Below are positions 1-64,000 of a stretch of DNA of 64,000 nt, one piece after another (the stretch's first letter is position 1; every line of letters starts with the position of its first letter). This DNA comes from Mucor racemosus (Eukaryota; Mucoromycota; Mucoromycetes; Mucorales; Mucoraceae). Under the pieces are notes generated by a model. It worked only from the letters and a program-made list of their open reading frames with translations, made no database searches and was not told where the DNA came from. The stretch spans positions 744,001 through 808,000 of the forward strand of contig JAPEHQ010000022.1 of assembly GCA_027405735.1 (NCBI GenBank), in the 5' to 3' direction. The translations under genes and the position numbers were made by a program.

Positions 1-1624
1 TATTACAAGCAACAATGCTCTCAATGATGATAATATATCCACAGCAAACACAACAAACATCGATTATACCAATGCAGCCATTAATAATATACCTAAAAAT
101 GGATTCCCTATTTCGTTTGTTCATTTAGGAAAACAAAGTTCAGGAGGTCCCATCACTTTATATTCAACTACATTAGCTGTTCGTAAACAATGGGCTGATA
201 AAATTGAAGGCCAACGTAAAGCTCTAGTTGAAAAGCATAAAGTGTTTAATATCAAATCCATCAATGAGAGTTTCTTTAGCACATTTAACAAGGTCAACTG
301 TACAGCTGTATTTGGTAAGTTGATGTATTTCTTCAAACATTCGTTGAAAATCTAATTATATCCACGCAGATAATGGTAAATCTCTCGTCTTGGGTGGTGA
401 TCAAGGCGTATACCTTAAAAAGGAAGGTAGTGGGGATGAATTAATTAGAATCTTGGCAATGGACAAAGTATCACAAATTGACATCCTCGAGCAATCCAAC
501 TTAATTTTGGTATTGGCAGATAAAATCCTGTATACCTATTCATTAGATACCCTCTTGTCTACTGAAACAGGCATGAAGCGTGGTCGTAAAATATCTAGCC
601 ATGTTTCCTTTTTCAAAGTTGGTAAAATTTGGGATAAATCTATTCAAGCAAATGCCAGTGGTCCAGATCAAGTAATCACTGTAGATGGTATTGAAAAAAC
701 CTTGGTTTGTTTTGTCCGTTACAATGCCATGACATCTACTATTCGTGCTTTAGAACCTTATGAAACTACAAAAGAATCCAGCAAGAAAAAGAACAAGAAT
801 CTAGGCCGTCTTATTCGTGGTAATAATGAAGTCCTCAAGGCGTACAAGGATTTGTACATCCCTGGAGAAGCTTCCTCTATTCAATTTTTCAAAAACATCA
901 TCTGTGTTGGTAGTGCAAGAGGTTTTCAAATGGTGAACCTGAGTTCTGCAGAAGTACAAAGTAAAATAGTAACACAAATTGTCTGTTTGATTTATGGATA
1001 TTAATTAATTTTTTTTTTTTTTTTTTTTTTTGCTTCAAGGTGTACTGGATCCAAATGATGAAAGTAATAATTCCATCCTTGCGTTACATGAAAATATGAA
1101 ACCCATTTCAATGTTTAGACACAAAGATGGCAATATTTTACTTTGTTATAGTGGTAATGTTTATTGGGGGGGCGATTGCTTCACTGTGATTTTTTTTTTT
1201 TATATATATACTAATATGCATACATAGAATTGGCCTTCTATATCGATAAAAAGGGTAAACGTGTTCGTAAAGATTGGTCCATTCCTTGGGAAGGAAATCC
1301 TACTGCATTTGCATTTAGATTCCCGTATGTCGTTGCCTTTAATACCAACTTTATTGAGGTTCGTCATATGGATACAGTAAGTTGATAATGTTGATATAAC
1401 CAATGTACATTCCTATTAACAATAATCTTGTTTAGGGTGATTTGCTTCAAGTGATACCCGGAAATAACATTCGTTGTCTTCGCCCTGATTCCACAGACAG
1501 AATTTATGGTGTCATGGATGATCGTCTTGCCGGATCTGAAGTTATCTTTGAACTGCACCTGGTCGATCCTCATCGCCGTAAAATCAGCATGATTAAAAAC
1601 ACTAGAAACAGAACTTTATTCTAA
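1..1624 (+). CDS. Rho guanine-nucleotide exchange factor, C-terminal part (PH end + CNH domain), 5' end outside window
   Basis: Exons read as 2-314, 370-960, 1040-1153, 1228-1376 and 1436-1624; phases agree at every junction and the frame ends at TAA 1622-1624. The first exon ends a PH domain (ITLYSTTLAVRKQWADKI, a typical PH C-terminal helix). The rest reads as a citron/CNH beta-propeller (VLGGDQGVYL, LLCYSELAFYID, PYVVAFNTNFIEV). This order, normally after a DH domain, is that of fungal Rom1/Rom2-type Rho1 GEFs, which activate Rho1 at the plasma membrane for cell-wall synthesis and actin control. The DH domain should lie upstream of the window. Intron 2 has a T-rich tract before its acceptor. 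Family call is firm; the exact paralogue is not. Confidence 0.85.
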
Positions 1625-3129
1625 AAATGGCATCTTTCTGTATATGTATGTTTTCTGTACATTATCTTTCTTTCTTTTTTCCTATTCATTCCTTTTATTC
1701 TTTGTCTATTTCCTTTTTTTTTTCTTTTTTTCTATTGTCCTCTTTTAACTTATTATTATTTTTATTACTTACTATTACTATTGCTACAAAAATTAAAAAT
1801 TCAAGAAATTCGCTCCTTAAAAACACACGCAAATCCTTGTTATTAGTATGCATGAATGTGCAGTACTCGGCTCAAGGCTCAATAAACTAACAAAAAAAAA
1901 AAAAAAAAGAATATGAAGCTATTCTTGAAAATGCTATTGCAATTTATAGAATGGAAATTGATCAAAAACTGGACGAGCAAAAATCCTTTGTAGGCATAAT
2001 TTTATGATTTACACCAAAAGATGCGGCTATTGCTTCAAGTAGTAAACGAGAAGCTATAAAAAAATTAGTACCCCAAATGCATATCAGAATAGCTCAGAAC
2101 CGGGATCATCGATAGCAATAAATGAACCCGATTCTTAATCTTTAGGTTTAGTGGAAACGTACAGCAAAACGTTGTTGTTTCACAAAAAACAGCTTGAAAC
2201 GGTACTTTAAAAGGCTTATTTTGCGTGCATCGGGATGTTCCTGAAGCTTTAAAGGACACCAAGCCATTGCCCTTGTTCAATAGTGTCATTTCAAAGGGTT
2301 TTTACGATTTTTTCCAGATTATAGTTTTTTGAAGATTTTCATGAGGTATCCCTCGTCCGAAATCGTAAAATGACAAAAATTCATTTTTTGACCCGAAAAA
2401 TGGAACTTTTTACTAAGGTATATTGTTAGTCAAAATGATTGTCAGGCCACCTCTTTTCCGTCAAAAGCACCTTTTTGCGTGTTAAAACTAAAACTTTGGA
2501 GATTTTGAGGAAAATGCTTAATTTCTTTTTATGTTGTTTATGGAATATTTTGTGTGTAAAATTTGTGCAAAAATAGCATTATTCGATCCGCGATAATTGA
2601 TACTATAGCTTTTATTAAAACTTTATTGCACATTTATTTATGAATCTCTAGAGATATCGTCAAAAAGGCCTCATGTTTGATCCAAAATTGCAAAAAATTG
2701 ACAGATGGAAGCAAGAAACGGCCGTTAAATTAAAACGCCGCTAGACTCAATTTTATTCAATCGTTAATGCGACGTACTTCTATCAAATATCAGACTTGTT
2801 TAATAAGTTTTGAAAAAAGATGGATTTATATAAGGTGCCGTAAACTGTAGTAAATAATTTTTCTCCAACGCTAAGTCTTAAAATTGTATTGATGCTGCAT
2901 TTATCAGTATTATTTGATGTGTTAGATTTCATTTTGATGTACATTTAGAAGAAAAAAGATAAAAAAAAACAAAATTGTAAATACAAGCTGTAGACATTTA
3001 TTTAATTTTTGATACATAATATTATGTACATATATATCACATCAAAATACTTTGGAATAAATATTCATTTCTCAATATGCAATAAGGATAGATGCATATA
3101 TCACTTAATTCTGGAAAAGCTTTCATTTT
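1625..3129. other. Intergenic DNA with unidentified remnants
   Basis: A T-rich 3' UTR stretch follows the GEF stop. Near 1866-1908 a GGCTCAA..AATAAAC motif runs into a poly-A tract; a similar motif plus poly-A ends the SINE-like insertion at 41163-41452, so this may be a 3' retroposon remnant, but no target duplication was found. From about 1909 a short frame (EYEAILENAIAIYRMEIDQ) breaks after about 30 codons and looks like a gene fragment of unknown origin. Nothing else recognised. Confidence 0.35.
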
Positions 3130-3147
3130 CTTGGGATGAGAATTAGT

Positions 3148-5049
3148 TTATAAGCATACTATCTCAGTAGTCTTGATGATGCCATGGTCAGTTTGACTGA
3201 ATACTATATCATCTAAATTTACTTCAGTATCAAGCATGCATTCTTCGACCTTTTTATGACAAGATTTGTTGTTGATAATAAATGGATTCGGTGAGGTAGT
3301 TGATGTTAAAGAAGTTGAGGGGTTTCGATATTCGGATATTTGTCGTTTTAATGACTGAAGATCTTGTCGTACATCACGAATGTCAATCATCAATTCCCTC
3401 TTTTTCAACTTGGGCATTTCAACTTCACGTTAGTACTCGTTTCAATCAGCTACCTTGTTTTTCCAATCTCTTTTTGAAGTACGAACACTCTTGGATGTCA
3501 AAATAAACTGATCCACTTCTTTTCTTCGTTCCTTAAACAACGTCTCCAAATCAGATCTACGATTATTCAAAGCCTTCAATCCGTCATCCTCATCCTGGGC
3601 TATTGATTTGTTGATTGCTTTTGGCTTTTCTTAAGTTGTTGAATATAATCTACTGTGCCATATATTCTGGTGGTCTTCAACCCAGGAAGAATGTAGATTC
3701 TGTTTGCAAACTCTAGTCCGTAGTTTGATGATATCTTTTTTAATTGATCAATATTAAAAAATGCGCTAAAGACAGCATCTTTATTAACAAGGGCTGAATC
3801 TTGTTTGATACGGTTGTCTTTGAAATCCAAAACAAACATTCTTTGTCTGCATTGTGTTAAGCAGAAGAGTGCATAAAGCATTGTTGTGTCAATAAGGAAG
3901 GAATGGAGAGCAACCGGTTTGATGATTGGTATTAATTTCACAACTTGACCATCGTATCCAATAGATCGGTAACACTTGATTTCCCATGAAGACAAGAGGG
4001 ACCTTATATTGAAAGAGATGAGAGTTATCTTTATCTAGTATATAAGGCTTTACGAAATTCACTATCTTTATGATTGTCTCATATTCTTTGTCACCAAGGT
4101 TCTTGAGCTTCATTTCAAAATAGCGTCTTGTAATCGTTTGTGTTTGAAATAATGCTGATCTTGTTACTTGTAACAATTGTTTAATCCTTCTTCTGGGAGC
4201 ATCCTTGGTCTTTTCAGCATTGATATCATCTCTAACTAAAGCATCCTTTACATTATCATCGTTGTCATCTTTTCGTTCACTCTTACTTTCCGGCTTTCCT
4301 TTCCAACCAGAATCCCTCTCTTCACACTACATGAATAACACAAAATGTTATTTAATGCTCTTGTAATATTCAAAGTTGAAGTATTTTTACCTCTCTTTCA
4401 AGTACTTGTCTGTATGTGTCTAATCTCCTCTGGCACTAACTTGCAGATAACTCTTTTCCCTTTTGTAAGTACTTGATTCGTTTCTTTTCCTCATTAGCAA
4501 ACAGCCTTCTTCTTTTTCCATTCCTGGTCATACGTAACAAAGAGATACGTTCATATTCACCGATACTTTCATCATCGACATCTTCATCTTCTTACATGTC
4601 ATCATTACTATTATTATTACTATCTTCATCAACATCATATTCTCTGTTTTTTGTAGATAATGTACTTGTTTCATTGTTCAAATTAGAGTGCTTTGTGGTG
4701 ACGAAGTTTTTTCGAATAAAATCTATCCAGTATTCTACGCTCATTTTCTTTGTTTTCTTACAATCATTTCGCAAAAATAGTTCGATAGAAGCAGCATCAA
4801 CATTGATACTTGCTGAAGCATTAGTTACCACACCCTTGGGAAGTCTTGTACCTTTCAGAAGAATCTCATAAAGTCTATCGTATTTCTGGTCTTTACATTG
4901 CTTAATTGAATTTACAAGTCTAATCTTGAATTGAGCTTCTAAAACACTCATGTAGTTTACTTTGTCATAGGACGTTGAACGCTTGCTATTACGACATCCT
5001 TGGCCATTATCTTCAAATGAGGCTGGAGAGTTTATGGTGGTTATGCTTG
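3148..5049 (-). pseudogene. Fanzor-like (TnpB-family) nuclease relic, copy A
   Basis: Colinear with the intact copy at 34.3-38.3 kb but broken. From the 5' end: the N-terminal helical region (about 5040-4592, motif RLPKGVVTNASAS against QLPRGVVSSAEQS in the intact copy, and MSVEYWIDFIRKNF against SIEHWKDYVKENF); then a jump to the RRRLFA segment (about 4510), so roughly 240 residues of the intact protein are missing; then the intron after ..VLERE at the same place as in the intact gene; then the middle region (4176-3600, KIVNFVKPYI, DAVFSAFFNIDQL) with a frame change near 3970; then the RuvC-I-like motif SQTDHGI (about 3190). It stops just after; the zinc ribbon and RuvC-III are absent. Stop codons and frameshifts mean it cannot make a nuclease. 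Confidence 0.75.
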
Positions 5050-6689
5050 AAATATAAACATCTACTTATCTTTTCCTTCTTCTCATTTAAATAATAGTAT
5101 ATATACTATAACAAGATAAAGAAATGGAAGAGGGCTCAAATATTGTGCGCGTACATAATAAACAGCTTTAAGGGTGCAGACCTGTTGTATTAAATGTTAA
5201 ATTGGCATTGATAACAATCGAATTGATAGATTAGGTTCAATGGAAATGTCTAGCAAATTGCTGTATTGGATAGACGCTTAAAGGCTTTACTGATAATCAA
5301 TTATATGTATGTATATGCAATAACTAACAAATATTTCTTTGTACTGAGCTATCGATCAAAATAGCTTAAACTTTCTCCCTCTTTCAGATGAATTTGAGTC
5401 ATAATGTTTACGATGTCGAGTGGGACACTTTTGCAAACAGTGAAAATAAAATCCATTTGGCAGATGTGGATTTAAGCTCAGTCAAGTGTAAATATCTGCA
5501 TAATATATAATTTTATATGGTCAGATTCAAAATCGGAGCGTGCACCTATTTCAATGGATAATCAGAAAATAAAAAATGCAAGGTTATACTTGACATGCTA
5601 CAAAATATTTCCAAAAGAGTTAGTTCTATTTATGTTGATTTCTCAGCGATTATAAATGCTTCAAGCGTGAAACACTTGCTTTCCCTAGGAGGAATAATAC
5701 ATAATAAAATGTATTATAGCTAAAAGTACAAATCAGAGTTAAATATTAAGTTGTTTAATAAAAAAATTTAGATATTAATATTAGATTAAGCTTGACAGGC
5801 TTATGATAAAGTTTTACCTCCAGAATTTATTACTTTTTATTGAAGATTTTTCTGGTTTTTGTGAGCTTTGGTTGGCTGCATTTAAATTTAGGTTTCTAAT
5901 TTTATTCGAATTGCCATACTGTCTGGTGATTGTTGCTTTGTGAATGTTTATACGATGCAATTATGGGTTTTTTACTCTTTGGAAAATTGATTTTGCCATA
6001 TTCCCTTGTTTGCAAAGTATTGAAAGCTTCGGTGAGCGATTTTACAGAAAAACATTCATTACTGTCGTCAATATTTAACTGATCTAATTGTTTAACTTTA
6101 ACCTTGTCGTTCCATCTATAAAACACGGCTTTCTGTTTCAGTATACACAATTTCTCTTCACTTTTTTTCTGGACGGACCTTGGATCTCGTATGTTCTCAA
6201 ATAGCGCATAATATCTTGAAATGCATCGCCATCTCGATTGATAAAAGATTCTTATAATTGAGAAAGAAAGAGTTTGTGGGATAATCACGTTAAAATAATC
6301 AACTTGGACGAGTTAATCAAAGCTGATACTCCCATGCTATCAAGTATTCGTGACTCATGCAGCTTTGAGTTACTGGTGGTTTATTTTACAGTCATTATAT
6401 TTTATTGATGCGATACATTTTAATTTAGCAACCAAAGATTTGGATAGAAAAAAATAGGTATTTTTTGAATATATATACTGTATATATATAATATCAAATA
6501 TTTTAACATATGTTTAAGCAATCTAATATTACGTGTGAAATTATTTTTAGGAACGATGATTTTTGTAAGGATGTGCACTACATTTATTTGATAATAAAAA
6601 AATTGATTAAAAAGTCTTCGTGTTTAATATGTTAAGAACATTTGAAAACAGGCAAGCTTCATTGTTAAGATACCTAGAAGATGTCACCT
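5050..6689. other. Intergenic DNA; one unassigned ORF and a sequence shared with the upstream side of Fanzor copy B
   Basis: No gene recognised. A 128-codon minus-strand ORF (5902-6288) has a basic, Lys-rich sequence with no family I recognise; it could be a fragment. Positions 5872-5906 are identical over 35 bp to 38636-38670. Near 5524-5545 is a short inverted match to the end of repeat R1 (CTCCGATTTTGAAT), suggesting an R1 fragment. The rest is AT-rich without further signal. Confidence 0.35.
5872..5906 (-). repeat. 35-bp sequence upstream of Fanzor relic A, identical to 38636-38670
   Basis: Thirty-five bases (starting TTGGCTGCATTTAAATTTAG on +) are identical at 5872-5906 and 38636-38670. 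Both lie on the 5' side of a minus-strand Fanzor copy (about 0.85 kb and 0.35 kb upstream of the respective 5' ends) in the same orientation. Similarity continues more weakly into the CGAAT and CAGTAT flank. It may mark an element end or a shared upstream region; function unknown. Confidence 0.6.
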
Positions 6690-8310
6690 TTCCTCTATAG
6701 GCCATTGATATATGTCCGAAAATAAAAGGATTGATACCAGAATATAATTGCACTGGCCAAATATTAACCAAAAATGACCTAAAATTGATTGTAAAAATTA
6801 GACAACCAAACTGAGGAGTTAATTTTCTGTATTCACAAGATAGATTCAACTCAAAGCTACTCTGTATTTTTTGTGTTAGCAAAAAATATTAGTTTTTCGT
6901 CGAGGATATCAAAATAATAGGGACATATCACAGCTTATAACCTATGATATTGAGTTCCAAAATCGATTTGATGAAAAAAACGATGGAAAAATGATTCAAA
7001 AAACAAAAGCATGTAATAACTCATAAACTGTAAAGCAAGTTGAGCCAGCGTACTAAATAGTTTTTGTACAATTTTGGATCCTGCATCCATTTAAATAAAA
7101 TTTAAACAAATGTTTTACATTAAATATTGCGCAAAATGCAATTGAAATTTTGAAGATTTTTTGAAAATACACATTACTTTTTATAAGCATGCTTTTAATA
7201 TATTTTATTAAAATTGAGAGTTATATGTAGATAACGATTATTTCCAATACAAATAAAATAAAGACTACAAGCGATTATATCACGGAGAACGTAGGGTCTT
7301 TATTATTAAGTTAAAAAGGAAGCCAGGAGCCATCAGGTCCTGGATTCTAAAAGTATTTATACCATTTCAATTCCATTTGGATGTCAGGTTCAATATGGGA
7401 TTGAAATGAGATTTAACATAAATAATAGGCAAAAACCTACAAAAATAATGCACAGCAAAAATATCTATTGATAGAGCTAATGTTGTATCTTCTAGCTGCA
7501 TTTTTCGTAGAGAAAACGAGATTTTTGTCAATTTTTTTTTAAAATTCAGAATTTGAGATTAGGGTATACAAGGAAAAAATTGAAGCTAAAGCCGAAGGTA
7601 TTCCTTTGTACACATTTTTGAGGATATCTCCACGAAAAATCAATACTTTAAAAAAATCTAAATTGGGACCGAGAGAGCTCAGCGAGGTTGATAACATGAA
7701 TGTAGAAAAAATGCTGATCAATTTAACGAATATTTTGAAATCTACTACAAAAATGTCAAAAAAATGAAAAAAAAAAATAAAAGTGCTCATAATTTTTTTA
7801 TACTGAAATATGTTATAGAGTACTTCAAAAAAAGTAAGTTTTATTATTAAAAGATATTAGTATAGCTTAATTTTTGGGAGAGATATGAAGCCTCAAAGTT
7901 TCTGATTTCTAACAGTGAAATACCTGTAAAAGTCTGAAACATTAGCATTGAAAAATTTATACTAACTACAGAAGATAGGATATTTTTGGATGCTCGTTTT
8001 TGGATTAAAGCTGAACATCTCAGGTACATTGGCATATAATTTTTTCTTGGTGTTATTTAGTGAAAAAAAAAGTAGAGCAGGGATGAAAAATGAAGCCCAG
8101 TTTTCAAGGAAAAAGCAGTGAATTTTACGTGTTTTTGAGTCTTTCGTGTGATATGAAATAAATTTAGGAATAGGTAGCATAATGCGATTAATTTATATCT
8201 AATTAGCAGTATCTAAGGTATATCTTAAAAAGTGTTTTGTATGAGATTAGTCATAGAAAAGAGGGCATGCTCCGATTTTGAATATTGACAACTTTGAAAA
8301 TTATTCAATT
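6690..8310 (+). repeat. R1 dispersed repeat, copy 1 (interrupted)
   Basis: First of four copies of a 1.4-1.6 kb AT-rich repeat (others 24280-25700, 30690-32060, and inverted 50440-51150 plus 55641-56235). Shared landmarks in order: the ATTGATAT..GTCCGAAAATA region, GTACAATTTTGGAT..GCATCCAT, the AACGAG..TTTTTGTCAATTTTTTTT block, TGAGGATATCTCCACGAAAA, and TGCTCCGATTTT at the end. No long ORF is preserved between copies; the short ORFs within it are not conserved. This copy is interrupted at about 7200-7420 by an LTR-like sequence. Class of element unknown. Confidence 0.75.
7200..7420 (+). repeat. LTR-like short repeat inserted in R1 copy 1
   Basis: Contains AATAAAGACTA..GGAGAACGTAG..CTTTATTA, a layout also present at 29190-29400 and inverted at 60294-60507. 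Its first part (about 7217-7263) is almost identical to 18386-18431. The intact R1 copies lack this block, so it appears to be an insertion. It includes an imperfect hairpin (CCAGGAGCCATCAGGTCCTGG). No coding capacity; a solo LTR or a MITE are both possible. Confidence 0.5.
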
Positions 8311-8706
8311 TTTCTCAAGCGGGTATAAACCTACAAAAAAATCAAAGTACATTGCGAGTGCAGCTTTTCCAATATGGAATGCCTCAAAGCTTTGCAGAAG
8401 CCTATGGTTCGTCAATGATAGAGTGTATAAAAACAAAGCACGCTGCAATATTTAAATTGAATATATTTTTTCCACTGAAAGTGTTGTTAAAAATTAAAAA
8501 TAACATTTTGGTGGAGAAAATAGTTTTTCCCATTTAAAAATTAATTAAAATAAGGATCATCTGGATATGATCAGAAATGGTTTCACCAGCCAACCGAAAT
8601 CCTCGGTATTTTTTTCTATATCTGAAGAACATGTGCTTAGGTTGTCTTTTTGACATGAAGCAAATGAGCAAAGCTTACCTCCAGACGCAACAAATAAGAC
8701 ACGAGC

Positions 8707-8739
<33 letters not shown>

Positions 8740-9265
8740 TCTTCAGTATATCGAGGCAAAAAAGGCTAAGATATTGGCAATCAAAAGAATAGCAAGAGTA
8801 AAAGATTTCATTTTTAGTTTATTGGTATGGAAAATGAAGCTTTTATACTTTTTCTTTTCTTTTCTATCAAAACGAAGATCACTCTGACAATCAGTTGTTT
8901 AAAAAAGTAATCATCAAAGCTCTAATATACAGGTTGTCAACTGTCGTCTCACGATTATTGGTTATTTATACATGTAAGCGGTTTGAATGTTTATTGACGC
9001 ATCCTACACAAAAATACAGAATTTCTTTCAAAATGACATTAAAGCATTTATAACCCTTGAAAGATTGAATAAATGGTAGATTCTTTTAAATTTTAAATCT
9101 AATATAGTTACTATTGCTCTTACTAGTATCAATTGAGTTAAAAGGCTGGATTGAATATTTGTTATTATTAAATTTGGTCATAAATGTGTATCTCTATAGG
9201 GGGGAGGGGGGGCATATAATTAAAAAAAAAAAAAAATTACTACATACATATAAAAAAAAATTAAT
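8311..9265. other. Intergenic DNA, low complexity
   Basis: AT-rich with a run of about 30 T near 8709-8738, a G-rich patch near 9200-9212 and A runs just beyond. No gene, RNA or repeat recognised apart from proximity to the 3' end of the G-alpha gene. Confidence 0.5.
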
Positions 9266-10836
9266 CTACAATAAAAGGGTTTGAAGGTTTTCATGAAGTA
9301 TACTATCAGATACAGATTCCATGATATGAGCTAATAATCTTGTATCTGTAGCAACGGTATAATGCACATAGATTTGTTTGCTAGCATTGGCATTTAGTTT
9401 TGTGAATCTCCTCTTAAAATACTCGATTGCTTGATCATAGTCCGCCGATGGTCCTACAACAAGGTAAGTTAACGCTTTATAAAGAGGAGATGTTTGAATT
9501 TACCTCTATAATCTGGAAAATATTCTTTAATTTCAGACTTTTGTAACTTTTCTTTAAAAAGATCGACCTTGTTTAAAAATAAGATCATTGATGTATTGAC
9601 AAACCATTTTGAATTGCAAATTGATTCAAACAACATGAAAGCTTCGTACATCTAATCGAAGGAGATTAATTTGAGTTACATGCAAAAATAATTACTGGAT
9701 TTGTATTTTTGCTTACCTGATTCTATATACAATCAAATTAAATGAAAAATGATCGATTGGTAGGTTCAAGAAAGAAGGGTTTTAAAATTTTGATTAAATA
9801 TATGAATTGTAACACTTTACTGAATATTTATCTTCCACTAGACAACAATCGTAACCACTCAAAGCGGCCACAAATAGAACAGCGGCAACATTTTCAAAAC
9901 AGTGTATCCTGTAAATATGTGTGTAATACCAATTGAATGAGAAATATGTTGTAAATAATACTTTTTTTTATACCATTTCTTTCTTTCACTACGTTGACCT
10001 CCAACATCAAACATTCTATAAGTAACAGAGCCATGTCTAAATTTGGATTCGACAATTCCTAGTTTTCGGCACTTGTTACACATACGGAATTCAAGGTGTA
10101 TTTTAATGTATTTTTATACCTGTAGTCTTTATACGGCAGTGAATGATATCAGAATCTGTTGGTGTATAATCAGGCTCAAAAAATCTATCTAATTGATCAA
10201 AGAAACTTGATATTTTTTCAGATGTTGGTTATAATGATTTAATATAAAAAAAGAGGGGGGGGGGAGGAGACACTCACTATTTGATATTCTCATTAAAGGC
10301 AAATGTATGGCCTTTTGCAAATGTTGCTTGTATGCTTTTGTCTTTCCACAATGAAACAAGTGGTTGGTGATATTCAGTTGGGTATGATTCATGTATTGAT
10401 AATTGAAATGAACTAACAGGATGTTCAAATAAATTGATATAATTCCAATTTGTTTCATTTTCAAATGATAAATTTAATATTCCCATACTTTCTAATAAAG
10501 CTTGCATAGATCCCAATAAATTTGTGAATATCATCATTCGAAAGTTTTCTCTTTCAATTTTGGAGAATCCGCAATCATGAATCAACTTCATTTGCTTTAT
10601 AATTGTACTTTTACCAGAATCACCAGCGCCTAATTTTATTGTTTATAATCAATCTCGATTTCCATGTGCTTTTTTTTTTTTTTTTTTTTTTATTTATTTA
10701 TTTCTTTCTTTCTTTCTTTCTTTTTTCCCCCCATTTTACCTAATAATAGGATTTTAATTTCCTTGCCAACTCTCTTTTTTTCAATTTTAAGTTGTTTATC
10801 AATTGCTTTTGATTTGGTGCTTATACTATTTCCCAT
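9266..10836 (-). CDS. Heterotrimeric G-protein alpha subunit (349 aa, 8 exons)
   Basis: Exons on the minus strand: 10836-10740, 10629-10278, 10205-10120, 10058-9974, 9908-9821, 9722-9717 (6-nt microexon), 9651-9504, 9453-9266; phases agree throughout and give 349 residues, the normal size. It begins MGNSIS, a classic N-myristoylation signal, so the protein should sit on the inner plasma membrane. Motifs in order: P-loop GAGDSGKST (Asp where most family members have Glu), switch I Arg in CRIKTTGI, switch [19 protein letters not shown] guanine-specificity motif, and TVATDT in place of the usual TCAT. The C-terminus (ENLQTLLL) lacks the Cys four residues from the end that pertussis toxin modifies in Gi classes. 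It transduces signals from seven-helix receptors. Which fungal G-alpha subgroup it belongs to is not resolved. Confidence 0.93.
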
Positions 10837-11097
10837 TTCTTCTTGTATGTTGTTACAAATGAAAATATATAAAAAAAAGAAAAAGAAAAGAAAAGAGAGA
10901 AAGAGAAGAAAATAATAGGTTATATAAATTATAAAATAGAATGACAAAAAACGAAAGAAAGAACAAAAATAGATCTTTACCTATTCTGGTTGGAAGCAAA
11001 TTTTATGTAATACGGAATCTCCTCTTTCTCAGACCTTTTTTAATTAATATTTATACATGCTATATACAACAAAGTTTATACAAAGAAACACAAGTGC
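10837..11097. other. Short intergenic region between G-alpha start and Sel1 gene end
   Basis: Holds the 5' flank of the G-alpha gene (A-rich tracts near 10870-10912) and the 3' end of the downstream-oriented Sel1 gene. No specific control site recognised. Confidence 0.4.
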
Positions 11098-12121
11098 TTA
11101 TTTCTTGATTTTTCCTTTCCAGCCTGGTTCATCCACTTGATTGTATTTATCTTTCCAAATCCATGAATTTCCAATCATGCCTTGTCCTTGTCTCTCCGCT
11201 AATCGATAATATTTTGCAGAACAATACAAATCCTTTTTCACACCTAAACCATGAGCATAACAGAATCCTAAATCATTTTGAGCATCAGGATCTCCTAAAT
11301 TTGATGCTACTTGAAAGTAATATGTTGCTGTTTCCAAATTTTTAGGTACCTGAATTTTTTAATTAGTCAAGTCAAAATTATTGGGTCTCTTTCTCTCTCA
11401 ATTAGACAAAAAAAAAACTTACACCCCATCCATGTCGAAAACATACACCGAGTTCGTAAATAGCAAGAACTAATTCAGATTTCGCAACCGATGCTGATTG
11501 AGCTATGCCAGTTTGTAAATCATAAACTGCACATTCTGCTGCACTTTGAAGATATTTCACGGCTTTTGTTGGATCTCTTTTACATCCCCATCCGTGTCTC
11601 AATGCAATGCCATAAAAAAACAATCCTAATGGTGATCCTCCTTCTGCTGATAATCTCCAATAATGTGTCGCTTTTTCTAATTCACCTTTTTCATGATATT
11701 TCATACCTAATTGCAGATAATCATGTGTGTTTTCCGATTGACTCGATCTTTTTGTAGTAGACGGTAAATCAGATAAAGATGTTGATGAAGAATGAATCGA
11801 TTGTAAACTGCGACTGATATGAGGATGATTGTTGCTGGGTCTTTCTGTTGATGTAACAAGTAGATTTTCATCAAATGATGTGAGTGAATGAGCTGATCTA
11901 AGACCAAATACCTGTTGTTTCTGTCTATTACTATTGAATTCTATAGCTGAATTGATATCCGGTGGATATTCAACGCAAGGTGAACTGATAGAAAAGCGAG
12001 ATAATGACCCAGATCTCTTTTGTTGATCATTAGTTTCTGTTGTTTGTTGATTGAATAAAGAGAATCTATTTTTGTTTTTACTACTGTTGTCTATTGAAAA
12101 GGCTTTCCTGAGTCTATTCAT
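11098..12121 (-). CDS. Sel1-repeat (TPR-like) protein, 316 aa
   Basis: Two exons on minus: 12121-11423 and 11349-11098 (TAA), joined in phase across GGT|GTAAGT to produce HGWGVPKNLETATYYF. The first about 125 residues are Ser/Thr/Gln-rich and probably disordered. The rest is a run of about four Sel1 repeats (LGMKYHEKGELEKATHYWRL, YGIALRHGWGC, LGVCFRHGWGV, LGFCYAHGLGVKKD). Such repeats form a helical scaffold for protein binding. In fungi this arrangement, a disordered N-terminus plus a few Sel1 repeats, is seen in Nif1/Dsf2-type and Skt5/Chs4-type proteins; I cannot decide between them. No CAAX box ends the protein (C-term GWKGKIKK), which argues against a classic Chs4. Confidence 0.82.
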
Positions 12122-12512
12122 TATATATAAAAAGAAAATTAATGTGAAAAAAAAAAGAAAAGAAAGAGAAAAAGATTCAGATTCACATTTTACATACGGT
12201 ATATATATTTATATCAATAAAATTTGAATACAGCACCCAAGCCAATTAAGGGAATAATACCAAAGTTGTTTAATACTAATAAAAAACTGATTTTATATAC
12301 ACCTTTTCTCCAACAATCTTAGGAGATTTATGTGCCCTGTGTTTATCAACATTATTCATTGATCTGAATCGATCTGAATTGATTTGCATGCATGAAGAAC
12401 ATCTTTTTTGTTCTTTTTTGCAATGATTTGTACGTAAATTGTTTATAAATAGATTTTTGTTATTATTACTTTAGTCTGTTCAATAACGTGATGATGGTCA
12501 TCACAGTATTGC

Positions 12513-12549
<37 letters not shown>

Positions 12550-13635
12550 AAAGAATCTTTAAAGAAAGAATGGCGTCAATTGTAGGTACAGACGTAGAAT
12601 GTTGATTGATGTAATGTTTCGATCGCTTCCTGGAATGATTAAATACTTGTTGGTTACGCGGACAGCAGAGGAAATCTTATTGTTTAATAATGATGATCAC
12701 TTTTTCATTAGCATGGTCCAATCAATTCACAACAAAAATAGCCTTTCTCACTATAGCTTATGAAATAAAAATAGAATCATGTAAACTTCCAGTAGAGAAA
12801 TTGCTCCTGAAGATCAAAATAGATTACTGCGAAACATGGCGAATCCTACAACTGACATGCTCTATATTAGTACAAAGTTCATTTGAAATGATGAAAATTG
12901 TCAAATACATTTGAGCGCGATTGAAATAGTCAATATAATAAAAATGTAAAATCATTTTCCGCCTGATTATCATCATGACTACCAAAAGGAAAACATGATG
13001 CACAATTTTCAAACGATTTTTAACTTGGCAAGTAATCATAATTTTATAAAGTGCATTATTAGTAAAAACATGTAAAAAGTTGTGCTCTTTGTTGCTATAT
13101 TTTTTTTTCGCTTTTAGTATGAAAAAATCATGATATGATACAAAAACTGTCGTGCTGCTGCCTTTCGGAAATCAATTATAAACTCCACAAATTGAAGCAT
13201 AATTTAGAAGACATTTGCCTGTTTACCAATTATAAATCGTACATCAATGGACGTAATTTCGCTATTGTTGTTGCGATTTGGTCCGAAACAGTACCTGAAT
13301 AGCAAATCAATAAAGACGATCAATAGAAAAAGGGGTAATTTTGTGGCAAAATGTATCATGAAACCGCTTTATTCTTGACAACATTTTCAACATGAACTCT
13401 TTTTTCTAAAATGTAAATTGGATTACTTTTTTAAAACTACAATATACAAATGAGTTTTTCAGAGTAAGCAAGCCACTAATGTACATAATTTGATCAAAAA
13501 TAGTTCTTTTGAAACCCCCTTTATCAGTTTAATAAGGTGTGTGCTACATGATGATATTTTTTTAGTTATAAGGGGAAACTGAACAATCCAAGTTGTTGCT
13601 TTTTTTTTCTCTTTATTTTGTTCTTTTCTTCTTTA
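12122..13635. other. Intergenic DNA between two divergent genes
   Basis: About 1.5 kb between the divergent starts of the Sel1 gene (-) and the TPR gene (+), so it should hold both promoters. It carries a (TTG)n microsatellite. ORFs here (12690-12914, 12824-13039) have no recognisable product and look random. Confidence 0.45.
12511..12549 (+). repeat. (TTG)n microsatellite
   Basis: About twelve tandem GTT/TTG triplets in the intergenic region. Elsewhere in the window similar triplet runs (CAA/CAG) are inside genes as poly-Gln or poly-Asn tracts; here it is non-coding. Confidence 0.9.
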
Positions 13636-13816
13636 ATGCTTCGACAATTGAATAATTTATCGAAATTAACCACTTCTTCATTAAAATATGCAGCTAATAA
13701 CACAGCTGCTGCACTTGTAAGCCTAAGTGCTTCCACACGAGATGATCCAACATTGCCTTCACCGCATGTAATTGCATATTGGATAACTGAAACTCAAAGG
13801 GGATTGGTAAAGACAG

Positions 13817-13852
<36 letters not shown>

Positions 13853-16151
13853 AGATAAAATGTCAAATAGGTACCAATATTTATCATAGGATGCCTTTTT
13901 CAACGATGAATTCGAATTAGCACAGACAATCTTTATGCAACATCATTTGGAATCACCTTTTCATGCTGTTGGATTTGCTTTAATTGCCTATGTAGAAGCT
14001 ATGCTTGGTTTTGAATCAGATAAAATTCAAACTGCCCTTGAGCGTATTGCTGCTGCAGAAATTTTAGCTCGACAATTCTCAAAGAAAGCGCGGAGAAAGA
14101 GCTGGCATAATCATTACCGATATACCAATAACAAACATACAGAGGAGCCTATAACAACAACAGCAACAGCAACAGCAACGACAGCTCCTTGTAATAATAC
14201 CCCTAATAATATTAATAATAATAATAATAATCCAATCATCTCTATATCATTTGAAGAAACAACAACAGCAACATCCGAAACAAAAAAGAAATTAAAACCG
14301 CCTTTGCCAGAAATTCAATATGAATTGTTAGCTACAAGTTGTATGCTCATGTCATCTACAATTCAATTTTTACGAAATAGTTGGTTAGAATATATGAAAG
14401 CAGCATATAAACTTCGAAAAGCATATAAACTATATGAACAGATGTTTGAATCTTTAACAGGACAAAAAGCATCTGAATATGCTAGCAATCTAAAGAAAAA
14501 AGGGAGTAGTAAAAGAACTACTTCTTCTTATTCTACTTCCTCCAGTAGCTCAACAACCGCAGCTACTACTTCTCCATTAACGACAAAAACTGAATCTCTA
14601 TCAAGCATGTTGGCTAATTCACCACAAGTAAGAGCTTCTTGGAATGAAAAAAGGCTAAGTCTGTTTCATTTATCACGTAAACCAAGTTTTGATATATCAT
14701 GTAAAAAGAGACCCATGTCAACATTGGATTGTTATATTGAAGATTCATCTTTTACTGCTATTGATAATGCAATTGAAAGTGGTATATTTTTTGGTATTGG
14801 ATTATTCAGTTTGATATTTTCACTGTTACCACCACGAGGTACATTTTATTATATCAGGCTAAAACACAAACACTAACGTTCTATATAAAGTCAACAAGAT
14901 ATTAAATACACTAGGATTCCACTCATCTCGCCCATTTGCACTGCATTTGCTTACACGATCTTTTAATAATCAAGGCCTTTATTCATCATTATCTGCTCTC
15001 TCTTTACTAGCTTATTATACCAACTTGTCACTGTTTATACATCCTCAACTTTTACCCAATTCGCTAAGCCTTGAAAATGCACGACAGATATTAGATCATA
15101 TGAAATTATCATTTCCTCATGGTAAAATTTGGAAATTACTAGAAGGAAAACTGTGTAAAATGGAAGGCAAAACTAGAAGAGGTGTTGAAATCCTTCGAGA
15201 TGCTAGACGTAGAGAAAATACAAGAGTTGATTTGGGTACAATCGCTGCTACTTTACCACCTAAAAAGAAGAAATCCGATGTATGTGAATTGGCCCAGCTT
15301 CAAGCATTAGCAGTATATGAGATGGGATGGTAATGTATATTTTTCTTTTCTTCAACACCCTTTCTCTCTCCCCTCATCTTGATTTGTTTGTCATTCTCCT
15401 TTTTTGTTATTAACAGATCTTTTTTTGCATTTTATTTTTTAGGGGTCAAATATTTCTAGGTGATTACTTTCAAGCTGCCGAGACATTTTTTCGGTTAGAA
15501 AGTATGAATAATTGGTCTAGAGCATTTTATCACTATATTGCTACATGTTGTATGTTTGCGGATGAAGAATACGATAAATCCGCACTTGAATTCATGCAGA
15601 TACCCGGGATTCTAAAGAGAAAAAGACATTTAGGAGGAAGATTATTACCTAATGAAATATTTGCAGAGCGAAAGATCAAGCACTGGAAAGCCAAAGCCAA
15701 TAATATTTCTGCTTTAGATGGTCCTACGTTAAAACGTGTTGTCGTAGTTCATCCTTTATGGGAGTTGATTTACTTGTGGAACGGATTTTCTCAATTAACA
15801 GCTAGTACATTGCAGTCGATGAAGCAAACAATCGAAACTAGTTTGGCTACATTGAGTAAAGAAGATATTGGAACAGACATGTCGCAATTATACTTGCTGT
15901 TGGGCGTCAGTGTACGTGAACTGGGCGATTTCGATTTAGCAGACATGTATTTAAGGCAATCAATTCGATCAGAAGATTTGAAATGTGAAGATCGCTGGGT
16001 TATACCGCATGGATTGTATGAAATGGCAGCTTTATGTTGCTTTCGAATCATGCAAACCAAAGATGTGTATCAGCAAATGAAGCTTTATAAAGAAGCTCAT
16101 GAATGGATTCGTAAATCAGAAAAACATTTGGCTCATCGTGTAAGTAATCTT

Positions 16152-16189
<38 letters not shown>

Positions 16190-16328
16190 GCAGCAGCAGC
16201 ATCAATCACCTTATCAAGGAGAAAATGAATCAGTAACATCAGATAATACAGGTGATTCGGATTGGGATAGTAGGTTACATGTGCGATGCCAATTGTTGAT
16301 AGAAAAATTAGAAGATTTTCGTTTATAA
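13636..16328 (+). CDS. IML2/TTC39-family tetratricopeptide protein, 814 aa
   Basis: Exons 13636-13806, 13890-14838, 14891-15329, 15443-16328 (TAA) join in phase. The order of conserved pieces fits the IML2/TTC39 family: DAFFNDEFELAQTI and AYVEAMLGFESDKIQTALER near the N-terminus, ESGIFFGIGLFSLIFSLLPP then VNKILNTLGFHSSRPFALHL in the middle, and a TPR superhelix after that (VYEMGWGQIFLGDYFQAAET, YLLLGVSVRELGDFDLADMY). Known members act in lipid-droplet/inclusion clearance in yeast and lipid homeostasis in animals; the biochemical role is unsettled. Two low-complexity inserts: a Thr/Asn/Ala-rich stretch around residues 130-165 and a poly-Gln run near 16155-16200, a likely site of length variation. 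Intron 1 contains a run of more than 30 A. Confidence 0.85.
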
Positions 16329-17424
16329 TTTGTAACTTTTTAATATGATAAAATGTAATAAAATAATAATGCTTGTATATTGTACGTGTATTTTCCACGA
16401 CATTATCTCTGTTTTTTGGGAGTTTTTTCGGCAAACAGGTTTTTTAGAATCATGTAAAAAGCCTCCTTTTGTTACTAAATGACGGATATGATATAATTTG
16501 TGTTAGCATTTTGCCAAAATAGGTAACAAAAATGCATAATAAATTGAGCTTGTGTACCAAGAACTCTAGATATGATGCTGATTTCTGGACTTGATGATAT
16601 AATCTGTGAATGTTGGTTAAAAAGTTGAATTATTCAAAGTAATAGATTTGGGAACAACAATCATCTTTGTTTAGGGTGGTGATTATAAAATAAACATTTT
16701 TTCTGCCTTGCATTTGTTGATACCTTCAAATCAAATATTTAATCACATTTGTAGTTAGATTCTTTTCAGAAATCCGAAATATTTTGGGCTGAATGTTTGC
16801 CTAATTTTTAGTGAAATTGGTGATTTGTATAGTATCTATATTCTCTGTCAAAGTCAAAATATAAATCTACTTCCTAATGTCATAGTGGTTTCCGTTTTCA
16901 AAATATAACTGTCCAAACTGTGGCATTCAAGCAGTGGAAAATGAATGATAGCTTTTAAAACACCCCTTTATACCTGAATTGAATGATATAGTAGATTTTT
17001 TTAATTGGAGGATATCTAGTACAAGTACATATGTCAATTTTTAAAATCTAAACTTGGCACTATAACCGTGTTTTTTTTTTTTTTTTTTTTTTTGACACTG
17101 AGATTTGCATTGAGGCCAACAATCTATCCTGAAATCTTGTTTTATCGAGAACTTTGTCAAAAATTTACATTTTCTGAAAATTCAAAAGGCATCCAGTAAA
17201 TAACGTTGTCGATTATTTGATTTACTGTTAACTGCTAATCATAAAATAGGGCAACTCATTCTAGAAACAAAGATACACGATTTTCTGATACTTTCCTGAT
17301 TTTATTTGCTCATAATTATTTATTATTATTATTAATCAATATTTGGAATTCAACATTTTTGAATGCAGAACACGTTACGCTACAGATTTGATTATCCTTG
17401 AAGAGGACGTTTATTTAATAATTT
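16329..17424. other. Intergenic DNA
   Basis: Nothing recognised beyond the 3' flank of the TPR gene and a T-run near 17071-17093. It ends where the first R2 copy begins. Confidence 0.45.
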
Positions 17425-18372
17425 CGGTAAGTTTTAAATAAAAGGCACTTTTTTTTTCATCTTTTCTTATATTTAACCATGTGCGGTCTGAAAATTCAGG
17501 CTTTGTAGCGGACATTTTCGGGACTCATTTTATCCTTACCAACACTCATGATTTTGATCAAAAAACAGAAAAATCAATTTTTGATACCAAAATCAACGTT
17601 TAAATATACTACATTGTGAGAGAAAATTGTAGCTATAACTAATACACATTTTATAAAAGCTTAATATTAAGTGTTAATTAATGAAAATTGGCATTTTTGT
17701 CCCAAAAACGGATTTTTGGTTAAAGAATTTTCATGTAATATTTTGCAATAAAAATGTTGGTTATTTTTTATTGAGAAAATAGAGCGCTAAATTCTGTATA
17801 TGTGTATATTTTTTGTTTTCTAATTGGTAATATAATTAACTCTAAATTTGCAAAATCAGAAAAGAAAAATTAAAAAATGTCAAAATTGATGATCTGGACA
17901 AGAATAAATTTCGAAATTAATGTTCCGCTTATAAGCCTTGTAAGTCTTAAAAATAAGAGATTTTATAATACTTGAAAACTTTTTCAAGCTTATTACTGTA
18001 AATCTTTATACATGTTAGTATTGTGTGGTAGTTTATTTGATGATAATATAGTCTTACTTAATAATTAATGCGCTAGAGGTAATTTAAATTGAGTTTTAGT
18101 CTTACCTCTCCAATATCATAAACATAAACATGACCATTATTACTGAAACCTATTGCTACCTTTTTGCCGTCTGTGTCCCAAGCCAATTTATTCAATGCTT
18201 TACTAGAACCAATTTAAGTACTACTTACACATGGTTCCTCGGTATTTTCATTTAAATTCCATAAATTAAATTGACTGGTTCCATCTATAGTAGTATCAAA
18301 CGTATCATCAGCCCGCCTTATGATAAATGTTAATATGAAATCAGAAAGATCCCATTGTCATTTTTATAAGCT
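17425..18372 (+). repeat. R2 repeat, copy 1 (orientation of the right arm)
   Basis: Closely similar to the right arm of the large inverted repeat (21560-22550) and, inverted, to 58655-59605. Landmarks: AAGTTTTAAATAAA.GGC, TTCAGG/TTTTTGTAGCGGAC, ATGTCAAAATTGATGATCTG, then the dynein-derived segment. Compared with the arms it lacks part of the inner end. The short ORF shared by the arms (beginning MSKLMIWTRI) is broken here. Confidence 0.75.
18100..18365 (-). pseudogene. Fragment of dynein intermediate chain, last exons
   Basis: Minus-strand reading gives FDTTIDGTSQFNLWNLNENT, a short gap or intron, then SSKALNKLAWDTDGKKVAIG and HVYVYDIGE before a GTAAG donor. This matches the C-terminal WD40 blades of dynein intermediate chains (animal DYNC1I: ..DLWNLN.DTE.., ALNRVRW..., VYDVGE). 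It is the best preserved of four such fragments in the window. Only the gene's tail is present, with no start, so it cannot be a functional motor subunit; the parent gene should be elsewhere in the genome. Confidence 0.75.
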
Positions 18373-18385
18373 ATGAAAAGTGAGA

Positions 18386-18431
18386 GTTATATGTAGATAA
18401 CGATTATTTCCAATACAAATAAAATAAAGAC
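18386..18431 (+). repeat. Fragment shared with the LTR-like repeat at 7217-7263
   Basis: A block beginning GAGTTATATGTAGATAACG and ending AATAAAATAAAGAC is essentially identical at both sites. Here it is only the first part of the repeat, lying between the dynein fragment and repeat R3. Confidence 0.7.
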
Positions 18432-18461
18432 CACTGTTGTATTCCACCTACTAGTATCATA

Positions 18462-18964
18462 CATTATCACCTTCTACAGTATCAATACATCTTACAATCT
18501 ATTGACTACGACATGTATTGAAGTGCAAGTCTTGATATCGGATATAAGAAACTCCTAGCGTATCAAGTTTAATCCAGTAATTACCAAGAACGCTTTGACC
18601 TCAATTATGACACCACATTATTTCATCCCAGCAGTTAACCAATTAAGTAGCTATCAAATCAACATCCAAGCATATTTAGCGCAGCATTGAAACAACACAA
18701 CTCACAAGCTCTGCAAGAACGGTTAAATTATGATTGATCCATTTCAATCCATAGATTACTATCAAACAGATCCAATGGTTTAATAGTGCCTTAAATTACA
18801 TCTCAGGATCTCAATGTCAAATCAATATAAAAAAAGGCCATACTTTTACATCTAAATAAACGATATCTTGTTTTTATTATACAGTTGAAGAACTGATTAA
18901 TTACTCATTCTTTTATAATTGTATTCTTTTTTAAGTACTATTTATCAATCCTGAAAATATACGA
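18462..18964 (+). repeat. R3 repeat, copy 1
   Basis: About 500 bp that match 56466-56975 in inverted orientation over most of their length (landmarks: CACCTTCTACAGTATCAATA, GATATCGGATATAAGAAACTC, CATCTCAGGATCTCAATGTC, AAACGATATCTTGTTTTTA). A partial copy lies at 24130-24275. Non-coding. Its right edge coincides with the start of the left arm of the inverted repeat, so it probably truncated that arm. Confidence 0.7.
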
Positions 18965-20273
18965 CAAATACCAAGGAACCATTTGTGAGTACTTAAGTTG
19001 GCTCTGGTAAAGCATTGAATAAATTGGTTTGGGACAAAGAGGATAAAAAGGCGGAAATAGATTCCAGTGATGGTCATATTTATGTTTATGATATTGGATG
19101 AGGTAAGATTAAAACTTAATGTAAATTACCTCTAGCGCAATAACTATAAAATAAGACTATATTATCATCAAATAAACTACCATAAAATATTAAAATGTAT
19201 AACGATTTACAGTAATAAGCTTGAATCAAGTTGGTACAGCATTGTAAATTCTTGAAAAGTTTTGAAGTATTATAAAATCTCTTATTTTTAAGACTTACAA
19301 GGCTTATAAGCGGAACATTAATTTCGAAATTTATTCTTGTCCAGATCATCAATTTTGACATTTTTTAATTTTTTTTTTCTGATTTTGCAAATCTAGAGTT
19401 AATTATATTACCAATTAGAAAAACAAAAAATATAAACATATACAGAGTTTAGCGCTCTATTTTCTCAATAAAAAATAACCAACATTTTTATTGCAAAATA
19501 TTACATGAAAATTCTTTAACCAAAAATCCGTTTTTGGGACAAAAATGCCAAGTTTTATTAATTAACACTTAATATTTAGCTTTTATAAAATGTGTATTAG
19601 TTATAGCTACAATTTTCTCTCACAATGTAGTATATTTAAACGTTGATTTTGGTATCAAAAATTGATTTTTCTGTTTTTTGATCAAAATCATGAGTGTTGG
19701 TAAGGATAAAATGAGTCCCAAAAACGTCCGCTACAAAAACTGAATTTTCAGACCATATGTGGTTAAGTAAAAGAAAAGATGAAAAAAAAACGCCTTTTTA
19801 TTTAAAACTTAGATATACCATTAGTATAAGAGACTTAGCCGTTCAATCTTGCTATGCTCAATTACGGCGTCGTTCTACGGGCTCGCTTTTGCAATTTTCT
19901 AATAAATGTATGATACTGTACGACACACGGTTTTTTTTGGTAGAAAATGCATGTTTCTATGATAACAGATATTGCCTATTTCGTTTAGTTTATGGGTTGA
20001 TGCGCTGTAATGCTGCTTTTACATTGGCTGAAATGTGCAATTTAGCAGGGTTTTATTTGCGCTAAATAATGCAAAGCCTTGAAAATCCTTTTCTACGTGT
20101 GTTGTTTCTTTCTTTTTGTTTTCTTATTCCCAGGATATACTCACCGTTTGATGAGGCATATGAGATTATCAAGATGGTATTCTTTTCTTGTATCTGAATA
20201 TCTGTATACGCAGCATTCTAATATAAGGGACTAATGTTTTTAATATAAGTAGCAGTCGTTATATTAGAGACTG
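18965..20273 (-). repeat. Left arm of a 1.3-kb inverted repeat (R2 copy 2)
   Basis: Inverted and near-identical to 21094-22407. Two short frames (19116-19361 on minus, 19757-20065 on plus) have exactly the same translation in the other arm, so the arms are very similar. The outer 150 bp carries a decayed dynein intermediate chain tail (plus strand KALNKLVWDKEDKK.., HIYVYDIG then TGA). The inner end is at GAGACTG. Differences are concentrated at the inner end near 20218-20240. Confidence 0.85.
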
Positions 20274-21093
20274 GTATTTTCATTTAACCGCATTTTATTA
20301 GGATCAAATATCATTATTTACCACTGTATTGTTGAATGTATTTCTTGATTACCAGTGATCTATCAGAATTACAAAATTCGATATATAGAAAATCTCTGAC
20401 AAATCTAGCAGATTTTATCTATCCAGTAACTGGTTCCTGTCATCCAGGAACTAATAATGAAACATAACTTATAGCAATATTACCACTGAAATATAACATG
20501 TTACTGTAATAACAATAGTTTTGCTTGTAGCTATACTTGAACGCAAACCTTTTTACAGCTGACAATCGTAAACTAAAATAGTAAGTTTAAAGAAGGTTAA
20601 TTTGTTTAAATTTTTATGAGTGATAATAAAGTAACATATATAATCTTAGATTTGGCTTGCGTATAAATTTAAGCAGTAGGTGTTATTTAAGTTTATGCTC
20701 GAGCAAAAACCATTCTTGCTGTAAATATTATACCTATAAACATATCTACAAAAAATGATAATAATTGTAAATATATTGGTGCTTGCATGTATTGCTCTAC
20801 ATCGACAACGTATTGAATTGTATTGTCTATAATTTATATTAATGAAAACAAATGTGATTTAAAAACCCATTCCAATAAAAAAATGCAATGGAATTTTGAG
20901 AAAGGCACGATGCTCATGTACAAACCAATTTTTGCCCATACGACCAGCTCATTATGCTCATGGTCATATTTAATTATTATGCACAAATAGGAGTAGTGGG
21001 TAACGATATGCTTATGGGCAATTCTACTATTATGCATACACGGGATTATTAAATAACAATATTTGATCTTAAAATGGGGTTAAACAAAAAAAT
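20274..21093. other. Spacer between inverted-repeat arms
   Basis: About 820 bp of single-copy-looking AT-rich DNA. Its left part (20355-20510) resembles 30305-30440 (both contain GATCTATCAGAATTA and ATATTACCACTGAAA..ATAACAT), so it includes another dispersed repeat fragment. No gene recognised. Confidence 0.55.
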
Positions 21094-22407
21094 CAGTCTC
21101 TAATATAACGACTGCTACCTATATTAAAAACATTATTAGTCCCTTATGTTACAGTAGCATGCGTATACAGATATTCAGATACAAGAAAAGAATACCATCT
21201 TGATAATCTCATATGCCTCATCAAACGGTGAGTATATCCTGGGAATAAGAAAACAAAAAGAAAGAAACAACACACGTAGAAAAGGATTTTCAAGGCTTTA
21301 CATTATTTAGCGCAAATAAAACCCTGCTAAATTGCACATTTCAGCCAATGTAAAAGCAGCATTACAGCGCATCAACCCATAAACTAAACGAAATAGGCAA
21401 TATCTGTTATCATAGAAACATGCATTTTCTACCAAAAAAAACCGTGTGTCGTACAGTATCATACATTTATTAGAAAATTGCAAAAGCGAGCCCGTAGAAC
21501 GACGCCGTAATTGAGCATAGCAAGATTGAACGGCTAAGTCTCTTATACTAATGGTATATCTAAGTTTTAAATAAAAAGGCGTTTTTTTTTCATCTTTTCT
21601 TTTACTTAACCACATATGGTCTGAAAATTCAGTTTTTGTAGCGGACGTTTTTGGGACTCATTTTATCCTTACCAACACTCATGATTTTGATCAAAAAACA
21701 GAAAAATCAATTTTTGATACCAAAATCAACGTTTAAATATACTACATTGTGAGAGAAAATTGTAGCTATAACTAATACACATTTTATAAAAGCTAAATAT
21801 TAAGTGTTAATTAATAAAACTTGGCATTTTTGTCCCAAAAACGGATTTTTGGTTAAAGAATTTTCATGTAATATTTTGCAATAAAAATGTTGGTTATTTT
21901 TTATTGAGAAAATAGAGCGCTAAACTCTGTATATGTTTATATTTTTTGTTTTTCTAATTGGTAATATAATTAACTCTAGATTTGCAAAATCAGAAAAAAA
22001 AAATTAAAAAATGTCAAAATTGATGATCTGGACAAGAATAAATTTCGAAATTAATGTTCCGCTTATAAGCCTTGTAAGTCTTAAAAATAAGAGATTTTAT
22101 AATACTTCAAAACTTTTCAAGAATTTACAATGCTGTACCAACTTGATTCAAGCTTATTACTGTAAATCGTTATACATTTTAATATTTTATGGTAGTTTAT
22201 TTGATGATAATATAGTCTTATTTTATAGTTATTGCGCTAGAGGTAATTTACATTAAGTTTTAATCTTACCTCATCCAATATCATAAACATAAATATGACC
22301 ATCACTGGAATCTATTTCCGCCTTTTTATCCTCTTTGTCCCAAACCAATTTATTCAATGCTTTACCAGAGCCAACTTAAGTACTCACAAATGGTTCCTTG
22401 GTATTTG
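21094..22407 (+). repeat. Right arm of the inverted repeat (R2 copy 3)
   Basis: Inverted partner of 18965-20273. Homology to R2 copy 1 continues beyond the arm to about 22550, whereas the left arm stops at 18965 where R3 begins. This shows the right copy is the longer one and the left arm was truncated. Confidence 0.85.
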
Positions 22408-22545
22408 CATTCTTCAAATTCCATAAATTAAATTGTTGACTGGTTCCATCTACAGTAGTATCAAACGTACTGTATTATCAGTCCACCTTATGATGAATGT
22501 CAATCTAAAGCCAGAAACATCTCATTGCCATTGTTATGAGCTTTG
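22255..22545 (-). pseudogene. Fragment of dynein intermediate chain, last exons (right-arm copy)
   Basis: Minus-strand reading gives FDTTVDGTSQQFNLWN, then NTKEPFV, then SGKALNKLVWDKEDKKAEID and HIYVYDIG before a stop (TGA where copy 1 has GAG). More decayed than the fragment at 18100-18365. Upstream minus-strand sequence near 22510-22545 still resembles the preceding WD40 blade region but is interrupted by stops. Confidence 0.7.
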
Positions 22546-22550
22546 AAAAT

Positions 22551-22983
22551 CTTAATTTTTAATAATTACCGCAATTAAATAAAAAACAAAATGATATTAA
22601 TAGCATATGGTGAGTATTTAACATCTATGTAATAAGTAAGTTTAATTACGTATGCTTCTAAACCCTTTTAAAAATCCTGAGGGAAACACAACACCTTGGT
22701 CCTGTAATTTCTATCCATCCAAATGTTGCGATTTCCACTACACAATGAATGCATCTTTTATCAATCTTAACCTCGATGTACATTGTATATCAGTTTCCTA
22801 CCAGTTGTATTTTTTTTGATTCATTAATATTCCTTTATATTGAACGATAATTTGTAGCATTGCCAAAAAAAAAAGAATAAATGCTTCAAGGGTTTTCTGC
22901 ATGCATATCAAATTATGCGATTTAGTAGCAATAATTGAACTTAAGTATGCTTTTTGAACCTATTGATGTTAATCAGAATAATT
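22551..22983. other. Intergenic AT-rich DNA
   Basis: No gene, RNA or recognised repeat. Confidence 0.4.
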
Positions 22984-23906
22984 AGTACTTTCATTCAAAA
23001 GTAATCAGCTTTGCTTTATACAGTAGGTCGATGGAAACTAGGTAGTCGTTGGGGTTCACCATGGGCGATACATCCCGGATCGTTTTTATTTTGGAATGGG
23101 GAGCATCTAAGTACTGATTTAGTTTCTTGAGATTGAAAACTGGATGTACCCGGTTGTTCTTTTTTGGTATGACAAACATTGAGCTGTAAAATCCCGAAAC
23201 CAGTTGTGCCTGTTGTTGTAGTAATACTCTCTCAATTGCTTTTTTCTGCAATAAGTGCTGAATTGTTTGATCGATGAGGTGAGCTTGCTCTTCTGAGAAG
23301 GGAATAATTGGAGGTGGAGTGTGAAAGGTAGTGTGATAATCGTATTTAATGGTGGTGTTGATGAATGAGCTGATTGAAATTTTTGTCCAGTTTGTATGAA
23401 GCTTACTGAGCCAATTTCTAACTGGATCAATTGATGTGAGTAATGTTGTTGTATCTAATGGCAGAAAGGACTGGTTGTCTTCTTGTTGTGGTTCTGTCGA
23501 AAGCTGCGGTTGTTGAAGTTGGAGTTGCTGTACTGGCTGGTGCAGTTGCTGTTGCTACTGTTCTTGTTGTAACCACCCTGCTACGAGGGTACACCTGATC
23601 GAAAAAACTGCTGATCCGGAACATTTGAGAAGGAGCTGGAGGTACCAAAACGGCCAGAAGTAAAACGATGGCGGCGATTGGCCGTGGACTCGCGAGTTGC
23701 CTTCTTTGTTGCAGTCTGTTGGACCACAGTAGTCTGAAACTTATCCAAAGGGAGAGTGTAGTCATCTTCATTGGTTTCCATTGAAAAGGAGGGATCAACA
23801 GCCTAAAATGCAATGTTATTGCGCATTTCAGTTGCTGCGAATTCTGTATGAATAGCGTTCGCACAATGACCGAGCCCAAGCAGGCGCAAGCAGTTTCAGC
23901 AAACAT
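22984..23906 (-). pseudogene. Relic of a DIRS-type retrotransposon (gag end and RT start)
   Basis: Minus-strand pieces match the intact DIRS element at 51.2-55.6 kb: the gag tail (LPLDKFQTTVVQQTATKKAT and SSSFSNVPDQQFFRSG) and the beginning of the RT domain (GFYSSMFVIPKKN, VFNLKKLNQYLDAPHSK, NDYLVSIDL). The pieces are in different frames with stops between, the RT stops before its YLDD active site, and no inverted terminal repeats were seen. An old, truncated copy of the same or a closely related family. Confidence 0.85.
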
Positions 23907-24129
23907 TTGCAGAGTTTAAAATATTTGAGAGTTACTCAACAAGTAATCCCGAGCCTAAGCAACGGCTCGTTGAGCAGTTGTATATTGAGCATTCTCAGTT
24001 TTGAAAGCAAGCATAAATCAAGCATTATCTAATTTTTTAAAAAGTCGAGCACGAGCATACAGTAGCTACTTGATTGGTAAAGTGATGTCGTGTTGCAATA
24101 TTAAGAGGCCCAAGCGCTCCAGTTGATTG

Positions 24130-24275
24130 CTACTGTATATAAACTTAGTATGCTATAAATTTCTTATACCTAATACAGTATCATGACTTTGCATTTCAAT
24201 GCTTTATGTCGTAATTAATCGTTTGTAAGATCTATTGGCTGTAGAAGGCAATAAAATATGGCACTTGGCGGTATA
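24130..24275 (-). repeat. Partial R3 repeat
   Basis: Matches one end of R3 (landmarks AAACTTAGTATGCTA, TTTGCATTTCAATGC, GGCTGTAGAAGG) in the same orientation as 56860-56970. Only about a quarter of the repeat is present. Confidence 0.5.
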
Positions 24276-24279
24276 AAGC

Positions 24280-25700
24280 GCTATAGACCATTGATATCTG
24301 ATCGACAATAAAAGAGTTAATATCAGAATATAAGTGTACTGGCCTTAAGATTGACCTGAAGTTATAATGTAAAAATCAAAACCCAAAAGCGAGTTATTAA
24401 TCTTTCTTATCCACAAGGTAAATCCAGCTGAAAGCAAATCTGTATTGTTTGTTTCAGCAAAAAATATTGCCTTATCATCGAGATAATTAAAACAGTAGTT
24501 CACATTAGCATGAACCCTAAAATAACTGAATTCCAAAATCAATTTGTGAAATCGACCGAAAAATGATTAAAAAAACAAAATTGTTTCATAGCTTATGTGT
24601 AGTAAACTACATATACCAAGTTTGTTTAGTAATCAAATTGATCTTAGTCAACATCTAAGATCTAATAACTTTAAATCACACAAAACTTTAAAATGTCAAA
24701 TTGTACCACTGGTACTCCTAAACTAGGAACTAAACCATGAAGATCTTGCTTCAAGATCTTATTACTGTATTATTAATAGAATTAGAAAATAGTATATATA
24801 TTACAAAGGCTATGGTAATCCATAAACCTTTGCTTTTACTTTATATCTAAAATAAATATCAAAGAGTTATAATTGTAGTCGCAACGCTTTTTTTGTTTAA
24901 TTACTATTTTTGTAGCATTATGAACTGCAAAATAAGTTGAACAAGCGCATTAAATGGCTTTTATTCAGTTTTGGATTCTGCATCCATCTAAACAAAATTC
25001 AATCAAATGTTTTATATTAAATTTTGTGTAAAATACGATTGAAATTTTGGAGGTTTTTTTTGAAAATACCCATTACTTTTTATGAGCATACTTTAAATTT
25101 AAATAATGGAGATACTGCGCAAAAAAACTATCTATCGATCAAGCCATTGTTGAACCTTCTAACTGCATTTTTTGTAGAAAAAACAAGTTTTTTGTTAATT
25201 TTTTTTCAAATTCAGAATTTAGGATGAGGGTATATAGGGGAAAATTGAAGCCAGAAGCGAAGATATCTCTTTGTATACATTTTTGAGGATATCTCCACGA
25301 AAAACCACTATTTTGAAAAAAATTAAATCAGATCCGAGAGAACTCAATGAGATTGATGGTATAAATATAAAAAAGATGTTACTCATCAAATAAATATTTT
25401 GAAATCTACTACAAAAATGTCAAAAAACTGAAAGAAATAAGAGTGCTTGGGATTTCTTCATACTGAAATATGCCATAGAGTACTTTAAAATAAGTAAATT
25501 TTGTTATTAAAAACTTCTAGTATAACTTAATTTTTAGTAAAGATATAAAGCCTTAAATTTTGAATTTTTAGCTATAAAATACCTGTAAAAATCTGAAAAA
25601 TTAACACTGAAAAATTAATACCAACAGCAAAAAAATAGAATCTTTCCGGATACTCATTTTTGGATTAAGGTTGAATTCCTCAGGCACTGCATGTGTCTAT
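24280..25700 (+). repeat. R1 dispersed repeat, copy 2
   Basis: Runs colinear with R1 copies 1 and 3 (ACCATTGATATCTGATCGA.., TTCAGCAAAAAATATT, GCATCCATCTAAACAAAATTC, TGAGGATATCTCCACGAAAA, ACCTGTAAAAATCTGAAA). The short ORF at 25024-25227 is not kept open in other copies, so it is unlikely to be coding. Confidence 0.75.
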
Positions 25701-26070
25701 ATTGATTTACATCATGTCCTTAAAATAGAAAGTTCTTGTAATAGTAACCACAAAAGTGCAATATTTTGGCAAGGCTATTTCTATTGTCCCTTTTTGAAAT
25801 TCAACGCCATCATTATCACGGTAGAACTTTCTTCTTGGGACAACCAAAACAGCAGCTTACATTTATTGCTTGAAGTTTGGACTTTCAGAACAGGCATTAT
25901 TTAGCTTGTATACTGTTGTGTTTACGTTTATATTTATGGCTCAAGTACGAAATATTTTAGTCAATTAGAGATTCATACAAATCAAGAGTACTGGCAGGAA
26001 AAGTCTTAAAATTCAGTTATTTGAAACAGTTATTTTTTTTTCTTATATTATTTTCTATGGTCTCAAAGTC
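25701..26070. other. Intergenic DNA
   Basis: A 77-codon plus-strand ORF (25671-25904) has no recognisable product. Otherwise no signal before the putative LTR. Confidence 0.4.
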
Positions 26071-26359
26071 TGTCATAACTGTTATATACCTATAGCCGAA
26101 GGCTATTAGGTATTTTAGTTATGTTTTATATGTTTAGTCTGTAAGGAACGACTATTAATAAATGTAGTGGTAATAGATTTATATTAGAAGGAAGTTAAGT
26201 TTATTATTGAAGTATATAACATGAGCTTATATACTCATAACTAGTAATGACTAAATACCGAACAGATCTATCGAACCGAACAGGTCGGAATGCACGTGAT
26301 ATATATCACGTGAGCTTAATATATTTACCATTACTATTTATTAGAAATGACACTTGACA
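26071..26359. mobile_element. Putative solo LTR just upstream of the original tRNA-Ile site
   Basis: 289 bp bounded by TGTCA..TGACA (TG..CA ends with a 5-bp inverted repeat) and flanked by a 4-bp direct repeat AGTC (26067-26070 and 26360-26363). It contains a perfect 20-bp palindrome (26293-26312, two CACGTG boxes) and an imperfect inverted repeat (about 26151-26170 with 26325-26344). Its end lies 11 nt before the tRNA-Ile 5' sequence at 26371, close to where Ty3-type elements insert at Pol III start sites. A MITE is an alternative reading. Confidence 0.45.
26293..26312. repeat. Perfect 20-bp palindrome
   Basis: CACGTGATATATATCACGTG reads the same on both strands and contains two CACGTG (E-box-like) hexamers. 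It lies within the putative LTR and could be a factor-binding site or a cruciform-prone sequence. Confidence 0.95.
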
Positions 26360-26369
26360 AGTCATAGGA

Positions 26370-28752
26370 AGCTCGTTTAGCTCAGTTTAAAGATTGATTT
26401 TTTATTAATAAATTTATATTGGGCACTCGATATGAGCATAAGCCTTAAATTTAAGAAACAGTAAGGAAAGAGAAACAAAAACCCCTTTCAGAGCACTATA
26501 CTAAGTAATAAGGGTAAAAAGGAATGTGTGTGAGTTGCCAAAGAATGATATGACTAATGAGTGATGTAATATTGATCTTGAGGGAAAACCATCGGATGGG
26601 AACTTTGATAACCACTTACCACCGAGGTACCGCACAAAGAAAACAATATACAAACTGTTCGTCAAAGTCGAGTCTATTTGTTGATATACCAAGAATATCC
26701 TGGATCTGGATCAGAGGCAATAACTGCCAATGGATGCACAAGACAATCAATGGCATGTAGCAGAGCTAAAAGAGCCGACCAAAATGGAGGAGGACCAGCA
26801 GACGCTTTCTCCGGTAAGAGATTCAGAGCATGATCAATTTTGTGAACACCAAGAGGAGCAGCAGGCAGAGTATCCAACAGGGCACCATCCAGAGCACGAC
26901 AGGAGAGGAAGTGATCCCGAGAAATATAGACCCCAAAGGGCGATCTACATGGGCATTCTTCCCTCATATTTGTGTACCGACCAAGACGCCAACGAACTAG
27001 ACGACTACGAGCAGAACGACCAATAGGCAAATACAGAATAGGGTCAGGACGAGAGACAGACGGGCGACAGTTACGCAGGAGAGTTTGTGTACCATTAGTA
27101 GCAGCAGCAACTAGTTGATGGTCCACCTGGTCTTGCCAAAAGTCGTTAAAAAAATTGACTAACCCGGCAGTGCTAGGAACAGGATCAGGTAGTGATAGAT
27201 ACATGCTGTTTTCACAGATGTATTTATCCAATCTGGTATAGTGGAGACTATCACGGAGCAGTACCAAAAGACTATCCTCGGGTAGAGTATCAGCACGGAG
27301 AGCATATCTGGTAGCCAAGATATTGTAGCGATGTTTCATGGACGGAATGCAGGTAATGTGTTTGGCAACATTAAACCACGAACTGCCCACAAACATGCCA
27401 ACGAGCCTGTTTTGTAGAGTATCAAGAGCCTTAAAATCCTGAAAAGAGAGATGGGAGATAGCTAGCCCATATTCAATTTTGGGACGAATAAAGGACTTGT
27501 AGAGGCGAGAGCAAAGCAATAGAGAAAACCCAGTACGGTTGACACCAACTGAGTTGAGCAAGGCCATAGTTTTGACAGCACCAGAGGACCGAAGAGACAG
27601 AATACCGGGAGCATACAGACCTTTACGACGAAAGGGCATACCCAGATAAACAAACTCCTCCACAATGGGGAGAGGTTCGTCATACAGGGTTAACTGGTCA
27701 CCAGATGAAGCAGCAGGGGCATTTAAGACAGCACACTTAGACGGTTTCCACCGATAGCCAAGAGCAACAGAGTGGTCAGAAGCCAAATCGAGCATATGTT
27801 GGACGTCAGTTTTGGACCCGAAAATAGCAACATCGTCGGCGAAAAGCAAACTATTAATAGCAATAGAATTATAGGCTCCAGGAGGAGACACCATAGTAGC
27901 ACCAGTAGCAACAGACCGCAGCAGACCCGGTAAGGAGTTGATATATAACGAATACAAGTGGGGGCTAAGCACTGAACCTTGTAAGACACCGGTAGCAGGA
28001 GAGAAAGCAGCAGAGTTGTGATTAGCAATCAGTACCGACACAGACACACTGTCAAACATATTAATCAACAGGCTCAGAACAGGTCTAGGAAGAGAAGAGC
28101 CAGCCAAGGCTTTCCAGATAACCCTACGATCCACCGTATCATATGCCGACTTGATATCCAGGAAAGCAACAACAGGGTACCGTCTATGAGTCAGAAAATA
28201 ATCATGCATCAAGTCATGCAAGCAGAGGGCTTGATCCAGAGGACTACGTTGAGGTCTAAAACCACCTTGAGCAACATCAAGAGCAGGAGAGTGCATATCA
28301 AGCTCTGGCATTAGAGAAAACTCAAAGAGTTTACGCATTACCGAAGTCAGTGAAATTGGGCGGTAGTTACCAGGATCAGTAGCATCCCCTTTTTTGAATA
28401 TAGGGAAGACCTGGGCTTGGCGCCAGAGATCAGGAGTGTAACCCCATTGATAGCACAAGGTAAACAACAAAGACAGTAGAGGAGCAAGTTCAGTAACCAA
28501 GGGCTTAAGCATTTCGGCCTTTAAGTGGTCCGGACCGGGAGCTTTATTAGTTGGAAGACGCTTAATGTGAGATACAAGAGTATCAGCATCAAAAAGTGAC
28601 AGAGCCTCAGGTACCGAAAAGGGCAGATCAGAGTCAAAAGCACAAGGAGGGGGAGGCCGAGTAGCAGTTGCAAGTAGAGAACCGTCATAAACGGAAGCCA
28701 AATGAGCACCCATAACATTAACAGAAGCAGAAGGAGCTCGTTTAGCTCAGTT
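26370..28752 (-). mobile_element. 5'-truncated LINE inserted at the 5' end of a tRNA-Ile gene
   Basis: The LINE body (about 26388-28734, minus strand) is flanked by an 18-bp direct repeat, AGCTCGTTTAGCTCAGTT, at 26370-26387 and 28735-28752. The repeat is the first 17 nt of the tRNA-Ile gene plus one upstream base. It is best read as a target-site duplication. The 3' end is A-rich (AATAAAAAATCAATC on minus) without a long poly-A. The RT frame is still open where it meets the 5' junction, so the element is 5' truncated and lacks its endonuclease and any ORF1, as is usual for target-primed reverse transcription. Confidence 0.85.
26674..28713 (-). CDS. LINE reverse transcriptase (N-terminally truncated), 679 aa
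   Basis: A non-LTR reverse transcriptase with motifs in order: NKAPGPDHLKAEM, NYRPISLTSVMRKLFE, GGFRPQRSPLDQAL, FLDIKSAYDTVDR (first catalytic Asp), GVLQGSVLSPHLYSLYIN, LLFADDVAIFG (catalytic FADD), LGYRWKPSKC and YLGMPF. A long C-terminal region follows with a possible zinc-knuckle remnant (CPC..H..C near ECPCRSPFGVYISRDHFLSC). The endonuclease that normally precedes the RT is missing at the truncation point; the frame runs back to the insertion junction at 28734 without a stop, so the first Met used here is only a convention. GC content is clearly higher than the neighbourhood. No stops, so the insertion is probably recent; not expected to be mobile on its own. Confidence 0.92.
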   Translation of the reverse strand: MGAHLASVYDGSLLATATRPPPPCAFDSDLPFSVPEALSLFDADTLVSHIKRLPTNKAPGPDHLKAEMLKPLVTELAPLLSLLFTLCYQWGYTPDLWRQAQVFPIFKKGDATDPGNYRPISLTSVMRKLFEFSLMPELDMHSPALDVAQGGFRPQRSPLDQALCLHDLMHDYFLTHRRYPVVAFLDIKSAYDTVDRRVIWKALAGSSLPRPVLSLLINMFDSVSVSVLIANHNSAAFSPATGVLQGSVLSPHLYSLYINSLPGLLRSVATGATMVSPPGAYNSIAINSLLFADDVAIFGSKTDVQHMLDLASDHSVALGYRWKPSKCAVLNAPAASSGDQLTLYDEPLPIVEEFVYLGMPFRRKGLYAPGILSLRSSGAVKTMALLNSVGVNRTGFSLLLCSRLYKSFIRPKIEYGLAISHLSFQDFKALDTLQNRLVGMFVGSSWFNVAKHITCIPSMKHRYNILATRYALRADTLPEDSLLVLLRDSLHYTRLDKYICENSMYLSLPDPVPSTAGLVNFFNDFWQDQVDHQLVAAATNGTQTLLRNCRPSVSRPDPILYLPIGRSARSRLVRWRLGRYTNMREECPCRSPFGVYISRDHFLSCRALDGALLDTLPAAPLGVHKIDHALNLLPEKASAGPPPFWSALLALLHAIDCLVHPLAVIASDPDPGYSWYINK

Positions 28753-28808
28753 GGTTAGAGCGTGGTGCTAATAACGCCAAGGTCAACAGTTCGACCCTGT
28801 TAATGAGC
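28736..28808 (+). tRNA. tRNA-Ile (anticodon AAT)
   Basis: 73-nt cloverleaf: acceptor GCTCGTT/AATGAGC, D stem GCTC/GAGC, anticodon stem TGGTG/CGCCA with loop CTAATAA (anticodon AAT, read as IAU after deamination), T stem AACAG/CTGTT with loop TTCGACC. A box (TAGCTCAGTTGG) and B box (AGTTCGACC) are good. A Pol III terminator (TTTTTT) follows at about 28812. No intron. The gene stays complete because the LINE's target duplication rebuilt its 5' end, but its natural upstream flank is now about 2.35 kb away. Confidence 0.95.
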
Positions 28809-29189
28809 ATTCTTTTTTGCTCATTTTTGCATTGTAGTGTGCGTAGCTCTTTGGTGTTATTTTCTTTATGCTTGTCAGTTTCGTGATAACAATAAAGATC
28901 ATCTTTTGTATACATTTATTTGAATCTACTGTAAAACATATATCTCAGCACACGACATTAGTTATAAGTTAAAAGACATCCTTTATTGAGTTTAACGTTT
29001 GAATTTGCTATTATTACTATCTGTCAAAATAAACAAACGATCTTGATCCCCAAAGACTATCTTATACTTCTATATTCTAACTAGTTCAGAAGTGACACAA
29101 ATCATACACAAAATTTACCAAACCTTATTATATATTATTGAGTTAATCTCCCGTTATATTTCTTACAACTCATACAAAAAGAATAACTG
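28809..29189. other. Intergenic DNA downstream of tRNA
   Basis: Only the Pol III T-run terminator at the start is recognisable. Confidence 0.5.
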
Positions 29190-29400
29190 AGAGTTTATGG
29201 ATACATACAATCTTATTTATAGAAAGAATAATAATAAAGACTAGTAACATTCATCATGATGGAGAACGTAGCCTTTATTACTAGAAAAACTAATGGTAAA
29301 AGAAAGAACCACGAGCTTCTAGGTCTTGGTTTAAAAGACTATTTGTAAGAATTACATTTCAGTATGAGTTAGAAATGGAATTGGCTTCAAAATTGGCTGT
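29190..29400 (+). repeat. LTR-like short repeat, copy 2
   Basis: About 210 bp matching 60294-60507 in inverted orientation from TTTATGGATACATACA to GGAATTGGCTTCAAAATT; shares the GGAGAACGTAG..CTTTATTA core with 7200-7420. Contains an imperfect hairpin around GAACCACGAGCTTCTAGGTC. Class uncertain. Confidence 0.6.
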
Positions 29401-30689
29401 TTAATATCCTCAAAAACCGACAATAACCGAATATTGACAGAATGAATATCTGAAATCTTTGCTTAATATTTACAAGTCTTTACTCAGTGATTATAAATCA
29501 ACACAACATACATAAATATATGCATAAAAATATACGGATGTAACCACTTCTCATACTGTACATATCACCATAAGCAACAGCTATAAACCCTCTTTATTTC
29601 CTTTTATACTACTGAAAAAATAAAGTAAAAACCCCATATTAACATCAATTAATATGTACAAAAATGTACTTAAATGTTATCATTTATTTATGTGGATTAC
29701 ATCCATTTAGATCTCCATTTCATCTGGTGTCTAACTTGAATTACCGCTGGGATAAATCAGGAATCACTTTGATTTGACACGTCTGATTGATACAGCAAGT
29801 AATCTTATAACCGAGATGTGGATCCTAGCAAATTATAATTATTGACCTGTGATTTATCGCAAGAATGAGCATTTGGATATTGTGTGGATATATTGGAATC
29901 ATGCTTCTATGATTCAATAGTAGCATGATGATAGACGCATGGAATATGATCTTGTTGCTTGACTTGCATGTTGAACATCATGGTTTGATAAATGTTCTAA
30001 ATTGGTAATTCGATTAGAAATTATGTATAAATAGAAGGATATCTTCCTTTCAAAGAAGGGTCAATTAAGTTCTACTTGATAATAAAAACCTAACGTTATC
30101 TAGTCGAATTCCTATTGTTTTTTTATACTTTTTTTCCGTGAATATCTCTACCTGTTCCACAATTTACATTATTTAATGTTATTATCATGGTTTTCCTAGT
30201 TAAATAATGCTAAAAATCAAAAATTACATCATTTTCATGTATCATGTATCATGTATCATGTACTTACATTAAATTTCTAGTTTTATTTCACATTTATATA
30301 TTCTGATTGATCTATCAGAATTAAGAATTACCGAATTATCAATTTAGAACATCTGTCAAACCATGACGTTTAACATGCAAATCAAGCAAGGTTACATTTC
30401 ATGATTCCAATATTACCACTGAAACATAACATATTATATCGATACACATTAATAATAATTTCTATTGTCACATATAATGGACAGGTGTCCATTAGATCTT
30501 ATCACACAATCCCAATAACTATATAAACCCATATTTAATTCATTCTAATAAACGGTACTTTTTACGTTGATTTTAATTTATAAAGTCTCGATAAATCACT
30601 GATAAATCGGCTTGTAAAACGTAGTTTCAGATGGGTTTGAATTTCTTGCCCAATATCAGGTCAAATCATGTAAATTTTTTAAAGATGTA
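29401..30689. other. Intergenic AT-rich DNA
   Basis: No gene. A 7-bp tandem (CATGTAT, about four units) lies near 30237-30264, and 30305-30440 resembles part of the spacer at 20355-20510. Confidence 0.4.
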
Positions 30690-32060
30690 CCTTCTTTCTG
30701 TGAACCATTGATATCTGTTCGAAAATAGTAGAGTTAATACCTGAATATAAGTGCATTGCCCTATCGTTGATTAAAAATTGACCTAAATAAAGTCGATTGT
30801 AAAAAATTGAACACCTAAATTAAGATGTCAATTTTTTGTATAACAAGATAGATCTAATTGACCGCTACTCTGTTGTTTTTGTTTCAGAAAAAATATTGAT
30901 TTTTCGTCGAGATAATCAAAACAATAGCTTATATTACGGCTTAACCATATGCTAACTGGGTTTCAAAATCAATTTGACAAATCGACCAGAAAATGATTCA
31001 AAAAACAAAAACGTTTCATAGTTCATGAACTGTAAAGTAACCAGGCCTAGTATATTTAATGGTTTTTGTACAGTTTTAAACCCTGCATCCATTTAAGCAA
31101 GGTTCAAATAAATGTTTCAAATTAAATTTTGCGTAAAATGCAAGTGCATATTGAAGGTTTTTTGATAATACACATCATTTCTTATACTTATGCTTCAGGT
31201 ATAAATAATGGATATAATGTGTGAAAAAAATTATCTACCAATTGAACCATTGATGAGCCTTCTAGCTGCATTTTTCGTAGTGAAAACGGAATTTTTGTCA
31301 ATTTTTTTTTCAAGTTCAGGATTTGGGATAAGGGGTATACAAGGGAAAATTGAAGCTGGAGACAAAGGTATTTCTTTGTACACATTTTTGAGAACATCTC
31401 GACGAAAAACCAATATTTTGAAAAAAGCTAAATTGGATCTAAGAGAGCCCAATGAGGTTGATAAAATGAATATAAAAAAAATGCTGCTCATTTTAACGAA
31501 TATTTTGAAATCTACCCCAAAAATGTCAAAAAAATGAAAAAAAATAAAAGTGCTCATAATTTTTTCATACGAAAATATATTATAGAGTGCTTTAAAACAA
31601 ATAAGTTTTATTATTAAAAGGTACTAGTATAGCTTAATTTTTTGTAGAGATATGAGGCCTCAAAGTTTCTGATTTCTAACAGTGAAATACCTGTAAAAAT
31701 CTGAAACATTAGCACTAAAGATTTATATCAACTGCAAAAAATAGGATATTTTCTGATAATTGTTTTGAGATAAGAGCTGAGCATCTCAGGTACATTTGGA
31801 TATAATTTTTTCTTGGTATTATTTAGTCAAGAAAAAAATTGGGTAGGGATGAAAAGTAAGACCCAGTTTTTATGGAAAAAGCAGTAAATTTTACGTGTTT
31901 TCAAGTCTTTTGTAAAATTTAAAACGAATTTAGAAACAAGTAGTATAATGCAATTTATTAATATATATTTTGCAATACGTAAAGTATAACTTAAGAAATG
32001 TTTAATAGGGAGTTAGCTATAGAAATGACGGTATGCTCCGATTTTTACCTGACATAAAAA
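30690..32060 (+). repeat. R1 dispersed repeat, copy 3
   Basis: Colinear with R1 copies 1 and 2 and ends at the same TGCTCCGATTTTT motif (about 32033-32045). Contains overlapping short ORFs on both strands (31208-31537 +, 31231-31557 -) that are not preserved in other copies, so they are not called as genes. Confidence 0.75.
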
Positions 32061-32268
32061 TCAACTGCCAGGCCTTCAAAAAATTGTTCTAGTCTGTAAT
32101 TTATTGAATAGACTCATTAATTGCACTGCTAACGGTAAAGGGGTCAGCACAAAGTAATCCGACCAAGTATTATATAAAAAGAAAACGTCAATAATGAAAA
32201 CTAATATTTTAAGCTCTTTCGTTTTATTTTAAATAAAATAGGTAATTTGAATTTTATTAAATTTCTTT

Positions 32269-33715
32269 TTACAATTTGGCTTCCAAAAATTCTGCTCTGT
32301 TCTTTTGCTTGGATGCAGCCTTGTTATATTCTTCTTGAGTAATAGGTCTTGCCTCAATAGCAGGATTATAACCAACACGAGGTTGAGAGGAGCCTTGACT
32401 AGCCTTCTTATAAATAGTGATAACGACAGCACCACCCAAACCAACATTATGTTGAAGAGCATACTTGACATTTGCAACTTGACGTTCACCAGTCCAGTTA
32501 CGTAATTGCCAAACAAGTTCTGTACATTGAGCAAGGCCGGTGGCGCCAAGAGGATGGCCCTTGGAAATGAGACCACCGGATGGGTTAATAACATATTTAC
32601 CACCATAAGTATTATCTCCCGAATCAATTAAAGTGTGAGCTTTGCCTTCAGGAGTTAAACCAAGGCCATCGTAAGTTAAGAGCTCATTAGCAGAGAAGCA
32701 ATCATGTAACTCAATGACTTGAACATCATTGGCGGTGATACCAGCCTTTTGATATGCTTGAGCAGCAGCACGACGGGTCATGTCACAACCTGCCCATTCG
32801 ATAGCATCAGTTGTCAACATACGAGGAGAATCAGTAGCCATGACTTGAGCAACAATCTCAACAGCTTGATCCCACAAGTTATGCTTCTTAACAAAAGCTT
32901 CACTAGCAACAATAGAGCAACCAGCACCATCAGATGTAGGGCAACATTGTAATTTTGTGAGAGGTCCATATACTTTAGGTGATTGTTCTACTTGGTCTAA
33001 AGAATAAATATCTCTGAATTGAGAATAAGGATTACGGGCACTGTGGCGATGATTCTTCTCAGCAATTTTAGCTAAATGTTGAGGTGTGGCGCCATATTTC
33101 TCCATATAAGCAATGCCGGCATTACCAAAAATTTGAGCGGCACCAGGTGCTTTAGGGTCAAAACCACGTTCCTGCATCATAACCATCATAACATGGTCTA
33201 TATATCAAAAAAGTGAATTAATATATTATCATTGGATGAGAAATTGTTCATATGGCTTTACCAAGAGGATTTGTACGATCTGAGAAAGTAGAAGAAAGAG
33301 AGCCTCTAGCCATTTTCTCAAAACCAAGGGCCATAGCACATTCAACTGATCCAGAGGCAACAGCATTACGTGCTTGATAAAGAGCAGTCGAACCAGTAGA
33401 ACAATTGTTATTTACGTTAATGATAGGGATTTGAGTCATACCCAACTGATATAATACACGTTGTCCGGCTGTACTGTCGCCGTACACATAGCCTACGGCT
33501 GCATATTCAACAGCATCGTAAGAAACACCAGCATCATTCAATGCTTTAACTGCTGCTTCAAGAGCAAATTCTGTAGATTTGTGTCATGTTAATTGAATAA
33601 TGTCTACTCTGCTTAATTCTTTTATTTTGTGTGTACCTGGATAATCAACCTCACCACGAGGTTTGATGAACTTGGACATACCAACACCAACAACATATAC
33701 TTTATTTGAAGTCAT
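32269..33715 (-). CDS. Peroxisomal SCP2/SCP-x-type thiolase, 438 aa
   Basis: Exons on minus: 33715-33637, 33570-33262, 33197-32269; phases agree. Thiolase fold with the nucleophile Cys in [13 protein letters not shown] (about residue 88), [20 protein letters not shown] near the C-terminus and [10 protein letters not shown] after it. The set [20 protein letters not shown] and [17 protein letters not shown] is characteristic of SCP2-type thiolases, which cleave 3-oxoacyl-CoA (including branched chains) in beta-oxidation. The C-terminal tripeptide AKL is a good PTS1 signal, so a peroxisomal matrix location is expected. The sterol-carrier domain fused to this thiolase in animals is absent. The gene is compact and intact although repeats lie on both sides. 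Confidence 0.93.
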
Positions 33716-34293
33716 TTTTTTTAATTTTTAAGATTATGAAAAGAAGAGAGAAAGTAGAAGAAAGAAAGAAAGAAAAATACTTATAAAGCCTATTTAAAAT
33801 GTGGGGAAATTATAGCTACCAGCAGTCCATCACATGCAATACAACACTGTTGACAAGTAAATTAGGAATATTTGCCATGACAAAAAGTTACCTGGGGAGT
33901 TCAAAAGGGGGGTTAATTGCATAAACCATTCAGGCTCTTTGTGTTCAACAGGACTATAGTTGAACGCCCTGTGCGTGTATTATTTAGTGATGGGAAAATT
34001 CAAGGGGTTAAAACCTGTTTATTATCAACGAAAGTGAGAATACGATGATAATCCGATTTATCGGTAGTTGTAATTAGGTTACTCATTGCACAAACTGAGA
34101 CTTTAATTTCAAGCTACATAAATATACTGTAACGATATAGCAAGCTAAGTAGTTCAAAAAGGAGAGAGATTTGATTAGTTGACTGGGCAACAAATGTGGA
34201 AGGATTTTACTTACCAAAGGTGAATTTGAATTTAGAAGATTAAAGAATGAATTGATTTAGTATTGAGTTATGTCTAATGAATATAAACTTACC
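33716..34293. other. Thiolase promoter side and 3' flank of the Fanzor gene
   Basis: Holds the upstream region of the thiolase (GA-rich tract 33738-33775) and the DNA just downstream of the Fanzor stop, where a guide-RNA scaffold or element end would be expected. A consensus splice donor on minus (GAG|GTAAGT) starts at 34292. No inverted terminal repeat of the Fanzor copy was recognised by eye. Confidence 0.4.
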
Positions 34294-37200
34294 TCAAAGA
34301 GCCGAAGCTCTCGTCGTACTACCCCCAACGGAGGGCCAGCTTGTCTGCTGTTTTCTATCCGAAAATACCAGAGCTAATTGAGAAAACATTGCTTGTTTCG
34401 CTGTTGTGTTTTTTGGATCAAAGCAAGGAAAGGTGTAACCAAGGATAAGCTGAGCAGCACCAGCGAGGCCAATCGCTAATGCAGAAAGACAATCCCTGCT
34501 CATGACGACAGACTTATTTGGGCAGGCATCGTTCAAACAAATGAATGACCCATTAGTCTTCTTGACTGTACCATCTTTTGCAGTATACGGATGTGATAAT
34601 TTGCTGAAACACCAAAGGCAGGTCTGAGAACTGTTGTGTTCATTAGTAATCAATGTAGGCGTATATCGAGAATGTCTCAGTTCTTTCCAATATCCACCAA
34701 ATCGCAAATGTCCTTTAATAGGAGACCTGATTGCATGCCCACGATCTCCAATAAACATAATAGGGGACGATACTTTCGTAAATTTTCGTTCCTTTGATGC
34801 AAGTCTATCATAAAATCGATTTTTCGTTAATTCTAATCGTCTTTTTTTATTAGCAGTCGATCTTGAAAAGTAAAATTGACGAATACATGACTTTGCTTGA
34901 GAATGGCGAGTGAATGTTGCATCCAGTTCATCAATTGTACCACATTGCTGTATACTGGACTCAGAAAGATCGCTTTCAAGATCAGCAACATTTTGACCTA
35001 AGACTGTGAGGCGCTTTCTTCTATTGAGCGAAGACGAAAAAGAAGCAAGACCACTATGTTGGCGGAGGGCGGCACTCCTTACCTTGAATGATGTGGGCAA
35101 TTTCTTCAACTGAGCGTCTTCTTTCTCTTCCATATAAGCGTCTTCTAAAATTTGTGCATTGAAAATTAGCCACAAGCAAGATATCAACGAGCATTAAATT
35201 ACCTTGATCTTGTAATACTTGAAAGCGATTGTACAAACGAAGATGATATTTCAACCTATCGACACCAAAAGCAACTGTCTCCGTGACATTAATAATACCG
35301 TTGTCTGTCCCTGAAAATACAAGTTGGTCTTTATCTACTTTTTGATCAATAATACACTCCTCCACCTTGTGATGGCAAGGTTTGTTGGGCTCGACTGGTA
35401 TTATCTGTCTTCTTTCAGTAGAGGAGGTAGCGTCATATCTCTGCTTGTAGATGTTATTATTGGCACTGGACAGTTCTTGCTTTGCTTTCACTACTTCTTG
35501 AATCAATTGTCTCTTCTTTTTCTTGGCCACTTGTATCTCTTTATGCAGCGAGTCTCTATCTATATTTTCATCATTCCATTTTTTTTTCAGTTGAGAAGCA
35601 CTTTCTGAACCAAGTAGATATTTATTAAGTGTAATTTGAGCGTCCTTCAACCTTTTCTCTATTGTGGTCTTCTGGTCAATCAATGCTGCAATTCTGCTGT
35701 TGATCTCATTGCTTCTTGTGGATGTCTGAGTCACAGGAGGTTGCTGTTTATTCTTCTGTTTATGCTTTTGGTAATTTCTAGTACCAAGGATTCTCACACA
35801 CTGAAGTCCAGGTAGTACATGCATACGGTAGGCGAATTGCAACCCGTAGCCAGCACATATTGTTTTTAGACGATCTATGTCGAAAAAACTACTAAACACA
35901 GCATCCTTTTGAGACGTAACTGAAGCCGCACGAATGACGTTCCCTTCGAAATCATAGAGTACCATCTTATGTTCCAGCTTTCGAGCACAAAACAAAGAGT
36001 GTAATGTAGTAGCATCAATCCATAACGCGTGCAGATTTGTAGGCCTGATGATGGGGGTCAATTTCACCACTTGCTCATGGTAACCAACAGAACGCAATAC
36101 TTGATTAACCATCAAGAGAAAGGGAATTTGATGTGAAAAGACATGGTATGTGGCTCTAGATGCCATGTATGGCTTTACAAATTTAATAATCTTCAAGATG
36201 ACCTCCACTTCTTTGTCGCTAATGTTGCTCAATTTACCAACAAAATATGCTTTGCAAATTGTTTTTTCCTCAAAAAGAGCTGCTCTTGTTATCTGCTTTA
36301 ACTGGTTTATTCTTTTTCGCGAGGTGTCCTCTTCTACCAAAATATCTTCCATGTCAACATCTTGAATCTCTTCTTCTACCAACGCTTCTTGCATTTTGAT
36401 ACCTTGCTCTTCTTGTTGTTGATGTTGCTGCTCTCGTCTCACTTGCCGCTTTTGTTTCTAGAAGGTTGTTTAATATACTTGTTCAATTCGATTGTTCATC
36501 AATCTTACCTCTCTTTGCAAAACATCTGCATATGAGTTCAGCCTTTGCTGACACAAGCTAGCTTTCCATTGCTTAACAACCCAATCTCCTCCTTTCTCGA
36601 TACAACGATTTCTTCTTTTAATCTCGTCAGCGAAAAGCCTTCTGCGTCCATTATAAGTTTTGTTGATGAGTGACATCGAGTTTACTGGAATGGCACAATT
36701 GTTGTTAGGAGGCTGTCTATTCTTTCCTTTATTCTTTCCTTTGAGCTCCTCGCGTTTTTTCTTGAATTCTTGATCACGAGCAGGAGATAAATGGACAATC
36801 AATAGAATATTCAAGAGTCTGTTCAATGCTTTGTTTACGATTGTATTATCTGCCCACATATTCATGAAATTGGCGATATAAACATTTCTTGCCATTTTCA
36901 TAACGTGAGACGACAAATCATTGTAAACATTCTCCTCATCACGCCCAAGTAAATTTACTATTGCTTTATGAAGTCGTGCCGTATTCAGGGTGGATTTGCT
37001 AATTCCTTTTGATCCAAAGTAAGTTGAATGGATTTGATCAAAGTGAACCTCTTGGAATAATGCATTGTACTCTTCTTTCAGGCTATCAGTCTGCAGGAAT
37101 TGACTATTTAAGGGCTTAGGCACAATCACATCCTCGTGTAGATATCCTACTGGTAACACTGGAATGAGACTTTGTCCCTCTTGGTGCACTAATTGAATAT

Positions 37201-38290
37201 TGCCGCTATTTGTGATAAATTGATTGTCTTTGAAAAGCAGCAACATTTTCATTACTTGCTTGCTGAAATCAGCCAAGTAATCTGAAGCTTGTTCAATGGT
37301 TTTATTGATAGTACCAATGAATGTTGATCGACAATTTTGTGGGAAATCCTTTCGAATAACTGATGAGAAGGATGCAGAGCAAGTTCTATGTGTTACGTCG
37401 TCTTCTACTTCATTATCATCTATTTCTTCCGGTTCTTCTTCATCTACTTCTTCTTGCTCTTCAACGCCTTCTTGAGCTGCAGTGGATTCTTCTTGTATCG
37501 TTACTGAATCTTTGAGGGATTCAAAATTTTCTTTTACATAGTCTTTCCAATGTTCAATGCTTTTCTTTTTGGTTGTTCTTGTTACACGATTTAGATACAC
37601 TACAATTGAATTTACTGGTGCATCGATGCTCTGTTCAGCGCTCGAGACCACACCCCTTGGAAGTTGTTTTAACTGCATCAATATTTTGTATAAATCATCG
37701 AAAGACTCGTTTTTATCATGGAATGTTTTGATATGCTTTATGATTCTATGTCTAAATTGAGTTTTCAACGAGTTCATATAAGCTTCATCATCATCAGTTG
37801 TTGCTCTTCTACGACTAGTTGTTTGTGTTTCCAAAGTTGCTGGTAAATTTCTCCTTGTAGTGCCAGGAACGTATATATTTAATTGTTTTCTTTTTATGTG
37901 CATTGAGATGTTATTACAATAGACAAAGAAGAAAAGAAAGATCAAATGTTGTCGATGCTAATACATTCAATGTTGGCCAACAGCGGGGTTTCCTCGCTCA
38001 CGCTGTGGGGCCAAATCAGTCCAAATGATTTATTTGGTTTTGCAGAATGTCAAGTTCGCAAGTTGTTAAAAAAAGTTAATTGCAGATATATGAGCTTCTT
38101 TGTTGTTTTGATATTATACCGTACATACCCTAGTGAAAATTTCAGTATAAGGTACAAACATTGGGTGGTTTTGATCTACAGCATTCATGAGAACATGTTG
38201 GTTTTCGATTTCTGCTTCGGTTTCTTCTTCATCTTCAACAATAAGATGTCTTTTACAAATATTATTCTCGGTAGGAGGTGGGGAGCTCAT
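34294..38290 (-). CDS. Fanzor-like protein (eukaryotic TnpB family, putative RNA-guided DNA endonuclease), copy B, apparently intact
   Basis: Proposed exons on minus: 38290-38129 (tentative), 37957-36509, 36457-35203, 35144-34294 (TGA); phases agree, giving about 1238 aa. If the first exon is wrong, starts at 37903 or 37777 serve. Order: N-terminal helical region (QLPRGVVSSAEQS, SIEHWKDYVKENF), acidic linker, long middle region, coiled-coil-like Lys/Glu-rich stretch, then a split RuvC nuclease: RuvC-I Asp in VFSGTDNGI, a beta strand MFIGDRG, a Glu in TNEHNSSQTC, zinc ribbon CLWC..CLNDAC, and RuvC-III Asp in MSRDCLSALAIG. This C-terminal order is the TnpB/Fanzor signature. Family knowledge: Fanzors use a guide RNA from the 3' end of their locus to cut DNA. 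No stop or frameshift inside, unlike copies A and C. The N-terminal extension is long for the family and its job is unknown. Confidence 0.75.
34298..34311 (-). other. UUCG-loop hairpin overlapping the last Fanzor codons
   Basis: On minus, AGAGC-TTCG-GCTCT forms a 5-bp stem with a C(UUCG)G tetraloop, one of the most stable RNA hairpins. It covers the last codons (..RASAL) and ends two bases before the TGA. In TnpB and Fanzor loci the guide-RNA scaffold overlaps the 3' end of the nuclease gene, so this is a candidate scaffold piece. A single short hairpin could also be chance. Confidence 0.45.
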
Positions 38291-39367
38291 GTTTTGTTTT
38301 GTATAAAAATAATGCTTTAAGTAAAATATTGATGACAAGTATGTATATTTTGATTATTTATTATTTAGTAGCTAATATATTAGGTAAATCTACAGGAGAA
38401 TCAAAAGATAGTTTTCTTTATTTATAGTGTTTTTGAGGGCTATTAATACAAATAAGCTGAAACAAACTACTGTGCGGCTCTTATTACCAACATGTCCAAG
38501 GTTTTTCACAAGTTTTGACTTGTGAAAACTACTACTGTCCATGCATATTTTTTAGTATAAGCAACTCAAACCAAGTATCGTCAAGTTTATTGACTTCCAT
38601 ATTTAGAAATAGACAGAAAAATTTAAGAGTTTTGATTGGCTGCATTTAAATTTAGGTTTCTAATTTTATTTATTCGAGTTATGATACTGAATAAGAACCA
38701 AGGAAAAATCAACCATAAAGCGGAGCGTGTGAATGCTAAATGTAAGCAACAAATGTAAAATGTACTATAGTCATCTGAAAGAGTATGAGCATATGATAAT
38801 GTACGCACACGCATTGAATTGACACTGGAAATCCATATACAGATTGTATGCATGTAGGGATAACATATTATCAATCATTAATTGCTTGTTTACAGAGGCA
38901 CTGTATATTTATTTTGTATTCTATTAGTAAAAATAATGAGATGTATTAGGAAGAGGTTCAGAATAATGTATGGTTTGTTTTATAGCAATCTGAAAAGCTA
39001 TCAATAGTAAATTAACGCACTTTTGTACACAAAAATTTCCGGAAGTGTTCAAAGCAAACGGTTGACAACCTTAATAAAGTAAAGTTGTGCCTATGCGTAA
39101 AAACAATATTCCAGTGTTTACGTACTAATTGATTATGGATATACTTTGGTATAATCATAATATATGCTTTCTACATGGTATTCTATGTTGGTTTAACTGA
39201 CAATCCTTTCATTCTTTATCCTCCACCATGCCGATTTAAATCCCCGATTACCTCCTCTTCAACAATACTTTTATGGCCGGCCCTATCATTACTTTGAACT
39301 CCAATACATATATATATATATTTTTTTTACTGCGACTTGAGAACACTTTAAATACTTTTTAATCAAA
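38291..39367. other. Intergenic DNA between divergent Fanzor and 39.4-kb gene
   Basis: Contains the 35-bp sequence shared with 5872-5906 (at 38636-38670). An 83-codon minus ORF (38623-38874) overlaps it and has no recognisable product. A TATATATATATA tract at 39308-39320 lies about 50 bp before the next gene's ATG and may be part of its promoter. Confidence 0.45.
38636..38670 (-). repeat. 35-bp sequence upstream of Fanzor copy B, identical to 5872-5906
   Basis: See the matching entry at 5872-5906: same orientation and same side relative to a Fanzor copy. Candidate element boundary or shared upstream region. Confidence 0.6.
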
Positions 39368-40314
39368 ATGCAAACACAATTTAGTACAAAAGGAAATGGC
39401 TGGCGAGGCTCAAACCCATCAAGACAACTAGAAGGATTATCACAGCCTTTAACTCGACCATTAGAATCTATGGATGAAAAGGAATTAAACGCTCAATATG
39501 AAAAGACAAATACCATGTTAAATAACCCGTAATTACCAAATAATATACAATAATCATGACATATGGCATAGTAACAACATATATTTATAGTAATTTAAAG
39601 CTACCTGATGGTGGAGCTAAACTAAAAGCTAAATTAGAGCAAATCAAATCTCTATTAGAAGCGCAGAAGGTAGATGCTAATAACATTACCGATAAAGTGT
39701 CAGGATTGTCTTTGAACGAGAAGCCGGATATTCGCAAAGAAACTGTGTTGAGATCCAATCAGACAGAAGTTCATCCTGCAAATTTATTACGAGCCCATCC
39801 TACAGACAATCATATGGTTACAAATCAATTATCGCATGTAAGTTGATGGTTTACATTATATAGCTTTTTTTTTTATTATCAATTTTGACATTTTTTTTTT
39901 CTAAAATAGGCGGGTACTCGAATGATGAGTTTAGAAGAATCAATGCAATTGCAAGAAGCGCAACAAAAAGATATTAAACTGGCTAATATGAAAAAGAAAA
40001 TTCAGTCAATCCGAGGATCTACTAGTACCAGTAATACTAATGAAAGCTTAGCTGATGACTTGACCTTGACTATGAATAATTTACAATTGGATCCAGAGAC
40101 TCGTCAACCTCGCCCCGATGATGATAACCCAGAGGATACGGAAGGAGGAGATGTTGATTCAGATGATGATACAGATTCAGAAGAAGAAGATGATGACGAC
40201 GATGATGATAACATGGACGGTTATGAAAGATATGATGATGAAGGATATGAGGAAGACGACCAGCAAGTGTTTGAAGATGGTCAACAACATAATAATAATA
40301 ATAGAAGAATTTAA
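39368..40314 (+). CDS. Acidic protein with a Gdown1/GRINL1A-like LPDGG motif, 270 aa (tentative)
   Basis: Exons 39368-39528, 39591-39837, 39910-40314 (TAA) join in phase. Near residues 40-70 the sequence ELNAQYEKTNTMLNNPNLKL followed by PDGGAKLKAKLEQIKSLL resembles the short motif of GRINL1A/POLR2M (Gdown1), an RNA polymerase II-associated factor, in which a helix precedes LPD(K/G)G and another helix. The C-terminal third is very acidic (a long Asp/Glu run around residues 200-260), as in many nuclear or chromatin factors. No signal peptide or membrane segment. The family link rests on one short motif; the safe statement is a nuclear-looking acidic protein of unknown function. Confidence 0.6.
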
Positions 40315-41150
40315 AATCAATGCTTATTTAATTCAGTAGTTGATAAATAAAAATAATTGTTTTATATTAAATTGAATGTTGCGATAAAAGGAAAAATCTG
40401 CAGAAGAGTTTGAGGTATGTGTTTGCTTAGCCCTTAAGCTATCCAAGGGATCTTTATTTTATAATTTTATGATAAAAATGTTGAGCTGGAGACTCAACAA
40501 GTCTTGTTCGCTTTTAGTAGTTCTCAGGGTTATTTTCTTCATCCATCCTAAAAGTGTATCTTGACCAGGATAGTCAGACAATACAGATGAAAACGGGTCA
40601 ACAAAACGGGAGAAAAGTTACATTTCATGAGTCCTCTGTAAGGTTTCGCAAGGAAATTCTTCAATCAATTCTGCTATTGTCTTGATTAATTTGAATGCGT
40701 TCTTAGCAATAGGTTCAAATTTAAGAGTTTTACAACTCTATTATCTTATTGTCCACTAATTCCACAGCCATTTCGAAAAGGAATAAACTTGGTTGGGTCA
40801 GATCTTATAGTTTTGAATACGGAACCAAAAAGGAGGTATCTAATATATGATTAATTAGTAATGAATTGTGAAAAAAAACACATGCTATTACTTCACATTG
40901 GGGAAATATTTCTATACAATCAAAGATAATAATGATATTTTTGTTTTATTTTATCTTTCCTAAACTAAAAACTTATTATCAGCAGTAAATTATCTATATA
41001 TCTCCATACTTTTGTAGTATCAGATTTATAGTAAAGAGACTATTCTATACAAAGTACAACAAAAATTTGAGATATCACCGGAGTTTGAAATACAAAAATG
41101 ATGTACAGCGATATTTTACTTTCAGTTTGACATTTTTGAATTTTTTTTTT
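40315..41150. other. Intergenic DNA
   Basis: No gene recognised; AT-rich with T and A runs. Confidence 0.4.
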
Positions 41151-41464
41151 GACCTTTGAAGGTCATATGAGATTTATATTTGACAACATTCCCATTATAC
41201 CTACAGCGATACTGGCCAATATCCGATCCAATGTTCATCAGACCATCGGAGAGGATCAATGCCATTCCCTCCTGTAGTCCGTTTCGTATAGTATACTTTA
41301 GTTCGTTTAGTTTAGTTTAGTTTCAGTTTGCTTATATTTTATCAGTATATATTTATCCAATTTTATTTCAATTGCACCCGCCTCTTCACTGTGACCCTTT
41401 ACTCTCGGTGTACGCGGCTCAATCAATAAACAAAATTTTTTAAAAAAAAAAAGACCTTTGAAGG
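41151..41464 (+). mobile_element. SINE-like retroposon with 12-bp target duplication
   Basis: A body of about 290 bp (41163-41452) ends in an A-rich tail (TTTTTTAAAAAAAAAAA) and is flanked by the 12-bp direct repeat GACCTTTGAAGG (41151-41162, 41453-41464). Target duplication plus A tail is the mark of LINE-machinery retroposition. The body has higher GC than its surroundings and no ORF. I could not match its 5' part to a tRNA or 5S gene; a processed transcript or a 3' LINE fragment are alternatives. Confidence 0.7.
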
Positions 41465-42582
41465 ATTTTTACAGCCCAAAATTTGTAGCTGTATTCTTAA
41501 ATTATATTAACAAGATGTATGTAAATAAACATGCTCTATATTATAGCATTTTATTTTTACGCATTTGCGGCAAAAAAACTTGAGATATCTTTGATAAACT
41601 ATTATTTTAGTTTTTTCGAGAAATATCAAAAAAATTGGGGTTAAGACACAAAACAAGCACTCCCATTGGAAAGATAGCGTTATTTTGGTCATATGTCTAC
41701 AGTTAATGCCATAGTAAAAAGTCTCATTTTTCAGCCGAAAAATTGAATTTTGTGAAAATTGACATTTTAAATGATGAATGGTAAGGCAAAATTCGAGTTG
41801 AAATTTTGGTCTAAGGAAATTTGCAACAATGCTTCAAATTAAATCTATTAAACGACAGCAATTGTTTGGTATGCTTTAAAGCACTAAGGATAGCCGCAAA
41901 TCATAGAAATATAACAATTAAATGTAAGAATACAGGCCAGCTTTGCTACGTTAATAGAATATAATATTGCGTTATATTGTGATATGTGCAATTGGTGATT
42001 TGGCTTTGTATTTCTACAACATAGTGTAGCTAACATATACAAAAAAAGGTGAATTATAGTAGCCAAAATCATTGTCATTTGTCAATAGCCTTTATGCTAG
42101 GGAGCCTTATTGGATTGTGTTAGAATGTCTCCACCATGAATAGTGATCCTACTAATTCATAAACTACTGTTCCTCAATCATTTATAATGGTTGATAATGA
42201 AGGAATTAAAATGGGCACACTCTGTTGAGCATAATTCAATAATGGGGTGAATGAAAAAGACCCGTACAGCAGTCATCGAATATACATATCAAGGCTTTTC
42301 ATAACTTTTCAAAGAATTGTTTCTATAGCTTCAAATAAGTTTCAAAAAAATAAAATAAATTAAATGCATTAAATAGCATGTTTATTTTATGGTGGTAATT
42401 TTTTATCTCTTGTTTTTACAATAATAAATCATAATTTGAGAGCACAAAGTACTTTTGATGCACCAGATTTATTTTGATTTACAGCCCTTTGCTCCAAATG
42501 ATTGGACCAAATTCACTACTTGGTGGCCTCCCCAATTCACCAAAAAATTTCTCTCTTTGTCCCTAATTATTTACACTTTGTG
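41465..42582. other. Intergenic DNA
   Basis: No gene recognised. Minus ORFs at 41507-41692 and 41884-42078 have no recognisable product. The last 150 bp should hold the BCL7-type gene's promoter. Confidence 0.4.
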
Positions 42583-43692
42583 ATGAATAGCAGATATCGT
42601 GAACGAAAGTACAATACATCAGATAATGATCGTTTATTAAGAGCATTATCTCAACCAGTTCAAGCTTGGTAAAAATATTCTTTTGTTAATATATTATTAA
42701 AAACGCGTATTAAATCAATATTAAAAAAATATAGGGAAAAGAAGTGGACACCACAATCAAATTCAAAGACACTTCAAACATTCAAATGGGTTAAATGTAG
42801 GGAATATACAATTAATCACCAGTAAATCAAATATATCTAATGCTATTTAATTGAAACAATAGCCGATAAAGTGATTGAATATGAGCAAGATGAAGAAAGT
42901 GAGGAAGAACCTGAACCCATGGAAACTGATCAAACACCCATTGCAACAACTATTGTAGAACAAGTTGAAACTGCTAAAGCAGATAGTAGTGCAAATGAAG
43001 CTTCTGCTAATGAAACTACTGCATTAGAAACTGCTGCCGTAAAAGATAATGTCGATGGACAAGAGAAAATCTCTACAACGACTACTACAACAACTGAACA
43101 ACCAAAAGAAACATCAAATACAACAGCTGACATTACTGCAACAGCAAAAACCACCACTTCTACACCAAACAAAACTCCAGATAATGCACCTAAAAAATTG
43201 GATGAAACTAGTATTCCTGGTGGACCTAGCTCCATTATATCCAACAAGGCAGTTTCTTCAATTATGGAAGAAGAGGATGATGATGAGAGATCCCAAACAC
43301 CTAAATTAGATGATATCTCTGATGATGAAAAAACAAACGCAGAAGATGATGAAGAAGATAATGATGTTGATAGTATAAATGATGCATCAAAGCATCCAGC
43401 ATTGGCACCTCATGCACAAGCTCATATGACAGATGATGATATGACAGATTCAACTGTTGCTACACCACAAACCACAACCGAAGGAAATACACCTATGCCA
43501 TTGTTGGAAGATGAACCAATGGAAGAATCATCTAATGCATTGCCTCACCCTCTAAGCCAAGAAATATTAACTGGAGCCACTGCTTTTATGAATAATGAAG
43601 ATACAGGATCTTTAAATAATGATTCTCCTGCAATTCAAACACCAGAAGATCATGTTATTCAACACGAACCTGAAGCAATGGAAGAGCAATAA
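42583..43692 (+). CDS. BCL7-family protein (SWI/SNF-associated in animals), 325 aa
   Basis: Exons 42583-42668, 42735-42796, 42863-43692 (TAA) join in phase. Residues about 15-55, split over three exons, read RLLRALSQPVQAWEKKW, then TLQTFKWVKSDKV. This is the BCL7 N-terminal domain, whose hallmark in animals is a helix ending WEKKW followed by a short link and (I/L)(Y/F)KWVPV. Animal BCL7A/B/C are stable subunits of SWI/SNF chromatin remodellers. The remaining about 270 residues are Thr/Glu/Asp-rich and disordered, which also fits. The start is at the first ATG before the domain. The two small 5' exons mean automated annotation may lose the domain. Confidence 0.85.
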
Positions 43693-43983
43693 TATTTTTT
43701 TTTTTCATAATATATTAAATAAACCATTATAAAAAATATCAATATTTGTATTTTTTCTTGTTGAAACAAAAATACCATGACAAATGCAACATGTTGTAGA
43801 TTTTATACAAAGGAAGAATAATGCTATAATCGTCTGTCAAGATGTCTAAAAAATTCTTTGATTATTGTAAATTGTGCGACCTTTTTTTTTCATATAAAAA
43901 AAGAAAAACAAGACTTGAGTTTAATTTACAAAAGTGCGACACCCATAACAATTTTTGTTCTTTTTATAATATCCATTTATAAT
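43693..43983. other. Short intergenic region
   Basis: 3' end of the BCL7-type gene and promoter side of the WRAP73 gene; nothing specific recognised. Confidence 0.5.
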
Positions 43984-45802
43984 ATGAATTTCTTGTACAG
44001 TAACTTGTATAAACACTCACAATATCAATGCAAAATATCGCCCAACAATTATCATGTAGCAAATGCAGTAGATAATCGACTTGTAATTAGAAGAAACGAT
44101 AATGAATTGACAGTTCTTCAGGTGCACGAAACACGGCGACCAATTGATTATATTCAATGGGCACCAGATTCACAACATATTTTGTGTGTCAATTACGAAA
44201 ATTGTCGAGTAGATGTTCGATCAATAACCGATTCAAAATGGCAAGGATCAATTTCAGACAAAGCATATCCTTTTGTTCGAGTTAAATGGAGTCCTGATTC
44301 AAAGAGCATTATCTGTGTATCTGATTTTAAGGTTAATATTACAAATTCTTTGTTTTTTTGAATTTTATATATTAAACATCCCTTTCAGTTACGGATTGCT
44401 ATATGGAATTTATCTACTGCAGAAATGAAATTTATGAATCATACCAAATATTCAGAGAAAGGTTTTTAGTTTTCTATTTCTTTTTTTTTTTTTTTCTTTT
44501 TTTTTATATTTCCATATTCATTTCTGATTTAGGCATTGAAACAAGTTCAGATGGTAAATACGTAGCTGTTATAGAAAAGCATGACGGAAAGGATTATATA
44601 AGCATATATCATGCAAATTCGTACATTCTATTACAAGTAAATGTTTTAGATATCATTTGAATAAGCATAGTTTTTCTAACAGCCTTTTTTTTACAGCGCT
44701 TTGAATTGGATACAGTAGATGTGGATAATATGAAATGGTCTCCAGATAATATGTACATTGCAATTTGGGATAATAGTCTCTATGTAAAGTAAATAACCCA
44801 CAGAAAAAGAAAGAAGAATTGAACCATTTTTATTCTATTTTTTCTAGCACAAACTATCAGTATATCGTCAAGATGGGTTATTAATTAAATCCTATTCTGG
44901 ATATGAGTATGGTTTAGGCATTAAATCAGTTCATTGGAGTCCTAATAGTCAGGTTATTGCTATGGGTAATTTTGATGATACAGTAAGTTTCCATACATTT
45001 TAAAAAAAAGGAAGCATATTTTCAATTAATACAATTGACCAATTAGATACATCTTTTATCAACATTATCATGGCAATTGATTGGTATTTTGCCACATCCA
45101 ACTACCTTATTTACGTCAACGGAAATGGTAAATTGTGTGCAGCACATTTAAAATAAAATTGACTTTGTCTCATACAATTTCTAGAATATTTTAGAGGAAG
45201 CAGAATTACAGAATCCAGCAATATCGACATTTCAAGCAAGTAATATAGATTGTAAAGTATAGCAGAATTGGGACATGATCATTTACTAAATGTTTGGCCT
45301 AGATCGACATATCTTTAAACGTCCATTTAATATACCCACACGTAGATTAGATTTTAACGAATTCGATCCTAAAATTGGCATTGGATCATTTTCATTTAGT
45401 CCTGATGGATTATATATCTATAGTAAAAGTGATAAAATGCCAACTGTACTATGGATATGGCAATTATCTACTTTGAAATGCTTACACATGTTGATATTTA
45501 GAAAATCAATCAAACAAGCTATATGGAATCCAAGCCAAGATCATCTATTAGCTGTTACATGTAGTGATGAGAATATACATTTTGTCGAATTAACATCCGA
45601 AGAAAAGGATGGCATTGATATTATACCAGTGTCTGTACCAACTAGTAAGTGAAAAAAGTACCGTTTTGATTCAAATGTATGTATCCAATATCTTTTTTTT
45701 CGAGTAGATGACTTTTCAATAAAACATTTTAAATGGAGTCGTAAAGGAGATGCAATGTTACTATTAGATCAAGGATTATTCTGTTTGGCAATTGCTCAAT
45801 AA
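43984..45802 (+). CDS. WRAP73: WRAP73/Wdr8-family WD40 protein, 439 aa (9 exons)
   Basis: Exons 43984-44331, 44389-44461, 44533-44636, 44697-44783, 44848-44982, 45047-45127, 45185-45239, 45303-45644, 45708-45802 (TAA); every phase agrees and the length is close to that of animal WRAP73 (about 460). Two WD40 propellers with family-specific stretches: the start MNFLYSNLYKHS, GYEYGLGIKSVHWSPNSQVI in the middle and DPKIGIGSFSFSPDG near the C-terminus. WRAP73/Wdr8 works with SSX2IP/Msd1-type partners at microtubule-organising centres to anchor minus ends and set spindle length. Introns are 52-66 nt. Because the ninth exon is only 95 nt and several others are under 100 nt, single-exon ORF calling shows only fragments. 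Confidence 0.9.
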
Positions 45803-46120
45803 AAAGCAAAATTTACAATAAAATATGAATTTACCATGGCAACCAATCAAATCATTTCTGCTTCTATAGCAACAACACATAGCAAATGCATTGATATTTA
45901 TTTTTACCTTTCTCTCTCTCTCACAAAAATGCACATGTATATATAGTTTATATGCTCCTAATTTAAACTTCTCGTTGTGTGTGTGCGTTTCAAGAAGGTC
46001 ACGTGTAGGCGTAAGAATAATCGCTTCTTGTTGTAATAATGTAGATTATAGACTATATATCATATGAACAATCTTTTTTCTCTTTTTTATTTTATTTTTA
46101 TTTTAGTAATTAGATATTTA
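45803..46120. other. Intergenic/5' flank of the RING gene
   Basis: Contains an upstream in-frame ATG (46064) that would add a 19-residue hydrophobic leader, and CT-rich and GT-rich tracts (45908-45922, 45977-45990). Nothing else recognised. Confidence 0.45.
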
Positions 46121-46648
46121 ATGGGGCAATCATCGTCAACATCTAATACAAATACAACGTCGTCTACAAGACATGATAATGCATCTACTCGGACATTACA
46201 TTCAACTTCTATCCATTCACAAAGGCCAGTATCGTTTTTTAGAAGAATATCCAATCGACTTCATGTAACACATCCTACACGAAGATTTGGAAGACCAAAC
46301 AGACAGAATCATCAAAATATAAATCATCATCATACATCAGCATCTTCGACAACATCTAGTGTACGTCGAGCAACACAAGAAGCAACAAGACAAGCAGCAG
46401 CAGTAACTGGACCACCGACTAGTTTCTTGATACATTCATCTTCTTCATCTACATCTCCACCGCCTCCACCACCTGTACCATTAAATAGTAGTAGAAATAG
46501 TATAATTTCTTCTGACACTTATTTAAATGAGCTTTTATCATCTGCAGTGTTTAGAGATAATAATAGTGCTCATTCATCAAACCATGAGTCTCAACGCGGC
46601 AATTCATTTTTGAGATACTTACAAATACCGCTTAGAATGCAGGATAGT

Positions 46649-46689
<41 letters not shown>

Positions 46690-46989
46690 CACACCACCAC
46701 AATCATCAGCATCATCCACAACGTCAAGAAGAATGCATATATTAGTTATTGAATATCGTACTAATAATAACAACAGTATAGTTGAAGATACTACAATTCC
46801 ATTAACACCACCTCCTACATATAGATTCTTGGGTTTAAGAAGACCTAGATCGGAATTATCTACAACTTCATCAACTGAAACAATTCAATCAATGCCATTA
46901 TCAATGAATTCTACTCAAACAATAAATAATCGAAACACATCCCAACAACCGCAACCACAAGAAGGCCAATGGATTGTCTATGTATTGAA

Positions 46990-47036
<47 letters not shown>

Positions 47037-47383
47037 ACAACAACAACAACAATGTTAATAATAATACACCATTACAAGCTTTATCTTCTTCTCTTGTATT
47101 AGAAGATAATCCTAGTTACGAAGATTTATTATGGTTAACCAACATGTTGGGCCCTGCAAGACCTAATACAACAACCCAAGCAGCAGTTGATGAAGCTATC
47201 CCAGTAACTGATTGGTCAAGTGAAATCAAAGATGAGCACTGTCTCGTTTGCCTTGACGAATTTGCATTTAAACAACCTGTTCGAGTTCTAAAATGTCACC
47301 ATGTTTTCCATAGAGAATGTGTGGATCGTTGGTTATGTGAAGCACATAATTCGTGTCCCGTTTGCCGCGGTATTCCAGTTTAA
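46121..47383 (+). CDS. RING-H2 E3 ubiquitin ligase, low-complexity N-terminus, 420 aa
   Basis: Single exon. The last about 55 residues are a RING-H2 finger: CLVC, 14 residues, CHHVFH, C, ten residues, CPVC, giving the C3-H2-C3 ligand order of E3 ligases that recruit E2 enzymes. The rest is Ser/Thr/Asn-rich and disordered, with repeats from CAG/ACA triplets (Thr-Ala around 46650-46685, Ser-Asn around 46990-47050). The start at 46121 is preferred because the protein then begins MGQSSSTS, a good N-myristoylation signal that would put it on membranes. The ATG at 46064 in the same frame adds a hydrophobic segment instead. Substrate unknown. Confidence 0.85.
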
Positions 47384-47911
47384 AAATCTTGAACTATATT
47401 AACATAGCACAATATATATCATAAACTCATTGACATCATTTGAAATGAATCCAATCAAATGTATCAGGTTCAAGTGATTAACCTTAATTTTCTTTTATAT
47501 TGTGTAAATTTTCACATAGTTACCATCATTTATGAATTTTGTTGCCATGGTAACCGTGCCTGAATTTTGTATTTTACATTTAATAATATCCCGAATTTTT
47601 ATCATCTCATTTACTAAATATCCCCATATTTTTATATAATAAACATTTATAAACCATGCTACTGTGTGAACTTTAAAATCTTAATTCCAATCCCCACAAT
47701 TTCAATCCACTTGAGCCAATGAAACATTTGAATTATACCAAATTTTTCTATATTTCTATTTCCATTATTCTTCAAAAGGAAAAAATAAAAACTCATGTGA
47801 AATCATGATAAACTGAAAATCTTGTATAAAAAGGGGTTTAGGAGAGATTTTTTCTTTTAGGTTATCTTTTTTCTATTACTGTTTTTATCATTAAACAAAA
47901 CAAAAAAAAAA
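47384..47911. other. Promoter region of the aminotransferase gene
   Basis: AT-rich; a TATAAAAAGG (47825-47834) about 80 bp before the ATG is a good TATA-box candidate, followed by a pyrimidine-rich stretch. Nothing else recognised. Confidence 0.5.
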
Positions 47912-49446
47912 ATGACTATTTCAATTCAATCCAAAGTTCTAACTACAGACAATATGAATCCACTCATTAAAAATGTGGAATATGCTGTTAGAGGTCGTTT
48001 GGCCATCAGGGCAGAAGAAATCCGTACTGACCTTGAACAAGGGAAAAAGTATCCATTTAACAAGGTCGTAAATTGTAATATTGGTAATCCTCAACAATTG
48101 AATCAAACCCCAATTACCTTTTTCCGTCAAGTTGCTTCTCTATGTGATAATCCTGACTTATTGAAAAAGGAACATCGTAATATTGTATCTCAATTATATC
48201 CCATTGATTCCCTTGAACGTGCTGAAGTCTTGTTGCAATCAATTGGTAGTGTTGGTGCTTATTCTCATTCTCAAGGTGTACCTCATATTCGTAATACCGT
48301 AGCACAATTTATTAATGAACGTGATGGTTATTCAGCAGATCCAAACCACATTTATTTGACTCAAGGTGCTTCTGCTGGCGTTCAAACTCTCTTGAGTATA
48401 TTGACTGAAAACGAGAATTCTGGTATCATGATTCCAATTCCTCAATATCCTCTTTATTCTGCTACATTATCTCTTTATGGTGCAACTCCTGTTCATTATT
48501 ATCTTGATGAATCTACCGGTTGGAGTCTCGATGTAAAGCAGCTGACTCAAATTGTAACTAATGCACGCAAGCAAGGAACAGATGTTCGAGCATTAGTCAT
48601 TATTAATCCTGGTAACCCCACTGGTCAATGTCTTGATGCAGAAAACTTGCAAGAAATTGTTTCTTTTTGTTACAAGGAAAGATTGATGTTGTTGGCTGAT
48701 GAAGTATATCAAACAAATATTTATGAACCTGAAGAACGCCCCTTTATTAGTTTCAAGAAGGCATTGATGGATCATCCTGATGCAGAAGTTAGAGAAGGAT
48801 TAGAATTAGTTTCGTTTCATTCTATTTCCAAAGGCATGATTGGTGAGTGTGGTCGTCGTGGTGGTTATTTCGAGTGTGTCAATTTGGATCAAGGTATTAT
48901 GGATCAATTATACAAGATGGCTTCTGTCTCATTATGCCCTAACTTACACGGTCAAATCTTGGTCGATTTAATGTGTAACCCCCCGCGTTTCGGAGACTCC
49001 TCATATGAGTCATATACGGCAGAAATTAAAACCATTTATGATTCATTGCGCCGTCGATCCAAAAAGTTACAAGATTGTTTCAACAATTTGGAAGGTGTTA
49101 GCTGCCAACCTGCTCAAGGTTCCATGTATTTATTCCCTTCAGTAACTCTTTCAAATAAGGCAATTCAAGAGGCTAAAAGGGTCAACATTGCTCCTGATGC
49201 TTATTATTCTCATGCCATGTTGGAAGCTACTGGCGTTTGCGTGGTTCCTGGTAAGTTATATTTCCCACGATTAGATCCCAATCCAAAATGTCTAACTCTT
49301 TTTGCTAAATAGGTTCCGGTTTCGGCCAAAAAGATAATACATGGCATTTCAGATCCACCTTTTTACCTGAAGAACATTTGTTTGACAAGTTTTGTTCAGA
49401 TCTTGAAAAGTTCCATAGCCAATTCCTTAAAGACCACAGGGATTAG
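47912..49446 (+). CDS. Alanine aminotransferase, 490 aa
   Basis: Exons 47912-49250 and 49313-49446 (TAG), in phase. A class I/II PLP aminotransferase that interconverts alanine + 2-oxoglutarate and pyruvate + glutamate. Family-typical pieces: MNPLIKNVEYAVRGRLAIRA and NCNIGNPQQLNQTPITFFRQ at the N-terminus, NPGNPTGQCL, DEVYQTNIY, the Schiff-base Lys in SFHSISKGMIGECGRRGGY, and VPGSGFGQ then TWHFRSTFLPEE at the end. No obvious mitochondrial presequence, so probably cytosolic. A TATA-box candidate and A-rich leader precede the ATG. Intron length 62 nt. Codon use looks well adapted, as expected for an abundant enzyme. Confidence 0.95.
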
Positions 49447-50439
49447 TCTAAAATAACTCCTTGATCGCACTTTCTTTTCGTATATATTTTCTCAAATCAT
49501 TTTCTTCTTATTGTTATATATACATTTATAATTTTATATTTTATATTTTATACACCTCATTTCTATCTTTTTAATAAAATTATTTGTTATATTTCACACA
49601 CTTCATTATTTAGTTTCAATTAATTGCCTCTAAACCTTGCAATTGAATTGTTGACGGACATCAAACATATACTTTAGCCTTTAGAGGATACTTTGGAGAT
49701 AAAAAATATGTATGACAAGTACAGTAGTAGTTGTACACATTCTGTGATTTCCATAAAGTGTTTGAGACAATTTTTGTGGTACCAGTATGAACGGATCATC
49801 TTTTAATGAGTCTCTAAAAAGAAAAATACCATTCGATATGTCATTTATGGCATGTATAAACAGATAATACATGCAAGTAGCCGAGATATCAAGGTACGTA
49901 TTGGAAATTACTCACAAACATTTTTGTAGTAATACATTCTATCGGAAAGAAATAACTGATAGCAAAATTGGTTTGTTCAAAACCAAGATTTAATAAAGTG
50001 AGATGCAACTTGCCAGAATTACCTTTTTTATTCGGAAAAAATAATAATTCTATTCTATTTTATTCTATTCTAAATTATATATAAACTAGGAACTACATAT
50101 GAACTGTTTCTCAATATAAACTGCATGTAATAGGCCATTTGTTTGATTAAATGCGTTATTTATTTCTCGCGGGTGATTTCAATATGGACAAAATTAATGT
50201 CGTTTTTCGGCAAAGATAGGATCATTACTTGTCCTGCTGTTTTTCTAGATGATGCCAAGCTTAAAAATAAAAATACTAAACCGTACTTGAAACATTGCAA
50301 CCAAGTATGGATACATTGTTTTTGATTTACCAATTAGTATGAGCTAAAAACAATCCTTTAAACATAGAGCATTTATTAGCATATGGCATATGTCTCTTTA
50401 CGAATCCACTGTACATTAATTGTGGATCAGAGATCAATA
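49447..50439. other. Intergenic DNA
   Basis: 3' flank of the aminotransferase and unremarkable AT-rich DNA; short ORFs (49681-49872, 50143-50325) have no recognisable product. Confidence 0.45.
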
Positions 50440-51150
50440 ATAGTGGGTCAATATGGACATATTCTACAACACCCACTAAAAATTTCAAAATAAAATAAAA
50501 TAAATAAAAATCGCAGTGTGCCCTCTTTTCTATAACTAAACCTATATCAGATACTTTTTTAAAAAGTATACCTTAGACACTGCCAATTAGATAAAAATTA
50601 ATTATAGTATGTTACCTGTTCCTGAATTTATTTTATATCTCACGAAAAACTCAAGAACAGGTAAATTCATTACTTTTTCCTTAAAAACTGAGCCTTACTT
50701 TTCATCCCTGCCCAACTTTTTTTTTCACTAAATAACGCCGAGAAAAAATTATATCCCAATGTACCTGAAATACCCAGCTTTTATCTCAAAACAAGTATCA
50801 AAAAATATCCTATTTTTTGTAGTTGGTATAAGCTTTTTAGCGCTAATGTTTCAGATTTTTACAGGTATTTCACCGCCAAAAGTTAAAAACTTTGAGGCTT
50901 CATATATCTACAAAAAAATAAGCTTTACTAATACCATTTAATAATAAAACCTACTTTTTTTGAAGTACTCTATAACATATTTCAATATAAAAAAATTATG
51001 AGCACTTTTGTTTTTTTTCATCTTTTTGACATTTTCGTAGTAGATTTCAAAGTGTTCGTTAAATTGAGTAGCAGTTTTTTTTTTACATTCATTTCTTTAA
51101 CCTCGTTGAGTTCTCTCGGATCCACTTTAGTTTTTTTCAAAATATTGATT
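50440..51150 (-). repeat. R1 dispersed repeat, copy 4, first part (inverted)
   Basis: Inverted relative to copies 1-3. It breaks off at ..AATATTGATT and resumes as TTTCGTGGAGATATCC at 55641; in uninterrupted copies these two pieces are adjacent. The DIRS element fills the gap. Confidence 0.75.
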
Positions 51151-51183
51151 CTAGGTCGAGAAAATTCTCGAAAGAATTTATTG

Positions 51184-51298
51184 AGACCGTCAGAACAAAA
51201 TAGGAAGGTTATTATGCTAGAATCTTCTTGAACATTTATTTAATAGCGAAATTTATAAGATATAAAAAGAAATAAAATTCAATATCTAAACATTAATC
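51184..51298 (+). repeat. DIRS left inverted terminal repeat
   Basis: 115 bp from AGACCGTCAG to CATTAATC; the exact reverse complement of 55515-55629. Confidence 0.95.
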
Positions 51299-51363
51299 TT
51301 CTTTTTCGCTCGGTCATAACCGACTTCTTAGTCCATTCAAACCTCTTACAAAGTATTAAAACA

Positions 51364-52278
51364 ATGTCCTCAATCGAAGAACAATTTACTGCCATGCAGC
51401 AACAACTTGCAGCCATTCAAGCACAACTCAATGGTGCTACTAGCCCTACTCCTATGCAGTCAGCGGATGACACTGCTACTTCACCTTTACATTCACTTGG
51501 TACTCGTCCCCATTACGACTGGTCTCCTTCGGATAGTCTCATGGATCTCATGGAATTAGATGTTCCTCTACATAATTCCAAACCACTTTCGGACTCAGAG
51601 CGTAAGTCCATCATCGAGTCTTACCCTCCCATGGCACATGTAGACTATAAGGCTCCTACTACTATTCCTACTGCTGAACGTATTATGAACAAGGGACAAA
51701 AGCATGAGGATAACTCTCTCAAACATCTACAATATCAATTGTCCGCTGCTTTTCGTCCATTGGATATTCTCACTCATGAATTATTTACTTATGATACTGG
51801 TAATCCTAATCTAGAACGCTACAGCGCAATGTTGCGGGATATTCGTCGTCTCTTGGTTCATGTCTGCTCCTTAATGACTCAACAACGTAATAATATTGCC
51901 CTTCGAGCTATCAATCCCGCTTTCTCTTTGAAGCCTGATCAAGAAACCAATTATACACTCCCCTTGGATGAATTCCAAACTACTTTGATTCAGCAAACTG
52001 CCGCAAGAAAGGCTACTCGTGAAGCAACTGCTAATCGTCGTCAACATCGTCGCTTTACGCCTGGTAATTCAGGACCTTCTAGTTCTTTCTCGACGGTTTC
52101 GGACCAACAGTTTTTTCGACCAGGTCCACCCTCCCAGCAGGGTGGTTTCAACAACAACAACAACTTCAGCAACGCCAACAACAACAACTACAACTCCAAC
52201 AACAACACTTTTCGACAGAACAGCAACAAGAACAACAGCACCAACAACAAGAAGACCAACAACCCTTTTCGCCAATAG
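51364..52278 (+). CDS. DIRS ORF1, gag-like protein, 304 aa
   Basis: Begins MSSIEEQFTAMQQQLAAIQA, a short coiled-coil start of the kind often seen in gag-like proteins that multimerise. A central helical region follows (HLQYQLSAAFRPLDILTHEL), and the C-terminus is an Asn-rich tail of about 50 residues with scattered Arg/Lys, which could bind RNA. No zinc knuckle. The relic at 23.4-23.8 kb keeps its PLDEFQTT..DQQFF segment. The next ORF lies in another frame and starts right at its stop, so frameshifting or reinitiation is needed to express the RT. Confidence 0.85.
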   Translation: MSSIEEQFTAMQQQLAAIQAQLNGATSPTPMQSADDTATSPLHSLGTRPHYDWSPSDSLMDLMELDVPLHNSKPLSDSERKSIIESYPPMAHVDYKAPTTIPTAERIMNKGQKHEDNSLKHLQYQLSAAFRPLDILTHELFTYDTGNPNLERYSAMLRDIRRLLVHVCSLMTQQRNNIALRAINPAFSLKPDQETNYTLPLDEFQTTLIQQTAARKATREATANRRQHRRFTPGNSGPSSSFSTVSDQQFFRPGPPSQQGGFNNNNNFSNANNNNYNSNNNTFRQNSNKNNSTNNKKTNNPFRQ

Positions 52279-52280
52279 AA

Positions 52281-54275
52281 GTGACAACAACAGGAACATC
52301 AACAACAGCACCAACAACAGCGACAACAATAACAACACCAACACCAACACCAACACCAACACCAACACCAGCACCAACAACACTATCAACAATAGAACCC
52401 GTAGGTGGACGTCTCAGCAAATTTTATCAGGCGTGGACAGAAATCTCCACACCTCCATTTGTCAACAATATCATCAAAGATGGCTACAACATTTCTTTTC
52501 ACACAACACCACCAACCACCACAACACCAACCTCAATCACACCATTTTCAGCCGAACAAGCTCATCTTATCGACCAAGCTATTCAAGATTTACTGGAAAA
52601 AGCAGCAATAGAGAAAGTTTTGCCTCAGCAAGTTCAGGAAATTCCAGGTTATTACAGTTCCATGTTCGTCATTCCAAAGAAGAATGGCGGCGTTCGCCCG
52701 GTGTTCAATCTCAAAAGATTGAACCAATATTTGGAAGCTCCTCATTTCAAAATGGAAACCATCAAAGAAGTTTCACTTATGATCAAACCGAAAGATTATC
52801 TCGTCTCAATCGACTTATCCGATGCTTTCCTTCATATAGGTCTACACCCAGATTCCAGACGTTTCTTACGCCTGAAATGGAAAGACCAAGTCTACCAGTA
52901 TTGTACCACCGCCTTTGGTTTGGCATCCAGTCCCTTTGTCTTCACCAAAGTTTGCAGGCCCATCTTGGAACACTTGCGCTCTCAAGGCATCAGGATCTCT
53001 GCATACTTGGACGACTGGCTCCTCATAGCCAACAGCAAACAATTGGCTCTTCAACAGGCTCAGACAGTGGTTACTCTACTCCAACGGTTAGGATGGCTCG
53101 TGAACTTCAAGAAATCCGTCTTGGACCCAACCCAACGATTAGAACACCTCGGCTTTGTATTGAATACCCAGTCCATGACAGCAGCTCTACCTCTCAAGAA
53201 ATTACGAGATATTCGACGCTCAATCAAACAGGTATTAGACAAGCCCAACAGACAAACTCCCCGGGTGGTACACAGCCTTACGATGAGAATTCAAGCAGCA
53301 ACTTTCGCCATATTTCCAGCTCGATTGTACACCAGGCATCTACTCTATTACAAGAATCAGGTGGTGAAGAACGAGGCAGACTGGGATCGACCTCGACCTT
53401 TGGATCATTCCAGCTTGAAGGAACTTCAATGGTGGTACCAGAACTTACAACAATGGAACGGTCGTTCTCTTCTTCCTGCGACACCGACTCAAACTGTGTT
53501 TGTGGATGCAAGCAACACAGGTTGGGGTTGCAGCTGGAAACATCACCCGGCCCATGGCTACTGGACGCCGGAGGAGGCGGCGCAATCAATCAATTGGCGG
53601 GAGCTCAAGGCGGCTCATTTGGCTCTCAAGACGTTCCCTCTTCCGGAGAACTCCACAGTGCTGATCAGGACAGACAACACTACGAGTCTATCTTATATCA
53701 ACAAACATGGTGGAACTCGATCCCTCCCTCTTTTGGAACTTGCAACCGAAGTATGGAATTGGTGCATTCATCACAGAATTATGATTCAAGCACAACACAT
53801 CAGCGGGATTCACAACACAATAGCAGATATGGAATCTCGACGAACATTCTTCAAGAACCAGTGGCAAATCAACCAACTTTGGGGACCCCATTCGGTAGAC
53901 GTATTCGCGGACCGCACGACTCACCTCCTCGAAAGGTACGTGTCTTGGATGCCAGATCCAGGAGCATGTCAAACAGATGCATTCTCGATTCTATGGACCC
54001 AGTGGAAGAACCCATGGCTGAATCCCCCTTGGAACCTTATCTTGAGAGTATTGAAGAAAATAATTATGGAACGGTTACCCATAGTAACATTGGTAGTCCC
54101 GCTCTGGCCCAGTGCGATTTGGTTTCCCATGGTACAAGCATTAGCAATCCGCCCTCCTCTGATCTTGGACAAATGTCATGTCCAAACAACATCTCCACTA
54201 GCAGTCCATCCTCTACAGCACAACAATTGGAAGCCATCCGTTTGGAAGTTATCCGTAACAGGATATACTCCTTAG
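52281..54275 (+). CDS. DIRS ORF2, reverse transcriptase / RNase H with methyltransferase-like tail
   Basis: The frame opens with a Thr/Pro repeat tract, then a DIRS-type reverse transcriptase: YYSSMFVIPKKNGGVRPVFN, DYLVSIDLSDAFLHI (first Asp), TTAFGLASSPFVFTKV and the catalytic AYLDDWLLI. RNase H follows (VFVDASNTGWG, NWRELKAAHLAL, RTDNTTSLSYI). The C-terminal part has a WMPDPG..DAF..W segment and an NPPW motif, which fits the methyltransferase-like domain described in DIRS1-group elements. No conventional ATG start; the frame is also open back into ORF1's Asn-rich tail, so programmed frameshifting is possible. It overlaps the recombinase frame along its whole length. Confidence 0.92.
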   Translation: MTTTGTSTTAPTTATTITTPTPTPTPTPTPAPTTLSTIEPVGGRLSKFYQAWTEISTPPFVNNIIKDGYNISFHTTPPTTTTPTSITPFSAEQAHLIDQAIQDLLEKAAIEKVLPQQVQEIPGYYSSMFVIPKKNGGVRPVFNLKRLNQYLEAPHFKMETIKEVSLMIKPKDYLVSIDLSDAFLHIGLHPDSRRFLRLKWKDQVYQYCTTAFGLASSPFVFTKVCRPILEHLRSQGIRISAYLDDWLLIANSKQLALQQAQTVVTLLQRLGWLVNFKKSVLDPTQRLEHLGFVLNTQSMTAALPLKKLRDIRRSIKQVLDKPNRQTPRVVHSLTMRIQAATFAIFPARLYTRHLLYYKNQVVKNEADWDRPRPLDHSSLKELQWWYQNLQQWNGRSLLPATPTQTVFVDASNTGWGCSWKHHPAHGYWTPEEAAQSINWRELKAAHLALKTFPLPENSTVLIRTDNTTSLSYINKHGGTRSLPLLELATEVWNWCIHHRIMIQAQHISGIHNTIADMESRRTFFKNQWQINQLWGPHSVDVFADRTTHLLERYVSWMPDPGACQTDAFSILWTQWKNPWLNPPWNLILRVLKKIIMERLPIVTLVVPLWPSAIWFPMVQALAIRPPLILDKCHVQTTSPLAVHPLQHNNWKPSVWKLSVTGYTP

Positions 54276-55294
54276 GCCTCAATGCTACTGCGGCTCAGGA
54301 CCTGCTCCAACAACACCTACAACCATCCGCAACAGAAAAATGTTATAGGAAACATCAACTACGTTTCCTAGACTTTGCTAAAAAGAATCAGGTTTCCTTT
54401 GACAAGTTTACTGCTCAAGATGTTGTTAACTTTCTTTCGACAATGCGAACAACCCATCATCATCAAACATCAACCCTTAAAACAACTCGAGCAGCTATTA
54501 CCCACTTACATCAGGATCCTAATATTATAAAACACAGTAACCTACTCAACTCTTATATTGATTCTTTAGTTCGTCAAGATCCGCCAACTCTCATCCATAG
54601 ACCAACTTTGGACTTGTCTCCGGCCTTAGCCTTTGCTCAGGAAATTGCTTCTCGCGGTTCTACTGCGGTGTATCGATTACAAATCAAATTGGCCTTTCTG
54701 TTATCCATGGCGGCTTTTCTACGACCTTCCGATTTAGAACGAATACCTTTTGGCTCTTGTTCGGTTGATAGATCTACTGGTGCTTTAACATTTTCAGTTG
54801 TGGCTCCCAAAGAGAAACGAAAAGGACGCCGCATTATCAAACCTTATACTATTCATCCTCATCGGGATAATCCTGAGCTATGTCCAGTTCAATGTTTCTT
54901 GGCTATTCGTGATCACCCTCACTTGACAGGTCGCTCTAGGGACACTGCTCTATTTGTCAACAGCAAAAATTTCAAGACACCTATCTGTGCGAGTACTCTT
55001 TCTTCTTGGCTCCATCATCATTTTATCTCACTGGTTACCTCGGAAAAGGGTGTGTCAATCCGGTCTTTGGCTTCATCCCGAGCTCTGGATCAAGGTGTAG
55101 CGATGCAGGATATCTTGTCTCTTGGTAACTGGGCTTCGTCTGATACATTCCAAAACCATTATCAGCGAAATCAGATGGCCCGTATCGACTTCACGACCAC
55201 CGTACTCTCAAGTGGCACTAGTCTTGATACTACTTCTCCTACTGATGATGAATATTTTGATGCTGAAAACTCATTTGGTATGGCTCTGGATTAG
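54170..55294 (+). CDS. DIRS ORF3, tyrosine recombinase
   Basis: The recombinase domain begins at about 54200 (QQLEAIRLEVIRNRIYSLGL) in a frame that stays open back to 52019. Core-binding region: EKCYRKHQLRFLDFAKKNQ. Catalytic part: first Arg in AAFLRPSDLERI, the region SIRSLASSRALDQGVA where the second catalytic Arg is expected (Ser where many family members have His), and the nucleophile Tyr in NWASSDTFQNHY. It integrates the circular DNA form of the element, replacing the integrase of LTR retrotransposons. The stop falls at the edge of the internal complementary region. The true start is unclear; it may begin anywhere upstream in the overlap. Confidence 0.92.
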   Translation, partial: QMSCPNNISTSSPSSTAQQLEAIRLEVIRNRIYSLGLNATAAQDLLQQHLQPSATEKCYRKHQLRFLDFAKKNQVSFDKFTAQDVVNFLSTMRTTHHHQTSTLKTTRAAITHLHQDPNIIKHSNLLNSYIDSLVRQDPPTLIHRPTLDLSPALAFAQEIASRGSTAVYRLQIKLAFLLSMAAFLRPSDLERIPFGSCSVDRSTGALTFSVVAPKEKRKGRRIIKPYTIHPHRDNPELCPVQCFLAIRDHPHLTGRSRDTALFVNSKNFKTPICASTLSSWLHHHFISLVTSEKGVSIRSLASSRALDQGVAMQDILSLGNWASSDTFQNHYQRNQMARIDFTTTVLSSGTSLDTTSPTDDEYFDAENSFGMALD

Positions 55295-55402
55295 CATAAT
55301 AACCTTCCTATTTTGTTCTGACGGTCTCAATAAATTCTTTCGAGAATTTTCTCGACCTAGAATTGTTAATTAGACCAGAAGAACAAAATAGGAAGGTTAT
55401 TA
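55292..55402 (+). repeat. DIRS internal complementary region
   Basis: The first half (to about 55363) is the reverse complement of the left terminus from ATTCTAGGTCGAG through the start of the ITR. The second half is the reverse complement of the right terminus with a few changes (CCAGAAG for CCGTCAG). In the accepted model this region templates joining of the two ends into a circle. Confidence 0.92.
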
Positions 55403-55514
55403 TCCCCACCCTTCATTTTCTTGTTTATTTTATTATGATTTAATATTTTATCTATCTTTCCTTTCTTTTCTATATTCTATCCCACCCTTCCTTTACTTAG
55501 ACCGAGCTTAAATC

Positions 55515-55629
55515 GATTAATGTTTAGATATTGAATTTTATTTCTTTTTATATCTTATAAATTTCGCTATTAAATAAATGTTCAAGAAGATTCTAGCATA
55601 ATAACCTTCCTATTTTGTTCTGACGGTCT
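55515..55629 (-). repeat. DIRS right inverted terminal repeat
   Basis: 115 bp, exact reverse complement of 51184-51298. Confidence 0.95.
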
Positions 55630-55640
55630 AATTAACAATT

Positions 55641-56235
55641 TTTCGTGGAGATATCCTCAAAAATGTGTACAAAAAGGTGCCTTCATTTTTAGCTTGCATT
55701 TTTCCCTTGTATACCCTCATCCCAAATTCTGAATCTGAAAAAAATTTGAACAAAAATCTTGTTTTCTCTACGAAAAATACCGCTAGAAAATTTTACAGTA
55801 GCTCGATCGATAGATAATTTTTTTGCGCATCATTGCCATTAATTATATTTTGAATATGTTTATCAAAAGTAATATGTATCTTCAAAAAACCTCTAAAAAT
55901 TCAATTGGATTTTACGCCAAATTTAATGTGAAACGTTTGTTTGTTTTTTTTTAGATAGATGCAAGATATAAAACTGTATAAAAACTATTTAATACGCTAG
56001 GTCGACTTACTTTGCAGCTCATGAGCCAATAAATGATTTTGTTTTTTGAATCATTTTTCATTCATTTCAACAAATAAATTTTGGAATCCCGTGATGATAG
56101 GGTTTAAGCTGTAATAAGAACTATTATTCTGATTATCTCGACAAAAAATCAATATTTTTCGCTAAAACAAAAAATGCAGAGTAGCAATCAATTAGGACTA
56201 CCTTGTGGATACAGAATTAACCTTGGATAATGAGT
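55641..56235 (-). repeat. R1 dispersed repeat, copy 4, second part (inverted)
   Basis: Continuation of 50440-51150 after the DIRS insertion, starting TTTCGTGGAGATATCCTC and running back through the GCATC..AAACTGTATAAAAACTATTT landmark to the R1 start motif region. Confidence 0.75.
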
Positions 56236-56465
56236 TTAAGTTTTACAAAATAATAAACTAATACTTACAACTGTAGAAAACAAAGAAAACAATTCCATCC
56301 TTGTGAATATTGATCCAATTAATCTCCAATTATACATGATGGTAGATTTAAATACATCTTGCATAAAAGTTTATATTCCTATTTTCACAAATCACTGTGA
56401 ATTGAGAAAACCATTAGCAAAACATGATATTTCTGTCCAATAAAACCACGTGTTGTGTCGTATAT

Positions 56466-56975
56466 TTTCATGTTTGATAAATAATACTTGAAAAATAATA
56501 CAATTAAAAGAGAATGAGTAATGAATCAGTTCTTCAACTGTATAGTAAAAACAAGATATCGTTTATTTAGATATAAAAGTACAGCCTTTTATATTGATTT
56601 GACATTGAGATCCTGAGATGTAATTTAATTTAAGGCACTATTGAACCATTAGATCTGTTTGATAGTAATCTCTAGATGGGAATAAATTAATCATAATTTA
56701 GCCGTGATTTTAGAGCTTGTGAGTTGCCTTGTTTCAATGTTGCGCTAAATGTGCTTAGATGTTCAGATTTGATAGCTATTTGATTAATCAACCGCTGGGA
56801 TGAAATAATAATAATATGGTGTCATAATTGAGGTCCAAGCGTTATTGGTAATTACTGGATTAAACTTAGTATGCTAGGAGTTTCTTATATCCGATATCAA
56901 GACTTTGCACTTCAATACATGTCATAGTCAATAGATTGTAAGATGTATTGATACTGTAGAAGGTGATAACCACTA
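56466..56975 (-). repeat. R3 repeat, copy 2 (inverted)
   Basis: Reverse-complement match to 18462-18964 (AAAACAAGATATCGTTTATTT, GACATTGAGATCCTGAGATG, TCTTATATCCGATATCAAG, CTGTAGAAGGTGATAAC). Non-coding. Confidence 0.7.
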
Positions 56976-57869
56976 CGGCCAAACTATGATGCTTCCCATG
57001 ATGGGCATAATGATCTGCACAGATGGACAAAATAAAATTCTTTGTGCAGATAACGCAGCCTAGACAAGCAGAGCAATGAGACCAAGGTTTTTTAGTCAAT
57101 TTATTAAAGTATATCAATCATAACATAATTAATAACAAAGGTAATTTGAATGGTTTAAAGCAGATGTGAGTTACTCTGATTCAACAGAATTGCCTTATTG
57201 ACAAGATATATCAATTTGAAATTTGGGGTTTGAAAGAGTTTTGCCCATGTCCTTCTTTCGGAGGCCATATGGAAACAACGACAACAACCTGTTTGGTAAC
57301 ACTAAAAGTATTTATGCCTTTGTAAATTTCTGTTTGTACCACACAAAATCTTTTTTCTTCTCTACTCTTTCCTCGGCTCTTTTATTTACGTTTAAAACTA
57401 CAACACAGAGACTAATATTTTTTATAAACTGAAATCAAGTAACAGGTGCAAGTACATGCTTTTCCTATTGTTTATTTGGAAATGAATTATTAACTGTTAA
57501 TATTAGGGCGCGTTATAATATCTTTCTCGAACAAAAAAGCATCCAGGACTTAATCATTTTGTTCCATTATCTATGTTATAATCAATGCTTTTTTGGTCTA
57601 AATTCGGTATCTACCTGGAGAAAAACTGATGATTATAAAAGTATGTATAGCATTATTGACTTGATTTGAATGAATGAATAAACTCATGTTAGTCTATTTA
57701 GTTTCTAAAAAGCATTTATTTCTATTTAGTGGCCAACAGCTAAAAAAAGGAAAACAAGAAGATGTTGTCTTGCATATCACTACCAACTATCAAAGGTATG
57801 TACACCATAATTATTACTAATTAGCTTGTTATTAATAATTGATTTTACTAATAAATCAATTTTTATAGA
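56976..57869. other. Intergenic DNA
   Basis: No gene recognised; short ORFs (56866-57117 -, 57223-57432 +) have no recognisable product. Confidence 0.4.
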
Positions 57870-57894
57870 TCAAAAGTAAGTTTGTTCTGGTAAA

Positions 57895-58730
57895 GCTTTG
57901 AATAAATTGGCTTGGGACTGCAGTAAATAACGAAGTTGTTTACTAAAATAAAAACAATATAAAAATAAAAGCAGTAGAAATACAATTATAATAATCAGCT
58001 AAAGTTTTTGTTACAAAAGATTTCTCAAGATTTAAAATAATTGAAAAAATATGAGGGTATTTATAGTAATTTGGAGAACTTGGATACCATCAGACTTGAA
58101 TGGATGTATATTTAGTAATCTTCCAGTTTTGAGTACATTGTTATTGATTTAATATTTTAAGGGGTAAATCATGTAGAGTATTGACCATAAGGGATTGATG
58201 TCAAGTGTGACAATATCGACCTTTTGGAAAATGGTTGTTTTGTTTATTACTGTTATATTTATTTTATGTAACCTTGATTTTTAAGGGATAGTTTTTATAT
58301 GCTTGAATCTTATTTATATTGATAATGCAACTTCAATATAGATGAGCAGTTGACTAAATTGATATTTTTGTTTATTATTATTGTTGATTTGGATAGAATC
58401 CTGTTTTGATATATATGTCATTTGTGTAATTGATTGCACCATGATCAAGGGTGCTATAATCTACACGACATGTATGGTTCAAAAGGTATTTCATATTTTT
58501 TAGCATGCGTTTGTTATTGTGTTCAATTGAAGCGTTTGTTTGTTATTGTTGTTCACATTTCAAGTGGCATCATATTTTATGAGCGACACTTGGAATTCAG
58601 GTCATTTTATTATTATCAAGTGTTTTTAGTATGTAATTCTACTGCAGGGACAAAGAGGAGGGTAAAAAGGTGGTAATAATAGGTCACAGTGATGGCCATA
58701 TTATGTTTATGATATTGGAGAGGTAAGACT
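57895..58730 (+). pseudogene. Fragment of dynein intermediate chain, interrupted
   Basis: Plus-strand reading: SGKALNKLAWD up to 57918, then a mobile insertion, then DKEEGKKVVIIG.., and YDIGE with a GTAAG donor at about 58718. Fourth dynein-tail fragment in the window. Confidence 0.6.
57914..58651. mobile_element. 728-bp non-autonomous TIR element
   Basis: The body 57919-58646 begins TGCAGTA and ends TACTGCA (7-bp terminal inverted repeats) and is flanked by the 5-bp direct repeat GGGAC (57914-57918, 58647-58651). Removing it restores the WD(K)..KK reading seen in the other dynein fragments, so the boundaries are well supported. It has no transposase; the ORF 58434-58676 crosses its right end. 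Superfamily not assigned. Confidence 0.7.
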
Positions 58731-59605
58731 AACACTCAATGTAAATCACCTCTAGCGCATTAATTATAAAGTAAGACTATATTATCATCAAATAAACTAC
58801 CATACAATAATATTAACATTTATAAAGATTCACAGGATTAAGCTTGAAGCTTGAATCAAGTGGGTACAGCATCGTAAATTTTTGAAAAAGTTTTCAAGTA
58901 TTATAAAATCTCTTATTTTTAAGACTTACAAGGCTTATAAGCGGAATATTAATTTCGAAAATTATTCTTGTCCAGATCATCAATTTTGACATTTTTTAAA
59001 TTTTTTTTTCTGTTTTTGCAAATTTAGAGTTAATTATACTACCAATTATGAAAACAAAAAATATACAGATATGCAGAATTTAACGCTCTATTTGCTCAAT
59101 AAAAAATAACAAACATTTTTGTTGTAAAATATTACATAAAAATCCTTTAATCAAAAAACCGTTTTTGGGACAAAACTACAAATTTTCATTACTTAACATT
59201 CAATATTAAGCTTTTATAAAATGTGTATTAGTTATGGCTACAATTTTCTCTCACATTGTAGTATATTTAAACGTTGATTTTGGTATCAAAATTTGATTTT
59301 TCTGATTTTTGATCAAAATCATGAGTGTTGGTAAGGATCAAATGAGCCCCGAAAATGTCCGCTACAAAAACTGAATTTTCAGACCGTACATGGTTAAGTA
59401 TAAGAAAAGTTTAAAAAAAAAACGCATATTTATTTAAAACTTAGATATATACCATTGTATAAGAGACTTAGCCATTCAATCTTGCTATGTTCAATCACGG
59501 CGTTGCTCTACGGACTCGCTTTTGCAATTTTTTAATAAATGTATGATACTGTATGACACATGGTTTTTTTGGTAGAAAATGCATGTTTCCATGATAACAG
59601 ATAGT

Positions 59606-60293
59606 TGTAATGGCAGGCACTTCTACGTTGGTCCACAGAGTTTCAAAGGGTTTAATCTTCTTCACTTGCTGTGGAAATGGAGAAATGAAAATTTATACTC
59701 GTTTAAACTATTTTATATGGCTTGTTTCAGATATTCTTTGAAAGTTTTTATAAAACCAAATAATGGTTTGAAATTGAATTTTGAAGTTGCATTTAGTGCA
59801 CAGTAGATGTATGAAGAACATGTTTTGATTTTATTAGCTAACGGCTGTTTTTGGAGGATTTTTGGACACGTTTTTGAAAAAAAAGTCTTTTCTTCTGCTT
59901 GAAAGAAATTTAGTAACCGGAAAAATGCTTGATGAAATCAATGAATACTAATCCAAATGGGCTGTAAATTTCAAAATATATATTACAGCTGTAACAGTAT
60001 CCAAAGATATAATTTTAGCATCCCATTGATTTGTTGGTTAAATCGTAGGAATCAAGTGCTCACTTTTTCCTAATAGATTTTGCAGCTCAGCGGATCATTT
60101 AAACCTAGAAATACAGTACCGTTAAATCAGCCAAAATCAGTATATCTGACAATGACAACTGCCGAAATTAATAAGTAAACGTCCTATTTATTCATAATTA
60201 AAGCTGTAATTCAATGCGTTTTATACTTATTTTTCCAAAAAAAGAAAAAAAAAAAAGCTTTCAAATATTGATTTATATAATTGTGGGCAGATA
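59606..60293. other. Intergenic DNA
   Basis: No gene recognised. Confidence 0.4.
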
Positions 60294-60507
60294 AATAGCT
60301 AATTTTGAAGCCAATTCCATTTCTAACTCATATTGAAATGTAACTCTTATAAAGAGTCTTTTAAACCAAGACCTAGAAGCTCTTGGTTCTTTCTTTTACC
60401 ATTAGTTTTTCTAGTAATAAAGGCTACGTTCTCCATGATAAATGTTACTAGTCTTTATTATTATTATTCTTTCTATAAATAAGACTGTATGTATCCATAA
60501 ACTCTCA
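60294..60507 (-). repeat. LTR-like short repeat, copy 3 (inverted)
   Basis: Matches 29190-29400 in inverted orientation over about 210 bp, including the paired CCAAGACCTAGAAGCTC..TTGGTTC hairpin and CTACGTTCTCC core. Confidence 0.6.
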
Positions 60508-60723
60508 CAGTGTTTCTTTCATTACGAAGACACACAGTTTTGGTTCAAAGTGTTTACGAAAGTAATTAATTTATCTGTCCTGCATCATCCAAATGTTCGT
60601 ATTCAGTTAGAGCATAATTAACCAATGTCTTTCTTTTGCTCCTTTTTTTCCGTCCACCAAATTTTTCGATTTAACATCTAAAATGCATTCATCCAATACA
60701 GATATTGTTAATTTAAGACCTAG

Positions 60724-61157
60724 ATGGTCGATTTGACCAGTAAAATAGCCAAGAGAAAATACGAAGCTATTAGCACTGACGAAGGAAGCGGTACTGGTGA
60801 GGGAAGCAGCATTGGGAATATCACTCCTGATCAAAAGTTGAATGCTTTAAATCAAGAGATGAATAGAAGATTAATATACAAGGTCAAAAAATGTATAAGA
60901 ATAAAAATGATTTAGATGCCTTAAAGAGCACCTGCTTAGCACTTGAACAATTGGAGAGAGGCACTGTCAGTAATGCTGAGATTGCTGCAGGATTACCCAC
61001 TTGTACAATTACAAACTTTATAAAAAACCAAAGCAAACCAAATATTCAGCATTGGGTAGAATATGTAAAACCTTCTTGGATTAAGAGTAATGAGCCTTCG
61101 TCAGCTAGTGATCTTCAAAGAAATAATGACACTTATAATTTAATACAAGCTCAATGA
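60724..61157 (+). pseudogene. Fanzor-like N-terminal relic, copy C
   Basis: Two frames, MVDLTSKIAKRKYEAISTDE.. (60724-about 60890) and NKNDLDALKSTCLALEQLER.. (60891-61157), correspond to the N-terminal region of copy B: LEQLERGTVSNAEIAAG against LKQLPRGVVSSAEQSID, and NIQHWVEYVKPSW against SIEHWKDYVKENF. A frame change near 60888 (at an A6 run) and the loss of everything after this region (no RuvC, no zinc ribbon; the ORF at 61223-61531 shows no clear match) make it a relic. It ends about 460 bp before the first confident CTF4/MCL1 codon. Confidence 0.65.
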
Positions 61158-61619
61158 AAATATCAAACTTAGTAGAACCAAACTGTCAAACTTGAAACGG
61201 CATTTTTGCGGTAAAGCAAAAGTTGATAGGCCTACATAGACCTACCATACATAGGCTTACAAAACTTAAAGTTGCTCTTCACGGATTGGCCTACAAAAAT
61301 TTGGAACAAGATGAATTTTTGGTACCATACAAGCCCATCTCGATCAATAAAAATGTTTGCTGCCAAGCAAAATGTTATACTGATCAACCAAGTATTGCTC
61401 TAATAAAAAAAAAAAAAAAAAAAAAATTGGATTTTCAAACACGAAACACTGTAAAAGAATTTTTCCAAAAAAAAAAAAAAAAAAATGGAAAATGTCTGAA
61501 ATTAAAAATGATTACGTTTGAAAAATTCTAGGAGGACTGAAAATCTTTTGAAAAGGTCCAAAAACTAAGTAAAAATACTGTGTCTCTTCTCCTTCGATTC
61601 ACAACAGTTGATAATGGAG
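61158..61619. other. Region between Fanzor relic C and the CTF4/MCL1 gene
   Basis: Contains two poly-A runs (61408-61427, 61469-61486) and should hold the CTF4/MCL1 promoter and 5' end. An 102-codon ORF (61223-61531) has no recognisable product. Confidence 0.4.
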
Positions 61620-64000
61620 GATCTCAAAGTAATTTATGGTTTTCCTGACGGAAAAACTGTTGTTGCGTATAAACCTGACGGAGTGTATGCCTAAGTTGTT
61701 AATGTATCGAGACTCAATTTACTAATATAAACCAAAATTAATAGGGCAGCTATTGTTGGTGGCGCTGAGGGTTCAGGCCTCAAAGTATACGATACAGATG
61801 CAATTGACGAAGAGTATGTGCACCAAGAAATTACAGAACATATTGAAAATGTTACTTGTGTAGCAACCAATGTAAGTTTTCTTTTCATCTCAGTTGCCAT
61901 GGAAACGAACCAAGTAATCTTATTTTGTAGGAAAATGGAACTTTCGCTTCTGGTGGAACTGACGGTATGGTAAACCTTTATACCAAAGGAAATAAGTTTG
62001 ATAGGATCCTAGTTAGAAGCACTACACCAGTGCGAGATATTAGCTTCCATCCTAATGGATCCAAGCTTGCTATTGCTTCAGAGTGAGTGGATTTCTTTTT
62101 GTATATTTATCTGTATATTAACATGAGTTCTTTGCTAGTGAGAATGAAATTCGTATCGTGTTATGTGCTGACAACTCTAAAATCGTTCGACTTGAGGGAC
62201 ACAAACATATTATGAAATCAGTGGACTACGATTGCTTTGGTAATCATATTATTTCATCTGATGTTCAGGGCAATATTCGTATTTGGAATGTATCTCCTGA
62301 AGAACCAGTACCCAAATGTGTTAAAGTGTTGACAGATTACAGTTACCAAACAGATGTGGATTCTATTTTACAAACAACAGTAAGATGGAGCCCCGATGGC
62401 AGTTGTTTTGCATTTCCTGGTACAAAAAGTGATATCCGTATATTTAAATCAGATATTTGGACACCTTATTACGCATTAGAAGAGCAACATTCAGCCAATG
62501 TCATCACATTAGCTTGGTCTCCTAATGGCTACTATTTAGCAAGCTCTGCCGAGGACAATACATTTGTTGTTTGGGACACAAAGACCAAGGCAAAAGTTCA
62601 TATCGAGATTACATCAGCACAAATTACAGGCATTGCATGGCATCCAACTGAAAATGAGATATTTTTAACCGATGTTCATGGATCTCTCAGAGTTTGGAAA
62701 GACGTTATTCCTACTGATGACAGCAATTATCCACACCCAGCCCTCATGCGTAAAAAGCCTTCCTCTGGTGTTTCCGCTTCTCAGCAAGTATTCAAAGTCG
62801 AAAAGAATATTAGTAGTAGTGTCCCACCACTTAGTTCAAGTCTTTTTGCTGACGAGGCCGAAGACGATGATGAAGGAGATGATGTTGATATGATGGATGA
62901 ACTTGGCGAAGAAGTTGAAGATGAAGAATTGGGTGAGAATGATATGGGTGATTTTGTAATTGACGATGATGGTGCTGGTTATGTGGAAACCCCCGAACAA
63001 GCGAATGAAAGAAAGCAACAATCAAGATTGAACATGTCAAATGGTGGTGTTGGTAGTGGCGGTGGATCAGGAGTAGCTAATTCTGTGTTAGTTCAACGCC
63101 AACGTAAAATAGAATCAGCTTTTAATCCCCCTACTTCATTTCAACCTGGAGAAACACCTTATCATAAACCTGAAGCTGATAGCACATTTGCGCCTAAACA
63201 AGGTGAAAGGCGTTATATGGCATATAATTTGGTTGGTGCTATTTCTACGATTTATGAAGAGGGACATTCTATCATCAATGTTGAATTCCACGATCAATCA
63301 GAATATCGCAATTTCCATTTTACTGATGTACTGAATTTCACAATGGGAGCAATTAGTTCGGCAGGCACAATTTATGCAGTAGAAGGTAAAGAAGCTGTGA
63401 AAAAAGTCAAGCGTAGAGGGTCCAATGGAGATGATTTGGGTGATTCAGATGATTCAGATAATGACGAAGAAGAAGCTACACAAATCAATTCAACATTATA
63501 CTTTAGACCTAACAACTCTGGGTCCGAGAAAGACTGGACACATCATATGTTACCAGGAGAAGATGTTGTTAGCATAGCCATTAATCGTATTTCTGTTATT
63601 GCAACTACTTCATTGGGCTATGTGCGTATATTCTCTATTTCTGGTGTACAAAGATACGTTTTCTCGTTGGAAAATGTTGTGTCTGTAACAGCAATGACAG
63701 ATCTCGCGTTGATTGTATATTCCAATGGACCAGCATTTGGACAACAACAAAATTTAGATTTTATGCTTTTGAATACAGAGACAAATGAAGTATTGCAAAA
63801 AGACAAGATTCAATTAACAACAGATAGTGAATTGAATTGGATTGGATTTTCAGAAACAAATCAAGCTGTTACATTTGATTCTGCTGGTGTTTTACGTTTA
63901 CTATATCATCAACGTCGTCCATTCCAAGGTCGTTGGATTCCTGTATTTGACAGTAAATCATATGCTTCAGCAAATGAAAGAACTGAAAAATACTGGCCAG
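61620..64000 (+). CDS. MCL1: CTF4/MCL1/WDHD1 (AND-1) replisome adaptor, N-terminal 2/3; 3' end outside window
   Basis: Exons read as ..-61684, 61745-61871, 61931-62082, 62139-64000 (open at the window edge), all in phase. A WD40 propeller (FASGGTDGMVNLYTKG, VRDISFHPNGSKLAIASDEN, TVRWSPDGSCFAFPGTKSD, NVITLAWSPNGYYLASS) is followed by an acidic linker and then the SepB/Mcl1 middle propeller (RYMAYNLVGAI, INVEFHDQSEYRNFHF). This protein trimerises and links the CMG helicase to DNA polymerase alpha at replication forks and supports sister-chromatid cohesion. The first codons are unresolved: the conserved start DLKVIYGFPDGKTVVAYKPD has no ATG in its frame back to at least 61563, so a short upstream exon is likely. 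A Fanzor relic lies just upstream. Confidence 0.9.

What the first reader, a model, noticed from the sequence alone, without database searches (positions are those of the whole stretch)
34294..38290. Apparently intact, multi-exon Fanzor-like nuclease gene
The C-terminus has the TnpB/Fanzor layout: RuvC-I Asp (SGTDNGI), zinc ribbon (CLWC..CLNDAC) and RuvC-III Asp (SRDCLSALAIG), with splice phases that keep the whole frame open for about 1238 codons. Fanzors are known eukaryotic RNA-guided nucleases of the TnpB family (established). That this copy is active is inference. The N-terminal extension of about 600 residues is long and unexplained and could hold a targeting or partner-binding function.
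Basis: partly seen in the sequence, partly recalled or inferred. Interest (0 to 1): 0.88.

Follow-up and report, generated by a model that had tools for sequence, protein, structure and literature searches.

The report
Giant Fanzor on Crypton-like transposon
A fungal mobile element, present here in 23 nearly identical copies, carries an intact gene for an oversized relative of the RNA-guided DNA-cutting enzyme Fanzor, and its ends suggest that a separate recombinase moves it; this is a large, divergent version of a known kind rather than something wholly new.

The parts
34122..38689 (-). Whole mobile element with both direct repeats (inner element 34130-38681, about 4.55 kb); the Fanzor gene is the only gene recognised in it
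   Evidence: Similarity to the 22 other copies stops at about 34121; 5' end defined by the block shared with family B
38682..38689 (-). 5' direct repeat CAGTATCA (gene sense), followed by TAACTCGAATAAATAAAATTAG, the family-B type ('type-2') 5' end
34122..34129 (-). 3' direct repeat CAGTATAT (gene sense), preceded by GTTA at 34130-34133
38591..38690 (-). 5' end block shared with family B elements (89-90% identity)
36509..37903 (-).
36458..36508 (-). Intron, GT...AG
   Evidence: same place in family B
35203..36457 (-). Second well-supported exon, holds RuvC-I
35145..35202 (-). Intron, GT...AG
   Evidence: same place in family B
34294..35144 (-). Last exon, holds the alternative RuvC-II Glu, zinc ribbon and RuvC-III Asp; stop TGA 34296-34294
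36233..37903 (-). N-terminal region, codons 1-540 (across one intron); conserved like the core, function unknown
   Evidence: pN/pS 0.35 against 0.37 for the core; 46% and 46% identity to P0001
35303..35305 (-). RuvC-I Asp, D850 in GTDNG
   Evidence: 23 of 23 copies
34639..34641 (-). Alternative RuvC-II Glu, E1052 in TNEHNSSQTC
   Evidence: 23 of 23 copies; aligns to SpuFz1 E541
34522..34620 (-). Zinc ribbon, C1059, C1062, C1086, C1091
   Evidence: 23 of 23 copies
34492..34494 (-). RuvC-III Asp, D1101 in SRDCLSALAIG
   Evidence: 23 of 23 copies; aligns to SpuFz1 D606
34130..34293 (-). 3' non-coding region, where an omegaRNA scaffold would be expected by analogy; no structure found
   Evidence: negative
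38129..38290 (-).

Best explanation
It is a recently mobile element whose one recognised gene encodes an oversized, divergent Fanzor1 nuclease (1166 aa or more). Shown: the main gene structure, catalytic residues kept, purifying selection, Fanzor1-like predicted fold of a family member, 23 copies with precise ends and CAGTA direct repeats, and related elements with the same ends that carry a Crypton-type tyrosine recombinase. Inferred: that recombinase type excises and integrates the element in trans at AACAGTATWT-like sites. By analogy with TnpB and Fanzor, the nuclease, guided by an RNA reading out of the gene's 3' end into the flank, would cut the restored empty site, with the CAGTA side as its TAM, so that repair from a sister copy puts the element back. 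The N-terminal ~500 residues probably bind a partner (recombinase, RNA or host factor); that is a guess.
Confidence: 0.62

Rival explanations
1. The gene is a Fanzor1, but the element is moved by a DDE transposase with an 8-bp target-site duplication and strong CAGTA preference; the recombinase beside three family-B copies is a passenger.
For: Identical 8-bp repeats in 7 of 9 recombinase-less family-B copies; short TAAC...GTTA inverted ends in most of them. Fanzor1 elements with TSDs are known, including MuDr-like ones with 9-bp TSDs in Mucorales (PMC3627910).
Against: 14 of 20 type-1 family-A copies have the fixed 5' CAGTA-TCTTC, unlike their 3' flank in 13 of the 14. No DDE gene was noticed in the parts of these elements that I fetched, but I did not search for one systematically.
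Confidence: 0.27
2. The nuclease no longer uses an element-end guide RNA. The N-terminal module or a partner gives target recognition, and the protein acts as a transposition helper or regulator.
For: No structured or shared RNA at the 3' end; 3' non-coding region more variable than the exons, 0.19 against about 0.08 variants per site, in part from its last six columns; a conserved ~500-aa extra part.
Against: The active-site residues are kept and the homologue's model matches RNA-guided Fanzors; omegaRNAs differ greatly in length among Fz1s (PMC11423790 passage), so low predicted structure is weak evidence.
Confidence: 0.08
3. A decayed or domesticated gene with no nuclease activity.
For: 5 of 23 copies broken; only sub-threshold Pfam TNB match.
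Against: 18 open copies, pN/pS 0.36, catalytic codons 23 of 23.
Confidence: 0.05

Closest known systems
MCi-2 Fanzor1 elements of Mucor circinelloides (Bao and Jurka 2013, PMC3627910; sections 5 and 12 read)
   Same: Mucorales; multicopy; nearly identical 3' parts with the Fanzor and differing 5' regions; one subfamily with a Crypton recombinase; direct repeats with a fixed first half and a variable second half
   Different: Their repeats read ATAATTNNNN(N), here CAGTAnnn; their recombinase was reported as partial and the Crypton assignment left open; here Fanzor-only elements and recombinase-bearing ones share ends. Whether MCi-2 encodes this same oversized clade could not be checked (supplements not open to me).
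SpuFz1 (Spizellomyces punctatus Fanzor1; PDB 8gkh, 9cey)
   Same: RuvC-TNB core and part of the front half in the fold match; alternative Glu and RuvC-III Asp align
   Different: 638 aa with RuvC-I D383, here 1166 aa with D850; a TIR element with many ghost copies, whereas no gene-less copy with the family-A 3' end was seen here
PpFz1 (Parasitella parasitica Fanzor1; PDB 9cf0, 9cf1)
   Different: Its extra part is a ~100-aa RuvC insertion that binds cyclophilin (PMC11423790 passages); here the extra part is N-terminal and about 500 aa
Fungal Cryptons (NDC10_II + GCR1_C tyrosine recombinases)
   Same: Recombinase beside three family-B elements that share ends with the window's family; short direct repeats
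   Different: Family A has no recombinase of its own; 8-bp repeats in family B resemble TSDs

Membership tests
Fanzor1 (eukaryotic TnpB-like nuclease) | RuvC-TNB fold matching solved Fanzor1s | tested here: met
Fanzor1 (eukaryotic TnpB-like nuclease) | RuvC Asp, alternative Glu, Asp | tested here: met
   D850, E1052, D1101 in 23 of 23 copies; E and D align to SpuFz1 E541 and D606 (profile included bridge L078)
Fanzor1 (eukaryotic TnpB-like nuclease) | Zinc-ribbon TNB domain | tested here: inconclusive
   Four Cys in 23 of 23 copies, but PF07282 below its cut-off: 13.3 against 26.3 bits
Fanzor1 (eukaryotic TnpB-like nuclease) | Carried by a non-IS607 eukaryotic transposon | tested here: met
   23 copies with precise ends and different flanks
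Fanzor1 (eukaryotic TnpB-like nuclease) | omegaRNA from the element end | tested here: inconclusive
   Rfam none, fold z-scores -0.25 to 1.80 for seven 3'-end folds, no A-B consensus
Fanzor1 (eukaryotic TnpB-like nuclease) | RNA-guided DNA cleavage | not testable with these tools
   Needs biochemistry
Fanzor2 / pro-Fanzor (IS607 TnpB lineage) | DPG motif at RuvC-I and IS607 context | tested here: not met
   RuvC-I reads DNG in all sequences of alignments A1 and A2; the recombinase near the family is a tyrosine recombinase. Not filed as Fanzor2.
Crypton | Tyrosine recombinase with NDC10_II/GCR1_C in the element | tested here: inconclusive
   Not in the window element; beside 3 of 13 family-B copies, those with the type-1 5' end
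Crypton | Short terminal direct repeats, no TSD | tested here: inconclusive
   CAGTA repeats; footprint against simple TSD in family A, but 8-bp identical repeats in 7 of 9 simple family-B copies

The most novel reading that the evidence does not exclude
A branch of Fanzor1 in Mucorales has gained a ~500-aa conserved N-terminal module that couples the nuclease directly to a Crypton tyrosine recombinase, or replaces the element-end guide RNA, so that site choice and nuclease-driven retention are run by one two-enzyme system working in trans on several element families.
Probability: 0.1. Interest if true: 0.82.

Novelty: new variant of a known kind. Interest (0 to 1): 0.5.

Why it matters
Why eukaryotic transposons carry an RNA-guided nuclease, and how it works with the enzyme that moves them, is open. 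Bao and Jurka (2013) left it uncertain whether a Mucor Fanzor family belongs to Cryptons. This genome has Fanzor-only elements and Fanzor-plus-recombinase elements that share ends and a target core, with many recent intact copies, so the question can be tested directly: circles, empty sites, TAM CAGTA. The large conserved N-terminal part is a concrete candidate for a partner-binding domain in a Fanzor.

Tried and rejected
Considered and set aside: that the 720-aa frame of copy L021 is an intron-less retrocopy (it is a one-base difference inside the intron); a plain fixed-length TSD for family A; mobilisation by the ~41-copy Crypton family (the type-1 5' pattern is not near any of its places, and the one copy fetched shows no such end; a weak test). 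Led nowhere: structure of homologue P0001 with 11 sequences (pLDDT 46.7); profiles without the bridge against PDB; NCBIfam and PADLOC; Rfam; consensus RNA fold of 30 3' ends and eight single folds, one of them of the 5' end; empty-site search for two copies. What was left out of counts: alignment A1 uses six sequences; A5 uses 53 of the 56 proteins returned over three searches (P0004, P0051 and P0056 left out). Codon counts use 18 of 23 copies; exon 1 was covered in 12 of 23. 5' ends were scored in 20 of 23 copies (L001, L005 and L011 have other 5' ends). The permutation rests on six deviant copies and was chosen after seeing the ends. Literature: PMC3627910 sections 5 and 12 read, plus passages; PMC10432273, PMC10711439 and PMC11423790 passages only; other papers search listings only. 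Searches: Fanzor with Mucoromycota (0 papers), RuvC (37), Crypton (3), Mucor (2), tyrosine recombinase (6).

Full report
Observation. The minus strand down to 34294 holds a split gene with the quoted motifs. The exons 37903-36509, 36457-35203 and 35144-34294 join to 1166 codons plus TGA. Intron 36508-36458 is phase 0; intron 35202-35145 is phase 1. In the 12 copies that cover it, it is 162 nt without stop or indel and its acceptor AG is kept; the ATG is kept in 11 and the donor GT in 10 (GC in two). But the four closest database homologues start at the equivalent of ATG 37903 and family C three residues before it, its peptide has no convincing match in seven other loci or 56 homologues, and its variation (0.148 per site, pN/pS 0.49) is like its intron's (0.123) and like another frame's (0.49). 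It is unproven; RNA data would settle it.

Copies. The window lies in a 53.2-Mb assembly (C22:744001-808000). A 156-aa C-terminal query finds 91 matches: 23 at 97-100% identity (family A), 13 at 62-63% (family B), and a third group at about 46% that includes eight uninterrupted frames of 1194-1196 aa (family C). Pairwise DNA identity within family A is 97.6-99.8%. Eighteen of 23 copies have an open frame of 1166 or 1169 codons; five are broken, one of them by an insertion of about 400 bp. Among the 18, 158 non-synonymous and 117 synonymous variants give pN/pS 0.357: 0.346 for codons 1-540 and 0.367 for the rest. The codons for D850, D1017, E1052, D1101 and the four cysteines are kept in 23 of 23.

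The N-terminal part. RuvC-I Asp is residue 850, against 383 in SpuFz1, so some 470 residues are extra in front. Residues 1-540 are 46% identical to the Mucor circinelloides homologue P0001, the same as the rest (46%); against family C it is 25% and 33%. No PDB or Pfam relative was found, and the first structural model was too poor to use there. It is conserved and unexplained.

The element. Similarity to the 22 other copies stops at window 34117-34125. In gene sense 20 of 23 copies read 5' AAC(A/G)GTA-TCTTCACCCTGAG (with local variation) ... ACCCTCT-CAGTA 3' (the bases before the 3' CAGTA vary in a few copies and one copy has TAGTA). The window copy has the other 5' end, CAGTATCA-TAACTCGAATAAATAAAATTAG at 38689, shared with family B, and GTTA-CAGTA at the 3' end. 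The 3'-end pattern occurs in the genome only in these 23 copies plus one other one-mismatch place, against three matches of the reversed control pattern, so no gene-less copies with that end were seen. The type-1 5' end is a long palindrome. It recurs at three family-B elements, and of the 61 NDC10_II matches only those at these three lie near a family-B copy. The copy scanned scores NDC10_II 4.9e-42 and GCR1_C 1.2e-23. One of the three keeps the conserved arginines and HxxR in an open frame, one (the scanned one) lacks conserved arginines, one is frame-broken (residue roles recalled).

How it moves. In 14 of 20 type-1 copies the bases after the 5' CAGTA are TCTTC, and in 13 of these the 3' flank differs. 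In six they deviate, and in four of those six the five bases equal the copy's own 3' flank (permutation p 6e-5 for identical 5-mers, 3e-5 for matching letters). A fixed staggered cut does not readily give this mixture; strand exchange across a short overlap does. Against that, seven of nine recombinase-less family-B copies have identical 8-bp repeats CAGTAnnn (three composites were set aside and one copy lacked a matched 5' end). I hold Crypton-type mobilisation in trans as most likely and a DDE enzyme as the main rival.

RNA. By analogy an omegaRNA would run from the 3' non-coding region into the flank. The region folds no better than shuffles (3'-end z -0.25 to 1.80), has no A-B consensus structure and no Rfam match. 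It is a prediction only. If the analogy holds, the CAGTA side is the TAM and the flank at 34121 downwards is the guide.

Known work. Bao and Jurka 2013 list ten Fanzor1 families in Mucor circinelloides. MCi-2 has differing 5' regions, a partial Crypton recombinase, repeats ATAATTNNNN(N) and an open classification (PMC3627910, sections 5 and 12). Most Fz1s have 600-700 aa, and PpFz1 carries a ~100-aa cyclophilin-binding insertion (PMC11423790 passages). Searches for Fanzor with Mucoromycota, Crypton, Mucor or tyrosine recombinase gave 0, 3, 2 and 6 papers; going by listings and the passages I saw, only PMC3627910 describes a Mucor Fanzor with a Crypton enzyme, while PMC10711439 names Cryptons among Fanzor1 hosts.

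Noticed in passing
window 3158-5906 (minus): A family-B relative (90-92% identity) lacking the last exon with the nuclease C-terminus; a second, decayed Fanzor element in the same window.
   Followed up: partly
G000 C8:802275/805181, C13:317079/319983, C2:1558859/1561763 and other pairs: About 41 copies of another Crypton recombinase family, with seven pairs about 2905 bp apart on the same strand, as if in tandem.
   Followed up: partly
L042:747-4334 and seven like places: Family C: eight uninterrupted frames of 1194-1196 aa with similar scores, no intron in the one read; its own element ends were not defined.
   Followed up: no
L077, L078: More canonical Fanzor1 families in the same genome (TNB match over the cut-off in L077), so several Fanzor lineages coexist.
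   Followed up: partly
L055:410-3272, L093, L094, L095: In three family-B elements the recombinase unit is joined to the Fanzor element at the same sequence (TTGATCATATTGTACAGTATTT-TAACTCG), so one capture event probably made a composite that then moved as a unit.
   Followed up: partly
G000 C2:1004017 (minus) and C2:1012195 (plus): A family-A and a family-B element lie head to head about 8 kb apart.
   Followed up: no
window 7462-8302, 24917-25687, 30990-32045, 50507-51161, 55638-56067: A dispersed repeat, about 77-85% alike, that also flanks some Fanzor copies.
   Followed up: no
window 32269-33715 (minus): A thiolase-like (SCP-x type, recalled) gene starts about 400 bp beyond the element's 3' end, so the element sits in its upstream region.
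   Followed up: no
window 34300-34280 (minus): A good splice-donor-like GAGGTAAGT overlapping the stop codon, also near the stop in family B (GAGGTAGGT); a 3' UTR intron is possible.
   Followed up: no
window 37907-38320 (plus): A 137-aa stop-to-stop frame antisense to the 5' end of the element, also open (132 aa) in copy L021's locus L043; probably chance.
   Followed up: no
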